DNA from: Paludibacteraceae bacterium
Lineage (GTDB): Bacteria; Bacteroidota; Bacteroidia; Bacteroidales; Paludibacteraceae
Direction of reading: 5' to 3'
DNA length: 64,000 nt
NCBI GenBank assembly: GCA_017962085.1
Contig: JAGCWA010000046.1
Coordinates: 1 to 64,000, forward strand
A model generated the notes under the pieces. That model saw nothing but the letters and a program-made list of their open reading frames with translations, was not told the origin of the DNA and made no database searches. The position numbers and the translations under genes are program-made. This document shows positions 1 to 64,000 of this stretch, in pieces. The stretch's first letter is position 1. Each line of letters starts with the position of its first letter.

Positions 1-22
1 CTACCAATTCCACCACCTGGGC
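1..22 (-). tRNA. tRNA-Leu, 5' end only (cut by window edge)
   Basis: The minus strand reads GCCCAGGTGGTGGAATTGG then TAG, the usual 5' acceptor and D-arm start of a bacterial tRNA-Leu. The anticodon lies outside the window. It follows tRNA-Gly by 43 bases in the same direction, and a small inverted repeat (CAGAAC/GTTCTG, 34-50) sits in the spacer, so the two are probably co-transcribed. Confidence 0.85.
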
Positions 23-65
23 AAAAAAAGCGACAGAACCGTTAGTTCTGCCTGTTTTGATTTGA

Positions 66-137
<72 letters not shown>

Positions 138-178
138 AAGTATATCAACTTTCAGTTCTGCGGCATTCACGTTTTCTC

Positions 179-834
<656 letters not shown>

Positions 835-874
835 GATCTCTCCTCCTTATAGTTGGTTGTAATCCGTTTCTGTT

Positions 875-1897
875 TCATACCCAGTCTAGTTTCCCCTTCA
901 TGTTCCAGTCTTTGCAGAGGATTCCGTTAGGGTAGTAGATGAGTTTATATATCTTCTTATCGTCCATGTTGCCATGGTACTTGATCATCTCTTCGTAGTC
1001 GGACATCTCGAAGCTCACGTTGATCTTCCCTGCGTATTTGTACCCGAAAGAGAAGTAATAGTACCCTTTGATGATATTGTCCAATTTGAACTGCTCGTCC
1101 GGCAATGCCTCTAAGATGTCCATCAGTTCGATTCGGTTCTCTTCGATGTATTGGCGGGTCTTCCCGTGGTCCACTATTTCATCGAACATGGCCAGTTCGC
1201 GGAACACCACGTCGGTCACGCCCATCGCCTCGGCGAATCTCAGGTATTCGATGATTCCCGCCACGTTGTGTATGCCTTTTCCTTGCAGTACGGCCACCAT
1301 CCTGACGGGTATTGCTTCGTTCAACCTTTTTACGACGTCGGTGAAAACATCGTTCCTCTTGATGGGTTCGATTTCGCCCGCATTCTTTTTGAACCGTACG
1401 ATCCATTGGTTCTTCTCCTCGTCGTAGTGATGCCTAGAGCATTCGATACGGGTGATTTGATGTCCCTTGAGTGTCTCGATTAGTCCGTTGTAATCCTTCG
1501 CGAAGCCAGATAGGTTGGTGTACATCACCTTCTCTGTGATGACTCCGCCCTCTTCTTGAAACTTCTTCGCTATGTCCAATATGATTCTTAGTTGATCTTT
1601 GCTTTCCGTAGGTTCCTTGCCTGACAGGGAAAGGAATATGGGTGTTTCTTTAATGTGCTCCAGCACTTTTCTGAATTTCTCCGCATAGTCTGCGCATATC
1701 CCGTTGCATACGGTGACGCTTCCGCTACGCACTAGCATCTCAGAACAGAATTGACAGTTTGCACTGCATGCGTTGTAGATGTATGGAGTGACGGATATTT
1801 GGTCTTTCTCCATTCTGTCTTCCAGGAACACGTTGCCACCTCTCTCGTTTGCCAACTGTTTGGCGAATCGTAAATAATCTGCATAAAACTTTTTCAT
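875..1897 (-). CDS. Radical SAM enzyme of unknown substrate
   Basis: A 340-residue protein with the canonical CxxxCxxC cluster motif (C-S-A-N-C-Q-F-C, about residues 44-51) that binds the SAM-ligating 4Fe-4S cluster, then a SLSGKEPT stretch in the place of the usual GGEP-like SAM-contact motif, and a conserved-looking SRHHYDEE segment near residue 153. Two more cysteines (CNGIC) follow the first motif and one lies near the end (CKDWN). No full second cluster motif is evident. Length and layout resemble MoaA-like enzymes, but no molybdopterin gene is nearby. The only partner is the nucleotidyltransferase-like gene downstream. A strong promoter lies 49 bases upstream. Confidence 0.8.
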   Translation of the reverse strand: MKKFYADYLRFAKQLANERGGNVFLEDRMEKDQISVTPYIYNACSANCQFCSEMLVRSGSVTVCNGICADYAEKFRKVLEHIKETPIFLSLSGKEPTESKDQLRIILDIAKKFQEEGGVITEKVMYTNLSGFAKDYNGLIETLKGHQITRIECSRHHYDEEKNQWIVRFKKNAGEIEPIKRNDVFTDVVKRLNEAIPVRMVAVLQGKGIHNVAGIIEYLRFAEAMGVTDVVFRELAMFDEIVDHGKTRQYIEENRIELMDILEALPDEQFKLDNIIKGYYYFSFGYKYAGKINVSFEMSDYEEMIKYHGNMDDKKIYKLIYYPNGILCKDWNMKGKLDWV

Positions 1898-1945
1898 ACC
1901 ACTTGAATTTTAATGTTCGACAAATTTTATGTATTTATTACATTA

Positions 1946-1976
1946 CAAAAGTACACATTTTATTTTTATAAACAAA
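1946..1976 (-). promoter_or_regulatory. Bacteroidetes-type promoter of the radical SAM operon
   Basis: On the minus strand TTTG (1976-1973), a 19-base spacer, and TACTTTTG (1953-1946). This is an exact match to the -33/-7 pattern. It would give a leader of about 40 nt before the radical SAM start. Confidence 0.75.
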
Positions 1977-2149
1977 TAAAAAGCATGAAAATTACACAAA
2001 ATAATACAAAAAAGATGTTGTGAGTGGGTGGAAGGGTGATTGGGAAGGTTTATTTTCCGTTGCCTCGATGTTGAATCATATATGTTATGGTTATCCTTGA
2101 CCGCAGAGTCTATGCGGAGAACAACACTTTTGTCTGGAAGCGTTGTCGC
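1977..2149. other. Intergenic stretch, no gene seen
   Basis: AT-rich sequence between the radical SAM promoter and the terminator of the surface-protein gene. No open frame with a convincing start, no RNA fold and no repeat was recognised. Confidence 0.6.
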
Positions 2150-2188
2150 AAAAAAAAGAAGGGATGCACCTTGAGTAATGCATCCCTT
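2150..2188 (-). terminator. Terminator of the BspA-like gene
   Basis: Stem AAGGGATGCA/TGCATCCCTT (2159-2188) with a 10-base loop, followed on the minus strand by a run of T (A-run 2150-2158 on the plus strand), 25 bases after the stop codon. Confidence 0.85.
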
Positions 2189-2212
2189 CCTTGCTTATTG
2201 TTGTCTTGAATG

Positions 2213-5179
2213 TTATTTCAAAACTGTCTTGATTGATTTGTTTTCGCAGATTACGACGTAGATTCCTGATGCCAGATGTCCGTTGAATTGGGTGATGTCA
2301 CGTCCAAGAGCGTCAAGGATGCGGAATCCTTCTTTGTTGACCGAAATACGGCCCTCGGAGGTTGTCACCACGATGTCGTCCGCATCGATGTCAGCAACGC
2401 TTACTGATTCCTTGTCGATGAATATGGCCGTCAATGTGCAGTTTGCGTCCACTGTCAATGTGATTGTGTCCGATTTCGCCTGCTTTTCTGTCAGGGTGAT
2501 GCCTTCCGCCTCCCAGTGGGAGAATACGTAGCCGTTCTTTACGAATATGTATGCGATGGCCTCTCCAGTCTCGCAATCAGGCCATTGCTTGATGAAAGCC
2601 TTGCCACCATAGTTGTTAGTCTCATTGTCGGTTTTCTCCTGAATCGTCAGCGTGTAAGGATATTCCCCTTGAACATACTCTGCTTGGTATCCTGGAGCCT
2701 CCTTGTATGCGCTTACCGCATTACAAGGAACGATGATTTTTGGCAACGGACCTGAGGTGATGGACACATCCGATAGAATTGTGTTTCCGTCAGTATTGAC
2801 AGGCGTCTCGGTCTTAAATATGATCTCTTCCAATTCATAGACGTAATAGAATGCGCCCTTGCCGATTTTGGTGACTGAGCTAGGGATTTCGATTCGTGAG
2901 AAGTGGCAGTATTGGAATGCGCACTCGTCGATCTCTTCCAGTTTGCTAGGCAAGACAACTTTTGTCGCGGTGAGGTTTTGGAACGCACGCTTGCCGATGA
3001 ATTTCACACCTTCCGGAAGGATCAGTTCTTTTACGCTGTCTATCTCGGCGAACGCATACTCTTCGATACTCTCTATGGTAGACGGTAAATCGATGCTCTT
3101 CAAATTTGATTGGGACATGAACGCATACCCGCCGATATTTGTCACGCCTTCGGATATGATCAGATGTTTGATGTCCAAAGACTTCCATGGAGCTTCTCTC
3201 CTGGTGTTGTAGCTCTTCATTAAGCCTGTTCCCTTCAATGCCAATGTGCCAGTTTCCTCGTCGAATGCCCATAGGATATTTGAGCCATCTTCTTCCGCAC
3301 CACATACGTTTGCTGGATCGAAGGTGAAATCGTCAATTGTCAGGATCTCCGGTTTCTGAGGGCCTTCAGAATCGCAAACCACCTGGAGCTCTACTGCTTC
3401 GTCTTCGTCGGTCTCGCTGTTGCTTTCTTGGTATGCGGAGAAGAGTTCTTTGTAGGTTTCCAACGCATCGCAAGGCACAACGATTTCCGGTCTGTCTGTT
3501 GCGTCCTCTTTTTTGAATATGTTATTTAAATCGGGGATTGACGGAGGAGTCTTTCCTGCGAAATGAATCTTTTCCAGGTCTTCGCAATATACGAATGCGT
3601 ATTTGCCTATCTTTGCCATTGTGGATGGCAGATAAATCTCCTTGATGTCCTCGGTCATGAGGAATGCCATTGAGCCTATTGTCGTTATGCCTTCGGATAC
3701 GCTAACATAATGGTACTTGTCTTGAGTCATTGTGTATGGAGGATAATCCCAATACGAGTATTCCTCCATTTCCCCCTCTCCGGTCAGGTACAGGGTGTCG
3801 TTTTGGATTGACCAAGCGATGTTTTCCCCGCCATCTTTTCCGCAGAACGAAGATTGGGAGAAGTATGCGTCAACATATGCGGATTGTGTGATTGTGAATT
3901 CTATTTCAGGGTTTTTCTTCTGCTCATCCGTCAGCAAGTTCTCTGGGTATGTTTCCCAATAAAGGAATTCGTGGCCTTCTTCCGGGATGGCGATCACCTT
4001 GTATGTTTGGCTTGTCTCTGTCTCTTCCAATCGGGTCACGTCAATATCACCCATACCGAAGACGTCGGTGAAGAGTGAGATGTTGGTGGACGTGCCACCA
4101 CCGTATTCATATTCTATGTTGGCGGTGATGGTGGCTGGTGTCGTCAAATCCACGGTGATCTCAGTTTTGTGCAAGTCCGCTTCCGGCACTTCATAGCTTC
4201 CCTCCCAAGTCACTTTGTAGTTTGTAGACCACAAATCAACACTTAGTTTGTAAATGTTCTTTTCGCAGTCAACCGGTGTGATTGTCAAAGGTCCATTCGA
4301 GTTGTCGTTTGAGGATATTTCCGAACCATTAGGCCAGCTTGGAATGATCTTTGAGTCGTAAAAATTGCTTTTTTGGATAGCTTTAACGGCCTCTGGGGTG
4401 TATGCTTTGCAATTGATTACGAATACGGTTTTCACATCTACCGTCGTGAAGTTGTTGCCTCCAGTCACTGCGGGGAATGTCTCTCCCAGGAATTTGATCG
4501 TGTCCAATTTGCAATAGTGGAATGCCGCCTCCTGTATTTCCTCCACCCATTCCGGTATGTTAATCGTTTTTAATTGTTTGCAGCCAAAAAACATGCATTC
4601 GGAGATAACCTTAATGTTCCGAGGAATCTCAAATGATTCAAATCCGCAATAAGCGAATACGTTCTCTCCTAACGTTGTCACGTTTCCTAAGTCGATGCTT
4701 TTTAATTTGGAGCATAATTGAAACGCATAGCCGGGAAGCTCTGTGACGTTCTTGGGGATGGTGATGGACGTCAATGATTCGCACTCGTAAAACGCCTCTT
4801 CCTCAATCGTTTTTAATCCCTCTGGCAGTTGGATGCTGGTGAGTGCCTTGCATTCCTCGAAGGCGGCTTTGCCGATCGATTCGATGGTGGAGGCTAATTG
4901 GACTTCTTCCAGATTGGAGAAACTCAAAAAGGCGTGTTTGCCGACGTTGGTCACTCCTTCGTTGATGATTACTTTCTTCACATCATCTTTAAGGTAAGAC
5001 CATTCTGGGTTGATGTATGTGTCACCGAACACGTCCGTGGTGTACACATTCATTTCCCCCTCTCCGGAAAATGTTAATGTTTTTGTTGTTTCGTCGTATT
5101 CAAATGTCACTTCCGCAAATAAGGAAGTCGACGAAAGCGATAATGCTGTCGCAATCGCAATAGTAGTAAAATTTCGCAT
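2213..5179 (-). CDS. BspA-like leucine-rich repeat surface protein with T9SS sorting tail
   Basis: A 988-residue protein. A signal peptide (about residues 1-22, ending SLFA) is followed by three similar blocks starting near residues 23, 447 and 640. Each has a short beta motif (TLTFSGEGEM, TLYLTGEGEM, TLALKGTGLM) followed by BspA-type leucine-rich repeats of the form I-x-x-x-A-F-x-x-C. Segments with aromatic signatures (FLYWE near 410, FSHWE near 900) resemble the divergent InlB-type beta repeat. The last ~75 residues (FRILDALGRDI ... GIYVVICENKSIKTVLK) match the type A C-terminal sorting domain of the type IX secretion system, predicting export across the outer membrane and anchoring or release. 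Single gene with its own promoter and terminator. Confidence 0.88.
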   Translation of the reverse strand: MRNFTTIAIATALSLSSTSLFAEVTFEYDETTKTLTFSGEGEMNVYTTDVFGDTYINPEWSYLKDDVKKVIINEGVTNVGKHAFLSFSNLEEVQLASTIESIGKAAFEECKALTSIQLPEGLKTIEEEAFYECESLTSITIPKNVTELPGYAFQLCSKLKSIDLGNVTTLGENVFAYCGFESFEIPRNIKVISECMFFGCKQLKTINIPEWVEEIQEAAFHYCKLDTIKFLGETFPAVTGGNNFTTVDVKTVFVINCKAYTPEAVKAIQKSNFYDSKIIPSWPNGSEISSNDNSNGPLTITPVDCEKNIYKLSVDLWSTNYKVTWEGSYEVPEADLHKTEITVDLTTPATITANIEYEYGGGTSTNISLFTDVFGMGDIDVTRLEETETSQTYKVIAIPEEGHEFLYWETYPENLLTDEQKKNPEIEFTITQSAYVDAYFSQSSFCGKDGGENIAWSIQNDTLYLTGEGEMEEYSYWDYPPYTMTQDKYHYVSVSEGITTIGSMAFLMTEDIKEIYLPSTMAKIGKYAFVYCEDLEKIHFAGKTPPSIPDLNNIFKKEDATDRPEIVVPCDALETYKELFSAYQESNSETDEDEAVELQVVCDSEGPQKPEILTIDDFTFDPANVCGAEEDGSNILWAFDEETGTLALKGTGLMKSYNTRREAPWKSLDIKHLIISEGVTNIGGYAFMSQSNLKSIDLPSTIESIEEYAFAEIDSVKELILPEGVKFIGKRAFQNLTATKVVLPSKLEEIDECAFQYCHFSRIEIPSSVTKIGKGAFYYVYELEEIIFKTETPVNTDGNTILSDVSITSGPLPKIIVPCNAVSAYKEAPGYQAEYVQGEYPYTLTIQEKTDNETNNYGGKAFIKQWPDCETGEAIAYIFVKNGYVFSHWEAEGITLTEKQAKSDTITLTVDANCTLTAIFIDKESVSVADIDADDIVVTTSEGRISVNKEGFRILDALGRDITQFNGHLASGIYVVICENKSIKTVLK

Positions 5180-5220
5180 AATTTAAATTTAATCGTTGTT
5201 TTTTGATGTCAATTCGCTTG

Positions 5221-5251
5221 CAAATGTACTGTTTTATTATTGTATATAAAA
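5221..5251 (-). promoter_or_regulatory. Probable promoter of the BspA-like gene
   Basis: On the minus strand TACATTTG (5228-5221) matches the -7 TAnnTTTG element. A TTTT lies 19 bases upstream in the -33 position. The start codon is 41 bases downstream. Confidence 0.55.
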
Positions 5252-5543
5252 CACTAATAGACCATTTTTGTATTATTTAACACAAATTTTGCTTTTGTGC
5301 CTGCTACAGGTTCGTTTGCTCAATTGTCACCCGTTGCGTTGTCTGATGTCGTTGCTTTCTCTTTCGCCTCCCTTTGGGGAGATTTGTTGCATAATATGCG
5401 GATAATATGCATTTAATATGCGTTGTGCGGTTGAATGTGCTTATGTGTTTCTGTCTTTTTGTTCTGAATTGTATATTTGTCGTGTCTTTTTGCCGTTTTA
5501 TGTGTCGTTTTTGCGTTTGTTTTTAAAAATTCTTTCGTTTTTG
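5252..5543. other. Intergenic stretch, no supported gene
   Basis: T-rich region between the divergent BspA-like gene and miniprotein cassette A. It contains three close AATATGC repeats (5391-5419). An open frame running through the right part has no motif, an odd Phe/Val-rich composition, and overlaps the cassette out of frame, so I do not call it. Confidence 0.5.
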
Positions 5544-5574
5544 TTTGTCGTTTTGAAAATTATGTATATATTTG
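5544..5574 (+). promoter_or_regulatory. Promoter of miniprotein cassette A
   Basis: TTTG (5544-5547), 19 bases, TATATTTG (5567-5574). This is an exact fit to the Bacteroidetes consensus and is conserved in copy B. The predicted transcript starts near 5581, leaving a leader of only about 12 nt before the first ATG. Confidence 0.8.
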
Positions 5575-5592
5575 TATTGTTGTTAAACGAAG

Positions 5593-5712
5593 ATGTTTCA
5601 CTTATTAAATTATACGACTATGGTTTTAGGATTATTTTTTTCAGGAGTGTTGGCGTTTTCAGTAGTGACGAGAATTTATATGGAGTCAAAGGAGTTGAAA
5701 AACAATTATTAA
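5593..5712 (+). CDS. 39-residue membrane miniprotein, copy A
   Basis: The frame encodes MFHLLNYTTMVLG, one hydrophobic helix (about residues 9-26, FFSGVLAFSVV), and a charged tail ending ESKELKNNY. An in-frame internal ATG at 5620 would give a 30-residue form. Copy B at 7242 encodes the same layout with seven substitutions and a one-codon deletion. Several third-position synonymous changes and the in-frame indel indicate that the frame is translated. A single-helix inner-membrane miniprotein is inferred. Size and layout fit regulators of membrane complexes or hydrophobic type I toxins, but there is no direct evidence for either. I do not recognise a named family. Confidence 0.7.
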   Translation: MFHLLNYTTMVLGLFFSGVLAFSVVTRIYMESKELKNNY

Positions 5713-5722
5713 ACTAAATGTT

Positions 5723-5749
5723 ATGGATCAGATAGAAAACGACAACTAA
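5723..5749 (+). other. Conserved 8-codon ORF (MDQIENDN) in the 3' part of cassette A
   Basis: ATG GAT CAG ATA GAA AAC GAC AAC TAA follows the miniprotein stop by 10 bases and ends at the terminator stem. It is 100 percent identical in copy B, unlike the miniprotein gene. It may be a translated micro-ORF or simply a conserved RNA segment. Sequence identity alone cannot separate these. Confidence 0.4.
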
Positions 5750-5786
5750 AAGCCTCAATGTTCGGGAGTAAACATTGAGGCTTTTT
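5748..5786 (+). terminator. Terminator of cassette A
   Basis: A near-perfect stem AAAAGCCTCAATGTT/AACATTGAGGCTTTT with an 8-base loop, then T-run. The identical hairpin ends copy B. Confidence 0.92.
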
Positions 5787-5975
5787 GTTTGTTATGTGGT
5801 TTCGTCCGGTTCGAAAAACTGTTTTGTCTCTGCCTTGTTCGTTTTTTCCCGTAATTATATGTTTTGTGTGGGTTCTCCCTTGTCACCCGGCGTGTTTTCT
5901 GCTTTTGGTGTGATTGTGTCGTTTCGCACATTTCAGAGACGTGACAATATGTGGCGTTATCGTTGTGCCTTATGG

Positions 5976-6662
5976 TCAATGTTCATTGCTTGATTGAGGT
6001 GGGTTGGAAGGCTCTATTGCATTGAGATAGTATTCCGGAGTCAGAGGTAATCCTGTTGGTGTGTTGTATCTCTCAAATTCCTTTTCGGACGGAGATGGAT
6101 TGCACACATAAAACGCCTGGGTTTTGTCCACGTCATAGGCGATTAGGACTCTTTGCCGCTCCCTATATGCTGTCTTTTCGACCCTTTTGTGGGCAAATAA
6201 CAATTCGTCGCTTTGGGGTGCGTCAAAATACACGTACTTTTTGCTATTCTTTACTACTACAGCTGAAATAACCTTCGCTGTGTGATTCTTTTTCCTAAGC
6301 AGGAACTCCATTAATTCATCTTTTGTCGGTGTGTCTTTTAGACTGTGTATTTTGTTGCTCAACTTCACGCCGTTTGTGCAATACTCTATCTGCAATTCAT
6401 TTGGATGGGGTTCGTAGCACTTTGTACTGTAGATGTTGTAGTAGAACGATTCGTTTTCTTTCGGCAGCTCTGGAAAAGAAACTATTATTGTGTCTTTGCG
6501 TCGTACGTTCCATTTCCTAGAGATTCCTATTTGCTCTTTCCTTGTTCTCACATCATTGAATAGACATACTGTACAACGAGGATTACCCCAGAACGGATAT
6601 GTGGATTTCACAACAGAGGTATACACCATGCCGTGTTTTTTTGCTGTCGTGGCATAAAACAC
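5976..6662 (-). CDS. Hypothetical protein, 228 residues, between the miniprotein cassettes
   Basis: No recognised family. The first ~60 residues (YTSVVKSTYPF, VRRKDTIIVSFPE) have a beta-rich rhythm reminiscent of DUF3592-type domains, in which a short extracytoplasmic beta barrel follows membrane helices. Here the helices could be supplied by the 82-residue membrane protein encoded 11 bases upstream. The middle is Lys-rich and the end is polar (SNPPQSSNEH). No signal peptide is evident at the chosen start. An alternative start at Met12 is possible. The DUF3592 resemblance is weak and visual only. Confidence 0.6.
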   Translation of the reverse strand: MFYATTAKKHGMVYTSVVKSTYPFWGNPRCTVCLFNDVRTRKEQIGISRKWNVRRKDTIIVSFPELPKENESFYYNIYSTKCYEPHPNELQIEYCTNGVKLSNKIHSLKDTPTKDELMEFLLRKKNHTAKVISAVVVKNSKKYVYFDAPQSDELLFAHKRVEKTAYRERQRVLIAYDVDKTQAFYVCNPSPSEKEFERYNTPTGLPLTPEYYLNAIEPSNPPQSSNEH

Positions 6663-6673
6663 CTTACGTTCTA

Positions 6674-6922
6674 TTACATATATTGAAAAGAAACTAGAAA
6701 AAAAGCGATAACACTATATATAAAAAGACATATCAAAATATCTCCATCCCAGCTGTCCCAATTAAAAAGGCAATATACAATAAATAACACAATATATATT
6801 AGGATTTCGAAGCCGAATCCTACTCCCGTGTCAAATAGATAATATAATCTGTAATGGAATAGAATTAGCACGGCTACAAGAATTGTGCCTATGATAGGAA
6901 TATGTTTTTTTACTCTACTCAT
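6674..6922 (-). CDS. Small integral membrane protein, 82 residues
   Basis: After a short basic start (MSRVKKH) there are about three hydrophobic helices: residues 8-23 (IPIIGTILVAVLILF), roughly 38-53 (FEILIYIVLFIVYCLF) and 62-80 (DILICLFIYSVIAFFLV). It is the first gene of a two-gene minus-strand operon with the 228-residue protein, 11 bases apart. No family recognised. The pair lies between two directly repeated cassettes and is convergent with copy A. Confidence 0.6.
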   Translation of the reverse strand: MSRVKKHIPIIGTILVAVLILFHYRLYYLFDTGVGFGFEILIYIVLFIVYCLFNWDSWDGDILICLFIYSVIAFFLVSFQYM

Positions 6923-7191
6923 CGTATATTGTATAGCTTTTTATGCGCTTCCCTTGCGAAAATAATAATTTCCAAGAAGTGTGACAAATTGTATTTCAAA
7001 GGAAGTGTCAGCGCAAAGGGTTTTGTCTTCTATTGTATACTATCCAAATATTATTCGCTAATTATGCATGTTGGTGCTTCGTGTGCTTGCTTTGTTGTTT
7101 TCTTTTTGTCTGTAATCTTGGCTATTTGTTTGACATTTTGTTATTGAATATTACAAAAATCGCTTGTGTAGTAAAATTTTTATCATTTTTG
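6923..7191. other. Intergenic stretch, no supported gene
   Basis: AT-rich sequence upstream of the membrane-protein operon and before cassette B. A frame from 6902 to 7147 on the plus strand overlaps the start of the minus-strand gene, lacks motifs and is rejected. No exact TAnnTTTG element was found for the minus-strand operon. The nearest sequence is TACAATTTG, one base too long. Confidence 0.5.
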
Positions 7192-7222
7192 TTTGTCATT
7201 TTGAAAAATATGCATATCTTTG
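7192..7222 (+). promoter_or_regulatory. Promoter of miniprotein cassette B
   Basis: TTTG (7192-7195), 19 bases, TATCTTTG (7215-7222). The -7 element differs from copy A only at the unconstrained nn positions of the consensus. Confidence 0.8.
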
Positions 7223-7241
7223 TATTGTTGTTAAACGAAAG

Positions 7242-7358
7242 ATGTTTCACTTATTAAATTATACGACTATGGTACTAGGATTAATTTTTTCAGTGGTGTT
7301 GACGTTTTCAGTTGCAAGAATCTGTGTAGAGGCAAAAGAGTTGAAGAACAACTATTAA
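7242..7358 (+). CDS. 38-residue membrane miniprotein, copy B
   Basis: The frame encodes MFHLLNYTTMVLG, a hydrophobic helix (LIFSVVLTFSVA) and the tail EAKELKNNY. Compared with copy A it lacks one residue after the helix and differs at about seven positions, all in the helix and the segment just after it. The first ten codons are unchanged at nucleotide level and the Lys-Glu-Leu-Lys-Asn-Asn-Tyr tail is kept through synonymous changes (AAG/AAA, AAT/AAC). An internal ATG at 7269 gives an alternative 29-residue product. The next gene, nspC, is convergent and separate. Confidence 0.7.
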   Translation: MFHLLNYTTMVLGLIFSVVLTFSVARICVEAKELKNNY

Positions 7359-7369
7359 ATTTAAATGTT

Positions 7370-7396
7370 ATGGATCAGATAGAAAACGACAACTAA
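7370..7396 (+). other. Conserved 8-codon ORF (MDQIENDN), copy B
   Basis: Identical to 5723-5749, including flanking bases up to the terminator. It starts 11 bases after the miniprotein stop. Confidence 0.4.
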
Positions 7397-7434
7397 AAGC
7401 CTCAATGTTCGGGAGTAAACATTGAGGCTTTTTT
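7395..7434 (+). terminator. Terminator of cassette B
   Basis: Same stem-loop as copy A, followed by TTTTTT. It lies about 90 bases from the convergent end of nspC. Confidence 0.92.
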
Positions 7435-7526
7435 GTGTCCATGAACGTTATGTCTCGGATGATTCCGTAAAATCTATTCTGCTTGTTTTCAGCGTTCTAT
7501 ACTTGTTTTTGCGCTTCAATCCTCTC

Positions 7527-8666
7527 TTAATCCATTCTGCTCTTGTAATCTTCGTACCCGAATTTCCGTAGCACCTCCATCTTGTTGTCCTTTGTCCAGA
7601 GTACGATGGAAGGGTGGGAGACTCCGTTGAATAGGGTGGTCTTGACGGTCGTGTAATGGATCATGTCCATGAAGACGATCTTCTCGCCGACTTGCAGCTC
7701 GTGATCGAAGGACCAAGACCCCACGAAGTCACCGGACAGGCAGCTGTTGCCTCCCATGCGGTAGGTGGGTTTCCCCTCGACCTCGTCTGTCGCCCCTAAT
7801 ATGGCTGGTTTGTAAGGCATCTCAAGACAGTCTGGCATGTGGCAGGCGAACGACACGTTGAGTATGGCCGTCTTGATGCCATGGTTCTCCACAATGTCCA
7901 CTACGGTGGAGACGAGTTCGCCCGTCTGCCATGCGAAGGCGCTTCCGGGTTCGAGGATCACCTTCAGCCATGGATAGCGGCTCCTGAATTCTTTGACGAT
8001 CTTTATGAGGTGCTCCACATCGTAGTCTTTCCGAGTCATTAGGTGGCCACCGCCGAAATTCACCCACTTGAGTTGCGGCAGGAAGGTGGCGAATTTCTCC
8101 TCGAACGCCTGCATGAGCTTCTCGAACTCGTAGGAGGAGGACTCGCAGAGCGCGTGGCAGTGGAATCCTTCGATGCCTGCGGGTAGCTTGCCGCCGAACT
8201 GATCGACCGTGACGCCTAGTCTGGAGCCTGGTGCGCAAGGGTTGTAGAGGTCAGTCTCCACCTGCGAAATCTCCGGGTTGACCCTTATGCCGCAGGATAT
8301 GTGCCGGCTGAATCCCTCTATCTCAGCCTTTCTCCGCTCGTATTGTTGGATGGAGTTGAAGGTGATATGGCTGCTCAGCGAGGCGATCTCGGCGAATTCC
8401 TCGTCCGTGTAGGCGGGTGAGTAGGTGTGGGCGTAGTTGCCCATCTCCTCGTATGCGAGGCGAGCCTCCGAGAGGGAGCTGGCGGTGGAGTAGGGTATGT
8501 ATTCCTTCACGATAGGGAATAGTTTCCATAGCGCAAAAGCCTTGAAGGCGAGGATGATGTCCGCTCCGGATCTCTCTTTTACCGATTGGATCAGTGATAA
8601 GTTCTTCCTCAGTCTGACTTCGTCCACCACATATGCGGGGGAGGGTATTTGGCTATAGTCTATCAT
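7527..8666 (-). CDS. nspC: Carboxynorspermidine decarboxylase
   Basis: A 379-residue PLP-dependent decarboxylase of the alanine racemase-fold group, removing the carboxyl group from carboxynorspermidine or carboxyspermidine in polyamine synthesis. The N-terminal LAFKAFALWK carries the PLP lysine, HSxxS-like and FGGGHLMTRKDYD segments form the phosphate-binding region, and a C-terminal NSCLSGDF supplies the expected active-site cysteine region. Length is normal. The partner dehydrogenase gene is not adjacent. It is divergent from gltX. Confidence 0.93.
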   Translation of the reverse strand: MIDYSQIPSPAYVVDEVRLRKNLSLIQSVKERSGADIILAFKAFALWKLFPIVKEYIPYSTASSLSEARLAYEEMGNYAHTYSPAYTDEEFAEIASLSSHITFNSIQQYERRKAEIEGFSRHISCGIRVNPEISQVETDLYNPCAPGSRLGVTVDQFGGKLPAGIEGFHCHALCESSSYEFEKLMQAFEEKFATFLPQLKWVNFGGGHLMTRKDYDVEHLIKIVKEFRSRYPWLKVILEPGSAFAWQTGELVSTVVDIVENHGIKTAILNVSFACHMPDCLEMPYKPAILGATDEVEGKPTYRMGGNSCLSGDFVGSWSFDHELQVGEKIVFMDMIHYTTVKTTLFNGVSHPSIVLWTKDNKMEVLRKFGYEDYKSRMD

Positions 8667-8771
8667 ATGTTTCTTCGTTTAAATAGTCCAAAGGTATATA
8701 ATTTTGAGCAGACATGACCATTTATCCCATACAATTTTGTAATTTTGCACCCCGAATTCAATATCATTAAT

Positions 8772-10292
8772 ATGGCAGAAAGAAAAGTTCGTGTGCGTTT
8801 CGCACCAAGTCCGACAGGACCGTTGCACATCGGAGGTGTGAGGACATGCTTATACAATTATTTGTTCGCTAAGAAAAACGGTGGCGATTTGCTGCTCAGG
8901 ATCGAGGATACCGACTCCCAGCGTTTCGTGCCTGGGGCGGAAGAGTATATCATCGAAGCCTTCAAATGGTTGGGTATCACTTTCGACGAAGGTGTGGGCG
9001 TGGGTGGCCCTAACGGACCGTACCGCCAGAGCGAGCGCCGCGACATCTATAAGATATATGTGAAGCAATTGATCGAGAGCGGTCATGCGTATTATGCGTT
9101 CGACACGCCGGAGGAGTTGGAGGCGAAGCGTAATGCCATCCCTAATTTCCAATATGATTCACATACCCGTATGCAAGGGGTTAACTCCTTGACATTGAGT
9201 GAGGAAGAGGTGAACCGACGCATTGCGGCCGGTGAGAAATATGTGGTTCGTATTAAGGTGGAGCCGGATGAGGACATCGAGGTGGATGATTTGGTGCGCG
9301 GCAAGGTGGTCATCAATTCCAACATCTTGGACGACAAGGTTTTGTACAAGGCGGCGGACGAGTTGCCTACCTATCACTTGGCGAATATCGTGGACGACCA
9401 CTTGATGGAGATCACCCATGTGATCCGTGGTGAGGAGTGGTTGCCTTCCGCACCGCTCCACGTGTTGCTCTACCGTTATTTGGGTTGGGCGGATACGATG
9501 CCTCGTTTCGCGCACTTGCCGTTGTTGCTCAAGCCGGAGGGCAATGGTAAGCTGAGCAAGCGTGATGGCGACAAATTGGGCTTCCCAGTCTTCCCGCTGC
9601 AATGGAAGGATCCTAAGAGCGGTGATATCTCTTCGGGCTACCGCGAGTCTGGCTATCTGCCTGAGGCGGTTGTCAACTTCCTCGCTTTGTTGGGCTGGAA
9701 CCCTGGCAACGACCAGGAGATGCTCTCGATGGACGAGCTGATCGAGCTCTTCTCCATCGACCGTATCAGCAAGTCTGGCGCCCGCTTCAACTACGAGAAG
9801 GGCAAATGGTTCAACCATGAGTACCTGATTAGAAAATCTGACGAGGAGGTGGCGCATATGTTCGAGCCTATCCTGAAGGAGAAGGGCATCACTTGCGCAT
9901 TCGATAAGCTGAAATACATCGTTTCTTTGGTGAAGGAGCGCATCACGTTCCCGGCCGACTTGTGGGAGCAGGCAAGCTTCTTCTTCGAGGCTCCGACCGC
10001 ATACGATGAGAAATCGTTGAAGAAACGTTGGAAAGAGGAGAGTCCTCAGTGCCTGCGTGAGTTGGTGGAGGTGTTGAAAGGTATTGATGATTATTCTAAG
10101 GTTAATGAAAACGAACAATTGGTGCTCGATTGGGTGGCTTCGAAAGGCTACAATTTGGGTACGGTGATGAACTCTTTCCGTATCACTTTGGTGGGTGCGG
10201 CGAAGGGACCTCATATTTTCAACATTATAGATATTCTTGGTAAAGAAGAAACAATCGCCCGTGTGAACAGGGCGTTGGAGGTAATTAAGTAA
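8772..10292 (+). CDS. gltX: Glutamyl-tRNA synthetase
   Basis: A 506-residue class I synthetase that charges tRNA-Glu with glutamate. The class I signature is HIGG at residues 19-22 after RFAPSPTG. The second signature KLSKRDG is near residue 260 and binds ATP. The frame extends upstream to 8745, but the ATG at 8772 ([10 protein letters not shown]) gives the usual start. A TAATTTTG -7 element lies about 30 bases upstream. The stop codon overlaps the waaA start by one base (TAATG), so the pair is translationally coupled. Confidence 0.97.
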
Positions 10293-11524
10293 TGGTAAAA
10301 ACGCTGTACAATTTAGGTATGCTCATATACCATTTTGGTGTGTGGGTAGCCTCTTTTTGGAACGAAAAGGCTTCCAAGTTCTGCAAGGGTAGGCAAGGTG
10401 TGCTTGAATACATTGCGGAGAAAGTGGACAGAAACAGCAAGTATGTCTGGGTCCATGCCGCCTCTTTGGGAGAGTTTGAGCAGGGACGTCCAATTATTGA
10501 GAAACTTAGGCAGATGAAGCCTGAGTACAAGATTATCCTTACGTTTTTCTCCCCATCCGGTTATGAGGTCAGGAAGAATTACGAGGGGGCGGACATCGTT
10601 TGTTACCTCCCCATTGACACGTCATGGAGCGCGAATCGTTTCCTGGATGTTGTGAATCCGTCGTATGCGATCTTCATCAAGTATGAGTTTTGGATGAATT
10701 ATATCGTCGGACTGAAACGGCGGAAAATCCCGACCTACATTGTCTCGGCCATTTTCCGTCCGAGCCAGGTATTCTTCAAGTGGTATGGTTTCTGGTATCG
10801 GAAAGTGCTTCACTGCTTCACCCATTTGTTTGTTCAGAACCAAGTTTCGCTGGATTTGCTCTCCTCTATAGGGGTGAAGAACGTCTCATTGTCGGGAGAC
10901 ACAAGATTTGACCGTGTGGCTGATATCGCCGCCAATTCCAAGGAGTTGCCTATCGTCTCCGCGTTTGCGCAGGGCTCCAAGGTGATCGTGGTGGGTAGTT
11001 CATGGCCGAAGGATGAGGATATCCTGTGTGATTATTTCAACAACCATCCGGAGGTGAAGCTGATTTTGGCGCCTCATGAGATCCATCAGGCTCATTTGGA
11101 TAGCATCGTATCCAAGCTGAAGCGCCCGTATGTCTTCTACAAGGATACGGACGAGGCGGCTGCGGCTAAGGCGGATTGCTTGATCATCAATTGTTTCGGT
11201 CTGCTCTCCTCCATCTATAAGTACGGCAAGGTGGCCTATATCGGTGGGGGCTTCGGCGTAGGAATCCATAACACGTTGGAGGCCGCCGTCTATGGCATGC
11301 CGGTGCTCTTCGGACCTAACCACGAGCGTTTCCAGGAGGCGGTGGACATGGTGAAGCGCGGTGGTGCCTTCTCCATCCAAAACGCTGATGAGTTTAATGG
11401 TTTGATGGATAGTTTGTTAGAGGAGAACTCCACGTTGCTTCAGTCTGCTTCTGCCCAAACGGCGGGTTATGTGAATGAGAATCGTGGTGCGACGGAAAGA
11501 ATTGTAAACGAAGTTTTTCGGTGA
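10292..11524 (+). CDS. waaA: 3-deoxy-D-manno-octulosonic acid (Kdo) transferase
   Basis: A 410-residue glycosyltransferase that adds Kdo to lipid A at the cytoplasmic face of the inner membrane. An N-terminal hydrophobic anchor (LGMLIYHFGVWVASFW) precedes the conserved WVHAASLGEFEQGRP, which contains the catalytic glutamate, and the C-terminal half carries GGGFGVGIHNTLEAAVYGMPVLFGPN typical of this GT-B family. Coupled to gltX by a one-base overlap, followed by tRNA-Ser. Confidence 0.95.
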   Translation: MVKTLYNLGMLIYHFGVWVASFWNEKASKFCKGRQGVLEYIAEKVDRNSKYVWVHAASLGEFEQGRPIIEKLRQMKPEYKIILTFFSPSGYEVRKNYEGADIVCYLPIDTSWSANRFLDVVNPSYAIFIKYEFWMNYIVGLKRRKIPTYIVSAIFRPSQVFFKWYGFWYRKVLHCFTHLFVQNQVSLDLLSSIGVKNVSLSGDTRFDRVADIAANSKELPIVSAFAQGSKVIVVGSSWPKDEDILCDYFNNHPEVKLILAPHEIHQAHLDSIVSKLKRPYVFYKDTDEAAAAKADCLIINCFGLLSSIYKYGKVAYIGGGFGVGIHNTLEAAVYGMPVLFGPNHERFQEAVDMVKRGGAFSIQNADEFNGLMDSLLEENSTLLQSASAQTAGYVNENRGATERIVNEVFR

Positions 11525-11561
11525 TTTTTTCGGCAAAAAGGCGAAAAAATGTTGCTTTCCG

Positions 11562-11593
11562 TTTGCTTGATTCAGTATTTAGTACTACATTTG
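11562..11593 (+). promoter_or_regulatory. Promoter of tRNA-Ser
   Basis: TTTG (11562-11565), 20 bases, TACATTTG (11586-11593), 23 bases before the tRNA. Confidence 0.75.
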
Positions 11594-11616
11594 CACTGCA
11601 AATCCGAAAGGGGTTT

Positions 11617-11703
11617 GGTGAGATGGGTGAGTGGCTGAAACCACCAGTTTGCTAAACTGACGTACGGGTTACCGTACCGGGGGTTCGAATCCCCCTCTCA
11701 CCG
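11617..11703 (+). tRNA. tRNA-Ser (anticodon GCT)
   Basis: An 87-nt class II tRNA. Acceptor GGTGAGA pairs with TCTCACC, discriminator G, anticodon loop with GCT (reads AGC/AGU), a long variable arm GTACGGGTTACCGTAC, and T arm GGGGGTTCGAATCCCCC. CCA is not encoded. The long variable arm is diagnostic for Ser/Leu/Tyr types, and the anticodon fixes serine. Confidence 0.96.
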
Positions 11704-11766
11704 CTTTTGCATTATTCTTGTTAGTTCGTTTACGAGCTAACTTTTTTTTTATAGTGATGTGGTGCC

Positions 11767-12819
11767 ATGAAAAAGAAATCATCCAAAAAGAACCATAAGG
11801 GTGTTAAACGCATTGTTTGTGCGGCGATTGTCGTCGTGGCTTTGGCTGTGGGAGGTTTCTCCCTCTATTCGCTCTTCTCTCCTAATGTGCGGGTGAATGG
11901 GGATTCGAAGCATTTGCTGGTCTATGAGAACGCCACCTATGACGATGTGCTGGATTCGTTGAAAAGCATGAATGCGTTGCGGTCAGAATTGGCTTTCCGC
12001 TTTGTTTCCAGGTTGTTGAATTACCCGGGCAATGTGATTTCTGGACGATATGAGCTGGTGGATGGTGAGAACTCCCTCACGTTTGTCCATAAGCTTATGT
12101 ATGGACAACAGTCTCCTGTGCGGTTGACCTTCAATAACATACGTACGAAGAAGGATTTGGCGGATAAGATCACCAAGAACCTTCGGATGTCGCAGAGCGA
12201 TATGCTCACGGCTTTGTGCGACGAGAATGTCTGCGCCAAGTATGGTACGAACCCCGAGAATATCGTCTCCTTGTTTATCCCTAACACGTATGAGGTCTAT
12301 TGGGACATCTCTCCGGAGGACCTTATCCTTCGCATGAAGAAGGAGTATGATAAGTTTTGGACGAACGAGCGCTTGGATAAATTGGCGGAGGTGGGACTGA
12401 ACCAACAGCAGGTGAGCACACTTGCCTCTATCGTCGACGAAGAGACCCGTAAGGTGGACGAGAAGCCTCGTGTGGCGGGCTTGTACCTGAACCGTTACCA
12501 TCGGGGCATTCCTTTGCAGGCGGACCCTACCGTGAAGTTCGCCTTGCAGAATTTCTCCCTGAAACGTATCTACAGAGGCCATCTGGAATATGACTCGCCT
12601 TATAACACCTACAAGTATGTGGGCTTGCCTCCTGGACCGATCCGTATCCCTTCCATCGAGGCGATCGACGCGGTGCTCAATTTCGAGAACCACGATTATA
12701 TCTATATGTGCGCCAAGGAGGATTTCTCAGGCTACCATAACTTCGCCGCCACCTACGAGGCGCACCAAGCGAATGCTAATAAGTACCGGAAGGCCTTGAA
12801 TAAAAGGGGGATTAGGTAA
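11767..12819 (+). CDS. mltG: Endolytic murein transglycosylase MltG
   Basis: A 350-residue YceG-family lytic transglycosylase that cuts nascent peptidoglycan and helps terminate glycan strands. A Lys-rich cytoplasmic tail (residues 1-15) is followed by one membrane helix (about 16-38), then the periplasmic domain. The catalytic segment LASIVDEET is at residues 219-227, followed by VAGLYLNR and the conserved LQADPTV. The family usually has E-x-E-T here. This protein has D224 at the first acidic position and E225/E226 after it, a conservative change worth noting. Monocistronic, with a bidirectional terminator downstream. Confidence 0.93.
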   Translation: MKKKSSKKNHKGVKRIVCAAIVVVALAVGGFSLYSLFSPNVRVNGDSKHLLVYENATYDDVLDSLKSMNALRSELAFRFVSRLLNYPGNVISGRYELVDGENSLTFVHKLMYGQQSPVRLTFNNIRTKKDLADKITKNLRMSQSDMLTALCDENVCAKYGTNPENIVSLFIPNTYEVYWDISPEDLILRMKKEYDKFWTNERLDKLAEVGLNQQQVSTLASIVDEETRKVDEKPRVAGLYLNRYHRGIPLQADPTVKFALQNFSLKRIYRGHLEYDSPYNTYKYVGLPPGPIRIPSIEAIDAVLNFENHDYIYMCAKEDFSGYHNFAATYEAHQANANKYRKALNKRGIR

Positions 12820-12850
12820 TTAAGAATTAAGAGTTAAGAATTAAGAGTTT
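12817..12850. repeat. AT-rich interspersed repeat, family A (AATTAAGA type)
   Basis: Short phased repeat of the form taattaagaattaagag and variants at the 3' end of mltG. Related copies are at 26737-26769, 34190-34218 and 48668-48719. Confidence 0.6.
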
Positions 12851-12867
12851 GTCTTGGGGGATTAAAT

Positions 12868-12900
12868 AAAGGACGATGTACAGTGTACATCGTCCTATTT
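12868..12900. terminator. Bidirectional terminator between mltG and rpiB
   Basis: Perfect 13-bp stem AGGACGATGTACA/TGTACATCGTCCT with a 1-base gap and A/T-rich flanks on both sides. It serves two convergent genes. Confidence 0.8.
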
Positions 12901-12962
12901 TTGTGCATTGCCGCCTATTGACAGACAATCTGCACGTTGTTTCTTTTTGTGCTTGCGGCGGC

Positions 12963-13412
12963 TTATTTCACAGGTATCTTAGCGACCCTGCGCTCGTGTC
13001 TTCCTCCTTCGAAATCGGTGGTGAGGAAAGCCTTCACGATCTCCAACGCCTTCTCTTTGGAGATGAAGCGGGCAGGGATGCCTACCACGTTGGCGTTGTT
13101 GTGCTGGCGGCCTAATTGGGCGATCTCCACCTCCCATGAGAGGGCGGCGCGTATGCCTTGGTGCTTGTTGCAGGTCATGGAGATGCCGTTGCCTGTTCCG
13201 CAGATGGCGATGCCCATGTCGCATTGTCCGTTTTCTATCGCTTCAGCCATGGGATGCGCATAGTCAGGGTAGTCGCAGCTGTCGGTCGTGTTGGTTCCGA
13301 AGTTCATGAACGCTTGTACTTGGTCTCCTAATTGCTCGATGATGTAGTTCTTCACCTCTACGCCTGCGTGGTCGTTGCAGATGCCCACTACCATGTCTTT
13401 TAAATCCTTCAT
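12963..13412 (-). CDS. rpiB: Ribose 5-phosphate isomerase B
   Basis: A 149-residue RpiB/LacAB-family isomerase interconverting ribose 5-phosphate and ribulose 5-phosphate in the pentose phosphate pathway. Landmarks are the N-terminal NDHAG, the DYPDYAH loop, and GICGTGNGI-like AICGTGNGISMTCNK, which contains the active-site cysteine, with an RAAL segment after it. Normal length. It lies 27 bases after parE in the same direction and may be read with it. Transketolase, a common neighbour, is absent. Confidence 0.94.
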   Translation of the reverse strand: MKDLKDMVVGICNDHAGVEVKNYIIEQLGDQVQAFMNFGTNTTDSCDYPDYAHPMAEAIENGQCDMGIAICGTGNGISMTCNKHQGIRAALSWEVEIAQLGRQHNNANVVGIPARFISKEKALEIVKAFLTTDFEGGRHERRVAKIPVK

Positions 13413-13439
13413 TGTAATTGATGTTATGTTTTCTCAGTG

Positions 13440-15332
13440 TTATTCGTTCGGTGCGTCCTCCTCGATCACCAGGTTATCGATGATGAAGTCTTGACGTTGT
13501 TGGGTGTTGTTGCCCATGTAGAACTCCAGCATGTTGCTGAGGTCGTCGTCTTTCCTCATGGAGACTTGGTCGAGTCTGATATTGTCGCCGATGAACCCCT
13601 TGAACTCGTCCGGCGAGATCTCTCCCAAACCTTTGAATCGGGTGATCTCCACCTTCGAACCAGACTTCTCCAGCGTATTGATGGCGTTGATTCTCTCCTC
13701 GTCCGAGTAGCAGTAGAAGGTTTGTTTCTTGTCCCTCACGCGGAACAATGGGGTCTCCAGTATGTAGACGTGTCCGTTGCGTACGAGGTCGGGGAAGAAT
13801 TGCAGGAAGAAGGTGAGCAACAGCAGACGGATGTGCATTCCGTCGACATCGGCATCGGTGGCGATGATCACCTTGTTGTAGCGCAGTCCCTCCATGCCGT
13901 CTTCGATGTTCAGGGCGGCTTGTAGGAGGTTCAACTCCTCGTTCTCGTAGACGATGTTACGTTTCTTCCCGTAGCTGTTTTCAGGCTTTCCTCGCAGGGA
14001 GAATACGGCCTGGAGGTTAGCGTCACGGCTCTTCGTGATGGAACCGCTCGCGGAGTCTCCCTCGGTGATGAAGATGCTGGTCTTCTCCTGGTCGGTGCCT
14101 TTGGTGTCGTTGTAGTGGATTCGGCAGTCGCGTAGTTTGCGGTTGCAGAGGCTCACTTTCTTCACCCTTTCCCTTGCGGCTTTGGTGATGCCGGCGATGG
14201 CCTTCCTTTCCTTCTCGGCGTCCTGTATTTTCTTCAGGAGGATATCCGCGGTGTCTTGGTTCTTGTGCAGATAGTTGTCGAGTTGTTCCTTGACGAAGTC
14301 GTTGACGAATTTATTGATGGATACCCCATCCGTAGGGTTCATGTCGCGCGAGCCCAGTTTCGTCTTTGTCTGGCTCTCGAAGACTGGCTCCTCCACGCTG
14401 ATGGAGATCGCCGCCACAATACCTGCGCGGATGTCAGGCAACTCCATGTTCTTGTTGTAGAACTCTTTGATGGTCTTGCCGATCGCCTCACGGAAGGCGG
14501 ATTGGTGCGTGCCGCCTTGGGTGGTATGCTGACCGTTGACGAAGGAGTAGTAGTCCTCTCCGTACTGCATGCAGTGGGTGAAGGCTATTTCGATGTCCTC
14601 TCCCTTGAAGTGGATGATAGGGTAGAGAGGGTTCTCCACCAAGTTGGCGTTGAGCAGGTCCAGCAATCCATGTCTTGACACGAACTTCTGTCCGTTGAAG
14701 ATCATGGAGAGTCCTGTGTTCAGATAGGTGTAGTTGCGGAGCATGGTCTCCACGAACTCATCTTTGTATTTGTAGTTCCCGAAGATTTTCGGGTCATTGT
14801 CCGGTTTGAAGTAGGTGATGGTACCGTTCTCGCCTTCACCGTCGATGATTCCGGTGTCGCTGACGAGTTCGCCACGGCTGAATTCAGCGATCCTTGTCTT
14901 GCCGTCGCGGATACTCTGTACCCTGAAACTCTCGGAGAGGGCGTTGACCGCCTTGGTACCCACACCATTCAGTCCGACGGATTTCTTGAATGATTTATTG
15001 TCGTATTTGGCACCCGTGTTCATGATGGAGACCGCTTCCACGATCTTTCCTAACGGAATGCCTCGACCATAGTCACGAACGGTCACCGCACCATCTTTCA
15101 GGGTTATTTCGATCTGCTTGCCGACGCCCATTCTGAACTCGTCGATACTGTTGTCTATCACCTCTTTCAGCAGCACATAGATTCCGTCGTCGTAGTGGGA
15201 ACCGTCACCCAGTTTTCCGATGTACATACCTGGGCGGAGCCTGACGTGCTCAAGACCTTCCAGGTGCTTGATGTCGTCGTCGGTGTAATTTGCGATAGCC
15301 GCTTGCGTCTCGTTGAAATCCAATTCTGCCAT
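13440..15332 (-). CDS. parE: DNA topoisomerase IV subunit B
   Basis: A 630-residue type IIA topoisomerase ATPase subunit. The GHKL ATPase domain is N-terminal ([27 protein letters not shown]), and the TOPRIM domain carries EGDSASG near residue 420 and DADVDGMHI near 495. It pairs with ParC to decatenate chromosomes. I choose ParE over GyrB from the short N-terminus, overall length and the Bacteroidetes-type ending [10 protein letters not shown]. The parC gene is not in the window. A 120-base gap separates it from batE upstream. Confidence 0.88.
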
Positions 15333-15452
15333 AACGATAATTCATTTATTCATAAGAACCGAAAGGGAAGCGGTTCGTCGTGTTCCTTCCCTTTGGGAGC
15401 GTCGGGTGGTTGAGCCCCCCATCGCCTATTGCTTGCCTTGTTCGTGGGTCAA

Positions 15453-16205
15453 CTATATGATTTCCAATTTCTTGGAGGAAATCCAGCCAGTGTTTCCGTC
15501 TTCCATTTGGATCTCAAACCAATCGCCGATTTTGTTCTTGATCCGCACTTTTGTTCCTTCGTGCAGTACGAAGAGGTCTGTTCCAGACTCGTCCGGCGTG
15601 CTTTTCCCGGTGACGGTAGGAGCGATGATGATGGCGCTCTCGTTCTTTGTCATCGCATTGTTTTGCGCTTTAGCGTAGCCGAATGATATGAAGGAAAACA
15701 CCAAGGTCACGATGGCGGAGAAGAAAGCGATTTTCTTCACCAATACTTTAGTCGAGAAGATGTACAGTCCGACGAGTATCAATGTCAGTATGAAGGCGAA
15801 GATGCTCCATTTCGCCCAACCGTTGGAGGATGTACCGTTTTGGATGGACTGGTTCCATTCCGAGAGGACGAATTTCTCCATGGTCTCGATCTTATCCACG
15901 GTTTGGCTTCTTGCCATTTCGAGGTTGTACTTCGCGTCCTCGTAGTCCGGCTTGAGCTTGAGCGCCTTCTCGTAATAGAGGATGGCATAGGCAATCTCAC
16001 CCTGTTTGTACTTGGCGTTTCCGAGGTTGTAGTACAAAGCGTACGATGTGCCCTCCTTTTTCATCACTTCCGAGTAAAGGCTGTCCGCCAATGCATATTT
16101 TTCCGCCTTATAGGCTTCGTTGGCTTGCTTCATGGTGTTGGAGTCCACAGCGAATGCGCTGACGGAGAGCAAAGCCAATGTGAGTAATATAATAATTCTT
16201 TTCAT
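15453..16205 (-). CDS. batE: BatE: TPR and SH3 domain protein of the Bat operon
   Basis: A 250-residue protein. A signal peptide (residues 1-20) is followed by two or three tetratricopeptide repeats (ANEAYKAEKYALADSLYSE, YYNLGNAKYKQGEIAYAI), two membrane helices near residues 135 and 160, and a C-terminal bacterial SH3-like domain (KVRIKNKIGDWFEIQMEDG ... GWISSKKLEII). Last gene of the Bat operon, starting 3 bases after batD. The Bat proteins are membrane/periplasmic and linked to aerotolerance and stress survival, but their biochemical role is not settled. Confidence 0.9.
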   Translation of the reverse strand: MKRIIILLTLALLSVSAFAVDSNTMKQANEAYKAEKYALADSLYSEVMKKEGTSYALYYNLGNAKYKQGEIAYAILYYEKALKLKPDYEDAKYNLEMARSQTVDKIETMEKFVLSEWNQSIQNGTSSNGWAKWSIFAFILTLILVGLYIFSTKVLVKKIAFFSAIVTLVFSFISFGYAKAQNNAMTKNESAIIIAPTVTGKSTPDESGTDLFVLHEGTKVRIKNKIGDWFEIQMEDGNTGWISSKKLEII

Positions 16206-16208
16206 ATT

Positions 16209-18041
16209 CTACTTTCTTACTTGATCTTCCAATTTACCTATCACGTCCGCCGCATGGTTGTACAGCTCGTCCATTGAACTTTGGCTCTCTGATTTGGCGA
16301 ATCGGGCGAACTCGCATGTGCTGAGGATATCCATGAATGAGCGGATGGTCTCTTCGCTTACGTTGCGGTTCTCCAGTTCCTGCTCGATGGTCTCTTTGTT
16401 GAGTTGGGAGGTCGGAATGTTTAGCTTGTCGCCGATGTAGCCCCAAAGAGCTTTCATCACCTCCTCGTAGAAGGCTTCGCTCTCACCGCTCTTCAGGTAG
16501 GTGTCGGCTTGTTTCAGACGTTTCTTCGCCTGCTTGTTCGCCCTCTTGTTCTTCACTAATGCGATGTTCGCGTTCTCCTTGATTTGCTTTCTGTAGAGCA
16601 CCGCCAATGCGATGAAGAGCAGGAGCGGGATGATGTACCACAGCCAGAAACTAAGTGTTCCGAACATGTTCCCCTTGCTCTTCTCCACGGTGGTGTTCGT
16701 CATGTTGATGTAACGGAGGTCCGTGCCGAGGTACTTGACGTTCTCCTTGTTCGTGTAGTTGGAGATCACTTGGCTATTGTCCGTGTTGTTGTCGCCTTTC
16801 TCCACGTTCAGCGTGAACGATTTTGTCTTAAGCGTGTTGTAGCGCTTCGTGTTCAGGTCGAAGTAGGAGAATGTGGCGGCTGGAATCTCGAATGTGCCTG
16901 CGTGGCGAGGGATGACGAGGTAGTCGATCTCCCTTGTGCCCGAGTTGCCGTTGATCTTTTGGTTCTCTTTCGGAGGGTAGGTGTCGAAGTCGGAAGGGAA
17001 CTCGAACGTCGGGCTCTTCACGTACTTGATGTTACCGCTACCCGTTATCTTCACCTTGATGGTGATAGGCTCGTAGGCTTTGACCTGCGTGTTGCTGATG
17101 TCGCTCTCCATTTTGAAGGAACCCACCGCATTGTTGAAATCTGCAGGTTTGCCCTCTGAAGGCAATGCTTTGACCTCTATTTTTGTGCCTTCTATAGGGA
17201 TTATCTTCCTGACTCTCTTCATGGTGTTGAAGATGTCGTCGAAGCCCCAGAAACCTCTTCTCTGACCGCCAGTCGGCACTTGTAGGATGGCGGTGAGCTG
17301 ACCCTTCTCGATCTCGATCGGACCGCTCTTCTGAGGGTAGAGGATGGTCTGTTTCAGCTTGAATGTCTGGTATTTCACACCGTTCACGACGTCCGTTCCC
17401 GGTTGATCCTCCCTCTTCAATTGAATATCCTTGCTGATGAAGCCTTTGTATTCAGGCATCTTGTAGTCTTCGATTTCGAGAACGTTCCCTCTGTGATAGA
17501 GTGTGATAGTCGCCACGAGCTCCTCTTGTTCGTAGACGGTCTTCTTGGAGAATGTAGTCCTGATGAAGACGTCATTGCCTGCGGTTGTGGCACTGGAGGC
17601 TTGTCCGCCTTGGTTGCCTTGTCCGTTCCCCTGTTGCCCCGAGTTCTGTCCTGCCGGCACGACCTTGATGGTGACAGCGTTGGACATAATGGTCTCTCCA
17701 TTGTATTTGAAGCTGGAAGGGGAGATGGTGAATGTTCCCTCCTTTTTAGGCATAACTATGTAGGAGATGGAGAGGGATGTCTGACGGGTATAGTTACCGT
17801 TGGTCATGTAGACCGAGCTGGACTGCGATTGGGAAGGTCCCGCCAATACGGTGAAATCCCGCAGGTCCGGTTCCGAAATCTGAGGAGATGCGTTGGTGAT
17901 GGTGTATTCAACCCTGAACTGTTGGTTCATTTCCACTACCGATGGGGCCTTGAGCGTGAATGACACGTTGTCGTTGCTGGCCTTCAGCATGTTGAAGCCT
18001 CCCATTAGGAGCAGTAGAGTTATCAATATTCTATTTTTCAT
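16209..18041 (-). CDS. batD: BatD (oxygen tolerance protein)
   Basis: A 610-residue protein. Signal peptide, then a long periplasmic region with immunoglobulin-like beta domains (EYTITNASPQISEPDLRDF; YVKSPTFEFPSDFDTYPP), a Gly/Gln-rich linker near residue 135 (GQNSGQQGNGQGNQGGQ), one membrane helix near residue 470 (FWLWYIIPLLLFIALAVLY), and a cytoplasmic helical tail. It is preceded by its own promoter at 18062-18092, separating batD-batE from the upstream Bat genes by 139 bases. Confidence 0.9.
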   Translation of the reverse strand: MKNRILITLLLLMGGFNMLKASNDNVSFTLKAPSVVEMNQQFRVEYTITNASPQISEPDLRDFTVLAGPSQSQSSSVYMTNGNYTRQTSLSISYIVMPKKEGTFTISPSSFKYNGETIMSNAVTIKVVPAGQNSGQQGNGQGNQGGQASSATTAGNDVFIRTTFSKKTVYEQEELVATITLYHRGNVLEIEDYKMPEYKGFISKDIQLKREDQPGTDVVNGVKYQTFKLKQTILYPQKSGPIEIEKGQLTAILQVPTGGQRRGFWGFDDIFNTMKRVRKIIPIEGTKIEVKALPSEGKPADFNNAVGSFKMESDISNTQVKAYEPITIKVKITGSGNIKYVKSPTFEFPSDFDTYPPKENQKINGNSGTREIDYLVIPRHAGTFEIPAATFSYFDLNTKRYNTLKTKSFTLNVEKGDNNTDNSQVISNYTNKENVKYLGTDLRYINMTNTTVEKSKGNMFGTLSFWLWYIIPLLLFIALAVLYRKQIKENANIALVKNKRANKQAKKRLKQADTYLKSGESEAFYEEVMKALWGYIGDKLNIPTSQLNKETIEQELENRNVSEETIRSFMDILSTCEFARFAKSESQSSMDELYNHAADVIGKLEDQVRK

Positions 18042-18061
18042 ATCCTATTTTATTTGCACCA

Positions 18062-18092
18062 CAAAGGTACTAAATTACCGCTTATTCTCAAT
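18062..18092 (-). promoter_or_regulatory. Internal promoter of the Bat operon, before batD
   Basis: On the minus strand ATTG (18092-18089), 19 bases, TACCTTTG (18069-18062), 21 bases before the batD start codon. Spacing and -7 element match the window's other promoters. Confidence 0.65.
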
Positions 18093-18180
18093 GTTTTTTT
18101 ATCGTCAATCCATCCCATTGTCCGAGGTTCCGTTGCCTGTTTGTGCGCAGGCGTCACTTCGTTTATGACGTCGGGGAGGA

Positions 18181-19122
18181 TTACCAGTTCTTTTCGATCC
18201 TTTTCCTTTGATGGTTCTTGTCTCTTTGTATGCGAACCTTCTTCAAAGTGTTCTCCTCGTCCTTCTCCATCGCCTTCAGGATCTGTTCCGCATTCTCCAG
18301 GGAGAGATCCGCGTTTTGGTCTTTTTGTCCGTTCTTTTCGTCGGTTTCCTTACGCTCGTCTTCCTTGCTGTTTTGATCTTGATTCTGCTGATCCTGTTGA
18401 TCCTGTTGGTCTTGGTTCTGTTGATCTTTGTTCTGGTTCTGTTGATTCTGTTGGTTTTGCTGGTTCTGGTTGTTTGGCGGAGTGATGTCCTTCAGGATGT
18501 CCAGCAACCTTTTCTCACACTCCTGCGCATAGGCGAGGTTGAACCTTGTACTATCATTATTTGGGCCTTCCCGCAATGAATTCTTGTAATCGCCGATTGC
18601 CTTTTGCACGTGGGTCAGATCCCCCGCCAGCTTCTGGTATTGATTCTTGTAGTCTGCGTTTTGGGCAGCATTAGGTTGTTCGGATTGGTTCTTCAGATCT
18701 TCGCCAATCATGATGATGGAGTCCAATGGAGTGACTTGCGTCATGTTGCAATTACCCTTGTTGTGGAATGTCTTTGATAGAAATTCGTCGTTCTCAAAGG
18801 GGGAGAATCTATTCACCACTTGGTATTTGCGCGCTGCGTTCTGGTAGGTTGAGTCCTCCAAATCGTATCTTTTCTTTTTGTTGTATGTGCTGGCTTTGTT
18901 GTATTCAGCCCCATAGGAGAGAGAGTCTTTGAAGAGCGCACTGTTGTATTCTTTCAGGGCGTTTTCATACTGAGCTTTGCCATAAAATTTATTTCCTTCT
19001 TTGATGTCGTCATTTGCTCGGATGGTTGGGCTATCTGAGAAATATATCACGTTGATTATAAGTGATATAATCATTATGAAGATAGTGCCTACAATGATTA
19101 ATATGTATTTTTTCCAAGTCAT
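18181..19122 (-). CDS. batC: BatC: membrane-anchored TPR protein with Gln/Asn-rich tract
   Basis: A 313-residue protein. An N-terminal membrane helix (residues 6-28), then TPR repeats (GNKFYGKAQYENALKEYNSALF, EYNKASTYNKKKRYDLEDSTYQ). Around residues 219-260 lies a low-complexity tract built from NQQ and DQQ triplets, then a Lys/Glu-rich tail. The tract is encoded by repeated CAG/CAA codons and may vary in length. Position between batB (12 bases) and batD fits BatC. Confidence 0.88.
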   Translation of the reverse strand: MTWKKYILIIVGTIFIMIISLIINVIYFSDSPTIRANDDIKEGNKFYGKAQYENALKEYNSALFKDSLSYGAEYNKASTYNKKKRYDLEDSTYQNAARKYQVVNRFSPFENDEFLSKTFHNKGNCNMTQVTPLDSIIMIGEDLKNQSEQPNAAQNADYKNQYQKLAGDLTHVQKAIGDYKNSLREGPNNDSTRFNLAYAQECEKRLLDILKDITPPNNQNQQNQQNQQNQNKDQQNQDQQDQQDQQNQDQNSKEDERKETDEKNGQKDQNADLSLENAEQILKAMEKDEENTLKKVRIQRDKNHQRKRIEKNW

Positions 19123-19134
19123 AATCTGCTACAA

Positions 19135-20160
19135 TTATTTGTTGAATAATTTGAAGTTCCTGAATAGTTTGTTCTTCTTTTCCATGATGAAGATCTCTGC
19201 GACGAGGATGATCAGTGCGATCCATGCGAAGGTCGGGTATTGCTCTTCGTATTCGGAGTATACTTTGACGTCCACCTCATGTTTGGATATTTTATTTATC
19301 TCCTCCTGAATGACTTTCAGCGCATTGTTGGAGTTGTCCGCGCGGACGTAGATACCGTTGCCCGCTTGCGCTATTTTCATACACATTGTTTCGTTGAGTG
19401 CGGAACTTATGTAGTTGCCTGATTGGTCACGGATGTAGTCGTTCGTACCCTCGATAGGTACGGGCGCACCGTTGATTGAACCGATTCCCACCACGTTCAC
19501 CTGAATGCCCTTCTCCGCGGCTTTCTTGGCGGCCGCTTCCGCATCATCCTCGTGGTTTTCACCGTCGGTAATGATGATGATGGCTTTCCCGTTTTCAGTC
19601 TCTTCTGAGAAGGCGGTGCATGCCTTCTCTATCGCTCCTCCGATGGCTGTTCCCTGCATGTCGATCAGCTTAGGCGTGATGGAGGAGATGAACATCCTCG
19701 ACGATTGATAGTCCGTCGTGATGGGGAGTTGCGTGAAGGCGGTTCCCGCGAATACCACGACACCGATCTTGTCGTTGTCTAGTCCGTCCAGGATTTGGTA
19801 TAGCATGTTTTTGGAACGTTCCAGTCTGTTCGGCTTGATGTCTTCCGCCAGCATAGAGTTGGAGATGTCCAATGCGACCATCACCTCGACCCCTTTCTTC
19901 TTCACGTTCTGCAGTTTCGAACCGAACTGAGGGCGTGCCACGCAGATGATGAGGGCCACCAAGGCGAGCATCATCAGGCAGAATTTGGTGATCTCCTTTC
20001 CGCTGGAGGCGCCCGGCATCAGGTCCTTCATCAGATTGGATTCTCCGAATTTCTTTATGTTTTTTGTCCGCAGTATTCTCGTGACGATAAAGCCAATGAT
20101 GAAGGCAGGCACGATGAACAGCAGCAATAGAATATCTGGGTTTGCGAATTTGAATAGCAT
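19135..20160 (-). CDS. batB: BatB: membrane-anchored von Willebrand A domain protein
   Basis: A 341-residue protein with two N-terminal membrane helices (about residues 8-28 and 58-77), a VWA domain with an intact metal-ion-dependent adhesion site (DISNSM near residue 97, T-x4-D later), and a C-terminal helix (FAWIALIILVAEIFIM). The VWA domain faces the periplasm by the helix pattern. It sits 15 bases after batA, its close paralogue. Confidence 0.93.
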   Translation of the reverse strand: MLFKFANPDILLLLFIVPAFIIGFIVTRILRTKNIKKFGESNLMKDLMPGASSGKEITKFCLMMLALVALIICVARPQFGSKLQNVKKKGVEVMVALDISNSMLAEDIKPNRLERSKNMLYQILDGLDNDKIGVVVFAGTAFTQLPITTDYQSSRMFISSITPKLIDMQGTAIGGAIEKACTAFSEETENGKAIIIITDGENHEDDAEAAAKKAAEKGIQVNVVGIGSINGAPVPIEGTNDYIRDQSGNYISSALNETMCMKIAQAGNGIYVRADNSNNALKVIQEEINKISKHEVDVKVYSEYEEQYPTFAWIALIILVAEIFIMEKKNKLFRNFKLFNK

Positions 20161-20175
20161 CTCTCTTCCTCCTTT

Positions 20176-21159
20176 TTATGGTATGTGGCGTAATAGTGTT
20201 TTGCGGAGCACTATCTCAAGAATGAACAAGATCAGTGCGGCGATTGCCCAAGGCAGGTATTCCTCGCTCTTTTTACAATATTCCGTCACTTGTATTTTTG
20301 TCTTTTCTAACTGGTCTATCTCGGCGTAGATGGATTTCAGAGACTCGTTGTTGGTTGCCCTGTAATATCTTCCACCTGTTTTGTTCGCTATGTTCTTCAG
20401 CGTTGTTTCGTCGATATCCACAGGCATCATCAGCTTTTGTCCGTTGATTCGGATAGGGGCTTGCGGCGCATTGGTTCCGACACCGATGGTGTAGACCTTT
20501 ATTTTGAAGGTCGCCGCGAGGTCGGCCGCAGTCAGCGGGTCGATTTCTCCACGGTTGTTGGAACCGTCCGTCAGCAGGATGATGATCTTGGAAGGCGCGT
20601 CCACGTCTTTGATTCTGTTGACCGCGTTGGCGATACCCAATCCGATGGCTGTTCCCTTGTCCTCCACCATGTCGTCGCTCACGTTGTTCAGCAGGCTGAC
20701 CAGTGCGGTCTTGTCTGTGGTGAGCGGGCTTTGCGTGAAGCTTTCGCCGGCGAATACGACCAAGCCGATATTATCGTTCGGTCTGTTCATGATGAATTCC
20801 GAACCGATTTTCTTGGCGGCGTCCAATCTTGTCGGTTTCAAGTCTTCGGCCCGCATACTCTCGGAGATGTCCAATGCCATCACGATGTTGATACCCTCCA
20901 CGTTTTTGTTGGAGAGGTTATCGGACGATTGAGGTCTCGCCAAAGCGAAGATGACCGCGGTGATGGCCAACATCCTGAGGATGAACGGTATGTGTATCAG
21001 GTATGTCTTGTAGCCTTTCCCTATTCCCTTGAATGTGGACGTGGTTGAAACACGCATGCTGGGGATGGTCTTCCCGTTCTTCCAGATGTACCATGCCACG
21101 ATTGGTATCAAAAGCAGCAGTAGGTAAAAATAGCCTGGGTTTGCGTATGTGATTGTCAT
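20176..21159 (-). CDS. batA: BatA: membrane-anchored von Willebrand A domain protein
   Basis: A 327-residue paralogue of BatB with the same plan: two N-terminal helices, a VWA domain with DISESM (MIDAS) near residue 95, LLTDGSNNRGEIDP, and a C-terminal helix (LPWAIAALILFILEIVL). In characterised Bat clusters BatA and BatB are proposed to form a periplasmic complex with BatC-E. That is family knowledge, not seen here. Confidence 0.93.
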   Translation of the reverse strand: MTITYANPGYFYLLLLLIPIVAWYIWKNGKTIPSMRVSTTSTFKGIGKGYKTYLIHIPFILRMLAITAVIFALARPQSSDNLSNKNVEGINIVMALDISESMRAEDLKPTRLDAAKKIGSEFIMNRPNDNIGLVVFAGESFTQSPLTTDKTALVSLLNNVSDDMVEDKGTAIGLGIANAVNRIKDVDAPSKIIILLTDGSNNRGEIDPLTAADLAATFKIKVYTIGVGTNAPQAPIRINGQKLMMPVDIDETTLKNIANKTGGRYYRATNNESLKSIYAEIDQLEKTKIQVTEYCKKSEEYLPWAIAALILFILEIVLRKTLLRHIP

Positions 21160-21173
21160 AATGCTAGCTCTTT

Positions 21174-22187
21174 TTAGGATAACGTAAATGGTTTTCCGTC
21201 GTCACTCTTCTCTCCTTGTTGACCGTCGGATGCACCTTCCTGCTCCTCCTTTTGTGGAGTCTGAGCGGTCTGCTGTACGATGAACATCGCATTGACGATG
21301 CTCATTTCGTTCTCTTCCTTGGTCGGCTGGTATTTGGCGAACTTCACCATATCGGAGAGTTGGAATACCTGACTGATTTTGTCCTCGACCCTTTTAGCCT
21401 CTTCGTCAGACCGCAATTCCTCGATGATTTGGTTGGAAGTCATCTCGAAGGCGCTGATCTGGAATCTCTCCAAGAAGTAGTTACGCAGGGTATCGGTAAT
21501 CTGCGTGTAGTATTTCTTGTCTTGTCCCTTCTCCCAAATCTTCTCTTCCTTGATATCCTTGAGCGATGAAAGGGCGAGCTCTTGCGGCGTTCGTCTATCT
21601 ATCGTGTCGAAGGTGATGATTGCCTGTTTCTTCCTTCTAGTGAAGAATAGGACGCTCACGATGAATATGAAGGGTATGCCAGCGAAGAGTGGCACGAACG
21701 AAAGGTAATGGAATATTCGTGTGAAGTTGAACCCTGGACGGTAGATGTCGTGGTTGCCTTTGAGCTTCGCTTTGGTGAAGTCTTCCTCGATGGTGACCAC
21801 ATCCACGATGATTTTTTCCGTCAAGTATTCGGATGAGTATCCTGGTTCGTGCGTCTCGAATTTGAAGGGCGGTAATTCATATCGACCCGTATCGAAGGCG
21901 GTGACGATGAGGTCCTCCTTGATCCGCAAGTTCCCTCCCTTGATCACCGTTGTGTCTTTCATGGAAGAGCGGAGTACTTCTACGCCGCCTGCCAAAAGGT
22001 TATTTTCTGTGAAATCAGGGAAATGCAGTCTGACGATTTTGGGTTGCTCCACTTCCAGATGGATGATCCTTTGCTCTCCGATGAGCAGGGTGGTCGAGTC
22101 CATCGTCGCTTTCACGGTTATAGGAGCCGCCGAAGCGGTTGTTGTCGCCACGAGTAGTAATCCGATGATGTATTTCAGTCTTTTCAT
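21174..22187 (-). CDS. Bat-operon membrane protein (DUF4381-like)
   Basis: A 337-residue protein. Signal peptide (residues 1-20), a beta-rich periplasmic domain resembling the first domain of BatD (LEVEQPKIVRLHFPDF, DTGRYELPPFKFET), one membrane helix near residue 165 (FVPLFAGIPFIFIVSVLFF), and a cytoplasmic helical region (TPQELALSSLKDI ... YYTQITDTLRNYFLERF) that is typical of DUF4381. It lies between the DUF58 gene and batA, 12-14 bases from each. Confidence 0.8.
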   Translation of the reverse strand: MKRLKYIIGLLLVATTTASAAPITVKATMDSTTLLIGEQRIIHLEVEQPKIVRLHFPDFTENNLLAGGVEVLRSSMKDTTVIKGGNLRIKEDLIVTAFDTGRYELPPFKFETHEPGYSSEYLTEKIIVDVVTIEEDFTKAKLKGNHDIYRPGFNFTRIFHYLSFVPLFAGIPFIFIVSVLFFTRRKKQAIITFDTIDRRTPQELALSSLKDIKEEKIWEKGQDKKYYTQITDTLRNYFLERFQISAFEMTSNQIIEELRSDEEAKRVEDKISQVFQLSDMVKFAKYQPTKEENEMSIVNAMFIVQQTAQTPQKEEQEGASDGQQGEKSDDGKPFTLS

Positions 22188-22199
22188 CTCTGATGTCTT

Positions 22200-23069
22200 T
22201 TACATACGTTGTTGGAAGAGTTTCATTAACGCCTTCACGTAGTCTTCGTCGGTGGAGATGGAGGTGTAGTCCACGCCGCAGTGGGAGAATGTCTGGCGGA
22301 TATCCTCCTGACGTTTTCTCCAGTTGGAATGGTAAATGTTCCTCATCTTCGCGCTGGAGGTGTCTATCCACATGTCCTCGCCCGTCTCCGCGTCTTTCAC
22401 CTTGATCAGTCCGACGGAAGGCAGTTCCGACTCACGTTTGTCGTAGATCTGCATGGCCACGATGTCGTGTTTCCTGTTGGCGATGGTCAGTGATTGGCGG
22501 AAGTCCTTGTCGATGAAGTCGGAAATGACGAAGGCCGTGCATCTTTTCTTGATGACGTTGGTGAGGTACACGAGCGCGTCCTCGACGTTGGTCTTCTTGC
22601 TCTCCGGCTCGAATCCGAGCAGTTCGCGGATGATGTAGAGCACATGCTTTTTCCCTTTCTGCGGGGAGATGAACTTCTCTATCTTGTCGGAGAATAGTAT
22701 GACACCGATCTTATCGTTGTTTTGGATGGCGGAGAAGGCTATGGTGGCGGCTATTTCCGCCATCATCTCTCTCTTCTTCTGCACTTGCGTACCGAAGTCT
22801 CCGCTGGCAGACACGTCGACAAGGAGCATCATGGTCATTTCCCTCTCCTCTTCGAACACCTTGACGAAAGGTTTGTTGAAACGTGCCGTCACGTTCCAGT
22901 CGATGTTTCGGATATCATCGCCGTATTGGTATTCGCGCACCTCGGCGAAGGTCATACCACGCCCCTTGAAGGCGGTGTGGTACTCTCCTGCGAAGATGTT
23001 CCGCGAAAGGCCTTTGGTCTTGATCTCGATCTTCCGGACCTTCTTGATTATTTCGTTAGTGTCTTGCAT
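22200..23069 (-). CDS. DUF58 protein with degenerate VWA fold
   Basis: A 289-residue cytoplasmic protein. The DUF58 core includes GRGMTFAEVREYQYGDDIRNIDW and a following VWA-like segment LLVDVSASGDFG with a DxSxS metal site. DUF58 proteins travel with MoxR ATPases in almost all genomes and are thought to be their partners. It is 31 bases downstream of the MoxR gene. Confidence 0.92.
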   Translation of the reverse strand: MQDTNEIIKKVRKIEIKTKGLSRNIFAGEYHTAFKGRGMTFAEVREYQYGDDIRNIDWNVTARFNKPFVKVFEEEREMTMMLLVDVSASGDFGTQVQKKREMMAEIAATIAFSAIQNNDKIGVILFSDKIEKFISPQKGKKHVLYIIRELLGFEPESKKTNVEDALVYLTNVIKKRCTAFVISDFIDKDFRQSLTIANRKHDIVAMQIYDKRESELPSVGLIKVKDAETGEDMWIDTSSAKMRNIYHSNWRKRQEDIRQTFSHCGVDYTSISTDEDYVKALMKLFQQRM

Positions 23070-23100
23070 CTCAGTTTGAATTCAGCTGTTTCTTCTTTGA

Positions 23101-24105
23101 TCACGGTACCTCCACCGCGTTGATGATTTCGCTGATGATGTCCTCGCTGGTCACGTTGTTCGCCTCCGCCTCGTAGCTCAGACCGATACGGTGTCTCAGC
23201 ACGTCGTGCGCGATGGCTCTCACGTCCTCTGGGATGACGTAGCCTCTCTTCATGAGGAATGCGTATGTGCGGGCCGCCAACGCCAAGTTGATGGATGCAC
23301 GAGGTGATCCTCCGAAGGCGATCATCTCCTGCAGGTGGGCGAGGTTCTTCTCCTTAGGGAAACGGGTGGCATGAACGATGTCGACGATGTAGCGCTCGAT
23401 CTTTTCGTCCACGTAGACTTCCTGTACGACCTTTCTCGCTTTGATGATGTCTTCCGGTTTCAGGACAGGGGTGATCTTCACCTCTTCCCTTTGGATATTT
23501 TGTTTGATGATATCCATCTCCTCCTTTGGTTTCGGGTAGGTGATGTGCACCTTCAGCATGAAACGGTCCAATTGCGCCTCAGGCAATGGGTAGGTTCCTT
23601 CCTGCTCGATTGGGTTCTGGGTGGCCAATACGAGGAATGGGGAAGGCAACTTGAAGGTCTCCTCACCGATGGTCACTTGCCTCTCCTGCATGGCCTCCAA
23701 CAAGGCACTCTGCACTTTGGCAGGCGCACGGTTGATCTCGTCCGCCAAGACCAGGTTGGCGAATACAGGTCCCTTCTTTATGCTGAATTCCTCTGTTTTC
23801 TGGCTGTAGATCATGGTACCGATCACGTCGGCCGGCAAAAGGTCTGGCGTGAACTGGATTCTGTTGTATTTTGCGTCGATCAGTTTGCCCAATGTCTTGA
23901 TGGCCAATGTCTTCGCCAATCCCGGTACGCCTTCTAGCAGGACGTGACCGTCGGCCAATAGTCCGATGAGTAATGATTCCACTAAATGCTTCTGTCCTAC
24001 GATGGATTTGTTCATGCCCATCGTCAAAAGGTCTACGAACTCGCTATGCTCCTTGATTTTGGAATCCAGAGCCTTGAAGTCTATTGCCTGTAATGCCTGA
24101 TTCAT
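23101..24105 (-). CDS. MoxR-family AAA+ ATPase, first gene of the Bat operon
   Basis: A 334-residue AAA+ protein. Walker A GVPGLAKT near residue 60, Walker B with LADEINRAPAKVQSALLEAM, sensor 1 LATQNPIEQEGTYPLPEAQLDRF. MoxR proteins are proposed to act as chaperones that load metals or mature complexes together with VWA proteins, matching the four VWA or VWA-like partners downstream. A TACATTTG -7 element at 24172-24179 (minus strand) is the likely operon promoter, without a clear -33 element. Confidence 0.93.
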   Translation of the reverse strand: MNQALQAIDFKALDSKIKEHSEFVDLLTMGMNKSIVGQKHLVESLLIGLLADGHVLLEGVPGLAKTLAIKTLGKLIDAKYNRIQFTPDLLPADVIGTMIYSQKTEEFSIKKGPVFANLVLADEINRAPAKVQSALLEAMQERQVTIGEETFKLPSPFLVLATQNPIEQEGTYPLPEAQLDRFMLKVHITYPKPKEEMDIIKQNIQREEVKITPVLKPEDIIKARKVVQEVYVDEKIERYIVDIVHATRFPKEKNLAHLQEMIAFGGSPRASINLALAARTYAFLMKRGYVIPEDVRAIAHDVLRHRIGLSYEAEANNVTSEDIISEIINAVEVP

Positions 24106-24260
24106 ATTGTTTTGTTTTTAATATTTATATTTTCTAGTCAATCGTTTTTCACTTACACATATACTGATACGCAAATGTACAAAATAATAGCCTATCTTTT
24201 CACCTGTTTAATAACAATTATAATTTTTTTAAATTGCTTTAACTTTTCATCTCTATTCAT

Positions 24261-24297
24261 GAAAAAAGCCACCTGAAAAATCTTTTCAGGTGGCTTT
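24261..24297 (-). terminator. Terminator of the HU/HU-LysM operon
   Basis: Stem of about 14 bp (GCCACCTGAAAA/TTTTCAGGTGGC with A/T ends), followed on the minus strand by TTTTTTC, 19 bases after the stop codon. Confidence 0.88.
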
Positions 24298-24315
24298 GCT
24301 GTTTTATCTTCCCTT

Positions 24316-26355
24316 TTAGTTGAAGAGCCTCAGATAGCTCTCTTTGACGTCCTTCGCCGCATTGATGCTCACGTAGGAGTTCGGGTCGATGACAGACTCG
24401 TCCAACTGAGGAATCTTGATCGGTGTGCCGACCGACACGTCGTCCGGGCGGCGGATCACGTCTTTGTTGTAGAGGTAGATGTAGACCCAGAAGTCCTTCA
24501 CGCCATTGTAGTGTTTGCGAGACATGGAGGTGAGGGTTTGTCCCCTGCGTATGGTGTCCATGATCGGTTCTCCCTTTACTTCGAAATTGAGTTTCGGATA
24601 TTCCTTCTTGATGAACTTCTTCACACCTTCCTCGAACCAGTCCCAATTCTGTTCTTCCTCAACTTCCATTGGGAATTCCTGGTCGGCCTGTGCCGCCTCA
24701 TACATGTCTTCCGTCTTCTCCTCGAAGAACTCGTCCACCTCGGCTTGCTCCTTGGAAATCGTGTCTTTCACCAAGGCGCTGTCCACCACGACTGGTACGG
24801 GTTGCTTGTCGGAGAATATGCCTGTGATTTTCCCCTTGAGGTCGTTCAGGCCGTTGGAGAAGCCTTTGTTGCTTTGCAGGGCGTATACCAGACAGGCGAT
24901 GATTAGCAGTGCTAATATGATGATGACAGCCAATAGGCCTTTGTTGCGCTCTTTTTTCTTCTTGTGGTGCTTGTGCTTGCCGTTGTGGCTACCGCTGGTC
25001 GTTGCCGCCGCTGCCGCTGCCTGCGCTTGTCCGTCCTGTGTCGCTTGTTGCGTTGAGTCTGTTGCTTGTGCCGCAGGTTCGTTGGCCGTGGCGGTTGCGG
25101 TCGGCTCTTCCTTCTTGTCTGTCGCTTCTCCCGCATTGTCGGTCGGTGCGGCGTTTTGAATCGGTTCCTCCTTCACCTCAGCCTGAACTGGTTGCTCTGC
25201 CTCTCCTTGAGGCTCTTGGGAGGCGGTTGGCTCTCCCTGTTTCACCGATTCCTCGCTTGGAGTAGTGGCCGCATCTGCCGTAGGCTGCGGTGTCTCCACG
25301 CTAGAAGCGGTGGATGTGCTTGCCTGCGGTGTTTCCGCGCTTGGGGCGGTATAGGCTGTGGCTTGCGGTGTTTCCACGCTAGAAACGGTGGATGTGCTTG
25401 CCTGCGGTGTTTCCTCACTTGGGGCAGTATAGGCTGTGGCCTGCGGTGTTTCCACGCTTGAAGCAGTGGTGGTCTGCTGAGGCTCCACGATTGGAGTGGT
25501 GTTCTCAGCCGTCTGTTTAATCTCCTCGGCAGGCGTGTGACCTACAGGGGCGCAAGTCTCCGTCACTGGCTCATTGGCTAACGAAGCCTCAGGCGCAGGT
25601 GTGGCGGTGTATGTGATTGTCGGCTCAGGCGTTGGTGTAGGCTCGGACACGGGTGGGGTGGTTGTCTCCTGAATAGGGGATTGTGCGTCAACCGTCTCTG
25701 TCGAGTTGTTGGATGTTATGTTTTCTCCAGCTGTCGGAGTGCCCGCACCAGGAGTCGAGTATGCGTTTGAAGTGTAGTTGTACGAAGGTGTGACAGGCTC
25801 TGCCGGACTTGGGGAGGATACAGGCTGGGACGCCTGCGGTGTCTCCGTTTTCGTCTCGATGGTTGAGACCGGGGGCTGTGTCACGGTTGGTTCGCTTGGA
25901 GTGGTGCTAGCGTTGGCGGAACTTGTCCAAGCGCTTGTTTCCACAGGGTTGATGGTTGTGTAGTCCGTTGCGGAGGTCAAGTCTTCCCCCTCTTCGTCAT
26001 CTTCGTCGATGAATGGCCCGTCCACTGGTCCGTCGTTCGGGAGCACGTAGGTCTCGAGGTCTTCGTACGGTTTGTTCACAGCTTCCTTAAGTTCCTTTTC
26101 GGGCGTGAAGGTGATCTTTTTGTGGGCAGGGATGATGACTGCGCTACCATCAGTCACGCTAACACTTTTCCTTTCTTCGATGGCGACAATTTTGAATGTG
26201 CCGATTCCTTTTACTTTGGCGATACCGTCTTTGGCGAGTGCCTCTTCCACTATCTCGGTGAGAGCTCGTAGAAAACCTTCGGAAAGTTTTTTGGATTGTC
26301 CGGAAATTGCGGATAGTTGATCCGCTAAATCTTGTAGTGTGACTTTGTTGTTCAT
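24316..26355 (-). CDS. HU DNA-binding domain fused through a membrane helix to a LysM-like domain
   Basis: A 679-residue protein with four parts. Residues 1-90 form an HU/IHF-type domain (LQDLADQLSAISGQSKKL; IAKVKGIGTFKIVAIEERKSVSV; VIIPAHKKITFTPEKELKEAV). Residues ~95-470 are disordered, rich in Pro/Thr/Ser/Ala, with tandem ETPQA[ST] repeats around 300-360. Residues ~473-493 are a membrane helix after a His/Lys-rich stop (KHKHHKKKKERNKG). The last ~185 residues include an acidic linker and, near 600-650, a LysM-like segment (DTIRRGQTLTSMSRKHYN ... DFWVYIYLYNKDVI ... VGTPIKIP). By the positive-inside rule the HU domain is cytoplasmic and the LysM-like part periplasmic. It lies 9 bases after a stand-alone HU gene. 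Role unknown; a nucleoid-to-wall tether is inference. Confidence 0.85.
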   Translation of the reverse strand: MNNKVTLQDLADQLSAISGQSKKLSEGFLRALTEIVEEALAKDGIAKVKGIGTFKIVAIEERKSVSVTDGSAVIIPAHKKITFTPEKELKEAVNKPYEDLETYVLPNDGPVDGPFIDEDDEEGEDLTSATDYTTINPVETSAWTSSANASTTPSEPTVTQPPVSTIETKTETPQASQPVSSPSPAEPVTPSYNYTSNAYSTPGAGTPTAGENITSNNSTETVDAQSPIQETTTPPVSEPTPTPEPTITYTATPAPEASLANEPVTETCAPVGHTPAEEIKQTAENTTPIVEPQQTTTASSVETPQATAYTAPSEETPQASTSTVSSVETPQATAYTAPSAETPQASTSTASSVETPQPTADAATTPSEESVKQGEPTASQEPQGEAEQPVQAEVKEEPIQNAAPTDNAGEATDKKEEPTATATANEPAAQATDSTQQATQDGQAQAAAAAATTSGSHNGKHKHHKKKKERNKGLLAVIIILALLIIACLVYALQSNKGFSNGLNDLKGKITGIFSDKQPVPVVVDSALVKDTISKEQAEVDEFFEEKTEDMYEAAQADQEFPMEVEEEQNWDWFEEGVKKFIKKEYPKLNFEVKGEPIMDTIRRGQTLTSMSRKHYNGVKDFWVYIYLYNKDVIRRPDDVSVGTPIKIPQLDESVIDPNSYVSINAAKDVKESYLRLFN

Positions 26356-26364
26356 GATATGGGA

Positions 26365-26640
26365 CTACTGATTAAACTTCTCTTTCATTGTGCCGCTTGG
26401 TTTGAATGCGATGGACTGTTTTGGGGGGATCAGCATTCTTTTTTTCGTCGTGGGGTTGACGGAGATGCGTTCCGCTTTCCGTCTTGCCTCGAACGACCCG
26501 AATCCTTGGAGCGACACTACATTGTTGGCAAGTAGTTCTTTCTTTAATGCTTCGGCAAAGCCTCTGAATAACGAGTCCGAAGTCTCAGCATCGATTTGTA
26601 GCCGTGCTTTTATTTCCGCTATGATTTCTTTTGTATTCAC
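26365..26640 (-). CDS. HU-family DNA-binding protein
   Basis: A 91-residue histone-like protein binding DNA as a dimer. Conserved landmarks are the N-terminal helical pair, LQGFGSFEARRKAERISVNP and the beta arm TTKKRMLIPPKQSIAFKPS. This arm has the N-P proline near the tip and a Lys-rich face. Normal length. First gene of a two-gene operon with the HU-LysM fusion, whose own HU domain diverges strongly from this one. Confidence 0.93.
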   Translation of the reverse strand: MNTKEIIAEIKARLQIDAETSDSLFRGFAEALKKELLANNVVSLQGFGSFEARRKAERISVNPTTKKRMLIPPKQSIAFKPSGTMKEKFNQ

Positions 26641-26736
26641 AGTCCTTGTTTTTTTGTTTATATAATTCGGTCACGATATTACGAAAAAAATTTCATAAGA
26701 AAAAATTTTTACGCAAAAGCATTGACTTTTCTTTTC

Positions 26737-26769
26737 AATTCTTAATTCATAATTCAAAATTCATAATTA
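26737..26769. repeat. AT-rich interspersed repeat, family A
   Basis: Consists of aattcttaattcataattcaaaattcataatt-type units immediately after the nitroreductase stop codon. Same family as 12817-12850. Confidence 0.6.
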
Positions 26770-27507
26770 TCCAAATCCTTGCTCCTTGATGAACTCTTTC
26801 AGTTTTTGGGAGAAGAACTCCATGTCCTTTTTCGTGTACCGCACGTCCGTGAAGACTTGCGCGAGGTTCTCCTTGCCGTTCTCCTTCACGAAGTTTTTGT
26901 TCTCCTGCAAAGATTCTTTCCCTTGGAATAGTTGGTCGATGCGTTCAGGGGTATAGTCTTTGTACGTCTCGTAGTGTACGATTCCCTCAAGCGGCAGTCT
27001 GTCCGACACGGGCGGATTCTCGTCCGGGTACCCTACGGAGAGTGTCACGATAGGAACCACCAACTTAGGGAGATTCAGCACCTTGGCGATCTCTCCAGGG
27101 TTGTAGGTGGTGGTGCCCAAGTAGCATATTCCTAACCCTTTCCTTTCCGCCGCCACGCAGAAGGTTTGGGCGGCGATGGTGGTGTCGAGGATGGCGCAGA
27201 TGAGCGATTCCGCATTGTCGTAGCCTGGTGTGGCGTTCCTCTGCTCGCACCATCGGGTGAATCGGTTGAAGTCCGCGCAGAAGGTCAGGATGATAGGAGC
27301 GTTCGCATAGGCGGGTTGGTTGAAGTGGGCGGGTGCCAGTTCTTCCTTCTTTTTCTTGTCCCGTGTCACGATGACGCTGTACAGCTGCATGTTACCCGTC
27401 GTCGAGGACTGGAATGCGGCGGTGAACAACTCATTGAGCAGGGAGTCTGGCACGTCGCTCTCCTTGAACTTGCGAATGGAACGTCTCTTCAAAAGATCTT
27501 CTGTCAT
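26767..27507 (-). CDS. NADPH-dependent nitroreductase family protein
   Basis: A 246-residue FMN-binding oxidoreductase of the NfsA/Frp-like type. N-terminal RRSIRKF is the FMN phosphate-binding arginine motif, STTGNMQLYSVIVTRD is the conserved second segment, and GLGICYLGTTTYNPGEIAKVLNLP follows. The longer C-terminal tail with KDYTPERIDQLF fits the NfsA-like subfamily. Natural substrate cannot be told from sequence. It is 22 bases downstream of dsbD. Confidence 0.9.
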   Translation of the reverse strand: MTEDLLKRRSIRKFKESDVPDSLLNELFTAAFQSSTTGNMQLYSVIVTRDKKKKEELAPAHFNQPAYANAPIILTFCADFNRFTRWCEQRNATPGYDNAESLICAILDTTIAAQTFCVAAERKGLGICYLGTTTYNPGEIAKVLNLPKLVVPIVTLSVGYPDENPPVSDRLPLEGIVHYETYKDYTPERIDQLFQGKESLQENKNFVKENGKENLAQVFTDVRYTKKDMEFFSQKLKEFIKEQGFG

Positions 27508-27528
27508 GATGCGTATTGGTTTATTGAA

Positions 27529-29562
27529 TTATTCTCCTAATGTTTTTATCGAGAAGGGCGTGATGGAGTTTGCCTCCTTATGCTTCTCCAATCCGTCTTG
27601 GAGGAATTTCACGAATTTGTCCACCTCCTCGGTGAAGCCCATCGATTTGCTTAAGGCGTTTCCGTTTTTGTCGAGGATCACGTAGAAAGGCTGGGCGTTG
27701 GCTCCGAATTTGTACTCTTCGAGGAAGCTCCACTTCTCTCCGTAGGTGCTCACTTCGACCTCCTTGTCTCCCTTTTTGAGGGTGAGAGGCTCTGGTAGTT
27801 TGCGCTTGTCGTCCACGAAGAGGGATACGAGTATGAAATCGTTGTCGATCAGTTCGCTCACTCTCGGCTTGTTCCAAACGGCGGTCTCCATCTTCCTGCA
27901 GTTCACGCAGCCGTAGCCGGTGAAGTCCACCAATATAGGTTTGCCCGTCTCTTGGGCGTATGCGATGGCTTCGTCGTAGTCGTTGAATTGGGCCTCTTCC
28001 GTCGTCTGCAGGTTGAAGTCCTGCGTCTTGATCGGCGGTGCGAACGCGCTAACGGCCTTGAGCGGTGCGCCCCACAATCCAGGAACCAAGTAGATGGCGA
28101 AGGCCAATGCGGCTCCACCTCCGAATAGTCTCCAGACCGATATCCCCTCTAATGGCTCCTCGTCTTTGAAGCGGATCTTGCCTAGGATGTAGAATCCAGC
28201 CATGGCGAAGATGACGATCCAGATGCAGAGGAATGTCTCCCTGCTGAGGATGCCCCAACCGTATGACATGTCGGCCACGGAGAGGAACTTGAAGGCGAAG
28301 GCGAGTTCGAAGAAACCTAACAGCACCTTGGTCGTGTTCAGCCAGCTTCCGGACTTAGGTCTTTTCTTCACCAGGCTTGGGAAGAAGGCGAAGAGTGTGA
28401 ATGGCACGGCGAGCGCGATGGAGAATCCTAACATGCCTATCACTGGCGGCAGGATGCTATGTCCGGAGGAGACGTCCACCAGAAGCGTTCCGATCAGTGG
28501 TCCAGTGCATGAGAAGGATACGATCACAAGGGTCAGCGCCATGAAGAGGATGCTGACGATACCTGTGCTCTCGTCCGCTTTGTTCTCGAGCTTGGTACTC
28601 CAGGAGGCAGGCAGGGAGAGCTCAAATCCTCCGAAGAAGGCGATCGCGAAGACGACAAGCAGGACGAAGAGGAGGATGTTGATGAAGGCGCCCGTGGCTA
28701 TGTCGTTGAGCACATTGGCTCCGAACAGTAACGTGAGGATGATGCCCAAGCCCACATAGATGAGGATGATGGATGCTCCGAAGAGGAGAGCGCTTATCTT
28801 CCCTTTGCGTTCGTCTCCATCCTGTTTCATGAAGATGCTGACCGTCGTAGGAATGATCGGCCATACGCAAGGGGTGAGGACGGCTAATAGACCTCCGAGC
28901 AATCCCAAGAGAAAAATACCCAGTAAGGATTGCTCCCTTGGCTCTCCTTCGGTCTCGTTGGAGTTCATCTGGTCAATCACAGGTTTCCACGTGTCGTTGG
29001 CCTCCTGCGTGGAATTGAGTGACCCTATGGTTGCCGAAGCGGTGTCCTGTTGTTGAGGTGTGCTCTTTGTCTCCTCAGGAGCTGCTGCTGTGGCCTCTTT
29101 TTTCTGTCCTGCCATCTCGAAGGAGAATTCCTCTTTGGTTGGGGAGAGGCAGTTGGTGTTGTCGCAAGCCATGTATTCCACGTATCCGACGATCTTGTAC
29201 CCGTTCTCTTGGGAGACCTTCATCTTTTGCTGGAAGGTGACCGCTCCGCTGTATTCGCAGAGTTCCATGCCGAACAGGTCGTCCATTCCGCATTTTGTCT
29301 TCTTGTTGGCTGTTGTGGAGCCGGTAGGTGTGGCCCCTCTATTGAGCGTGAAGTTGAAGCTGGTCGGGATGGGACCGTCTTTGGGCATTTCCATGCCGTA
29401 GATGTGCCAGCCGTCGTCTATGTTGGCTTTGAAAGATATGGTTACCGTGTTGTTTTTGTCTATTTCACTGCAGGAAATGTTCCATTTGACAGGACGCTGG
29501 ATTTCCGCATTCAAGATGCTTGTGGTCAGTAAGGCGAAAATGAATAGTATTGCTTTTTTCAT
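27529..29562 (-). CDS. dsbD: Thiol:disulfide interchange protein DsbD
   Basis: A 677-residue inner-membrane reductant conduit. Signal peptide, N-terminal periplasmic domain (residues ~20-170; paired cysteines CDNTNC near 137), an eight-helix membrane domain with the two redox cysteines in LTPCVWPIIP and FSCTGPLIG, and a C-terminal thioredoxin-like domain with CVNC (VDFTGYGCVNCRKME near residue 565). It passes electrons from cytoplasmic thioredoxin to periplasmic proteins. A promoter lies 25 bases upstream. Confidence 0.93.
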   Translation of the reverse strand: MKKAILFIFALLTTSILNAEIQRPVKWNISCSEIDKNNTVTISFKANIDDGWHIYGMEMPKDGPIPTSFNFTLNRGATPTGSTTANKKTKCGMDDLFGMELCEYSGAVTFQQKMKVSQENGYKIVGYVEYMACDNTNCLSPTKEEFSFEMAGQKKEATAAAPEETKSTPQQQDTASATIGSLNSTQEANDTWKPVIDQMNSNETEGEPREQSLLGIFLLGLLGGLLAVLTPCVWPIIPTTVSIFMKQDGDERKGKISALLFGASIILIYVGLGIILTLLFGANVLNDIATGAFINILLFVLLVVFAIAFFGGFELSLPASWSTKLENKADESTGIVSILFMALTLVIVSFSCTGPLIGTLLVDVSSGHSILPPVIGMLGFSIALAVPFTLFAFFPSLVKKRPKSGSWLNTTKVLLGFFELAFAFKFLSVADMSYGWGILSRETFLCIWIVIFAMAGFYILGKIRFKDEEPLEGISVWRLFGGGAALAFAIYLVPGLWGAPLKAVSAFAPPIKTQDFNLQTTEEAQFNDYDEAIAYAQETGKPILVDFTGYGCVNCRKMETAVWNKPRVSELIDNDFILVSLFVDDKRKLPEPLTLKKGDKEVEVSTYGEKWSFLEEYKFGANAQPFYVILDKNGNALSKSMGFTEEVDKFVKFLQDGLEKHKEANSITPFSIKTLGE

Positions 29563-29586
29563 CGTTTTCTGTTTTTTTGTTTATTG

Positions 29587-29618
29587 CAAAAATAGGTTGA
29601 ATTTTAAAAAAAAGCAAA
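29587..29618 (-). promoter_or_regulatory. Promoter of dsbD
   Basis: On the minus strand TTTG (29618-29615), 20 bases, TATTTTTG (29594-29587). Confidence 0.7.
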
Positions 29619-29785
29619 TTGGATTCGTGTCAGTGCCATGTTTTTCTTACTTTTGCGGTCGAATTTTCGGCGATTGTTCCGCCTGATGGAAGTCTATGGT
29701 TTTTCCCTTGTGAATGGTCGCCTTGTGGGCTTTAGGGAAATGTTGCCCACGGGAAAGTAGTTTTTGAATGTTTTAGTGTCGTAAT

Positions 29786-31120
29786 ATGTATTATTCGCGT
29801 CTGTTGATTGTTGTCGGGTGGTTGACCCTTCTCTCCATTGATGCCTTAGCGGGTGAATCCTCAAAGCGTGAGGAGAAGCCGAGGATGCCGCTGTCGTGGG
29901 GGGTGAGGATGGATGTTGGTGGCGTGTTCCCGACCAATGACTTCGTGAAGGGCGGCCATTTCGATCTCTCCCGGCAGACGTGGGAATATTCGAAGGAGCG
30001 GGAGGTGCATGATTTCTCCGATGTCATCGTCCAAATGAATTGCGGCGTCAGACCAGACCGCTGGCAGGCGCGGGCTTACCGTAATCCGTACTATGGGGTG
30101 GGTATCGCGTTTCCTCGTTTCCATGACGAACGGTTGGGCAAGCCTTTCTCAGTCTTCGGCACGTATGGCGCTAGGATCTTCCAACTGACGAATTGGTTGA
30201 AACTGAATTATGAAATCAATTTTGGCTATTCCACCAATTGGAACCACTACGATAGATTCAAGAACCCTGATAATGTGGCGGTGGGATGGAAGCATAACGC
30301 GCATATCTCCCTCTTCCCTTATCTCAAGTTCGTCATCCCTGGTGGATTGGATTTGAAGGCGGGCGTCTCGCTCACCCATTTTTCCAACGGTGCCACCGCT
30401 ATGCCTAACCGTGGACTGAACAATTACGCGGTCTCTGCCGCATTGGCTTACAACCTGCATGATTCGGAGAATCGGGTCCGTAGGGATACTTCCCCTCGCG
30501 CGCCGTATGTCCCTTTGCATTTGGAGCATGACATCTCCCTTACGCGCTCTTTCCGCCAGATCTATTACGACGGGAGGGGAACGAACCTAAGCACGCAGTA
30601 CGTTCAATACAGACATCCTATTTTCGCCTTCAGTTATGCCCCGATGTTGCGTTGGTCGTATCGTTACCGTTGCGGATTGAGCATGGATTTCATGTATGAC
30701 GAGAGCGTGGGGGCGCATGCCGATTATGTGATGGATCCGGCGGATGGCAAAATGTATGAGCGGGTCTGGCTGGGCGATAAGCGGGACCGTTTCAACCTTG
30801 GTCTTTCGGTGAAGAACGAATTGATCATGTACGGCTTCTCTTTTTACTTGAATATTGGTTATGATATCATACATGGCAATGAGAGCCTGACGAGGCTGTA
30901 TGAGGTGATTGGTGTGAAGATCCACCCAAGAGGACCTCTGTACGCAGGCGTGGGAGTGCGCGCCGCCTATTTGTCGAAGGCGCAATTCATCGCATGGAGT
31001 CTTGGATATAGCTTCAGTGGCAAGCCGTTGCTGAAGAAAGACAAGGCGTTGTGCGATTCCGAATATCAAGCCATCGGGGAGGTGCTCCCATCGGCGCAAC
31101 CTTCCCAGGCGACCGATTGA
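29786..31120 (+). CDS. PagL-like acyloxyacyl hydrolase (outer-membrane beta barrel)
   Basis: A 444-residue protein with a signal peptide (about residues 1-22) and alternating beta-strand patterns throughout. Residues 197-201 read T-H-F-S-N, then GATAMPNRGLN, matching the H-x-S-N catalytic motif of lipid A 3-O-deacylases (His198 and Ser200). The family removes an acyl chain from lipid A in the outer membrane. At 444 residues it is far longer than enterobacterial PagL (~170), but long forms of this family are known in Bacteroidetes. A TACTTTTG element lies at 29649-29656. Substrate is inferred. Confidence 0.72.
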   Translation: MYYSRLLIVVGWLTLLSIDALAGESSKREEKPRMPLSWGVRMDVGGVFPTNDFVKGGHFDLSRQTWEYSKEREVHDFSDVIVQMNCGVRPDRWQARAYRNPYYGVGIAFPRFHDERLGKPFSVFGTYGARIFQLTNWLKLNYEINFGYSTNWNHYDRFKNPDNVAVGWKHNAHISLFPYLKFVIPGGLDLKAGVSLTHFSNGATAMPNRGLNNYAVSAALAYNLHDSENRVRRDTSPRAPYVPLHLEHDISLTRSFRQIYYDGRGTNLSTQYVQYRHPIFAFSYAPMLRWSYRYRCGLSMDFMYDESVGAHADYVMDPADGKMYERVWLGDKRDRFNLGLSVKNELIMYGFSFYLNIGYDIIHGNESLTRLYEVIGVKIHPRGPLYAGVGVRAAYLSKAQFIAWSLGYSFSGKPLLKKDKALCDSEYQAIGEVLPSAQPSQATD

Positions 31121-31228
31121 GACGCTCTGGAAAGGGGGTGGAAAGCCTCGAATCTGTGCTGGAATGGGCGATTCGTCCATGATTTCGGGCATTTGGTCGA
31201 TTGCGTATGGAGATGTATGTAATATTCG

Positions 31229-31236
31229 TAATTTTG
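31229..31236 (+). promoter_or_regulatory. -7 promoter element of the small lipoprotein gene
   Basis: TAATTTTG fits TAnnTTTG, 34 bases before the start codon. No good -33 element. Confidence 0.4.
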
Positions 31237-31270
31237 TAAGTGATTTAATAACCCACTAATTTTAAACGTC

Positions 31271-31720
31271 ATGAAAAGTATATTGTACAAACTCATATTT
31301 GCCCTTCCTCTTTTCGCAATGTGTTCGTGCGTCGGATACTATGACGATGAGCGGGATGAGGATCTTCTGGTAGGGGATTCGTGGCATTGGACCAAGACGG
31401 TCTATCATGATGATGTGCCTGGTGGCGCAGTTTATACGGACTATGCGGGTGAGGAGCTTTCCCTCCGCTTCCATTATGACGGTGATCTGTCGATAAAGAG
31501 CACTTTCGTCTCCCGTTTCGGACGTGTCTACTCGGACTGGGATCATGGACACTGGGACTGCCACGGCGGAGAGTTGCGTATCGCCACCCGTGATGGTGAG
31601 TGGTTCTATCAAATCGACTACATCTCCCATTGGTCTATGACCCTTGTCTACTACGATTGGTATGTGGATGATTGGGGCTATCGGATAGACCGTAGGGTAG
31701 AGGAGCACTACGAGCGATAA
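31271..31720 (+). CDS. Small lipoprotein of unknown function
   Basis: A 149-residue protein with a lipoprotein signal (LPLFAMCSC, lipidated cysteine near residue 17 or 19). The mature part is rich in Trp, Tyr, Asp and His (DHGHWDCHGGEL; YYDWYVDDWGYRID) and has a compact beta pattern, suggesting a small lipocalin-like or barrel domain. Family not recognised. Own promoter and terminator. Confidence 0.75.
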   Translation: MKSILYKLIFALPLFAMCSCVGYYDDERDEDLLVGDSWHWTKTVYHDDVPGGAVYTDYAGEELSLRFHYDGDLSIKSTFVSRFGRVYSDWDHGHWDCHGGELRIATRDGEWFYQIDYISHWSMTLVYYDWYVDDWGYRIDRRVEEHYER

Positions 31721-31728
31721 TGATTGAT

Positions 31729-31757
31729 GGGGAGATTCCTTTGTCTCCCCGGTTTTT
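31729..31757 (+). terminator. Terminator of the small lipoprotein gene
   Basis: Stem GGGGAGA/TCTCCCC with an 8-base loop, followed by GGTTTTT. It lies immediately before the next gene, which starts at 31772. Confidence 0.75.
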
Positions 31758-31771
31758 AATAAATAGCTAAA

Positions 31772-32947
31772 ATGGCGAAAGAATTAGAGTTGAAGTATGG
31801 GTGTAATCCCAACCAGAAGCCTTCCCGAATCTACATGGAGGATGGCGAGTTACCGATTCAGGTCTTGAATGGCCGTCCGGGTTATATCAATTTCCTGGAT
31901 GCCTTCAATAGCTGGCAGTTGGTGAAGGAGTTGAAGGAGGCCACGGGGCTACCCGCTGCGGCTTCCTTCAAGCATGTTAGTCCGGCTGGTGCCGCTGTGG
32001 CGGTGGAGATGTCGGAGACGCTGAAGAAAATCTATTTCGTGAACGATGCGAAACTCTCTCCTTTGGCTACCGCCTATGCGCGTGCCAGGGGTGCGGACCG
32101 TATGTCTTCTTACGGAGACTTCATCGCTTTGTCTGACGAGTGTGACGAGGAGACTGCATTTCTGATCAACCGCGAGGTGTCGGATGGTGTGATCGCTCCA
32201 GGATATTCGGAGCGTGCGCTGGAGATCCTGAAGAACAAGCGCAAGGGCACCTATAACGTGATACAAATCGATCCTTCCTACAAGCCTAACCCGATCGAGC
32301 GTAAGCAGGTGTTCGGCGTGACTTTCGAGCAGGGAAGAAACGAGGTGAAGATCGATGAATCCTTGTTCACGGAGTTCCCTACAAAGGTGAACACCTTCAC
32401 CGCGGAGGCGAAACGTGACCTCCTCATCGCGCTGATCACGCTGAAATATACGCAGTCCAACTCTGTATGCTACGCGAAGGATGGTCAGGCCATCGGTATC
32501 GGTGCGGGCCAACAGTCCCGTATCCATTGTACCCGCTTGGCAGGCAACAAGGCGGACATCTGGTTCCTTCGCCAGCATCCGAAGGTGATGTCCTTGCCGT
32601 TCAAGGAGGGTATCCGTCGTGCGGACCGTGACAACACTATCGATGTCTACATCTCTGATGATTACGAGGATGTGTTGGCTGATGGCATGTGGGAGCAGTT
32701 CTTCTCTGTGAAGCCGGAGCCGATCACCCGCGAGGAGAAGAAGGCTTGGCTGGCCAAGATGGACAATGTGGCGTTGGGCTCAGACGCGTTCTTCCCGTTC
32801 GGCGATAATATCGAGCGGGCCCACAAGAGCGGTGTGCGTTTCATCGCGCAGCCGGGTGGTTCCGTCCGTGACGACAATGTCATCGAGACGTGCGACAAAT
32901 ATGGGATGGCGATGGCCTTCACCCATGTGCGTCTCTTCCACCATTGA
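31772..32947 (+). CDS. AICAR formyltransferase, stand-alone (no IMP cyclohydrolase domain)
   Basis: A 391-residue protein matching the AICAR transformylase half of PurH: KYGCNPNQKP at the N-terminus, ASFKHVSPAGAAV with the Lys-His catalytic pair, YARARGADRMSSYGDF, KYTQSNSVCYAKDGQAIGIGAGQQSR, and the C-terminal SDAFFPFGDNIE and RDDNVIETCDKYGMAMAFTHVRLFHH. It transfers a formyl group from 10-formyl-THF to AICAR in purine synthesis. The MGS-like cyclohydrolase domain of bifunctional PurH (about 200 N-terminal residues) is absent, and the frame has no room for it upstream. Confidence 0.93.
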   Translation: MAKELELKYGCNPNQKPSRIYMEDGELPIQVLNGRPGYINFLDAFNSWQLVKELKEATGLPAAASFKHVSPAGAAVAVEMSETLKKIYFVNDAKLSPLATAYARARGADRMSSYGDFIALSDECDEETAFLINREVSDGVIAPGYSERALEILKNKRKGTYNVIQIDPSYKPNPIERKQVFGVTFEQGRNEVKIDESLFTEFPTKVNTFTAEAKRDLLIALITLKYTQSNSVCYAKDGQAIGIGAGQQSRIHCTRLAGNKADIWFLRQHPKVMSLPFKEGIRRADRDNTIDVYISDDYEDVLADGMWEQFFSVKPEPITREEKKAWLAKMDNVALGSDAFFPFGDNIERAHKSGVRFIAQPGGSVRDDNVIETCDKYGMAMAFTHVRLFHH

Positions 32948-32971
32948 TTTTTACTTTATCATGAATGTTTT

Positions 32972-33009
32972 GGGCGGGTGTCTCTCTCGGGGCGCCCGCT
33001 TTTCTTGTT
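32972..33009 (+). terminator. Terminator of the AICAR formyltransferase gene
   Basis: GC-rich stem GGGCG/CGCCC (extendable by wobble pairs), followed by a T-rich run. Confidence 0.7.
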
Positions 33010-33076
33010 TTTTGTGCCTGTTCTCTTAAAAATATATAAAAAGGGGCTCGCCTTCTCCGATTTTTCTTTGGAATTG

Positions 33077-33107
33077 GTTGCGGAATTTTTGTTTGGTTTT
33101 ATCTTTG
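33077..33107 (+). promoter_or_regulatory. Promoter of the small membrane protein / OmpH operon
   Basis: GTTG (33077-33080), 19 bases, TATCTTTG (33100-33107). Confidence 0.7.
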
Positions 33108-33178
33108 CGGTGCGAAAGCCTCATGGAGGGCTTTAGTGTATGTAAATTGGACTCTGTAAGTTTTAAGCGTTCGTGTCT

Positions 33179-33433
33179 ATGAAAGGTTTCGGAATCCTTA
33201 TGGTCATCACGTTGGTGATTGTCGGTTTGTCGCTCCTCTTGTTGGGTGTACAGACTTTCTTCTCGAGGAAGAGGAAATTCCCGGACATGCACGTCGGAGG
33301 GAACAAGGCCTTGGCCAAGAAGGGCATTTATTGCGTGCAGACGCAGGACGCCCTGGCGCGGCGGAACGCTACGTCCAAGGTGAAGGCTGACCCTGAGGAA
33401 TCGGAGGATGCCGCTGGATTTGACGGAAAGTAA
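33179..33433 (+). CDS. Small membrane protein, 84 residues, conserved-looking HVGGNKAL motif
   Basis: Start at ATG 33179; a GTG two codons earlier is possible. One N-terminal membrane helix (residues ~4-27, GILMVITLVIVGLSLLLLGV), then a basic stretch RKRKFPDMHVGGNKALAKKGIYCVQTQDALARRN and an acidic tail. This arrangement recalls small Bacteroidetes proteins often labelled 'membrane or secreted protein'. Function is unknown. It is 11 bases upstream of the OmpH-like gene and likely co-transcribed. Confidence 0.75.
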   Translation: MKGFGILMVITLVIVGLSLLLLGVQTFFSRKRKFPDMHVGGNKALAKKGIYCVQTQDALARRNATSKVKADPEESEDAAGFDGK

Positions 33434-33444
33434 ATTATTAAGAT

Positions 33445-34089
33445 ATGAAGTATTTTAACTCATTTTTTGTGGCGTTTGTTGCACTCGCCATTTTATCATT
33501 TTATGGTTGTAAGGGCAAACCATCTGCGCAGGAGCCGACCGATTCTTCGGATTCTGTTTCTGTAAGTACTGAAAGCCCTGCTGATGAAGCTTCCGAGAAG
33601 ACTGCATCCGTTTTCCCTGTGGCATACGTGGATGTGGATTCCCTCTTGCTCGAGTATGACTTCGCCAAGAAGCTGAACGAGGTCTTGTTGAAGAGGGAGG
33701 AGAAGTCCCGCAAGGAGCTGGCGAACGCTCAAGTGAAGCTCCAAAAGGATTATGAGGCGTTCCAAAAGAAGTACCAGGCGGGCGGATTCCTGACGGAGGC
33801 CACCTTGCAGAGCGAACAGGCTAACCTCTACAAACAAGATCAGGATCTGCAGTTGCTGGAGAAGAAACTGACGAAGGAACTGATGGACGAGCAACTGAAG
33901 ATGAATATCCAGTTGCGCGATACCGTGGCCGCTTTCTTCAAAATCTACAATGCGGACAAGCGTTTCAAACTTATCTTGAGCAATGCGAATTCCGACAATG
34001 TGTTGTTCGCCGATGAGGCCCTGAACATCACACACGACGTGATAGAGCAGTTGAACCTGCGCTATGCGGCACAACAAAAGACAAAATAA
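33445..34089 (+). CDS. OmpH/Skp-family periplasmic chaperone
   Basis: A 214-residue protein. Lipoprotein-like signal (AILSFYGCKG; cysteine near residue 22), a Ser/Thr/Glu linker, then AYVDVDSLLLEYDFAKKLNEVL and a long coiled coil (about residues 75-165, rich in Lys/Glu/Gln), ending with a short beta segment (FKLILSNANSDNVLFAD). This is the Skp fold: a small beta body with helical tentacles that holds unfolded outer-membrane proteins. Lipidation would tether it to a membrane, unlike soluble E. coli Skp. Confidence 0.88.
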   Translation: MKYFNSFFVAFVALAILSFYGCKGKPSAQEPTDSSDSVSVSTESPADEASEKTASVFPVAYVDVDSLLLEYDFAKKLNEVLLKREEKSRKELANAQVKLQKDYEAFQKKYQAGGFLTEATLQSEQANLYKQDQDLQLLEKKLTKELMDEQLKMNIQLRDTVAAFFKIYNADKRFKLILSNANSDNVLFADEALNITHDVIEQLNLRYAAQQKTK

Positions 34090-34114
34090 TTTTTGTTTAA
34101 ATATCTTCGAGAAA

Positions 34115-34146
34115 GGGAGGAAGTCTTATGGTTTCCTCCTTTTTTT
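34115..34146 (+). terminator. Terminator of the OmpH-like gene
   Basis: Stem AGGAGGAA-type/TTCCTCCT with a loop of about 10 bases, followed by TTTTTTT. Confidence 0.82.
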
Positions 34147-34189
34147 GTGGAGGAAAGCGTGCGGGTTGAATCGACGTTTCTTCCCTTTA

Positions 34190-34218
34190 AATTTTTAATT
34201 CTTAACTCTTAATTTTAT
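34190..34218. repeat. AT-rich interspersed repeat, family A, overlapping a promoter region
   Basis: Units aattcttaactcttaatttt just upstream of a TATTTTTG -7 element that precedes the 34246 gene. Confidence 0.5.
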
Positions 34219-34245
34219 TTTTGCATACACGAAAAGGAATACGAT

Positions 34246-35034
34246 ATGTTGAAAGTTGAAGAATTGCCTAAGGAGCAGATTTATGTGGCCGCTCATCCCG
34301 ACCACTTCCCGGAGACAGCATTGGAGTTGGCTAAGAAGTTAGCGGACGCCCACGACAAGCAGATATGTTTGTTGGGCGTGTTGGATAGAAAAGAGAACTC
34401 CTCTTTTTATGAGAATGCGTTCGAGTCGTGGAAGTGTCGGATCGGTTTCCCCGTCAACTATTTCGTGTTGGATGATGATTTCACGGATTTCATGGAATTC
34501 GTGGAGGCGGTCATCCTGATCTTCGAGGTCTCCGATGTGCCGCCATTCAATAAGCCGCTCAACCAGTTGAAGCTCTGCCGTGAGTTGAGGATTCCTTACT
34601 ATTTCGTGAAACCAGGGCAACAAATCGCTTTCGACCGTGTGCTCGTGCCGATTGGTTTCTTGGTGGAGGAGCGCGAGAAGGGCGTCTTCTGCCGTGGTAT
34701 GGGCATGCACTTCCACTCGCACATCATGTTGATGGTGGCCAACGACTATGGCACGCGGGCGCAACAGAACGCGGAGGCGATCAAAGCGTTGATGGACAAA
34801 GGCTCCGTGGAGTATGAAAATGTGGAGGCGAAGAAGAATAGTTTCAAGGTGGAATTGGAGGCTGTGGACCGGGTGATGGAGTTGGATGCGAGCCTTTTGA
34901 TGATCTCCGCGTCGCGCGATTATGGCATGGACGACATTCTTTTCGGTCCGAAGGAATTGAAGGTTATAAAGAAATCCGTCGTTCCGTTGATGGTTATTAA
35001 CCCTAGAAAAGACCTCTATACGCTGTGTAATTAG
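34246..35034 (+). CDS. Universal-stress-protein-like protein (two USP-type halves)
   Basis: A 262-residue cytoplasmic protein. Each half has the Rossmann-like beta-alpha rhythm of USP domains (first: IYVAAHPDHFPETALELAKKLAD; second: FDRVLVPIGFLVEEREKG ... HIMLMVANDYGTRAQQNAEAIKALMD). The end has LLMISASRDYGMDDILFGPKELKVIKKSVVPLMVINP. This matches the G-S-x-x-x-V-x-x-x-x-x-P-V-x-x-V end of USPs in outline, but without the glycines of the ATP-binding motif. It is therefore probably a non-ATP-binding type. Function unknown. Confidence 0.65.
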   Translation: MLKVEELPKEQIYVAAHPDHFPETALELAKKLADAHDKQICLLGVLDRKENSSFYENAFESWKCRIGFPVNYFVLDDDFTDFMEFVEAVILIFEVSDVPPFNKPLNQLKLCRELRIPYYFVKPGQQIAFDRVLVPIGFLVEEREKGVFCRGMGMHFHSHIMLMVANDYGTRAQQNAEAIKALMDKGSVEYENVEAKKNSFKVELEAVDRVMELDASLLMISASRDYGMDDILFGPKELKVIKKSVVPLMVINPRKDLYTLCN

Positions 35035-35186
35035 GGGCTTCGTCGAACGAAATGCCTGTTTCATCGATTGTTTTGCCTGATTAGTCCGTAAATTGGTGAT
35101 AATCAGTAAAATCCGCTTGTTTTGGCATGGAGTTTGTACTATTTTTGATAGGAAACAAAATGTAAAACGTTCTAAATTTTACGGTC

Positions 35187-36425
35187 ATGAAAACAAATAA
35201 GATTATCGCAATTCTCATTACAGTTTTGGTAATGGTTTGCACCTCAGCAACCGCCCAAAGACATGGTGGTCGTCAGGGCGGACAACAAAGAATGGAAATG
35301 AGAAATGGTTCTCGCAGTAATAACAATATTAACAATGCACCAACGCACAGACAGAATAACCAATCGTCGTTTAACAGCAGACACTCCGCTCCTAGTCAGA
35401 GCAGGGTAGGCAACGGGGTCGCTCCGCAGCACAGCGCCGCACCTCGTGGGGGAAATTTCGGACAACGTCATCAGGCGGCTTCTCCAGCTCCTGCACAACG
35501 TCCGCAAATCGCACAGCAACGTCCTCCGCACTCAGCTGCGCCTAGGTCAAGCAATACCGGTCCTCGTCAACCACAGGCTTCTGCTCCCCGTGGAGGTGCT
35601 CCGGCTCCTCAGCACAGACCTTCAGCTCCGGCACCAGCACATCATCGTGCTCCGGCTGTCTCTCACGCTCCTAAGGCTCCAGCGCCTCATCATGGACCAG
35701 CTGTGCATAGAGGTCCTGCCCCTCACCACGGACCAGCTGTGCATAGAGGTCCTGCCCCTCACCACGGACCTGCTCCTCATGCAGCGGTTCGTCCGAGGAC
35801 TCATCACCCACATCCGGTAGTCGTTCCTCGCGGACACTCTCCGATCGTGTACCATAACGGCAGACCTTATCGTTCAGCCATGCACCCTCGTGCGCATCAT
35901 TTCGTTGACTCCCACGGAGTTAGGTTCTACGTCCACAACGGACACTTCTATCGTCAGCACCCAACCTTTGGGTTCGAGTTGATCCATCGTCCAGTAAACT
36001 TGGTACTGACTGCTTTGCCGTTCGCCTGCGTGACTGTTAATTTGGGTGGTGTTGATTACTGGTACGGCAACGGCGTATGGTTCGCCAGAAGAGGCGTGAG
36101 CGGATATGTGGTGATTGACAGACCAGTGGCTGCCGCAAACGAAGTATACGTGCAAGTCCTCCCTGTAGGTGCTTCGGCAGTTGTTGTCAACGGTGTCACT
36201 TACTACAACTACAACGAGACTTGGTTCATGCCTACCGCACAGGGCTATGTTATCGTTGGCAGCCCGGAGGATGATGTGTTGCTCCCTGACGCTAATATCG
36301 TCACCACGTTGCCGGAGGGCAGCAAGAGAGTAGTTGTCAACAACCGCCTCTATTGGTATGGCGCCGACACTTGGTTCCTGCCTGTGACGGGAGGCTACAT
36401 GATTGTGAATGAGCCGTATAAATAA
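35187..36425 (+). CDS. Secreted His/Pro/Ala-rich protein with C-terminal DUF6515-like repeats
   Basis: A 412-residue protein. Signal peptide (ending TSATAQ, about residue 23), then a long disordered region (residues 25-220) rich in Gln, Asn, Pro, Ala and His, including tandem GPAVHRGPAPHH units near 170-195. The C-terminal half is structured: three related segments of the form V-x-V-N-G-V-x-Y-Y-Y-x-x-x-x-W-F (DYWYGNGVWFARR; TYYNYNETWFMPT; LYWYGADTWFLPV), each followed by GYVIV or GYMIV. This C-terminal repeat is seen in DUF6515-type envelope proteins. Histidine clusters could bind metal (inference). A TATTTTTG element lies near 35133. Confidence 0.72.
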   Translation: MKTNKIIAILITVLVMVCTSATAQRHGGRQGGQQRMEMRNGSRSNNNINNAPTHRQNNQSSFNSRHSAPSQSRVGNGVAPQHSAAPRGGNFGQRHQAASPAPAQRPQIAQQRPPHSAAPRSSNTGPRQPQASAPRGGAPAPQHRPSAPAPAHHRAPAVSHAPKAPAPHHGPAVHRGPAPHHGPAVHRGPAPHHGPAPHAAVRPRTHHPHPVVVPRGHSPIVYHNGRPYRSAMHPRAHHFVDSHGVRFYVHNGHFYRQHPTFGFELIHRPVNLVLTALPFACVTVNLGGVDYWYGNGVWFARRGVSGYVVIDRPVAAANEVYVQVLPVGASAVVVNGVTYYNYNETWFMPTAQGYVIVGSPEDDVLLPDANIVTTLPEGSKRVVVNNRLYWYGADTWFLPVTGGYMIVNEPYK

Positions 36426-36451
36426 ACGTTGACATAAGCAGATGTGTTTCT

Positions 36452-36487
36452 GGGGCGTCTTCCGAAAAGGGATGACGCCCCTTTTTT
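36452..36487 (+). terminator. Terminator of the His/Pro-rich gene
   Basis: Stem GGGGCGTC/GACGCCCC followed by TTTTTT, 26 bases after the stop codon. Confidence 0.9.
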
Positions 36488-36593
36488 GACGAAATAATCC
36501 ATCCTTTTGGGACGATTGTCCATGTCCGCACGTGCTCTTCACACTATCTTTGTGACGTTCAATGATATTAATACTTTTAGAAAACCATGTAAC

Positions 36594-36624
36594 TTTACCT
36601 TTACGAAGAAGAACCTTACTTTTG
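36594..36624 (+). promoter_or_regulatory. Orphan promoter between the His/Pro-rich gene and tex
   Basis: TTTA (36594-36597), 19 bases, TACTTTTG (36617-36624). It lies between two terminators and reads into no protein gene. Confidence 0.5.
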
Positions 36625-36630
36625 ATTGCA

Positions 36631-36688
36631 GTATTTTTGGGTTATTATAGCAGAGGAGGCGATGCGTTTCGACTCCTCTGTTTTTTTT
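36631..36688 (+). ncRNA. Candidate small RNA of about 58 nt
   Basis: From the transcription start predicted by the orphan promoter to the end of a T8 tract. The RNA would have a ~20-nt single-stranded T-rich 5' part and a hairpin with an 8-bp stem CAGAGGAG/CTCCTCTG (36651-36680) and 14-nt loop. No open frame of note. It is not recognisable as 6S, tmRNA, SRP RNA or a known riboswitch. Both ends are predictions, and transcription is unproven. Confidence 0.4.
36651..36688 (+). terminator. Terminator before the tex promoter
   Basis: Stem CAGAGGAG/CTCCTCTG, 14-base loop, T8. Confidence 0.85.
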
Positions 36689-36724
36689 CTGTCAATCGCC
36701 TTCTCGTTTCGTGCCGTAAAAAAT

Positions 36725-36755
36725 ATTGTAAATGCTGAAAAATCGTGTAACTTTG
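36725..36755 (+). promoter_or_regulatory. Promoter of tex
   Basis: ATTG (36725-36728), 19 bases, TAACTTTG (36748-36755). Confidence 0.7.
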
Positions 36756-36848
36756 TATAGGAGATCATAGAACGATTGGCAGAGATCCCACTGACTTGGG
36801 CGGATTATGCCGCCACAGGGATTGGAAATCAATATTAAATATCTTTTT

Positions 36849-38966
36849 ATGCAGTTTGACTCTATTATCGCCCAGACGCTGAACATCCAGCAGAAACAAG
36901 TGGCGAATACATTGAAACTTTTGTCGGACGGGGCGACCATCCCGTTCATCAGCCGCTACCGTAAGGAGATGACGGGCGGTCTTACCGAAGTGGACATCCA
37001 AGAGATACAGATACAGTACGAGAAGCTTGTCGAGCTGGAGAAGCGCAAGGCGAGCGTCCTGAAGAGCATCGAGGAGCAGGGCAAGCTCACGCCTGAGCTG
37101 AAGAAGCGTATAGAGGCGTGTGTGACCCTGACGGAGGTGGAGGATATCTACCTTCCCTATAAACCGAAACGTCGTACCCGTGCGGAGGTGGCGAGAAGCA
37201 AAGGATTGGAGCCTTTGGCCAAGATACTCATGTGCCAGGTGAACAACGATGTGGAGGGCAAGGCGTTGCCTTTCGTGAAAGGGGACGTGCAGGATGTGGA
37301 GGATGCGTTGCAGGGCGCCCGTGACATCATCGCGGAGTGGGTGAGCGAGCAGGAGAACGCTCGCGGACGTATCCGTAGCCTCTTCTCGCATGAGGCTGTT
37401 ATCCAATCGAAGGTAGTGAAGGGCAAGGAGAAGGAGGCGGAGAAGTACCGTGACTACTTCGACATGAAGGAGCCGGCCCGCCGTTGTTCCTCCCATCGTC
37501 TGTTGGCGATGCGCCGCGGCGAGGCGGAGGGTTTCTTGCGGGTGGACATCTCTCCGGAGACTGATGCCGCACTGAATAGGCTGAATCCTTTGTTCGTGAA
37601 GGGCAGGACGGAGTCTTCCAAGCAGGTTGAGATGGCGGTGGCGGACGCTTATAAACGCTTGATCAAGCCTTCCATCGAGACGGAGTTCTCCGCCACGATG
37701 AAGGAGAAGGCGGACGACGAGGCGATTAAGGTTTTCTCGGAGAACTTGCGCCAACTATTGCTCTCTCCTCCGTTGGGCGAAAAGCGGGTGTTGGCGATCG
37801 ACCCTGGCTATCGTACGGGCTGTAAGGTGGTTTGTCTGGATGCGCAAGGCAATCTATTGCACAATGAGACAATTTATCCGCACCCGCCACAGAACGAGCG
37901 GGCGCAGGCGATGACGAAGATATCGAAGCTGGTGGAGGCGTACAAGATCGAGGCGATCTCCATCGGTAATGGTACGGCGGGCCGTGAGACGGAACAATTC
38001 ATCCAAAGCATACGGTTCGACCGCAAGGTGCAGGTTTTCGTGGTGAGCGAGAGTGGCGCCTCCATCTACTCCGCTTCGGCGGTGGCTAGGGAGGAGTTCC
38101 CGAACTACGACGTGACGGTGCGCGGGGCGGTCTCCATCGGCCGTCGCCTGATGGACCCCTTGGCGGAATTGGTGAAGATCGATGCCAAGTCTATCGGTGT
38201 GGGGCAATACCAGCATGACGTGGACCAGACGAAGCTGAAGCGTTCGTTGGACCAGACGGTGGAGAATAGCGTGAACCTTGTGGGGGTGAACCTGAACACG
38301 GCGAGCAAGCATCTGCTGAACTATATTTCAGGACTTGGCCCGCAGTTGGCGCAGAACATCGTGGACTATCGTGCCGCCAATGGTGCGTTCTCCTCGCGTA
38401 AGCAGTTGATGGATGTTCCTCGCCTAGGGAACAAGGCTTTCGAGCAGTGTGCGGGCTTCCTACGCATCCCTGACGCGGAAAATCCGTTGGACAACACGGC
38501 GGTGCACCCGGAGAGCTACGGTATCGTGGAGAAGATGGCGAAGTCGCTCAAGTGCTCCGTTGCCGAGCTCATTCAAAACAAGGAGTTGAAGAAGCAGTTG
38601 AACCTGAATGATTATGTGAGCGATAAGGTGGGTCTGCCTACCTTGAACGATATCATGGAGGAGCTCGACAAGCCTGGTTTGGACAGACGCAAGGCCATCA
38701 AGGTGTTTGAGTTCGATCCTACCATCCACGTGATCGAGGATGTGAAGATCGGGCAGGTTTATCCTGGCATTGTCACGAATGTCACTAACTTCGGCGCTTT
38801 TGTCGATATAGGCGTGAAGGAGAATGGCTTGGTGCATATCTCCCAGATGGCGGACCATTTCGTCAGCAACCCTGCCGACGTGGTCTCCCTGCACCAGCAT
38901 GTGGAGGTGAAGGTCATCAATGTGGATCTGGAGAGGAAAAGAATCCAGCTATCCATGGTTCTATGA
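36849..38966 (+). CDS. tex: Tex-family RNA-binding transcription accessory protein
   Basis: A 705-residue protein with the full Tex plan: N-terminal helical domain (TIPFISRYRKEMTGGL), central YqgF/RNase H-like domain (RVLAIDPGYRTGCKVVCLD), helix-hairpin-helix repeats (LLNYISGLGPQLAQNIVDYRAANG; LMDVPRLGNKAFEQCAGFLRI), and a C-terminal S1 domain (GQVYPGIVTNVTNFGAFVDIGVKENGLVHISQMAD). Tex binds RNA and affects transcription and toxin expression in other bacteria. The ATG at 36849 is chosen because the upstream 14 codons are non-conserved leader. Confidence 0.95.
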   Translation: MQFDSIIAQTLNIQQKQVANTLKLLSDGATIPFISRYRKEMTGGLTEVDIQEIQIQYEKLVELEKRKASVLKSIEEQGKLTPELKKRIEACVTLTEVEDIYLPYKPKRRTRAEVARSKGLEPLAKILMCQVNNDVEGKALPFVKGDVQDVEDALQGARDIIAEWVSEQENARGRIRSLFSHEAVIQSKVVKGKEKEAEKYRDYFDMKEPARRCSSHRLLAMRRGEAEGFLRVDISPETDAALNRLNPLFVKGRTESSKQVEMAVADAYKRLIKPSIETEFSATMKEKADDEAIKVFSENLRQLLLSPPLGEKRVLAIDPGYRTGCKVVCLDAQGNLLHNETIYPHPPQNERAQAMTKISKLVEAYKIEAISIGNGTAGRETEQFIQSIRFDRKVQVFVVSESGASIYSASAVAREEFPNYDVTVRGAVSIGRRLMDPLAELVKIDAKSIGVGQYQHDVDQTKLKRSLDQTVENSVNLVGVNLNTASKHLLNYISGLGPQLAQNIVDYRAANGAFSSRKQLMDVPRLGNKAFEQCAGFLRIPDAENPLDNTAVHPESYGIVEKMAKSLKCSVAELIQNKELKKQLNLNDYVSDKVGLPTLNDIMEELDKPGLDRRKAIKVFEFDPTIHVIEDVKIGQVYPGIVTNVTNFGAFVDIGVKENGLVHISQMADHFVSNPADVVSLHQHVEVKVINVDLERKRIQLSMVL

Positions 38967-38976
38967 TTGACCGTCC

Positions 38977-39003
38977 GTAGAGACGATGTGCAATCGTCTC
39001 CAC
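38977..39003. repeat. Palindromic intergenic element (GAGACGAT type)
   Basis: GTAGAGACGAT, a short loop, then ATCGTCTCCAC: an 8-bp perfect stem 10 bases after tex, without a T-run. It resembles the GTAGAGACGC-type palindromes that recur between genes in many bacteria, so it is probably REP-like rather than a terminator. Confidence 0.5.
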
Positions 39004-39032
39004 AATGCGATGCGTTTTATATGTTTTACCCT

Positions 39033-39076
39033 GTAAAAAAAAGGATACCCATGAAAACCATGGGTATCCCTTTTTT
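39033..39076. terminator. Bidirectional terminator between tex and nhaD
   Basis: Stem GGATACCCATG/CATGGGTATCC, loop AAAAC, A8 on the left and T6 on the right. It serves both convergent genes. Confidence 0.9.
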
Positions 39077-39094
39077 CTATCGTTTTGTGTTTCG

Positions 39095-40504
39095 TTATAG
39101 ACCGAACAATGGTCGGATCACCTCTTCTTGCAGGATGAAGACCCCTGCTCCGGAAATGTAGCCGATGAAGGCGAGGAGAGAGATGTTCTTCAGGTACCAT
39201 CCGAAATCCACCTTCTCAAGACCCATGACAACGACGCCGGCCGCAGAACCGATGATTAGGATGGAACCGCCCACGCCTGCGCAGTAAGCCAAGAACATCC
39301 AGAATACACCGTCCGTTGCGAGCATACCCGTAGCGGTGATGTCATACATACCCATGCAGCCCGCAACCAATGGCACATTGTCCACGATGGAGGAGAGCAC
39401 ACCGATGATGATGTCGATGAGGTATGGATTGCCCACTGTCCTGTCGAGGAAGCTTGCCAATTCGGCGAGGATTCCAGCGCATTGCAGGGCGTTTACAGCC
39501 ATCAGGATACCGAGGAAGAATAGGATGGTGGTGAAGTCCACTTTTTTCAACACTACGGAGATTCTGGCCTTCGCGTTCTCAGGCACTTGTTTCTTCTTGT
39601 GGTAGAGCAATTCCGTGTATACCCAAAGCACACCTAAACCGAACAATACACCGATGAATGGAGGCAGGTGGGTGATGGTCTTGAAGATTGGCACGAAGAC
39701 CAAAGCACCGATTCCGAGGATGAATATCGTCTTTCTTTCCTTGTCCGTGATGATGTCCGTCGTGCTGGTGCTGCTGGAGGTCCCCTTAGGCGCCACCACA
39801 TCTCCCTTGATGGTGATGGTCTCTATCATCAATGGAATGATCATGGCGAATAAGGAAGGAATGAACAGGTTCGGGATCACGCCTGCGGTGGTGATGTTAC
39901 CCTTCACCCAAAGCATGATGGTGGTCACGTCACCGATAGGGGAGAAGGCTCCACCAGCGTTGGCTGCGATGACGATCAGGCAGGCGAATCTCCACCTCTC
40001 TGACTTGTCAGCGACGAGTTTGCGGAGCAACATGACCATCACGATGGTGGTCGTGAGGTTGTCCAATACGGCCGACATGAAGAAGGTGATGAAGGAGAGC
40101 ATCCACAAGAGCTTCTTCTTGTCCTGCGTGGTGATTCTGTCGGTGATGATGGAGAATCCCCTATGTGCGTCGATGAGTTCGACGATGGTCATCGCACCCA
40201 TGAGGAAGAATAGGGTTGAGGCCACATCTCCGAGCCCTTCAATGATTTGTACTTCAGTCACGTACTTGATGACCTTCTCATGGATGTCTGGCAATGATGC
40301 TGCCGCAGCTCCCAAACTGCTTAAGTTGAAATGTTCGATGAATTCTGAACTTGCCAATAGGATAGGTTCTGCGTTTAGCACGTAGATGGTCCAGAGAATG
40401 GCGCATAATAGCAGTGCCGATGCCGCCTTGTTGATCTTTAGCGGATGTTCCATCGCGATACTGGAGTATCCGATCAGGAACACTACAATCATTAAGATTT
40501 CCAT
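39095..40504 (-). CDS. nhaD: Na+/H+ antiporter NhaD
   Basis: A 469-residue membrane protein with about 12-13 hydrophobic helices. Diagnostic segments are LFFLMGAMTIVELIDAHRGF, LSFITFFMSAVLDNLTTTIVMVMLLRKL, VIAANAGGAFSPIGDVTTIMLW and GVLSSIVDNVPLVAGCMGMYD, the paired DN-containing helices of the ion transporter superfamily. It exchanges sodium for protons at the inner membrane. Length is normal for NhaD. Monocistronic. Confidence 0.93.
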   Translation of the reverse strand: MEILMIVVFLIGYSSIAMEHPLKINKAASALLLCAILWTIYVLNAEPILLASSEFIEHFNLSSLGAAAASLPDIHEKVIKYVTEVQIIEGLGDVASTLFFLMGAMTIVELIDAHRGFSIITDRITTQDKKKLLWMLSFITFFMSAVLDNLTTTIVMVMLLRKLVADKSERWRFACLIVIAANAGGAFSPIGDVTTIMLWVKGNITTAGVIPNLFIPSLFAMIIPLMIETITIKGDVVAPKGTSSSTSTTDIITDKERKTIFILGIGALVFVPIFKTITHLPPFIGVLFGLGVLWVYTELLYHKKKQVPENAKARISVVLKKVDFTTILFFLGILMAVNALQCAGILAELASFLDRTVGNPYLIDIIIGVLSSIVDNVPLVAGCMGMYDITATGMLATDGVFWMFLAYCAGVGGSILIIGSAAGVVVMGLEKVDFGWYLKNISLLAFIGYISGAGVFILQEEVIRPLFGL

Positions 40505-40618
40505 TGTGTTTTTATATTGTTTTTTTTGTTATGTTTTTCCTTTCTTTCTTGCAAGCGCGAAATTAATCTTTTTTTGGAATATTTATACGTTATTATCTCC
40601 ACAATTTCTGTACTTGTT

Positions 40619-40652
40619 AAAAAAAAGAGGGAAGATGTGATCATCTTCCCTC
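40619..40652 (-). terminator. Terminator of tonB
   Basis: Stem GAGGGAAGAT/ATCTTCCCTC (40627-40652), with an A8 run at 40619-40626 that is a T-run on the minus strand. Confidence 0.88.
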
Positions 40653-40683
40653 CTGATGTATAATCCTTTTGGATTTTGCTTCA

Positions 40684-41391
40684 TTAATTCTTGCTCAACA
40701 CGAAGTTCACTGGTAATGTGAAGTAAGAAGCGCAAGGCTTGTTGTGTTGCTCGGCTGGTGTCCAAGCCGGCATTGCGTTTACGACGCGGAGAGCTTCCTG
40801 ATCCAACGCAGGGTCAACACTACGGATGACTTTGGCATCCTTGATGGTACCCTTGGAGGATACGACGAATTTCACGAACACTTTTCCTTCGATACCCTCG
40901 TCTATGGCGATCTGAGGATAGCTCAAGTTCTTGGAGAGATATTCCTTCAATTTGTCTGGTCCGCCAGGGAATTGTGCCTTCTTCTCCACTTTGACGAATG
41001 GAACCTCATCGTCTCCTTCATCATCATCTTTATCGAATGTCTTAGGCATTTCCATCGGCTTGTTCTGGCTTTCATTGATTTCCTTGACTGCCGCTGTCGT
41101 CTTCACCGTATCGTCCACGACCTTAAGCTCTTGTGGGTCTGGATCTGGTGTCTCTTGCTCCGGTTCTGGCTCTGGTTCTGGTTCCGGCTGGTCGTCTTGC
41201 GTTGTGGCATCTACCAACTCATCTTCAGGGGCAACTTCTGCCACGATTGAGTTCGGGTTGTAATCCTCCATAGTGCTTTTTGACCATTCGAAGCAGATGT
41301 AGGCTAAACCAAGAACGATGACAAGACCGATCAAGGTGAACATTGAACGTTTGTTGTTCAAGTCTGCTTGGGGTGATTTCTTAATTCTCAT
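40684..41391 (-). CDS. tonB: TonB-family energy transducer
   Basis: A 235-residue protein: short basic cytoplasmic start (RIKKSPQADLNNKRS), one membrane helix (about residues 18-36), an acidic Pro-Glu repeat (EPEPEPEPEQETPDPDP) spanning the periplasm, and a C-terminal TonB domain (FPGGPDKLKEYLSKNLSYPQIAIDEGIEGKVFVKFVVSSKG ... DPALDQEALRVVNAMPAWTPAEQ). It passes proton-motive energy to outer-membrane receptors. ExbB and ExbD are not adjacent. A TACATTTG -7 element lies at 41438-41445. Confidence 0.92.
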   Translation of the reverse strand: MRIKKSPQADLNNKRSMFTLIGLVIVLGLAYICFEWSKSTMEDYNPNSIVAEVAPEDELVDATTQDDQPEPEPEPEPEQETPDPDPQELKVVDDTVKTTAAVKEINESQNKPMEMPKTFDKDDDEGDDEVPFVKVEKKAQFPGGPDKLKEYLSKNLSYPQIAIDEGIEGKVFVKFVVSSKGTIKDAKVIRSVDPALDQEALRVVNAMPAWTPAEQHNKPCASYFTLPVNFVLSKN

Positions 41392-41487
41392 GATATATTC
41401 TTTTTTATTTAATTTCTCGTTTAATTACTTCGTTGTGCAAATGTAATATTTCTTGTGGAATTAATCTCTTAAATTTTATCTTTTTTT

Positions 41488-43545
41488 TTAGTTGAGACTC
41501 GGCAGATTGGAATATTCTTTCGAGTAACGAATCATTTGTTTGACGAACGTTTCGTCATATTTTACTTGTATGTCGGTGATATTCCCATCTTTATCATATA
41601 TCGGCTCGTATCTTGGATTGACGAATCCCTTATATGGCGCGATGTTCAAGGCCGCATAGCGTTCGCGGATTTCTTTGTGGATCTTCGGGTCTACCTTCAC
41701 ACCGTATGTCTCGACCAATTGCTTGGCTGCATTGAAGTCTCCTTCTGACTTAATGCGTTGTATTTCAGCTAACAACTCTCCGATGAGTCCTCTCATCGCA
41801 TCATAGTCGTTGATGACCACGTATGTCTTGCCCTCCTTTCCCTTCAACTCCACGACGTTCTTCGCCTTGCCGTGCTCGTATACCCATTGCGCGATGAGCT
41901 GGCGGTTGCGCATGTGCGCCTCCTCGATGTTGTTGCCTAACTCGATTCGGGTGAGTTGGGTGAGCATACCGTTCATCATGTATTTGTAATATTCGGCTTT
42001 GTAGGCTTCCATATTAGGCAATAGGCCTAACTCGACCATCTTAGGGTCTGCCGCATAGTAGAGTCCGAAAAGGTCGGCGCGTGCCTCCTCGATGGTGGCG
42101 CCGTAGGCTCTCAAAGCATCCTGGCTCACGCCTGGCAACAGTTGGCCCGAACCGTGTCCGAGGCATTCGTGCAGGTCGGTGTGCAGGTTGTCTGATTGGT
42201 AACCGTACTTCTTGATGCGCTCCCTCTCCTCGTCGTTCCAGACGAACTCCTCGTTGAATCCGTTGCCTTGTGAGGCCTTGTCATAGGCTTCCGTGATGTT
42301 CTCCAATGTGACGGATTTCGAACCGTGCATCTGGCGGATCCAGTTGGCGTTAGGCAGGTTGATGCCTATTGGTGTGGCTGGGTGGCAATCTCCACCGAGC
42401 ATAGCGGCCGTGATGACCTTGGCGGTGACTCCGTTCACGCTGTCTTTCTTGAAGCGTGGATCCACTGGCGAGTGGTCTTCGAACCATTGCGCGTTCTGGC
42501 TGATGGTGATGGTCCTCTGCGTCGCCTCGAGGTTCTTGAAGTTGACGACGGATTCCCAGCTGGCCTTGATGCCCAACGGGTCTCCGTAGGTCTCGATGAA
42601 TCCGTTGACGAAATCGATGCGTGACTCCGTGTCCTCTACCCAGAGGATGCTGTATTCGTCGAATGTCAGCAGGTCACCGGTCTCGTAATAGTCTATCAAT
42701 GAGTTGATCACCTTCTTCTGTGCATCGTTCTCCGCTACCTCGGCCGCTTTCTCCAGCCAGCCTACGATCTTCTCGATGGCGGCGGAGTACATGCCTCCGA
42801 CCTTCCATTGCTTCTCTACAATCTGGCCGTTCTCCTTCATGAGCTTGCTGTTCAGTCCGTAGGAGAGCGGGGTGGAATCGTTCGGATCCCTCATCTTATC
42901 GTAGAAGGCGTCCACCTCTTTCTCCGTCACCCCTTCGTAGTAGTTGTTGGCGGATGTCTTGATGAGGTCTTCCCCCTCTGTTTGGTTCACCCTTTTGGCA
43001 TAGAGGTTCTTGTCGAACATGACAGGGGTGATGGCTTTCAGCATCTTCTCCACGTCGTTGCCGTATTCTTTGATAGGCAATTTGTCTGGCGAGATGGAGC
43101 GTACGACCATCTCGAAGTAGGCTTGGTTGAAGTTCGGCTCGAACTTGTCCGTGGCGTAGTGGTGGTGGATTCCGTTGGAGAACCATACCCTTTTCATGTA
43201 GGTGATCATCTCCTCGAAGTTCTTGTTGTTCCTGTCGCCGGCGTAGTTGAGGAATACGGCTTCCAATGTCCTGCGTATCGTCAGGTTATATTTGTTGTTC
43301 TGGTCGTAGAGGATGTCCCTCCCTTCCAATGCTGCCTGCGAAAGGAAGTAGATGAGCTTCTTTTGGTTGAGACTCAATGATTCGAAGTCCGGCACTTTGT
43401 AACGCAGGATTTCCAGATCCGCGAATTTGTCCACTTTGTATTCGAACTCCGTCTCTACGGAGGTGTTTGTCGCTTTGTCTCCCTCATTGGAGCAAGAGCC
43501 TATCAGGGTTGTAGTCATAAGAAATAATGCAGTTTTTAGTTTCAT
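41488..43545 (-). CDS. Dipeptidyl peptidase III (peptidase M49), lipoprotein
   Basis: A 685-residue zinc peptidase. Lipoprotein signal (LIGSCSNEGD, cysteine near residue 18). The family zinc motif appears as H-E-C-L-G-H followed by GSGQLLPG, with EEARADLFGLYY supplying the third ligand. HExxxH spacing with six residues is unique to M49. It removes dipeptides from the N-terminus of peptides. Lipidation places it on the periplasmic or outer membrane, unlike cytosolic eukaryotic forms, fitting peptide scavenging. 18 bases downstream of the secreted protein gene at 43564. Confidence 0.93.
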   Translation of the reverse strand: MKLKTALFLMTTTLIGSCSNEGDKATNTSVETEFEYKVDKFADLEILRYKVPDFESLSLNQKKLIYFLSQAALEGRDILYDQNNKYNLTIRRTLEAVFLNYAGDRNNKNFEEMITYMKRVWFSNGIHHHYATDKFEPNFNQAYFEMVVRSISPDKLPIKEYGNDVEKMLKAITPVMFDKNLYAKRVNQTEGEDLIKTSANNYYEGVTEKEVDAFYDKMRDPNDSTPLSYGLNSKLMKENGQIVEKQWKVGGMYSAAIEKIVGWLEKAAEVAENDAQKKVINSLIDYYETGDLLTFDEYSILWVEDTESRIDFVNGFIETYGDPLGIKASWESVVNFKNLEATQRTITISQNAQWFEDHSPVDPRFKKDSVNGVTAKVITAAMLGGDCHPATPIGINLPNANWIRQMHGSKSVTLENITEAYDKASQGNGFNEEFVWNDEERERIKKYGYQSDNLHTDLHECLGHGSGQLLPGVSQDALRAYGATIEEARADLFGLYYAADPKMVELGLLPNMEAYKAEYYKYMMNGMLTQLTRIELGNNIEEAHMRNRQLIAQWVYEHGKAKNVVELKGKEGKTYVVINDYDAMRGLIGELLAEIQRIKSEGDFNAAKQLVETYGVKVDPKIHKEIRERYAALNIAPYKGFVNPRYEPIYDKDGNITDIQVKYDETFVKQMIRYSKEYSNLPSLN

Positions 43546-43563
43546 ATATCTTATATCTTAATG

Positions 43564-44376
43564 TTATCGTGTGTTTCTGGCATCGATGTTCTCCTCCAAG
43601 TACCATGTGCCTTTCTTCAGTTTGTAGGCGTCGTAGGTGAAGTCCGGACCGTAGTAGACGTGTATGTCCTTGTAGCCGGGCTCGATGGGGGATAGGTGGT
43701 CGAAGATGATCCGCTTGGAGGAGGCGTCGTAGTTGAGGGCTATCTTGGCCTCCGCACTGTATTCGAGGATGATCCTGGAATCGTTTTTCCCTCTCTTCTC
43801 GAAGACCATCTTCCCGAGCGAGGCGTTGCCCCTTCCGTCGATGTTGAGGGTCTCGATGAGCTTATAGTCGGATGCTGCGTTGTAGCCTGACCATCCCAGC
43901 GCCACGTAATAGTTCCCGCCCCTGTTCTTTACGAGGAATACTTTGTAGTATAGCGCTCCGTACCAGTCTGTCGTGGCGATCTTGCCTTGCTGGGAGGGCA
44001 GGTACGCTTCCCTGGATAGCGTGAGGGGCGTGGTGGTGACTTTGTTTTTGTTCTTTACTTGAATGAATCCTCCGTACCCGTGGGTGCGGTCGGTGTAGGG
44101 GAATGACCAGGTGTAGATCCTCACCTTTTTATCGTCGGAAAGTACTTTTCCTAGGTTGGTGAGCTTCTCGAAGGGATAGGTGAAGGAGTTTTCGTCCTTC
44201 AGCGCTTCGCCCAACGTGGCTTGTACCTCTCTGTTGAGTTGGTCTTTTATGCTGTCTACTTCGCAGCTCTTCAGGGAGTCGAAGAGGATGACCAACCGCT
44301 CTTCGTTGATCTCTGCGTGGAGGGCGAAGGTGGCGAAAAGGGGTAATATGGCGAGTAGTCTATGCTTCATGTTCAT
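43564..44376 (-). CDS. Secreted protein of unknown function
   Basis: A 270-residue protein with a signal peptide (RLLAILPLFATFALHAE). The mature part is beta-rich (VRIYTWSFPYTDRTHGYGGFIQVK; YYVALGWSGYNAASDYKLIETLNIDG; IILEYSAEAKIALNYDASSKRIIFDHLSPIEP). No family recognised. The start overlaps the end of the upstream pseudouridine synthase gene by 17 bases, and a second ATG at 44370 is possible. The overlap suggests translational coupling, although the two functions have no obvious link. Confidence 0.75.
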   Translation of the reverse strand: MNMKHRLLAILPLFATFALHAEINEERLVILFDSLKSCEVDSIKDQLNREVQATLGEALKDENSFTYPFEKLTNLGKVLSDDKKVRIYTWSFPYTDRTHGYGGFIQVKNKNKVTTTPLTLSREAYLPSQQGKIATTDWYGALYYKVFLVKNRGGNYYVALGWSGYNAASDYKLIETLNIDGRGNASLGKMVFEKRGKNDSRIILEYSAEAKIALNYDASSKRIIFDHLSPIEPGYKDIHVYYGPDFTYDAYKLKKGTWYLEENIDARNTR

Positions 44377-45088
44377 TCGTTTGCGGGGTGGTCGGAACCT
44401 CCTCGCTTTGCTTGCTTAGTATCTCTTCGAATGTGTTCCAGAGGGTGTCGTCGGGCGTGGGTGCCACGATGTTTATCTCCTTCTTCGACACGGGGTGTAT
44501 GAACCGTATGTTGCGGGCGTGCAGGCTGATGCCTCCGTCCTTGTTGGAGCGGTCGAACCCATATTTGAGGTCGCCACGGATAGGGCATCCGATGTGCGCC
44601 AGCTGCGCGCGTATTTGGTGGTGGCGCCCCGTCATCAGGTCTATCTCCAGCAGGTAATAGTTCTCCGAGCGGGCGATGACCTTATAGCTCAGCTTGGAGA
44701 GCTTCGAGTCCTTGACGCGCTTGTCGTACACGAAGGTCTTGTTCATGCGCTCGTTGCGCACGAGGTAATGGGTGAGCAGTTCCTCCTCTTGGGGTGGTCT
44801 GTTCTTGACGATGGCCCAGTAGCGTTTGGTGAGGTCGTGGGTGCGGAACATCTCGTTCAGGCGGCTGAGCGCCTTGGATGTCTTCGCGAAAACGACAAGT
44901 CCGCTGACGGGACGGTCCAGCCTATGCGTCACACCGATGAAGACGTTCCCAGGCTTGGCGTACTTCTCCTTGAGATACGCCTGCACCATCTCCGAGAGGG
45001 GCGTGTCGCCCGTCTTATCGCCCTGCACGATCTCCGTGCAGCTCTTGTTCACGATGATGATGTGGTTGTCTTCGTATAGAACGTTCAT
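44360..45088 (-). CDS. RluA-family pseudouridine synthase
   Basis: A 242-residue RNA pseudouridine synthase. THRLDRPVSGLVVFAKT holds the catalytic aspartate (HRLDxxxSG), followed by KRYWAIVK and TGRHHQIRAQLAHIGCPIRGDLKYG. It lacks an N-terminal S4 domain, so the target (23S rRNA or tRNA) cannot be named. First residues VLYEDNHIIIVNK are typical. It lies 12 bases after rlmB, in an RNA-maturation cluster. Confidence 0.92.
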   Translation of the reverse strand: MNVLYEDNHIIIVNKSCTEIVQGDKTGDTPLSEMVQAYLKEKYAKPGNVFIGVTHRLDRPVSGLVVFAKTSKALSRLNEMFRTHDLTKRYWAIVKNRPPQEEELLTHYLVRNERMNKTFVYDKRVKDSKLSKLSYKVIARSENYYLLEIDLMTGRHHQIRAQLAHIGCPIRGDLKYGFDRSNKDGGISLHARNIRFIHPVSKKEINIVAPTPDDTLWNTFEEILSKQSEEVPTTPQTNEHEA

Positions 45089-45100
45089 TGTGCTTCCTGA

Positions 45101-45844
45101 TTATTTTTCGCCACGTTGTCTTACCGCCTCATAGATCATCACGCCGGCCGCCACGGAGACGTTGAGGGAGGATATCTTGCCTAAGATAGGAATGCTGACC
45201 ATCTCGTCGCAGATGCGTAGCACTTCCGGGGAAACGCCCTTGTCCTCCGCTCCCATGACGATGGCGACGGGGTCCTTCATGTTGGATTCCGTGTAGGGCA
45301 ATGTGCCTTTCTCGCTGGCGGCGATGATCCGTATGCCGCATTTCTTCATGAACTTGAGGGCGGATGTCAGGCTGCTCTCCTTGCAGACGGGCAACGTGTG
45401 GAGCGCTCCCGCCGAGGTCTTGATGGCGTCCGCATTGACGGATGCGCCTCCTTTCACGGGAATGATGATCGCATCGACGCCGGCGCATTCGCAGGTGCGG
45501 GCGATGGCTCCGAAGTTGCGGACGTCCGTCACACCGTCCAGGACGACGAAGAAGGGCACTTTTCCTTGCTCGTAGAGGAAGGGCACGAGGTCAGCCACCA
45601 ACTGATAGTCCGTCTGGCTCACGAAGGCGATGGCCCCTTGGTGGTTCTTGTGCGTGTATCGGTTGAGCCTTTCGAGCGGCACGCGCTGTATCTGTATGGC
45701 GTTGTGGCCTTTCACCGCATTGAGCAGCTCCTTGGCCAGTTCGCTCTGCATATCGTTCTTGATGATGATCTTGTCGATCTGCTTGTCCGAATGGATAGCT
45801 TCGATGATGGCGCGTATGCCGAATATCATCTCGTTCTCTTTCAT
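45101..45844 (-). CDS. rlmB: 23S rRNA (guanosine-2'-O-)-methyltransferase RlmB
   Basis: A 247-residue SPOUT methyltransferase. The N-terminal substrate-binding domain (IFGIRAIIEAIHSDKQIDKIII) is followed by the trefoil-knot domain with VLDGVTDVRNFGAIARTCECAG, VMGAEDKGVSPEVL and ILGKISSLNVSVAAGVMIYEA, motifs 1-3 of the TrmH group. It methylates 23S rRNA near the peptidyl-transferase centre (G2251 in E. coli). Start at 45844; a second ATG six codons later is possible. Confidence 0.93.
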   Translation of the reverse strand: MKENEMIFGIRAIIEAIHSDKQIDKIIIKNDMQSELAKELLNAVKGHNAIQIQRVPLERLNRYTHKNHQGAIAFVSQTDYQLVADLVPFLYEQGKVPFFVVLDGVTDVRNFGAIARTCECAGVDAIIIPVKGGASVNADAIKTSAGALHTLPVCKESSLTSALKFMKKCGIRIIAASEKGTLPYTESNMKDPVAIVMGAEDKGVSPEVLRICDEMVSIPILGKISSLNVSVAAGVMIYEAVRQRGEK

Positions 45845-45857
45845 GCTTCCTACGTTT

Positions 45858-46391
45858 TTACTTGTTTAAGTCTAACAGACCCTCCGGCAAATCCATGCTC
45901 ATCGTCCTCTTCTCGTCGTCGATTTCAATGATGTATTCGTCGGTGGCCGGGATGTAAAACTCTTCGCCTTGGGAATCGGTCACGAGGAAAAGCACGTTCT
46001 CCGACGTGTCGTCCACTGCTTCTATCTCGCCGATCTCCTCTCCGTTCTCGTCGAAGACCTTGAAGCCGATGTAGTAGTCCACGCCTTCCACCTCGTCCTG
46101 CCCGATCTCCTCCGGCACATGCCTCTTCTCGATGAAGATGGGTGCCTTGACCAACTCCTGCGCCTCCTCGGCTGAGTCGATGCCCTCGAACTTCACCAGT
46201 GCGGTCTCGTCGTTTTTGATACGGATCTCGTCGACGAAGAAGGGCACGTATATGCCGTCCAACTCGCAGATGAGGCATGGCGGATCCGCCTCGTCGAAGA
46301 TGTCGGTCTTGTAGGTGAACGCCAGTTCTCCCCGAAGCCCGTGCGTCTTCACGATTTGTCCAATCTGCATGATGTCGTCCCTCGTTATCAT
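45858..46391 (-). CDS. rimM: Ribosome maturation factor RimM
   Basis: A 177-residue two-domain protein: IGQIVKTHGLRGELAFTY opens the N-terminal beta barrel, and the PRC-barrel follows (DYYIGFKVFDENGEEIGEIEAVDD ... FYIPATDEYIIEIDDEKRTMSMDLPEGLL). It binds the 30S head during assembly. Met8 (46370) is an alternative start. First gene of the rimM-rlmB-rluA-type cluster, 14 bases before rlmB. Confidence 0.95.
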   Translation of the reverse strand: MITRDDIMQIGQIVKTHGLRGELAFTYKTDIFDEADPPCLICELDGIYVPFFVDEIRIKNDETALVKFEGIDSAEEAQELVKAPIFIEKRHVPEEIGQDEVEGVDYYIGFKVFDENGEEIGEIEAVDDTSENVLFLVTDSQGEEFYIPATDEYIIEIDDEKRTMSMDLPEGLLDLNK

Positions 46392-46523
46392 ATCTCTTTT
46401 TTTTACTCTACAAAAATAGTGTTTTTAGATGATATTTTTCCCAATGCGCGTCGTTTATGGCTCGTTTTTTTATTTGAACAGACTATTTTGTTACTTTTGT
46501 GCGTTATTAATGAGGCTTGGTTT

Positions 46524-47267
46524 ATGTCTAACACGAAGGATGGACGTTTGTTCCATAAGGTTTTCAAGGAGTTCAAACGGGCTGTTGAGGATTATGGACT
46601 GATTGGGGAGGGTGATCATATCTTGGTCGGTCTTTCCGGAGGGAAGGATTCGTTGGCTTTGCTGGAGCTCTTGGGACAGTATAAGCGGACGGGCCACGTT
46701 GATTTCTCGATGACCGCTTTGCATGTCACGATGAGCAATATCCCGTACCAGTCTGACGTGGATTATTTGCGCTCTTTCGCGGAGCGGTGTGGGGCTTCGT
46801 TCCTTCACTCGGTCACCTCCTTCGACATGTCCACCGATAAGCGCAAGACCCCTTGTTTCCTCTGCTCGTGGAGCCGTCGCAAGCGGTTCTTCGATGTGTC
46901 GAAGGAGTTGGGTTGCCGCAAAATCGCTTTGGGGCATCATAAGGATGATATCCTTCGTACGTTGCTGATGAACCTCACCTTCCAAGGCTCGTTCGGCACG
47001 ATGCCTCCGCTGCTGAAGATGGATAAGTTCGACATGACTATCATCCGTCCGATGGCTTTGATCGAGGAGCATGAGCTGGCTGAATTGGCGGAGGCGCACC
47101 AATATGTGAAGCAGAAGGTGCTTTGCCCTTACGAGACCGCTTCCCATCGCGAGACCATGAAGGAGGTGATGGAGCGGTTGTCGGAGATGAACCCGAACGT
47201 GAAGGGTAGTATGTGGAATGCGATGGAGAATGTCCAATTGGATTATCTCCCGAAAAAAATAGAATAG
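46524..47267 (+). CDS. ttcA: TtcA-type tRNA thiolation enzyme
   Basis: A 247-residue PP-loop ATPase. SGGKDSLALLELL (residues ~39-51) is the PP-loop, CFLCSW near residue 115 is the CxxC pair, and LGHHKDDILRTLLMN with a later single C (VLCPYE) completes the TtcA pattern: three cysteines for the 4Fe-4S cluster. It puts sulfur on C32 of some tRNAs. The frame is open back to 46341 inside rimM, but the ATG at 46524 fits the family. A TACTTTTG element with TTTA 19 bases before it lies just upstream. One base separates its stop from the next start. Confidence 0.88.
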   Translation: MSNTKDGRLFHKVFKEFKRAVEDYGLIGEGDHILVGLSGGKDSLALLELLGQYKRTGHVDFSMTALHVTMSNIPYQSDVDYLRSFAERCGASFLHSVTSFDMSTDKRKTPCFLCSWSRRKRFFDVSKELGCRKIALGHHKDDILRTLLMNLTFQGSFGTMPPLLKMDKFDMTIIRPMALIEEHELAELAEAHQYVKQKVLCPYETASHRETMKEVMERLSEMNPNVKGSMWNAMENVQLDYLPKKIE

Positions 47268-47268
47268 A

Positions 47269-48564
47269 ATGAATTGCAAAGTGCTTGTTTATAAGAGTTT
47301 GGGAAAATGTAGTTTCCTTTTGGGGTCTCTGTTGTTTCTTTGTGCATGTTTTTGTTGCGCTACCTCCTATGCGCAACACTATGTGACCAAGGCCTATACG
47401 CCTGATATTAAGACGATTCAGGTGTACTTGAACGCTGACCAACTGGACCTCCCCGTGATCCGCATGGGGTCGGACGACCATGTGAAGGTGGCTTTCGACT
47501 GGATGTCGCATAAGTTCCGCCATCTTGCCTATAGGGTTAGGTTCTGCAATGCGGACTGGACCCCTTCCGAATTGGATGAGATGGATTATATGGAGGGGCT
47601 GAATGAGGTCATCATCGATGATCCGTATATCTCCATGAACACTACGTTCGACTACTCCCACTACGAGTTCTCTTTGCCGAACGATGACGTGAAGTTGACG
47701 CTCTCGGGCAATTACATCGTACAGGTCTATGATGTGGATGAACCTTCGACGAACCTTCTTGTCGCTTGCTTCTCCCAGCAGGATCCTAAGGTGAACATTA
47801 CGGGTGAAGTGGACGGAAGGTCTCTTTATGGTGTCAATAAGGAGTATCAGCACCTTGCGTTCGAACTTTTTTACAAGGGCAATTTCACAGCCTTGCCTGA
47901 CGAGTTGACGGTGGTTGTCCGCCAGAATGGTAGGCGCGACAATGAGGTGTATGGCTTGAAACCTACGTATGTGAAGCCTGAATCGCTCGTCTTTGAGGAT
48001 GAACGTAAGCTCTCGTTCGAAGGTGGTGTGCAGTACAATGTGGCCGACTTCTCCCACCGTTTCCGTTACAGCGGGTGCGTGGAGCGTATCTCCTTCCATA
48101 ACCCGTACTACCATGTGGAGATGCGCCCGGGTATGATGACGGACGGAAAAACATCGGTGTTTAGGAAGGATGTGAACGGGGGATACTTGGTGCACCAACA
48201 GGATGTCTGGAGCGATGCGGAGGTGGATTACTCCGTCGTGCATTTCTCCTATCCGCTCGAGGAGCCTTGGCTGGATGGCTCTTTGTACGTCTCTGGCGCC
48301 TTCAACGAGGGACGTTTGGATGAGTCGAATAAGATGGTTTATAACTATGAGCGCCACCAGTATGAACTGACTGCCGTGCTGAAGAACGGTGGCTATAATT
48401 TCCAATACCTTTTTGTGCCGGCGGGTCTCACCTCCGGACTGAACTCACGTACCGAGGGTAGTTTCTGGGAAACGGAGAACGAGTATCATATCTATGTCTA
48501 TTACAGACCTTTAGGTTCCGATTATGACCGCCTAGTCGGTTTCGAACGTATCTTCTACAAATAA
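47269..48564 (+). CDS. Type IX secretion system plug protein (DUF5103)
   Basis: A 431-residue protein. Signal peptide (residues ~1-35, ending SYAQ; longer and more Cys-rich than usual). The N-terminal third is an immunoglobulin-like domain (QHYVTKAYTPDIKTIQVY; LAYRVRFCNADWTPSELDEMDYMEGL, the family's most recognisable stretch), and the C-terminal end has GSYNFQYLFV-like GGYNFQYLFV and EYHIYVYYRPLGSDYDRLVGF. DUF5103 proteins plug the SprA translocon of T9SS in Flavobacterium. Together with the sorting tail on the 2213-5179 protein this supports an active T9SS. Downstream of ttcA by one base. Confidence 0.85.
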   Translation: MNCKVLVYKSLGKCSFLLGSLLFLCACFCCATSYAQHYVTKAYTPDIKTIQVYLNADQLDLPVIRMGSDDHVKVAFDWMSHKFRHLAYRVRFCNADWTPSELDEMDYMEGLNEVIIDDPYISMNTTFDYSHYEFSLPNDDVKLTLSGNYIVQVYDVDEPSTNLLVACFSQQDPKVNITGEVDGRSLYGVNKEYQHLAFELFYKGNFTALPDELTVVVRQNGRRDNEVYGLKPTYVKPESLVFEDERKLSFEGGVQYNVADFSHRFRYSGCVERISFHNPYYHVEMRPGMMTDGKTSVFRKDVNGGYLVHQQDVWSDAEVDYSVVHFSYPLEEPWLDGSLYVSGAFNEGRLDESNKMVYNYERHQYELTAVLKNGGYNFQYLFVPAGLTSGLNSRTEGSFWETENEYHIYVYYRPLGSDYDRLVGFERIFYK

Positions 48565-48611
48565 TGCTATTATATTTAACCACACATCTCCTCATTGAGA
48601 GAGGCTGCATA

Positions 48612-48652
48612 TTACTAAATAGTAAATCGTAAATAGCTAAATAGTAAATGAA
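48612..48652. repeat. AT-rich interspersed repeat, family B (AAATAGT type)
   Basis: Units actaaatagtaaatcgtaaa and close variants with a ~7-10 base period between two convergent genes. Other copies are at 53284-53332, 57539-57592, 57967-58002 and 63187-63225. Confidence 0.65.
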
Positions 48653-48667
48653 TAAAATGCTTCTCCC

Positions 48668-48719
48668 TAAAATTCATAATTCAAAATCGACTTCGTCGAA
48701 CTACGTTTCTTAATTCTCT
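48668..48719. repeat. AT-rich interspersed repeat, family A, directly beside a family B copy
   Basis: aattcataattcaaaatcg, then a short CGACTTCGTCGAAC palindrome, then ttaattctc. Its right end touches the tsaD stop codon. Confidence 0.55.
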
Positions 48720-49734
48720 ACATGTTCACTTTCGAGAACGGTGGCAGACTGATGTCGCAGAAGTCTCCGTCCAAGTATTTGTAGTACCCGGCGATCGCCA
48801 CCATGGCTCCGTTGTCTGTCGTGTAGGAGAATTTAGGGATATGGATCTTCCATTTGTATCGTCTCGCATGGTCTTCGAATGCGGCGCGCAGGCCTGAGTT
48901 GGCAGATACGCCTCCCGCCACGGCCACTTCCTTGATGCCATAGGCTTTCACGGCCTTCCTGAGCTTGTCCATGAGGATGTCGATGACGGTGCTCTGCAAC
49001 ACGGCGCAGAGGTCTTTCTGACGTTCCTGCACGAAGTTCGGGTTCTTCTGGATTTCGTCCCGCAACAGGTAGAGGAAGGAGGTCTTCAACCCACTGAAAC
49101 TATAGTTGTAGCCAGGAATCTGTGGCTTGTGCAGCGTGAATGCTTTCGGGTCTCCCTCTTTCGCGAGACGGTCGATGACGGGTCCTCCAGGGTAGGGTAG
49201 TCCCATCACCTTGGCGCACTTGTCGAATGCTTCGCCCGCCGCGTCGTCGATGGTCTGACCAATGATCTCCATCTCCTTGTAGCTTTTCACCAAGACAATC
49301 TGTGAGTTGCCACCCGAAACGAGCAGACAGATGAACGGGAAGTTGGGCAACTCCTTCTCTTCGTCTTTTGTCTGGATGAAGTGTGCGAGGATGTGCGCCT
49401 GCAGGTGGTTCACGTCGACTAACGGAATGCCCAACGCTAAGGAGAATCCTTTGGCGAAGGAGGTCCCGACGAGCAACGATCCCATCAGTCCCGGACCTCG
49501 GGTGAATGCGATGGCGTTGAGGTCTTCTTTCCGGATGCCGGATTGCCGGATTGCTTCCGACACGACTGGTATGATGTTCTGCTGATGGGCGCGTGAGGCC
49601 AATTCGGGTACCACTCCACCGTATGACTCGTGCACTTTCTGGCTCGCTATCACGTTGGACAAAAGGTATCCGTCGCTGATGACGGCTGCTGATGTGTCAT
49701 CACATGATGACTCTATCGCTAAGATGTTGACCAT
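48718..49734 (-). CDS. tsaD: tRNA threonylcarbamoyladenosine transferase subunit TsaD
   Basis: A 338-residue ASKHA-fold protein: ILAIESSCDDTSAAV at the N-terminus, the metal-binding HxxxH as NHLQAHILAHF, LLVSGGNSQIV, and AVAGGVSANSGLR. It transfers the threonylcarbamoyl group to A37 of ANN-reading tRNAs. The frame is open 29 codons further upstream, but MVNILAIESS at 49734 is the family start. Confidence 0.96.
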   Translation of the reverse strand: MVNILAIESSCDDTSAAVISDGYLLSNVIASQKVHESYGGVVPELASRAHQQNIIPVVSEAIRQSGIRKEDLNAIAFTRGPGLMGSLLVGTSFAKGFSLALGIPLVDVNHLQAHILAHFIQTKDEEKELPNFPFICLLVSGGNSQIVLVKSYKEMEIIGQTIDDAAGEAFDKCAKVMGLPYPGGPVIDRLAKEGDPKAFTLHKPQIPGYNYSFSGLKTSFLYLLRDEIQKNPNFVQERQKDLCAVLQSTVIDILMDKLRKAVKAYGIKEVAVAGGVSANSGLRAAFEDHARRYKWKIHIPKFSYTTDNGAMVAIAGYYKYLDGDFCDISLPPFSKVNM

Positions 49735-49936
49735 TTCCTTGTCTCTTTTTGTTAAAGACGGTGAATTTGTTGAACTCACCTTCGCTTTTTGTGGTCGCGA
49801 AATTACAAATTCCTTTCGCACATTCCAACTTTAAGACGAAATGGCATGAATATATGTGATAAATAATCATATCTTTCTGCCCTACCTTTTGCAAAATACA
49901 TTTTTTCTGGCGAAATTTGCCTAAAAAAATAGAGGT

Positions 49937-50722
49937 ATGAGTGCTAACGAAAACGTTGAGGTGAGCAAGAAGAAAGAGAAGGAGAACCCGTTTGTCAGTA
50001 TCGTGTTCAATATTGTCATCCCGGTGATTGTTTTGTCTAAATTGACATCCGCCGACAGGTTGGGCCCTGTCTACGGCCTGATCGTCGCTTTGGCTTTCCC
50101 TACTGTCTACTTCATCTATGATTTTCTGAAGAGACGTAATACGAACTTCATCTCCATCGTGGGTTTCGTGAGCATCTTGCTGACGGGCATCATCGGCGTG
50201 TTCGAGTTCCCGAGCGAGTGGATCGCCTACAAGGAGGCTTCGGTCCCATGCCTGATCGGTTTGGCTATCCTCATCTCCCTGAAAACGCCTTATCCGTTGG
50301 TCCGCAAACTATTGTACAACGATAATTTGATGGATGTGCAGTTGGTGGACCGTGTCTTGGATGAGAAGAATAAAAGGGAGGAGTTCGATAGGGTATTGGT
50401 GAATTCCACCTACCTCTTGGCGCTCTCTTTCTTGGTCTCCACGATTACGAACTTCGTCTTGGCTAAGGTGGTGATCCACAGTCCGTCGGGCACGGAGGCT
50501 TTCACGCAGGAGCTGGCGAAGATGACCGCCCTGAGTTTGCCGGTGAATGCCTTGCCTGCCACCATCGTGATGATGTTCGCTTTGTGGTACCTGATCAGCA
50601 ACCTGAAGAAGACCACAGGCCTGACCATGGAGGAGATGCTGGCTCCCGAGCTACGGGAGAAGATGGACGAGTCTTCGAAGGAGAAGACCGACAAGGATAG
50701 TAGTGAGGAGAATAAAGAATAA
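49937..50722 (+). CDS. Inner-membrane protein, VC0807-like
   Basis: A 261-residue protein with about six hydrophobic helices: residues 20-38 (SIVFNIVIPVIVL), 45-64, 72-90, 95-110, 155-180 (YLLALSFLVSTITNFVLA) and 205-222 (LPATIVMMFALWYLI), and charged ends (KKKEKEN; KEKTDKDSSEENKE). The pattern (GPVYGLIVALAFPTVYFIYDF) resembles the VC0807 group of uncharacterised membrane proteins. Function unknown. A weak terminator follows. Confidence 0.65.
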   Translation: MSANENVEVSKKKEKENPFVSIVFNIVIPVIVLSKLTSADRLGPVYGLIVALAFPTVYFIYDFLKRRNTNFISIVGFVSILLTGIIGVFEFPSEWIAYKEASVPCLIGLAILISLKTPYPLVRKLLYNDNLMDVQLVDRVLDEKNKREEFDRVLVNSTYLLALSFLVSTITNFVLAKVVIHSPSGTEAFTQELAKMTALSLPVNALPATIVMMFALWYLISNLKKTTGLTMEEMLAPELREKMDESSKEKTDKDSSEENKE

Positions 50723-50735
50723 CGAATAATGGGAC

Positions 50736-50761
50736 GGGACGCAGGAAGCGTCTCGTTTTTT
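50736..50761 (+). terminator. Terminator after the VC0807-like gene
   Basis: Stem GGGACGC/GCGTCTC (one G-T pair), 5-base loop, GTTTTTT. Confidence 0.7.
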
Positions 50762-50810
50762 ATCGAATGGTCCCTGCTTGCGTCGGGACCTGCAATGAAA
50801 GGAGAATTTT

Positions 50811-53276
50811 ATGTATAGGATTTCGGAAATCGCTGAGATGGTCGGTGGTCGTTTGATGGGCGACCCTGATGCGTGTGTGTGCAGATTGTTGTTGGACAGC
50901 CGTTTGCTCTCTTTCCCGGAGGACACTTTGTTCGTGGCTGTCAAGTCTAGCCGAGACGACGGACATAACTATATCGAGGACTTGTATCGCCGTAATGTGC
51001 GTTGCTTCATGGTCTCCCATGACGCTTCGGAATATGGGCAGTTCACCGACGCTTGCTTCGTCGTGGTGAAGGATACGGTCGCCGCCTTGCAACGCCTGAC
51101 CGCTGCGCATAGGTCACGCTTTAACGTTCCTGTGATCGGTATTACGGGCAGCAACGGAAAGACCATCGTGAAGGAGTGGTTGTACCAACTCCTCCATGCG
51201 GATTACCGGATTACCCGTTCGCCTCGCAGCTATAACTCGCAGATCGGTGTGCCGCTCTCTGTCTGGGAGATGGATGAGACAACTCAACTGGGCATCTTCG
51301 AGGTGGGTATCTCCCAAGTGGGCGAGATGGCTAACCTTGCCCCGATCGTTGCGCCTTCCATCGGTGTCTTCACCAATTTGGGTGAGGCGCACCAACAGAA
51401 CTTCTCTTCCCTCAAGCAAAAGTGCATCGAGAAGATGAAACTCTTCGAGGGTTGCGGCACGATTGTCTATGGCAAGGATGATAAGCTTGTGGATATCTGC
51501 GCGCAACAGATGCACCCGAACGCCCGTTTCATTACCTTCGGCAAGCAAAAGGATGCCACGGTGCAGATCCTGGAACAGAAGGTCGAGCGGGATGCCACAT
51601 CCGTCTCTTACCTCTACAACGGCAAGAAGTACGGGGTCGTCGTGCCTTTCACCGATTACGCCTCCCTCGATAACGCGCTGCATTGCGTTTGCGTCTTGTT
51701 CGCTATGGGCTTCGACCCTAAGAAGGTCAGCGAGCGCATGTCCGAACTGGAGTCCGTGGCTATGCGCATGGAGGTGAAGGACGGTGAGAAGGATTGCCTC
51801 CTGATCAATGATAGCTATAACTCTGACATTAATGCTTTGGGCATCGCCTTGGATTTCCTCTCGCAACTGGCGGATTCTAAGAAGTTGCGTAAGACGTTGA
51901 TTCTCTCCGATATCTTCCAAACGGGTAGGGAAATCGATGAACTATATTGTGACGTCGCCGCCTTGGTGGAGGAGAAGCATGTGGAGCGCTTCATCGGTAT
52001 CGGCCATGATATATCCGCACATGAGAAGTGCTTCGATGTGCCGGAGAAGTCTTTCTTCCCTGACACGGAGAGTTTCATGCATCACATCGATTCTTTCAAC
52101 TTTGAGCATGAGGCGATTCTCCTGAAGGGTTCCCGCAAGTTCCGTTTCGAGACGATCACGGACAAACTGGCTAAGGTGGTGCACGAGACCGTCTTGGAGG
52201 TGAATCTGTCCGCTTTGGTGAATAACTTCAACTACTTCCGCTCTTTCCTGAAACCGGGCACGAAGATGATGAGCATGGTGAAGGCGAACGCCTACGGTAG
52301 CGGAGACATCGAGGTGGCCCGCACGTTGCAGCAGAATGGTTGCGACTATCTGGCGGTGGCTGTGGCGGACGAAGGCGCTGTCCTGAGAAGCGAGGGCATC
52401 CACATCCCTATCGTGGTGATGAACCCTGAACCGAATAGTTTCCATAAGATATTTGAATATAACCTTGAACCTGAAGTATATAGCTTCTCTCTCCTGAACC
52501 GCATGATTGCGGAGGCGAGCAAGTTAGGCATCACGGATTATCCTATCCACCTGAAGCTGGATACGGGTATGCATAGGCTGGGCTTCGAGATGAAAGACTT
52601 GGACGAACTGATCTCTGTCTTGAAGGCGCAGAAGTGCGTGAAGCCTCGCTCGGTATTCTCCCACTTGTTCGGATCGGACGATGCGATGTTCGATGAATAT
52701 ACGAAGAAGCAGATTGCCCTGTTCACGGAGATGAAGGATAAGATATTTCAAGCCTTCCCTTATAAGATCATGGCGCATATCCTGAACTCGGCTGGCATCG
52801 AGCGATTCAGCGAATATCAGTTCGATATGGTGCGCTTAGGTATCGGACACTATGGCATGAGTGCAGTGGATTCGAACCGTTTGGAGGAGGTCTGTACGCT
52901 GAAGACGAATATCCTGCAGATCCGCAAGGTGCCGGCTAGTGAGACGGTCGGTTATAGCCGCAAGGGTGTGCTGACCCGCGATTCCATCATCGGTGCCATT
53001 CCTATCGGTTATGCGGATGGTTTCAACCGTAAGTTGGGCAACCGTAACGGTAAAGTTTTGGTCAATGGTTGTTTCGCACCGATCGTGGGCAATGTCTGCA
53101 TGGATGTCTGCATGATCGATTTGACGGACGTTCCGAACGTGAAGGAGGGCGACTCTGTCATCCTCTTCGGCAAGGGACACCCGATCCAAGGCGTGGCGGA
53201 TACGTTAGGCACCATCTCGTACGAGGTGCTGGCGGGTATCTCCAAGCGTGTGAAGCGTGTTTATTATCGTGAGTGA
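50811..53276 (+). CDS. Bifunctional MurF (UDP-MurNAc-tripeptide:D-Ala-D-Ala ligase) / alanine racemase
   Basis: An 821-residue fusion. Residues 1-455 are MurF: N-terminal UDP-binding domain (LLLDSRLLSFPEDTLFVAVK), ATP-binding ITGSNGKT near residue 115, central YNSQIGVPLSVWEM and C-terminal INDSYNSD. Residues ~460-821 are alanine racemase: VNLSALVNNFNYF, PLP lysine K491 in MVKANAYGSG, and the catalytic tyrosine in IPIGYADGFNRKLGNRNG. One chain therefore makes D-Ala and adds D-Ala-D-Ala to the peptidoglycan stem. D-Ala-D-Ala ligase (Ddl) is not in the window. The fusion is characteristic of Bacteroidetes. Confidence 0.95.
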   Translation: MYRISEIAEMVGGRLMGDPDACVCRLLLDSRLLSFPEDTLFVAVKSSRDDGHNYIEDLYRRNVRCFMVSHDASEYGQFTDACFVVVKDTVAALQRLTAAHRSRFNVPVIGITGSNGKTIVKEWLYQLLHADYRITRSPRSYNSQIGVPLSVWEMDETTQLGIFEVGISQVGEMANLAPIVAPSIGVFTNLGEAHQQNFSSLKQKCIEKMKLFEGCGTIVYGKDDKLVDICAQQMHPNARFITFGKQKDATVQILEQKVERDATSVSYLYNGKKYGVVVPFTDYASLDNALHCVCVLFAMGFDPKKVSERMSELESVAMRMEVKDGEKDCLLINDSYNSDINALGIALDFLSQLADSKKLRKTLILSDIFQTGREIDELYCDVAALVEEKHVERFIGIGHDISAHEKCFDVPEKSFFPDTESFMHHIDSFNFEHEAILLKGSRKFRFETITDKLAKVVHETVLEVNLSALVNNFNYFRSFLKPGTKMMSMVKANAYGSGDIEVARTLQQNGCDYLAVAVADEGAVLRSEGIHIPIVVMNPEPNSFHKIFEYNLEPEVYSFSLLNRMIAEASKLGITDYPIHLKLDTGMHRLGFEMKDLDELISVLKAQKCVKPRSVFSHLFGSDDAMFDEYTKKQIALFTEMKDKIFQAFPYKIMAHILNSAGIERFSEYQFDMVRLGIGHYGMSAVDSNRLEEVCTLKTNILQIRKVPASETVGYSRKGVLTRDSIIGAIPIGYADGFNRKLGNRNGKVLVNGCFAPIVGNVCMDVCMIDLTDVPNVKEGDSVILFGKGHPIQGVADTLGTISYEVLAGISKRVKRVYYRE

Positions 53277-53283
53277 TTACTTA

Positions 53284-53332
53284 ATTGCAAATCGCAAATT
53301 AAATAGTAAATCGTAAATAGTTAAATCGTTAA
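53284..53332. repeat. AT-rich interspersed repeat, family B
   Basis: Units aaatagtaaatcgtaaatag between convergent murF-alr and the hybrid regulator gene. Confidence 0.65.
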
Positions 53333-53337
53333 TCCCC

Positions 53338-56300
53338 TCATTCTTCCTTGCTTTGGCTCTTGACGTACTGGGAAGGAGTCATGCCGTACTTCTCCGAGAA
53401 GCAGTTGCTGAAGTATTTAGGGTCGGAGAATCCCACGTTGTAGGCGACGTCCGCGATGTTGTACTTGCCGCTTGCCAGGATGTCCGCCGCATGTTGTAGT
53501 CTAACCGCCTTGATGTATTCGGACGGGGAGCATCCTGTGATGGCCTTGAACTTGCGGAAGAGCTGCACGCGGCTCAAGGCAGTCTTTTCGGCGAGGAATT
53601 CGACCGAGAGGTTGCTGTCTGAGATGTTGTCCGAGATGGTTTGGTTTATCTTGCGCAGGAAAGCGTTTTCTTGGCTCTCTGGAATCTCCAGCTTCGGTGT
53701 GCTGAGGATGCTCTTCCTGATATGTTCCCTTTGCAGTTCTTTGTTCTTGAGCAGGGTGGATACTTTCGCCTTGAGGATGTTCTCGTTGAATGGCTTTGTC
53801 ACGTAGTCGTCCGCACCGTAGTTGATACCGTCTATCTGGTTGTCTATGCTTGCCTCGGTGGTGAGGAGGATGACAGGGATGTGCTGCGTGAGCGGTTCGT
53901 TCTTGATGTGGTGGCAGAGGGTCTTACCGTCCATCTCAGGCATGACGATGTCCGAGATGATGATGTCGGGGATCTCCGCTGTGGCGATCTCCAAGGCTGA
54001 TGCTCCGTTGCTGGCGCATCGCACGTCGTACCAGTCCGAGAAGAGCTCGTTGAGGTAGGTGCGTATCTCCTCGTTGTCGTCCACGACGAGAAGCTTGTAT
54101 TGCTTGTTTGTGCTGCTCTTTTCCACGTCCGGCGTGATTGTATGGGTTGTGTTCGCGCCTTCTTCTTGCTGTTTGAGCTCTCCTTGCGGGAATTGGATAG
54201 TGAAGGTGGTGCCTTCCCCTTTCTGGCTAGTGATCTCCCAATGACCGTTGTTTTGCATGATGAACTCGTGGCAGATCATTAGTCCTAGGCCGGAGCCTTT
54301 TTCGTTGTTGGTGCCGAAGGTGGAGCTAAGGTGGTTCTCCTGACTTAGCTTTCTGATTTGCTCTTCGTTCATGCCTATTCCGTTGTCTTGGATAGTCCAT
54401 AGGATGCTTTCCTGCCCCTCGCTGATGCGTATGTTGATCTTCCCTCCTTGCGGGGTGAACTTGATAGCGTTGCTGAGCAGGTTGCGTATGATGGAGGATA
54501 CCATTCGCTGGTCTATGTGCGCCGAATTGCTCGTGTTGTTTTGTATGGTCACCTCAATCCCTTTCTCGGAGAGCAGGTTCTGCAGCAGTGTCACGCTCTC
54601 CTTGGAGAGTGCGTCCAGGTAATAGTCTGACGGTGAGAAGAGTATGGTGTTGTTTTGTATCCTGGCCCATTCCAGAAGGTTCTCCATTTGGTCTTGTAGG
54701 TTCTTGGCCGACTTGAATGTCTGCTGCACCTTCTTGTCCCGTTCCTCTTCGTTGTACTGCCGGCTCGGGTTGGTGAGCAGGGAGAGGTTGCCGACGATGG
54801 CGGTGATAGGGTTGCGCAGGTCATGCGCGATGATGGACATGATGCGGTCCTTGAGGTTGAGCGTCTCGTCCAGTTTTTTGTTCTGTTGCTCGATCTCCTT
54901 GTTCTTGGTGCGTAGCTCGTCCGTGCGTTGGGCCACGATTTTTTCCAGCACCTCCTGCTTCTGCTTTAGTCTTTTTTCCCTCAGTTTCAGGACGAGGTGG
55001 AAGCCGAGGAAGATGGCTAGTAGGCAGAGTGCCCTGAACCACCATGTCTGCCACCATGCTGGGGCGATGATGATGGTGAGTGGTTTGGAGGTGGAGCACC
55101 TGTCTCCGTTCTGCTCGCAGGCTTTCACGAGGAAGGTGTAGGTGCCGGCGTCGAAGTTGGTGAAGAAGGCTCTTCGTTCCTTTCCGACGAAGGTCCATTG
55201 CTTGTTGTGGCCCTCCATGGTGTAGTAGTAGGTGAGGTTCTCCGCCTGACCGTAGTCTATACCGAAGTACTCGATGCCGAAGTGGTTTTGGTCATGGTTC
55301 AGCCGGATGGTGTCTGCGAAGGCCAGGGATTCGTTGAGCGTCGTGCCTTGCTGGTTCTCCACCTTTTGGCCGTTCACGTAGAGGTCTTTCAGGTAAACGA
55401 CCGGCTTGTATTGCCCCTTGCTGATGATCTCTTGCGGATCGAAGGAGAAGAAGCCGTTGTTGCTGCCGACGTATATTTCCCCGTCTTGTGCCTTGTAGAT
55501 GGCGCAGGCGGCGAAGGAGTATCCACCAAGGTCGCCCGACATGTCAAAGTGCCTGACAGTGTTCGAGTCTGGGTTGAATAGGATGATCTCGTTCGTGGCG
55601 GTAATCCAGAGGTTGCCTTGGTTGTCCTCCGTGATAGCGTTCAGTGTCTTAGGCAGGTGGTACTCCTCGAATTGGGAGGAGAAGGCTTGTTTCCCTTCGT
55701 CGAAGAGGTTGAGGCCTCCTGTCGTCGTGATGAGCCATATCCTGTTTTTACTGTCGCAGATGCACATCTTTGACTCGTTCTGCGCCAATGCGTCGTTTTG
55801 CTCGTTCAGGGTGAATATGTGCCTTTGGCCGTTCTGGTGGCACACAACACCGTCGCTGGTGCAGACCCACAGCCTCCCTTGGTTGTCCCGCATGATGTAG
55901 TTGGCCCATTGCGGGTTCTCTTCCGAGAAGATACCGGAGTGATTGTTGAGTTTGCTGGTCACCTCTCCCGTGGCGTCGTTGATGAGGCATACGCCCGCAC
56001 CGTCCGTCGTGATCCATACAGAATCGCCTTCAATTAGGATATGGTGTATGTTGTTGGTTGGCAACGTATTGTTTCCTTCCCCTTTGGAGTAAACTTTCTT
56101 CTGCCCCGTTAGGATGTTGTATTTGGTGATACCGATGTTGCTGTTGCCCCAGGTGGCGTACCAGAATTCGTTTTCTTTGCCTTTCTTCACGTCGAGGATG
56201 ATGTTACCGAACTCCCTTTGGCTGGTGAATTGTTTGGTGTGTATCGTTTGGGTGTTCAGTCCGCCACCGTCTGTTCCGATCATCATCGTGCCGTTGTTCT

Positions 56301-57375
56301 CGCAGAAGCTGGTCACGGCGTTGTTCGTGATGCTGTTGTGGTCTTCGCTGCTGTGTTTGTAGTAATTGAAGCTGTTGGCGGTGTTGTTGGAGAAGAATAG
56401 CCAGTAGTGGTGCGTGCCGATCCAGATGTTTTGCCGGTTATCTTCTGTGATGCTGTTGATGGTTACTTTGTCGACGGTGGAGGGAAGGATGACTTGGCTG
56501 TTCGAGAAGCCCTTCGTCTGTGTGTCATAGACCAGTAGGTTGCCGTTCACGAAACCGATCCAGACTCTCTTCTTCGAGTCCTCGTATGTCTTCGCCACGA
56601 AGTTGCTCATGAATAGGTTCGGCGTGTTTTCTTTGCTATAGGTACGTGCCGTTTTGTTGACAGGGTCGTAGATGATGAGACCCTCGTTGCGTGTTCCGAT
56701 GTATAGTTGTCCGTCGGAGGCGTACGTCAGTGTGTGTATGCGTGGGTCATGTTGGCTACTAGGATAGGGGATGCTGATGTGCTTGAGCTCCTTCGTGTGT
56801 ATGTCGAAGGTGTACAGGCCCTTTTGGAAGGAGCCCATCCATAGTTTTTCCTGTTTGAGGACGAGGCAGGTGAAGACATCCGGCAGTTCGTAGCGTTGCA
56901 GGACCTTTGCGTTAGGGTCCAGTTCGAAGATTCCGTATTGGCTCAGTACCCATAGATGCCCCTCTTTATCCTCCTCTATGCCTCTCACGTAAGTGTTGCA
57001 TACTTGCAAGTCGATGTGCTTGTATCGCTTGTTCCGCCTGTCGTAGATGGCCAACCCTTTGTCCGTGCAGACCCAAAGTCTTTTTCGTGAATCCTCGAAT
57101 AGCTTGCGGAAGTCGTTGTAGTGCACTTCCGCAGAAGTGTCCTGTTCGCACTTGATGTATTCGTACCCGTTGTATTGCAGCAGACCATTTTCCGTGGCCA
57201 GCCAAATGATACCGTAACTGTCTGAATATAAATCGTTGATGTTGCTGTATGGCGTGTTTGATTGGGTCTTCAGGGCGGAAAAACGCATCGTCTCCCCTCT
57301 CATGACGGAGGGGGTAATCAAACTTATACATACGCAAATGCATATGATGATGTTTAATGTAAGGCGTCTTTGCAT
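53338..57375 (-). CDS. Hybrid two-component system regulator (propeller sensor, kinase, receiver, AraC)
   Basis: A 1345-residue one-protein phosphorelay. Signal anchor (residues ~1-28), two seven-bladed two-component regulator propellers (about 35-690, repeated D-S-x-G-x-x-W-x-x-T motifs), Y_Y_Y domain (~700-770), membrane helix (~785-805, FRALCLLAIFLGFHLVL), HisKA with MSIIAHDLRNPITAIVG, HATPase (NLLSNAIKFTPQGGK, DNGIGM, GSGLGLMICHEF), receiver (LLVVDDNEEI, DIVMPEMDGK, TKPF), and AraC helix-turn-helix (LSRVQLFRKFKAITGCSPSEYI; VAYNVGFSDPKYFSNCF). Such proteins usually sense a glycan fragment and drive an adjacent polysaccharide utilisation locus. None is present here. The ATG at 57375 is preferred to an upstream one; TATTTTTG at 57420-57413 is the likely -7 element. 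Confidence 0.94.
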   Translation of the reverse strand: MQRRLTLNIIICICVCISLITPSVMRGETMRFSALKTQSNTPYSNINDLYSDSYGIIWLATENGLLQYNGYEYIKCEQDTSAEVHYNDFRKLFEDSRKRLWVCTDKGLAIYDRRNKRYKHIDLQVCNTYVRGIEEDKEGHLWVLSQYGIFELDPNAKVLQRYELPDVFTCLVLKQEKLWMGSFQKGLYTFDIHTKELKHISIPYPSSQHDPRIHTLTYASDGQLYIGTRNEGLIIYDPVNKTARTYSKENTPNLFMSNFVAKTYEDSKKRVWIGFVNGNLLVYDTQTKGFSNSQVILPSTVDKVTINSITEDNRQNIWIGTHHYWLFFSNNTANSFNYYKHSSEDHNSITNNAVTSFCENNGTMMIGTDGGGLNTQTIHTKQFTSQREFGNIILDVKKGKENEFWYATWGNSNIGITKYNILTGQKKVYSKGEGNNTLPTNNIHHILIEGDSVWITTDGAGVCLINDATGEVTSKLNNHSGIFSEENPQWANYIMRDNQGRLWVCTSDGVVCHQNGQRHIFTLNEQNDALAQNESKMCICDSKNRIWLITTTGGLNLFDEGKQAFSSQFEEYHLPKTLNAITEDNQGNLWITATNEIILFNPDSNTVRHFDMSGDLGGYSFAACAIYKAQDGEIYVGSNNGFFSFDPQEIISKGQYKPVVYLKDLYVNGQKVENQQGTTLNESLAFADTIRLNHDQNHFGIEYFGIDYGQAENLTYYYTMEGHNKQWTFVGKERRAFFTNFDAGTYTFLVKACEQNGDRCSTSKPLTIIIAPAWWQTWWFRALCLLAIFLGFHLVLKLREKRLKQKQEVLEKIVAQRTDELRTKNKEIEQQNKKLDETLNLKDRIMSIIAHDLRNPITAIVGNLSLLTNPSRQYNEEERDKKVQQTFKSAKNLQDQMENLLEWARIQNNTILFSPSDYYLDALSKESVTLLQNLLSEKGIEVTIQNNTSNSAHIDQRMVSSIIRNLLSNAIKFTPQGGKINIRISEGQESILWTIQDNGIGMNEEQIRKLSQENHLSSTFGTNNEKGSGLGLMICHEFIMQNNGHWEITSQKGEGTTFTIQFPQGELKQQEEGANTTHTITPDVEKSSTNKQYKLLVVDDNEEIRTYLNELFSDWYDVRCASNGASALEIATAEIPDIIISDIVMPEMDGKTLCHHIKNEPLTQHIPVILLTTEASIDNQIDGINYGADDYVTKPFNENILKAKVSTLLKNKELQREHIRKSILSTPKLEIPESQENAFLRKINQTISDNISDSNLSVEFLAEKTALSRVQLFRKFKAITGCSPSEYIKAVRLQHAADILASGKYNIADVAYNVGFSDPKYFSNCFSEKYGMTPSQYVKSQSKEE

Positions 57376-57420
57376 TATTCCATATTTAATGTTTGTTACT
57401 TCAGGAAACATTGCAAAAAT

Positions 57421-57704
57421 ACGAATTTAATGTCTATTCCGCAAACCTAATTTCATGTGTTTTTAGGTGCTTGACCTGAAATCTTCTTTTATATGAGACA
57501 GAATTCAACCACTCTCCCCAATTTGCCGGAATAGTAAACGGTTAAATAGTTAATAGTAAATAGTTAATAGTAAATAGTAAATAGTAAATCTTTCCCCTCT
57601 ACCCTCCAAACCTAACGTCTAAACCCTAATTCCCTCTCTCATAAGCATATATCTCCCCGCTTAGCATCCGTCGTTATTTTGTTCAGTTTTTTCTCAGTGT
57701 TTTG
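57421..57704. other. Intergenic region with family B repeat, no gene
   Basis: Between the hybrid regulator promoter and the tRNA-Met promoter. It holds a long family B repeat (57539-57592) and otherwise AT-rich sequence. No open frame or RNA fold recognised. Confidence 0.6.
57539..57592. repeat. AT-rich interspersed repeat, family B, longest copy
   Basis: Seven or more units of TAAATAGT/TAATAGT in tandem (ggttaaatagttaatagtaa and so on). Spacing is 7-8 bases, with no spacers of CRISPR type. Confidence 0.7.
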
Positions 57705-57735
57705 TTTGGAAAATATGAAAAAAGCAGTACCTTTG
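57705..57735 (+). promoter_or_regulatory. Promoter of tRNA-Met
   Basis: TTTG (57705-57708), 19 bases, TACCTTTG (57728-57735), 21 bases before the tRNA. Confidence 0.8.
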
Positions 57736-57756
57736 CACTGCGTTTCGAAAAACGAT

Positions 57757-57830
57757 GGCGGGGTAGCTCAGTTGGTTAGAGCGTCGGATTCATAACCCGG
57801 AGGTCACGAGTTCAATTCTCGTCCCCGCTA
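57757..57830 (+). tRNA. tRNA-Met (anticodon CAT)
   Basis: A 74-nt tRNA: acceptor GGCGGGG with CCCCGCT (terminal G-U), D arm GCTC/GAGC, anticodon loop TTCATAA, T arm CGAGTTCAATTCTCG, discriminator A. The standard G1-U72 pair and AGTTGGTTAGAG D loop favour elongator Met. Lysidine-modified tRNA-Ile(CAT) cannot be excluded by eye. CCA not encoded. Confidence 0.92.
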
Positions 57831-57835
57831 CTGAA

Positions 57836-57866
57836 TGGGAGACTGGTTTTCAGCCTCCCATTTTTG
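57836..57866 (+). terminator. Terminator of tRNA-Met
   Basis: Stem TGGGAG/CTCCCA, 13-base loop, TTTTTG. Confidence 0.82.
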
Positions 57867-57966
57867 TTTCATTCCGTCCCCTCCCCAAACTTCTTTCGTG
57901 GTTAAAAATCTATGCGCATAAAATCCCTTCTTGCCCCGTAAATCTCTTCCTAATAATGCTGAAGAT

Positions 57967-58002
57967 AAATAGTAAATCGTAAATAGTCAGATAGTAAATA
58001 TC
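57967..58002. repeat. AT-rich interspersed repeat, family B
   Basis: aaatagtaaatcgtaaatag and variants, downstream of the tRNA-Met terminator. Confidence 0.6.
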
Positions 58003-58156
58003 CAATGCCTTCAATGAAGCTGCCACATCTCCTCTGGACATTTTATTGCGCTGTTCATTGGTGAATCGATAAAACATATTATTTTTGTGATAATCTCTCG
58101 AAGGCTTCGATGGGATGGGTGTGCAATGTAAGTGTTCCACTCTTTGTTTATTTGCT

Positions 58157-58921
58157 ATGGTGCATTTTAGGGTTGTGAAATATATGATCGCGTTGTTCTT
58201 GATGGTCTCTTGTGTTGACCATCGGGACGATAGGGGCGGGCGTGGCGAAGCGTTGACGGAACGTGTCAATTACGATAGCCTTGTCGCCCGCGCGTGCACG
58301 GTGGATTCTGCCCTGTTGAACAATCAGGACGAGACGAACTGTGTGCTGGAGGATGGCACCAAGCAATTCCGCTACTCGTTGTATGAAATGAATTACCTGC
58401 CAGCGAAGGATTTTCTTTTCCGTGAGAATATTTATCGACAGGATGGCTCGCTTTTCATGTCGTATTACGCTCTTTTTGACGTGCCGGTCGGTTCCATGTG
58501 CACCTATGATGAGAAGGGCGCTCTGCTGATGAAGGATGACTGGAACTCCGAATACAAGGGTTGCAAGGTGGATCCCTCTATGCTGGTGGCTTTCCTGGAG
58601 AAGGAGGGGTGGTACAATAGGTCTACGGGCGAGTCGGTGGTTGTTGATTCTGATTCTCTTGGCGTGGGGGGTGATTTCACGTACAACGTATTCAACCATA
58701 TCATTGTCGATTTCTTCCCTTCGTCGGAGTTGCAGAATTATCCTGTGTGGGTTGTGCTCCTTCCGAACATTATCCGAACGCCTAAGATGTTTGTGGATAA
58801 ATATTTGCAGCATGAAACGAAAACAGGAGAGGGGAGTGCGCCGGTGTGCAACGTGACTTATGTGATCAATGCGCAGTCGGGCAAGTATAGCGTCCGTTGG
58901 GAACGCGGACATGTGCGGTAG
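58157..58921 (+). CDS. Lipoprotein of unknown function
   Basis: 254 residues from the ATG at 58157, which gives a compact lipoprotein signal (VVKYMIALFLMVSC; lipidated cysteine near residue 19). A start at 58115 would add a Cys-rich leader and is less likely; one at 58184 is possible. The mature part (LEDGTKQFRYSLYEMNYLPAKDFLFRENIYR; GALLMKDDWNSEYKGCKVDPSMLVAFLEKEGWYNRSTGE) looks like a single alpha/beta domain. No family recognised. Convergent with the Lrp-type gene, whose end lies 15 bases away. Confidence 0.68.
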   Translation: MVHFRVVKYMIALFLMVSCVDHRDDRGGRGEALTERVNYDSLVARACTVDSALLNNQDETNCVLEDGTKQFRYSLYEMNYLPAKDFLFRENIYRQDGSLFMSYYALFDVPVGSMCTYDEKGALLMKDDWNSEYKGCKVDPSMLVAFLEKEGWYNRSTGESVVVDSDSLGVGGDFTYNVFNHIIVDFFPSSELQNYPVWVVLLPNIIRTPKMFVDKYLQHETKTGEGSAPVCNVTYVINAQSGKYSVRWERGHVR

Positions 58922-58936
58922 TTGTTCGTCTGATGG

Positions 58937-59419
58937 TTATTCAGGAAGTTTAATGCCGTGCGTGTGTTTCATCTCCTTCAGGACGAAGAGACTGTGCAAG
59001 CTTCCGATACTCTCTATGACACCCAATTTGTTTTGTACGAATTCTTGGTAGTGGGTCATGCTGCTCACTAAAATCTTCAGCATGAAATCGTAGTCTCCCG
59101 AAATGTTGTAGCACTCCACAATCTCGTCGATCTTCATGATGGAGTCGATGAAGTGAAGGATATACTCCTTGCTGTGCTTCTTGAGTCGTATGTTACAGAA
59201 TACGCAGAATCCGTTGTCCAGTAATTCGTTGTTCAGAATGGCGGAGTATTGACGGATGATTCCCTCCTTCTCCATCCTTTTGACTCTCTCGAATACAGGT
59301 GTGGGCGAAAGATGCACATGGGCAGCCAACTCCTTTGTGGTCAGTTTGCAGTTGTTCTGCAACACCTTTAGGATTTGGATGTCTATGTCGTCTAGTTGGA
59401 TTTTCTGCTGGTCTTTCAT
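58937..59419 (-). CDS. Lrp/AsnC-family transcriptional regulator
   Basis: A 160-residue protein with an N-terminal winged helix-turn-helix (LDDIDIQILKVLQNNCKLTTKELAAHVHLSPTPVFERVKRMEKEGIIRQYSAILN) and a C-terminal RAM/ligand domain (ISGDYDFMLKILVSSMTHYQEFVQNKLGVIESIGSLHSLFVLKEMKH). These regulators sense amino acids and form octamers. Six bases downstream of the DUF4270 gene, so likely co-transcribed. Confidence 0.93.
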   Translation of the reverse strand: MKDQQKIQLDDIDIQILKVLQNNCKLTTKELAAHVHLSPTPVFERVKRMEKEGIIRQYSAILNNELLDNGFCVFCNIRLKKHSKEYILHFIDSIMKIDEIVECYNISGDYDFMLKILVSSMTHYQEFVQNKLGVIESIGSLHSLFVLKEMKHTHGIKLPE

Positions 59420-59425
59420 CGTGTC

Positions 59426-60901
59426 TTAATTTCTTTTGGTGTAGATAACGTCCACGCATGGCCTCAGCGTGTCAGCCGCGGCGGATCCGTGGATGGCGGT
59501 ACCCGTCATCCAAAGCTGTTGCTTGTAGCTGTAGTTGCTTCCGTCCGACGACTTGACCACAGGCACGAGCACCATCTTCTTCGCATAGGTCTTGCCCGAT
59601 TGGTTCAACTTGTTCTGCGTTGGCCTTGTGATGTTGAACGCGTAGTAGTTGGTCTTGCTGTCTATGTTGCAAGTGAAGGAGGAGAGCCCGTCCGGCGTCT
59701 TGTTGTTGTTGAAGAAGTTCTCGATGCTGTCCTTCTCGATGAGGATCAATTGCCCGTTGTATAGATACTTGTTCTCTACCTCCTTGCGGTGGAATATCAG
59801 ACGTATCGAATTGAACAACACTTTCGTCGTGTCCTTCGCATAGTGCTTGACGGAGTCCATGATCGTCTCGAATGGCACCTCCACCTCCGTGTATACGCCG
59901 ACAGGTGTGTACATGTAGGTTTGTATGGAATCATTCATTTGAATCTTTTGGACCATGTTGTCCCAATCCTCGTGCTGGATCGCGTTTGCCCTCTTCACCG
60001 TTTTGTTGCCTGAAAGGAAGTAGGAGGTCACTAGAGGATTGGTGCCGTATAATTCCCTGATCTTCTCCGAGGAGATGATGGTGTCTTTCCCTTTGATGGT
60101 GGTGTGGATGTCCGCATCATAGTGATAGTAAATCAGGAGACCCGACACATCCACCTTGAGCATGGTTCCTTCGTTGAAGGCGTGCTTTACGTAGACTCCC
60201 TTGAAGAATTGGTTGAAGTCTGCCTGCGAGGTCCCTTTCCCTTCCATATAGTAGGAGGAGATGCGTTTGCCGAAGTCGTTGGACAATGGCACTCTTATCT
60301 CTCTGGAATTCTGTATTTGGTAGTTGGTTTCGCCTAATAGGATGGATTGGTCGCAGTAATCCGCTATCTTGACGTTCGTGTAGTATTTAGGGCTTTCCAT
60401 CGCCTTGTTCAGCTCGTACACCCGTACGGACTGCAGTGCGGTGGAGTCTCCCCAGAATCCGGAGGAGTATTGCATGAGGTACAAGGTCGAGTCGATGGTG
60501 AAGTTCCTCGGATTGCTAACCTTGGTTATCTTGCCGAACTGATCGTCGAACTCCTGTAGGATTGTGTTCAGGATGCCTGTGGTGGCGGAATTGTAGGTCA
60601 CGATGGTGGTGTCCGGTAGGATGATTCCTCCCGTACGTGCGTCCACCTGCGTCATGTATTCCGCTTGGATCTCCCCGAATAGCTCGTCGGAGTATCTTCC
60701 GAAAATCAGGTAATCCGCCTTGCTGATGACGGAGTCTGTGATGATGCTTTGGGTCTCTGTGTTAATGTGGTGGTGGTAGACTGTGAGCAAATCCTCTTCC
60801 GGTTGTATGGATAATCCCACTGCACTATCGTCTTCACAACTGCTCATCATTATGCCCGCCAGGCACATCGCATAGAATGGCAACTTATATTTCAAACCCA
60901 T
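59426..60901 (-). CDS. DUF4270 outer-membrane-type lipoprotein
   Basis: A 491-residue protein. Lipoprotein signal (CLAGIMMSSCEDD, cysteine near residue 22), then GLSIQPEEDLLTVY, repeated beta-strand segments, and VSKADYLIFGRYSDELFGEIQAEYMTQV, which is the recognisable DUF4270 opening. Function unknown. In Bacteroidales this gene commonly follows the short glycogen-synthase-like gene and diverges from panC-panD, exactly as here. Confidence 0.88.
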   Translation of the reverse strand: MGLKYKLPFYAMCLAGIMMSSCEDDSAVGLSIQPEEDLLTVYHHHINTETQSIITDSVISKADYLIFGRYSDELFGEIQAEYMTQVDARTGGIILPDTTIVTYNSATTGILNTILQEFDDQFGKITKVSNPRNFTIDSTLYLMQYSSGFWGDSTALQSVRVYELNKAMESPKYYTNVKIADYCDQSILLGETNYQIQNSREIRVPLSNDFGKRISSYYMEGKGTSQADFNQFFKGVYVKHAFNEGTMLKVDVSGLLIYYHYDADIHTTIKGKDTIISSEKIRELYGTNPLVTSYFLSGNKTVKRANAIQHEDWDNMVQKIQMNDSIQTYMYTPVGVYTEVEVPFETIMDSVKHYAKDTTKVLFNSIRLIFHRKEVENKYLYNGQLILIEKDSIENFFNNNKTPDGLSSFTCNIDSKTNYYAFNITRPTQNKLNQSGKTYAKKMVLVPVVKSSDGSNYSYKQQLWMTGTAIHGSAAADTLRPCVDVIYTKRN

Positions 60902-60955
60902 TGTTTGGTGCTATTTTTGTTATTGTGGTGGATTGTTCGTCCACCGTAAGATGTA

Positions 60956-61768
60956 TCACTTGGATATGATGTTGTCGTAGAATTCGTTGTATGCCTCCAC
61001 GTAATCATCCGGGCCTTTGAACGGCAAGAATGGCTTGCCGGCTTGCTCGATGTGGGACAATACATCCTTGTTGACGGTCTCGCTCCCTATGATGGCGGCG
61101 TCCGAATAGTCAATCGCGAACTTTGTCAAATCCGTGTAGGAAACGTTCTTGCCTGAGATGGCTTTGAGGTCCTCGTCGTTGATGCCGTCCAATTGCAACT
61201 TCTGGGCGAACCTATCCGAGAATGGTTTTTGGAAATCGTCCGCATAGACGGAGTAGACTACTTTCGAGTTCTTGAAGAATGGATCAGTGTTGAATGCTTT
61301 TTTGATGTAGATCGGGGTCAACGCCGTCATCCAGCCGTGGCAATGGATGATGTCTGGCGTCCAACGAAGCTTTTTCACGGTCTCCAAGACTCCTCTGACG
61401 AAGAATATGGAGCGGTCCTCGTTGTCGTCGAACTCCCCGTTCTCGTCCGCGATCGTGTATTTCCTTTGGAAGAAATCGTCGTTGTCGATGAAATAGACCT
61501 GCATCCTCGCCGCTTGGATGGATGCTACCTTGATGATCAACGGATGATCTGTGTCGTCGATGATAATGTTCATGCCCGAAAGGCGGATCACTTCATGAAG
61601 CTGGTTCCTGCGCTCGTTCACATTGCCGAAACGTGGCATGAAGGCGCGGATCTCCTTCCCCTTCTCCTGAATCGCCTGAGGTAATTTCCTGCTGATCACC
61701 GAGATTTCTGTCTCCGGAAGATACGGCGTAATCTCTTGCGAGATGTATAAAACTTTCACACTCTCCAT
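60956..61768 (-). CDS. Glycogen/starch synthase-like protein, N-terminal GT5 domain only
   Basis: A 270-residue protein. VLYISQEITPYLPETEISVISRKLPQAIQEKGKEIRAFMPRFG matches the start of GT5 glycogen synthases (K-x-G-G substrate loop replaced by E-T-E), and PDIIHCHGWMTALTPIYIKK is the conserved H-x-H-D/G-W segment. Full-length synthases are ~480 residues. Here the C-terminal nucleotide-binding half is absent, with no downstream remnant. This short form is common in Bacteroidales. Catalysis is doubtful, and it may be regulatory. Promoter at 61793-61824. Confidence 0.85.
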   Translation of the reverse strand: MESVKVLYISQEITPYLPETEISVISRKLPQAIQEKGKEIRAFMPRFGNVNERRNQLHEVIRLSGMNIIIDDTDHPLIIKVASIQAARMQVYFIDNDDFFQRKYTIADENGEFDDNEDRSIFFVRGVLETVKKLRWTPDIIHCHGWMTALTPIYIKKAFNTDPFFKNSKVVYSVYADDFQKPFSDRFAQKLQLDGINDEDLKAISGKNVSYTDLTKFAIDYSDAAIIGSETVNKDVLSHIEQAGKPFLPFKGPDDYVEAYNEFYDNIISK

Positions 61769-61792
61769 CTTAATTTCTCAATTCTCGTAATG

Positions 61793-61824
61793 CAAAGGTA
61801 GGAATTTTGTGATTAAAAGCCAAA
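61793..61824 (-). promoter_or_regulatory. Promoter of the short glycogen synthase / DUF4270 / Lrp operon
   Basis: On the minus strand TTTG (61824-61821), 20 bases, TACCTTTG (61800-61793), 24 bases before the start codon. Confidence 0.75.
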
Positions 61825-61905
61825 TTTTCATTTCTTTCTTTTCATTTCTTCGATTTATTGCTTTCCTTTGTGGTCCAATTTGGGATTGAAAAATTTTATT
61901 TGGTC

Positions 61906-62751
61906 ATGAAGATATATAAGACTACAAAGGGACTTGAAAATGCGCTGCAAAAATTACGCGCGGAGTCCAAGAGCATTGGTCTCGTCCCTACGATGGGTGC
62001 CCTGCATGCGGGTCACCTCTCTTTGGTGAAAAGGTGTGTCGAAGAGAATGATGTGTGTGTCGTGAGCGTGTTCGTGAACCCGACTCAGTTCAATAATCAG
62101 ACCGATTTGGAGAAGTACCCGCGCACGCTGGAGGCGGATGCCGCTTTGCTGGCGGGCGCAAAGTGTACGATTTTGTTCGCTCCGTCCGTGAAACAGATTT
62201 ACCCTAAGCCGGATACGAGGGTATTCGATTTCGGTCAGCTGGATAAGGTGATGGAGGGTGTCCACAGACCTGGCCACTTCAATGGTGTGGGGCAGGTGGT
62301 TAGCCGCCTTTTCGATATCGTGAAGCCGGGTAAGGCTTACTTCGGTGAGAAGGATTACCAGCAGTTGGCCATCATCCGTAAGATGGTGAAGGATTATAAA
62401 TATCCTATCGAGATCGTGGGTTGCCCAATCGTCCGCGAAAAGGATGGCATGGCGCTCAGCAGTCGTAACATGCGTCTCTCCAAGGATGAGAGGAAGCGTG
62501 CCGTGCGTATCTCCCAAACTTTGTTCAAGAGCGTCGAAATGGCGGCCACCAAGAGCTTGGAGGAGGTGAAACAATGGGTCATCGACGAAATCAACAAGGA
62601 TAGCATCCTGAATGTGGAGTATTATGATATCGTCAACTCCGAGACGATGCAGAGCGTCAAGTCTTGGAAGGACGCTGATAAAATCACGGGTTGCATCACG
62701 GTTTACTGTGGTGAGGTTAGACTAATTGATAATATCCAATACAAGAAGTAA
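61906..62751 (+). CDS. panC: Pantothenate synthetase
   Basis: A 281-residue ligase joining pantoate and beta-alanine with ATP in pantothenate/CoA synthesis. LVPTMGALHAGHLSLVKR carries the HIGH-like motif, FVNPTQFNNQTDLEKYPRT and YFGEKDYQQLAIIRKMV are conserved, and ALSSRNMRLS is the KMSKS-like loop. The frame extends upstream to 61858, but MKIYKTTKGL at 61906 is the normal start. Followed by panD after 3 bases. Confidence 0.96.
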   Translation: MKIYKTTKGLENALQKLRAESKSIGLVPTMGALHAGHLSLVKRCVEENDVCVVSVFVNPTQFNNQTDLEKYPRTLEADAALLAGAKCTILFAPSVKQIYPKPDTRVFDFGQLDKVMEGVHRPGHFNGVGQVVSRLFDIVKPGKAYFGEKDYQQLAIIRKMVKDYKYPIEIVGCPIVREKDGMALSSRNMRLSKDERKRAVRISQTLFKSVEMAATKSLEEVKQWVIDEINKDSILNVEYYDIVNSETMQSVKSWKDADKITGCITVYCGEVRLIDNIQYKK

Positions 62752-62754
62752 GAT

Positions 62755-63108
62755 ATGTTGGTTGAGGTTCTGAAATCTAAGATTCACCGGGTGAAGGTGA
62801 CGGAGGCTAATCTGGATTACATCGGTAGCATCACGATCGATGAGGATCTGATGGAGGCCGCTAACATGATCCCTAACGAGAAGGTCTTCGTCGTCAATAA
62901 CAACAATGGCGCCCGCTTCGAGACGTATATCATCAAGGGGGAGCGCGGCAGTGGCGTAATCTGCCTGAACGGCGCGGCGGCCCGCTTGGCGCAAAAGGGC
63001 GACATCGTCATCATCATGACGTTCGCCACGATGGACTTCGAGGAGGCTAAGACGTTCAAGCCTACGGTCGTCTTCCCGGACACGGAGACGAATAAGCTGG
63101 TCGATTGA
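62755..63108 (+). CDS. panD: Aspartate 1-decarboxylase
   Basis: A 117-residue pyruvoyl enzyme making beta-alanine, the second substrate of PanC, from aspartate. The self-cleavage site is the G-S bond in DYIGSITID (Gly24/Ser25); the serine becomes the pyruvoyl group. [20 protein letters not shown] and [17 protein letters not shown] are diagnostic. The two steps are encoded by one operon here. panB is not adjacent. Confidence 0.96.
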
Positions 63109-63135
63109 TCGGCTTTGTCATACGAACTTATAAAA

Positions 63136-63169
63136 CCGCTGATGGGTTCTTCCCGTTAGCGGCTTTTTT
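63136..63169 (+). terminator. Terminator of panC-panD
   Basis: Stem CCGCTGATGGG/CCCGTTAGCGG with one mismatch, loop TTCTT, then TTTTTT. Confidence 0.87.
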
Positions 63170-63186
63170 GTGTCCCTGATTCCCTA

Positions 63187-63225
63187 TAAATGGTAAATCG
63201 TAAATAATAAATAGTAAATTTCCCC
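63187..63225. repeat. AT-rich interspersed repeat, family B
   Basis: aaatggtaaatcgtaaataa and variants, immediately before the RHS remnant. Confidence 0.6.
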
Positions 63226-63348
63226 ATGTTTTATCAATTAAATTTTTAACTTTGATACCGAGATGTTTTTGTCAGCGCCCTGTCACTGACAATGGCGAAG
63301 CCGTGCCAACCCCCAAGGAAATGACGAGGAAAACGTGAGGAGATATCT

Positions 63349-63808
63349 TCATCCCTCGTTACGGACATCGACGGCGAGATCACCCAACACGTCGCCTACA
63401 TCCCTTACGGCGAATATTCGTCGAGCAACGCAACGGCTCTTGGAACACACCTTACCTCTTCAACGCCAAGGAGCTGGACGAAGAGACGGGGCTCTACTAC
63501 TATGGCGCCCGCTACCTGGACCCGAAGGATACCCGTTGGCTGAGTGTAGATCCGTTGTTCGAGAAGTATGTGGGGATGACGCCGTATAATTACTGTGCGG
63601 GGAATCCGGTGGGGTTGGTGGATCCTGATGGAATGAAAATCAAGGGGTTAGAAGATGGCGATTGTGAATTTTTTATAGAAGACGTTTCTCACATCCTTTC
63701 AGATTCAAAACATGAGGCTTTGGGACATGGAATCATGGTAATGTGCCTCGATGCCGATTAGAGGTTCCTATTAAGGAATGCCGTCAATTGGGCAAAGACG
63801 TATTTTGA
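63349..63808 (+). pseudogene. RHS-repeat protein C-terminal remnant, frameshifted
   Basis: Only the 3' end of an RHS/YD-repeat gene. The first frame reads SSLVTDIDGEITQHVAYIPYGEY (63349-63416), then one base appears to be missing (ATTCG for ATTTCG, about 63417). The next frame continues FVEQRNGSWNTPYLFNAKELDEETGLYYYGARYLDPKDTRWLSVDPL ... NPVGLVDPDGM, the RHS core signature. After the core, a variable tip begins near 63640 and stops at 63761. A second one-base loss near 63755 would extend it to 63808 (RLEVPIKECRQLGKDVF). No start codon, signal or repeats lie upstream. The intact gene would be far larger, so this is a decayed or silent cassette. Confidence 0.85.
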
Positions 63809-63935
63809 TTTATTCATATTCAGCCATTCTTTTTGACTGCAAAGGAACAAGCTCAAATCCGTTGACTTGAAAAAATCGCAACTAACTGTATTCCAATTAA
63901 TTCAAAGAATTTTTGGCGATTTTTAGTGGACAGTA

Positions 63936-64000
63936 ATGATAATATTTATGAACAGATATGCTTATGTGATTGTGTTTGTATTGTGCTCAGTACATGTTTG
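63936..64000 (+). CDS. Start of a small secreted or lipoprotein gene, cut by the window edge
   Basis: From 63936 (or the in-frame ATG at 63948) the frame reads MNRYAYVIVFVLCSVHV, a typical signal sequence with a possible lipobox cysteine (FVLCS). It starts 128 bases after the RHS tip, the usual place for a partner or immunity gene. Only ~21 codons are visible. Confidence 0.4.
   Translation, partial: MIIFMNRYAYVIVFVLCSVHV

Follow-up and report, generated by a model that had tools for sequence, protein, structure and literature searches.

Type I toxin peptides such as Fst/Ldr, Ibs, HokB and DinQ are tiny single-helix membrane peptides, often present in tandem or at multiple loci. KdpF, CydX and AcrZ are small accessory membrane proteins of about 30 amino acids with one helix, and the 'Smalltalk' proteins are very small hydrophobic proteins of Bacteroidetes. 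Here we describe twin cassettes, U1 and U2, within a 64,000-nucleotide stretch of a Paludibacteraceae genome (assembly GCA_017962085.1, contig JAGCWA010000046.1; hereafter the window), together with their relatives. The family resembles type I toxins in its tiny single-helix peptides and its tandem or multiple loci, but class I, the class to which U1 and U2 belong, carries no full antisense promoter, and in 38 of 39 cassettes the terminator is fused with a second, hydrophilic ORF. Length and the single helix are shared with KdpF, CydX and AcrZ, from which the family differs in having tandem paralogues, its own promoter and terminator, and no partner gene common to all contexts. Like the Smalltalk proteins, the peptides are very small, hydrophobic and found in Bacteroidetes; however, no NCBIfam match is so named (by name in release 20.0, no match at E ≤ 1 for 22 representatives, the presence of the model there being unconfirmed). 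Finally, a short ORF at which a ribosome could mask a terminator recalls the pyrL-type leader-peptide attenuators as treated in PMC5021804, but the family is without a constant downstream gene, and its short ORF follows the operon products rather than preceding them.

Consistent with the preliminary description, which knew of no named family, NCBIfam, Pfam, PHROGs and PADLOC gave no credible match to the 22 representatives. The lowest E-values were those of KdpF (0.0039) and Madanin (0.0094), each for one member, and KdpF was the best match among KdpF/CydX-type models. Term searches of the open-licence literature returned no title or abstract describing such units.

Anatomy and coding content of the twin cassettes

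U1 and U2 are direct repeats at window positions 5535–5786 and 7180–7435, 89% identical, with ORF starts 1649 nt apart (Table 1). Much of the preliminary account of these units stands: each has a full TTTG-N19-TAnnTTTG promoter and the same hairpin terminator, and is in that sense autonomous; the limits of the repeat are those of the transcription unit, similarity stopping just beyond the promoter on one side and the terminator on the other; and the frame holds a codon-sized indel and seven residue changes. The 3' segment, reported as conserved, is almost identical in the two units, but the ORF inside it, MDQIENDN, fused to the terminator, had been overlooked, and a second mini-ORF in both U1 and U2 replaces the earlier picture of a one-gene cassette. 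The −7/−33 consensus of the cassette promoters is the Bacteroides one, as given in PMC7366714. Within the window, AGCCTCAATG is confined to the two terminator hairpins, and the 3.37-Mb genome (59 contigs) holds no third close copy at E ≤ 10 besides short or terminator-only matches. At the cassettes, Rfam models gave no match better than sub-threshold. A heat-shock-like upstream box, TGTCATTTTG, was discarded, as it occurs seven times in the window against 7.19 expected and its longer form has a single genome match.

Table 1. Features of cassettes U1 and U2, in window coordinates
Feature	Position	Strand	Remark
U1 promoter, TTTG-N19-TATATTTG	5544..5574	+	Same element type 5' of 36/39 family cassettes
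U1 leader (MFHLLNYTT in the preliminary description)	5593..5619	+	Judged non-coding; initiation motif TTATACGACT at its end
U1 ORF A, 30-aa single-helix peptide MVLGLFFSGVLAFSVVTRIYMESKELKNNY	5620..5712	+	Purifying selection; AlphaFold2 helix
U1 ORF B, 8-aa MDQIENDN	5723..5749	+	Stop codon 2 nt into terminator stem
U1 intrinsic terminator	5748..5788	+	
U2 promoter, TTTG-N19-TATCTTTG	7192..7222	+	
U2 leader, MFHLLNYTT frame	7242..7268	+	Judged non-coding
U2 ORF A, 29-aa peptide MVLGLIFSVVLTFSVARICVEAKELKNNY	7269..7358	+	
U2 ORF B, MDQIENDN	7370..7396	+	
U2 intrinsic terminator	7395..7435	+	

The length of 38/39 residues first assigned to the membrane peptide (ORF A) is not supported by its relatives. 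The frame opening with MFHL is broken in four of 15 class I cassettes, by a TAA in G014, by a 2-nt deletion in G005b and by absence of such an ATG in G011 and G012, whereas the frame from the second methionine (MVLG) is open in 15/15. Homologous cassettes with a broken frame and kept flanks, which the preliminary description regarded as speaking against a genuine gene, therefore exist for the first nine codons (4/15) but not for the MVLG frame (0/15). Across 12 leaders, pN/pS was 0.85 in frame against 4.56 and 1.33 in the other frames; with few changes, pN/pS is by itself a weak test, and the class I leader appears to be under little amino-acid constraint. In addition, a TTACGACTATG-like start motif is repeated 5' of tandem copies in G011, G012, G050, G081, G097 and G133, with A at −3 and −6 in most instances; in Flavobacterium, adenines at these positions raise initiation, according to PMC6847099. 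From the breaks in the MFHL frame, the open MVLG frame and the recurrent start motif, translation of ORF A most likely starts at Met10, yielding 29/30 residues. Elsewhere, the initiation motif TTATACGACTATGG lies at an annotated CDS start of a gut microvirus (OM869710.1, L232 401–428) that is otherwise unrelated, the match to the cassette being 28 bases only. Similar motifs also stand 5' of unrelated open frames in G283 and G215.

AlphaFold2 predicts one helix for the U1 peptide (residues 2–29, mean pLDDT 88, pTM 0.38), in line with the single-helix assignment made from the sequence. For ORF A, all pairwise comparisons among 18 class I copies together gave a pN/pS of 0.38 in frame, compared with 0.84 and 0.99 when the two alternative frames were read, figures that are descriptive because the rows are mutually related. 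Between U1 and U2, dN/dS was 0.14, from 9.5 synonymous and 7.5 non-synonymous differences, and 14 listed ORF A pairs ranged from 0.04 to 0.77, the top value coming from two tandem copies in G011. On this comparison across many copies, selection maintains class I ORF A at the amino-acid level; the selection pattern supports the real translation proposed earlier, while the diversifying change raised as a possibility gives way to purifying selection. For the class II cassettes of G004, G007, G015 and G010, the frame-specific signal is absent from ORF 1 (0.63/0.64/0.49) and ORF 2 (0.53/0.44/0.91) and present in ORF B.

A wider cassette family in several genomic contexts

A search of Bacteroidales genomes, as the preliminary description had suggested, revealed a wider family: 39 cassettes examined from 23 genomes in three genera of related gut bacteria, comprising all 16 genomes of genus g1, three of g4 (G018, G050, G075) and four of g20 (G081, G097, G110, G133). 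Profiles were widened stepwise, with up to 358 family genomes searched, and the count of 39 is a minimum: weaker hits were only partly read (G335, for example, at E 0.0035, was left out), and a cassette cut by a contig end (L219) was also set aside. A strict promoter of the housekeeping type precedes 36 of the 39 cassettes, against a mean of 0.51 in mononucleotide shuffles, and each operon contains one to three tandem single-helix ORF A copies. These total 63, of which 51 are distinct, with lengths of 23–38 aa (median 28), a low net charge (−1 to +3) and a charged C-terminal tail; the hydrophobic core is charge-free in 50 of the 51 distinct peptides, and after it comes [KR][VI], at positions 13–18 in all 51, a motif partly selected by the searches. 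In genus g20 (L204, L215, L216), a third tandem peptide bears a long Asn/Gln-rich tail, such as LNNNNNQNQHNRI.

Class I occurs in 13 of the 16 g1 genomes (12 by protein search, with G012 added by other searches), and all 13 also carry class II, a second class traced from a terminator-like DNA match in G004 and G007. G010 has class II only, and G002 and G008 a third type; class I is present twice in G005, as it is in the window genome. The class II cassette of the window genome lies on another contig (C7: 9653–9873; L209 3154–3496) and encodes MVTALVLSIAACFVAKVVMTFDTIKG, MIVATFLTISIAAVFGVKVYLEINSMSK and MEQNKKRRKQRKRPYSVRQ, followed by the terminator. Beyond the family, nothing fell below E 0.004 in the order with either the class I profile (393 genomes) or the wide profile (262 genomes), and weak hits at L172, L174, L175, L217, L218, L220 and L221 were, on reading, not considered to be cassettes. 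A pattern scan of the genome collection found 14 stretches, 13 of them in MAGs whose titles name Paludibacteraceae or Bacteroidales and, in several cases, rumen, omasum, reticulum or horse faeces; the fourteenth, in Caloramator, was read and taken as chance. Class I queries against phages and plasmids found no cassette, the two partial phage matches covering only the promoter or start region.

Class I is found in varied surroundings: next to nspC-like genes, near BspA-like genes, at two further sites unrelated to these and, in G014, at a contig end, the gene names being our reading of translations. Clustering of neighbours revealed no gene common to all class I contexts. Of 14 readable cassettes, 10 face a convergent downstream gene and four a co-directional one; three of these four (G004, G007, G015) share the same gene. 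Comparison of flanks shows mosaics: in G005a the 5' flank belongs to one locus type but the 3' flank to a different one, implying that class I units recombine. Genes for BspA-like leucine-rich repeat proteins, judged by translation, lie beside class I in G000, G005 and G006 (window 2213–5179; L054; L055), and the class I units appear to serve as points of recombination at which these genes are reshuffled. The class II cassettes of G004, G007, G010 and G015 (L168, L176–L178) converge on a gene whose C-terminus, in our reading of the translation, resembles that of TrkA (potassium uptake).

A short second frame at the terminator

Turning to ORF B, class I relatives of MDQIENDN include MDQTENDN, MDQVENDN, MDQTENDNR, MDQTDNCNK and MDQTDNQN. 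Over 15 rows, pN/pS was 0.21 in frame against 0.98 and 0.44 in the other frames; because the ORF spans only 8–19 codons and the rows are related, the signal is small, and one wrong frame is also low (0.44), so that the amino acids of class I ORF B are probably kept by selection. Among all cassettes, only G110 has the terminator but lacks the short hydrophilic ORF B. For the 37 cassettes in which our script located both elements, the ORF B stop always falls between −8 and +2 of the stem and in 25 ends 2 nt inside it (−2); G012.II, for which the script found no terminator, has the same arrangement by eye. Of 18 representatives, 17 have an ORF whose stop codon falls at the stem, where spacer shuffles would yield 0.79, a comparison whose tested range excludes the −8 position of G081.

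Ordinary genes are arranged differently. We compared 26 large ORFs, drawn from 12 sources, that have a hairpin no more than 80 nt away. In 24 of them the stop lies 11–69 nt before the hairpin (median of the 26, about 26 nt), while the hairpins of the other two, both weak and A/T-rich, lie at −1 and −6; four of the 26 hairpins are cassette terminators seen from a converging neighbour, and some hairpins were counted from both sides. As set out in PMC5021804, a trailing ribosome can stop a terminator hairpin from forming, so that a stop codon at the stem is a placement that ordinary genes in these sources mostly avoid. Given their median spacing of 26 nt, the fusion of ORF B with the terminator looks to be under selection. 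The portion of PMC13323073 consulted contains nothing on stop-to-terminator spacing. The hairpin and ORF B are both retained in G014, where the terminator sequence differs. In G015 (L062 6047–6368), about 70 extra bases separate ORF A and ORF B relative to the near-identical G004, with ORF B and the terminator intact. The gap between the two class I ORFs is otherwise 2, 3, 10 or 11 nt within the genus (81 in G015); as the frame varies with the gap, a frameshift fusion of ORF A to ORF B was rejected. A conserved RNA structure was likewise rejected: RNAalifold on 12 class I units returned the terminator and pairings inside conserved coding sequence, with four of 42 pairs changed on both sides, three of them in the terminator.

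Two main types of ORF B can be told apart by charge: 17 class I cassettes have an acidic one (net −1 to −3) and 16 class II cassettes an Arg-rich one (+5 to +8); of the others, five have a net charge of 0 or +1 and one lacks the ORF. Both main types occur in g1 and g4, and MDQ-type mini-ORFs (MDQQSDNDN, MDQQIEVNN), like Arg-rich ones, are found in a second genus.

Candidate roles for the cassettes

As a duplicated pair, U1 and U2 fall into class I of a family of stand-alone mini-operons that has no name as yet. We tentatively propose, with a probability of about 0.4, that peptide output in this family is limited by translation into the terminator. The ORF A peptides would insert into the inner membrane in the N-out/C-in orientation, where they would bind or perturb either membrane proteins or the bilayer itself. 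Judging from geometry, a ribosome finishing ORF B would cover the 5' arm of the terminator, and translation to the end of the mRNA would thus open the hairpin that ends and protects the transcript. Peptide output would thereby be self-limiting, and ribosome behaviour at the terminator may be tuned by the ORF B tail, which is acidic in class I and basic in class II.

Possibly, the peptides are instead small accessory subunits or regulators of a membrane complex in the manner of KdpF, CydX or AcrZ, with ORF B a plain peptide and a 3' end that is not gated by translation. The single helix, purifying selection and charged C-terminal tail would suit such a role, which we consider doubtful though a serious contender: known accessory peptides mostly sit with their partner, whereas class I occurs in several unrelated contexts, with differing neighbours and no partner gene common to all. 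Moreover, the KdpF model matched only one of 22 members (E 0.0039), and this explanation leaves the ORF B/terminator fusion unexplained. The same geometry could alternatively make ORF B and the terminator a ribosome-controlled attenuator of a downstream gene, since a short ORF does end at the terminator, as in a leader peptide, and G004, G007 and G015 share one co-directional gene there; but in class I the downstream gene differs among contexts and is convergent in most, and the conserved co-directional gene of leader-peptide attenuators is absent, making this very unlikely.

A type I toxin-like peptide, repressed by antisense RNA or by the structure of its own mRNA, would account for the size, the small hydrophobic helix (charge-free cores in 50 of 51 peptides and one helix in U1), the tandem copies, the stand-alone units and their duplication. 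Putative type I systems are also reported in B. thetaiotaomicron (PMC7366714), and the phage host-killing family phrog_251 gave a weak match (E 0.17) to one of 22 members. Nevertheless, we regard such a toxin as unlikely. The preliminary description saw no antisense RNA, and a consensus scan, whose reach stops short of trans-encoded RNA, found no full antisense promoter among the 15 cassettes of class I. Moreover, the consensus fold of 12 class I units leaves the leader ahead of the start codon unpaired. A full antisense match at +43 does occur in six class II cassettes, the one in the window genome included, against 1.06 expected over the 39 cassettes, but all six lie at one place in a single near-identical clade; the −7 element alone occurs 16 times against 9.65 expected. 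The +43 match, inside the first ORF (L209, L171, L211–L214), may mark a genuine antisense start or be a chance match that became fixed in the clade. Operons with as many as three tandem, related, hydrophobic peptides of about 28 aa would also fit a leaderless multi-peptide bacteriocin, an idea made highly improbable by the low net charge (−1 to +3) and by class I contexts that share no gene and hence no fixed exporter or immunity gene, neighbours having been clustered rather than annotated.

Returning to mini-operons limited by translation into the terminator, a more specific and improbable extension is that class I and class II within one genome make partner membrane helices, and that the tails fused to their terminators, being of opposite charge (acidic, −1 to −3; basic, +5 to +8), influence the ribosome while it melts the terminator. 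If so, each translated mRNA would be released or degraded in proportion to its translation, giving membrane-active peptides a built-in dose limiter with two different set points; the acid/base pairing of the classes makes for easy test design. Should the class I peptides prove toxic, they would represent membrane toxins for which no antisense antitoxin is apparent. The cassettes provide a searchable anatomy for a small-protein family that finds no credible match in four model libraries, and a testable case in which stop codon and terminator form one element, and in which translation may decide the fate of the transcript at the end of the operon.
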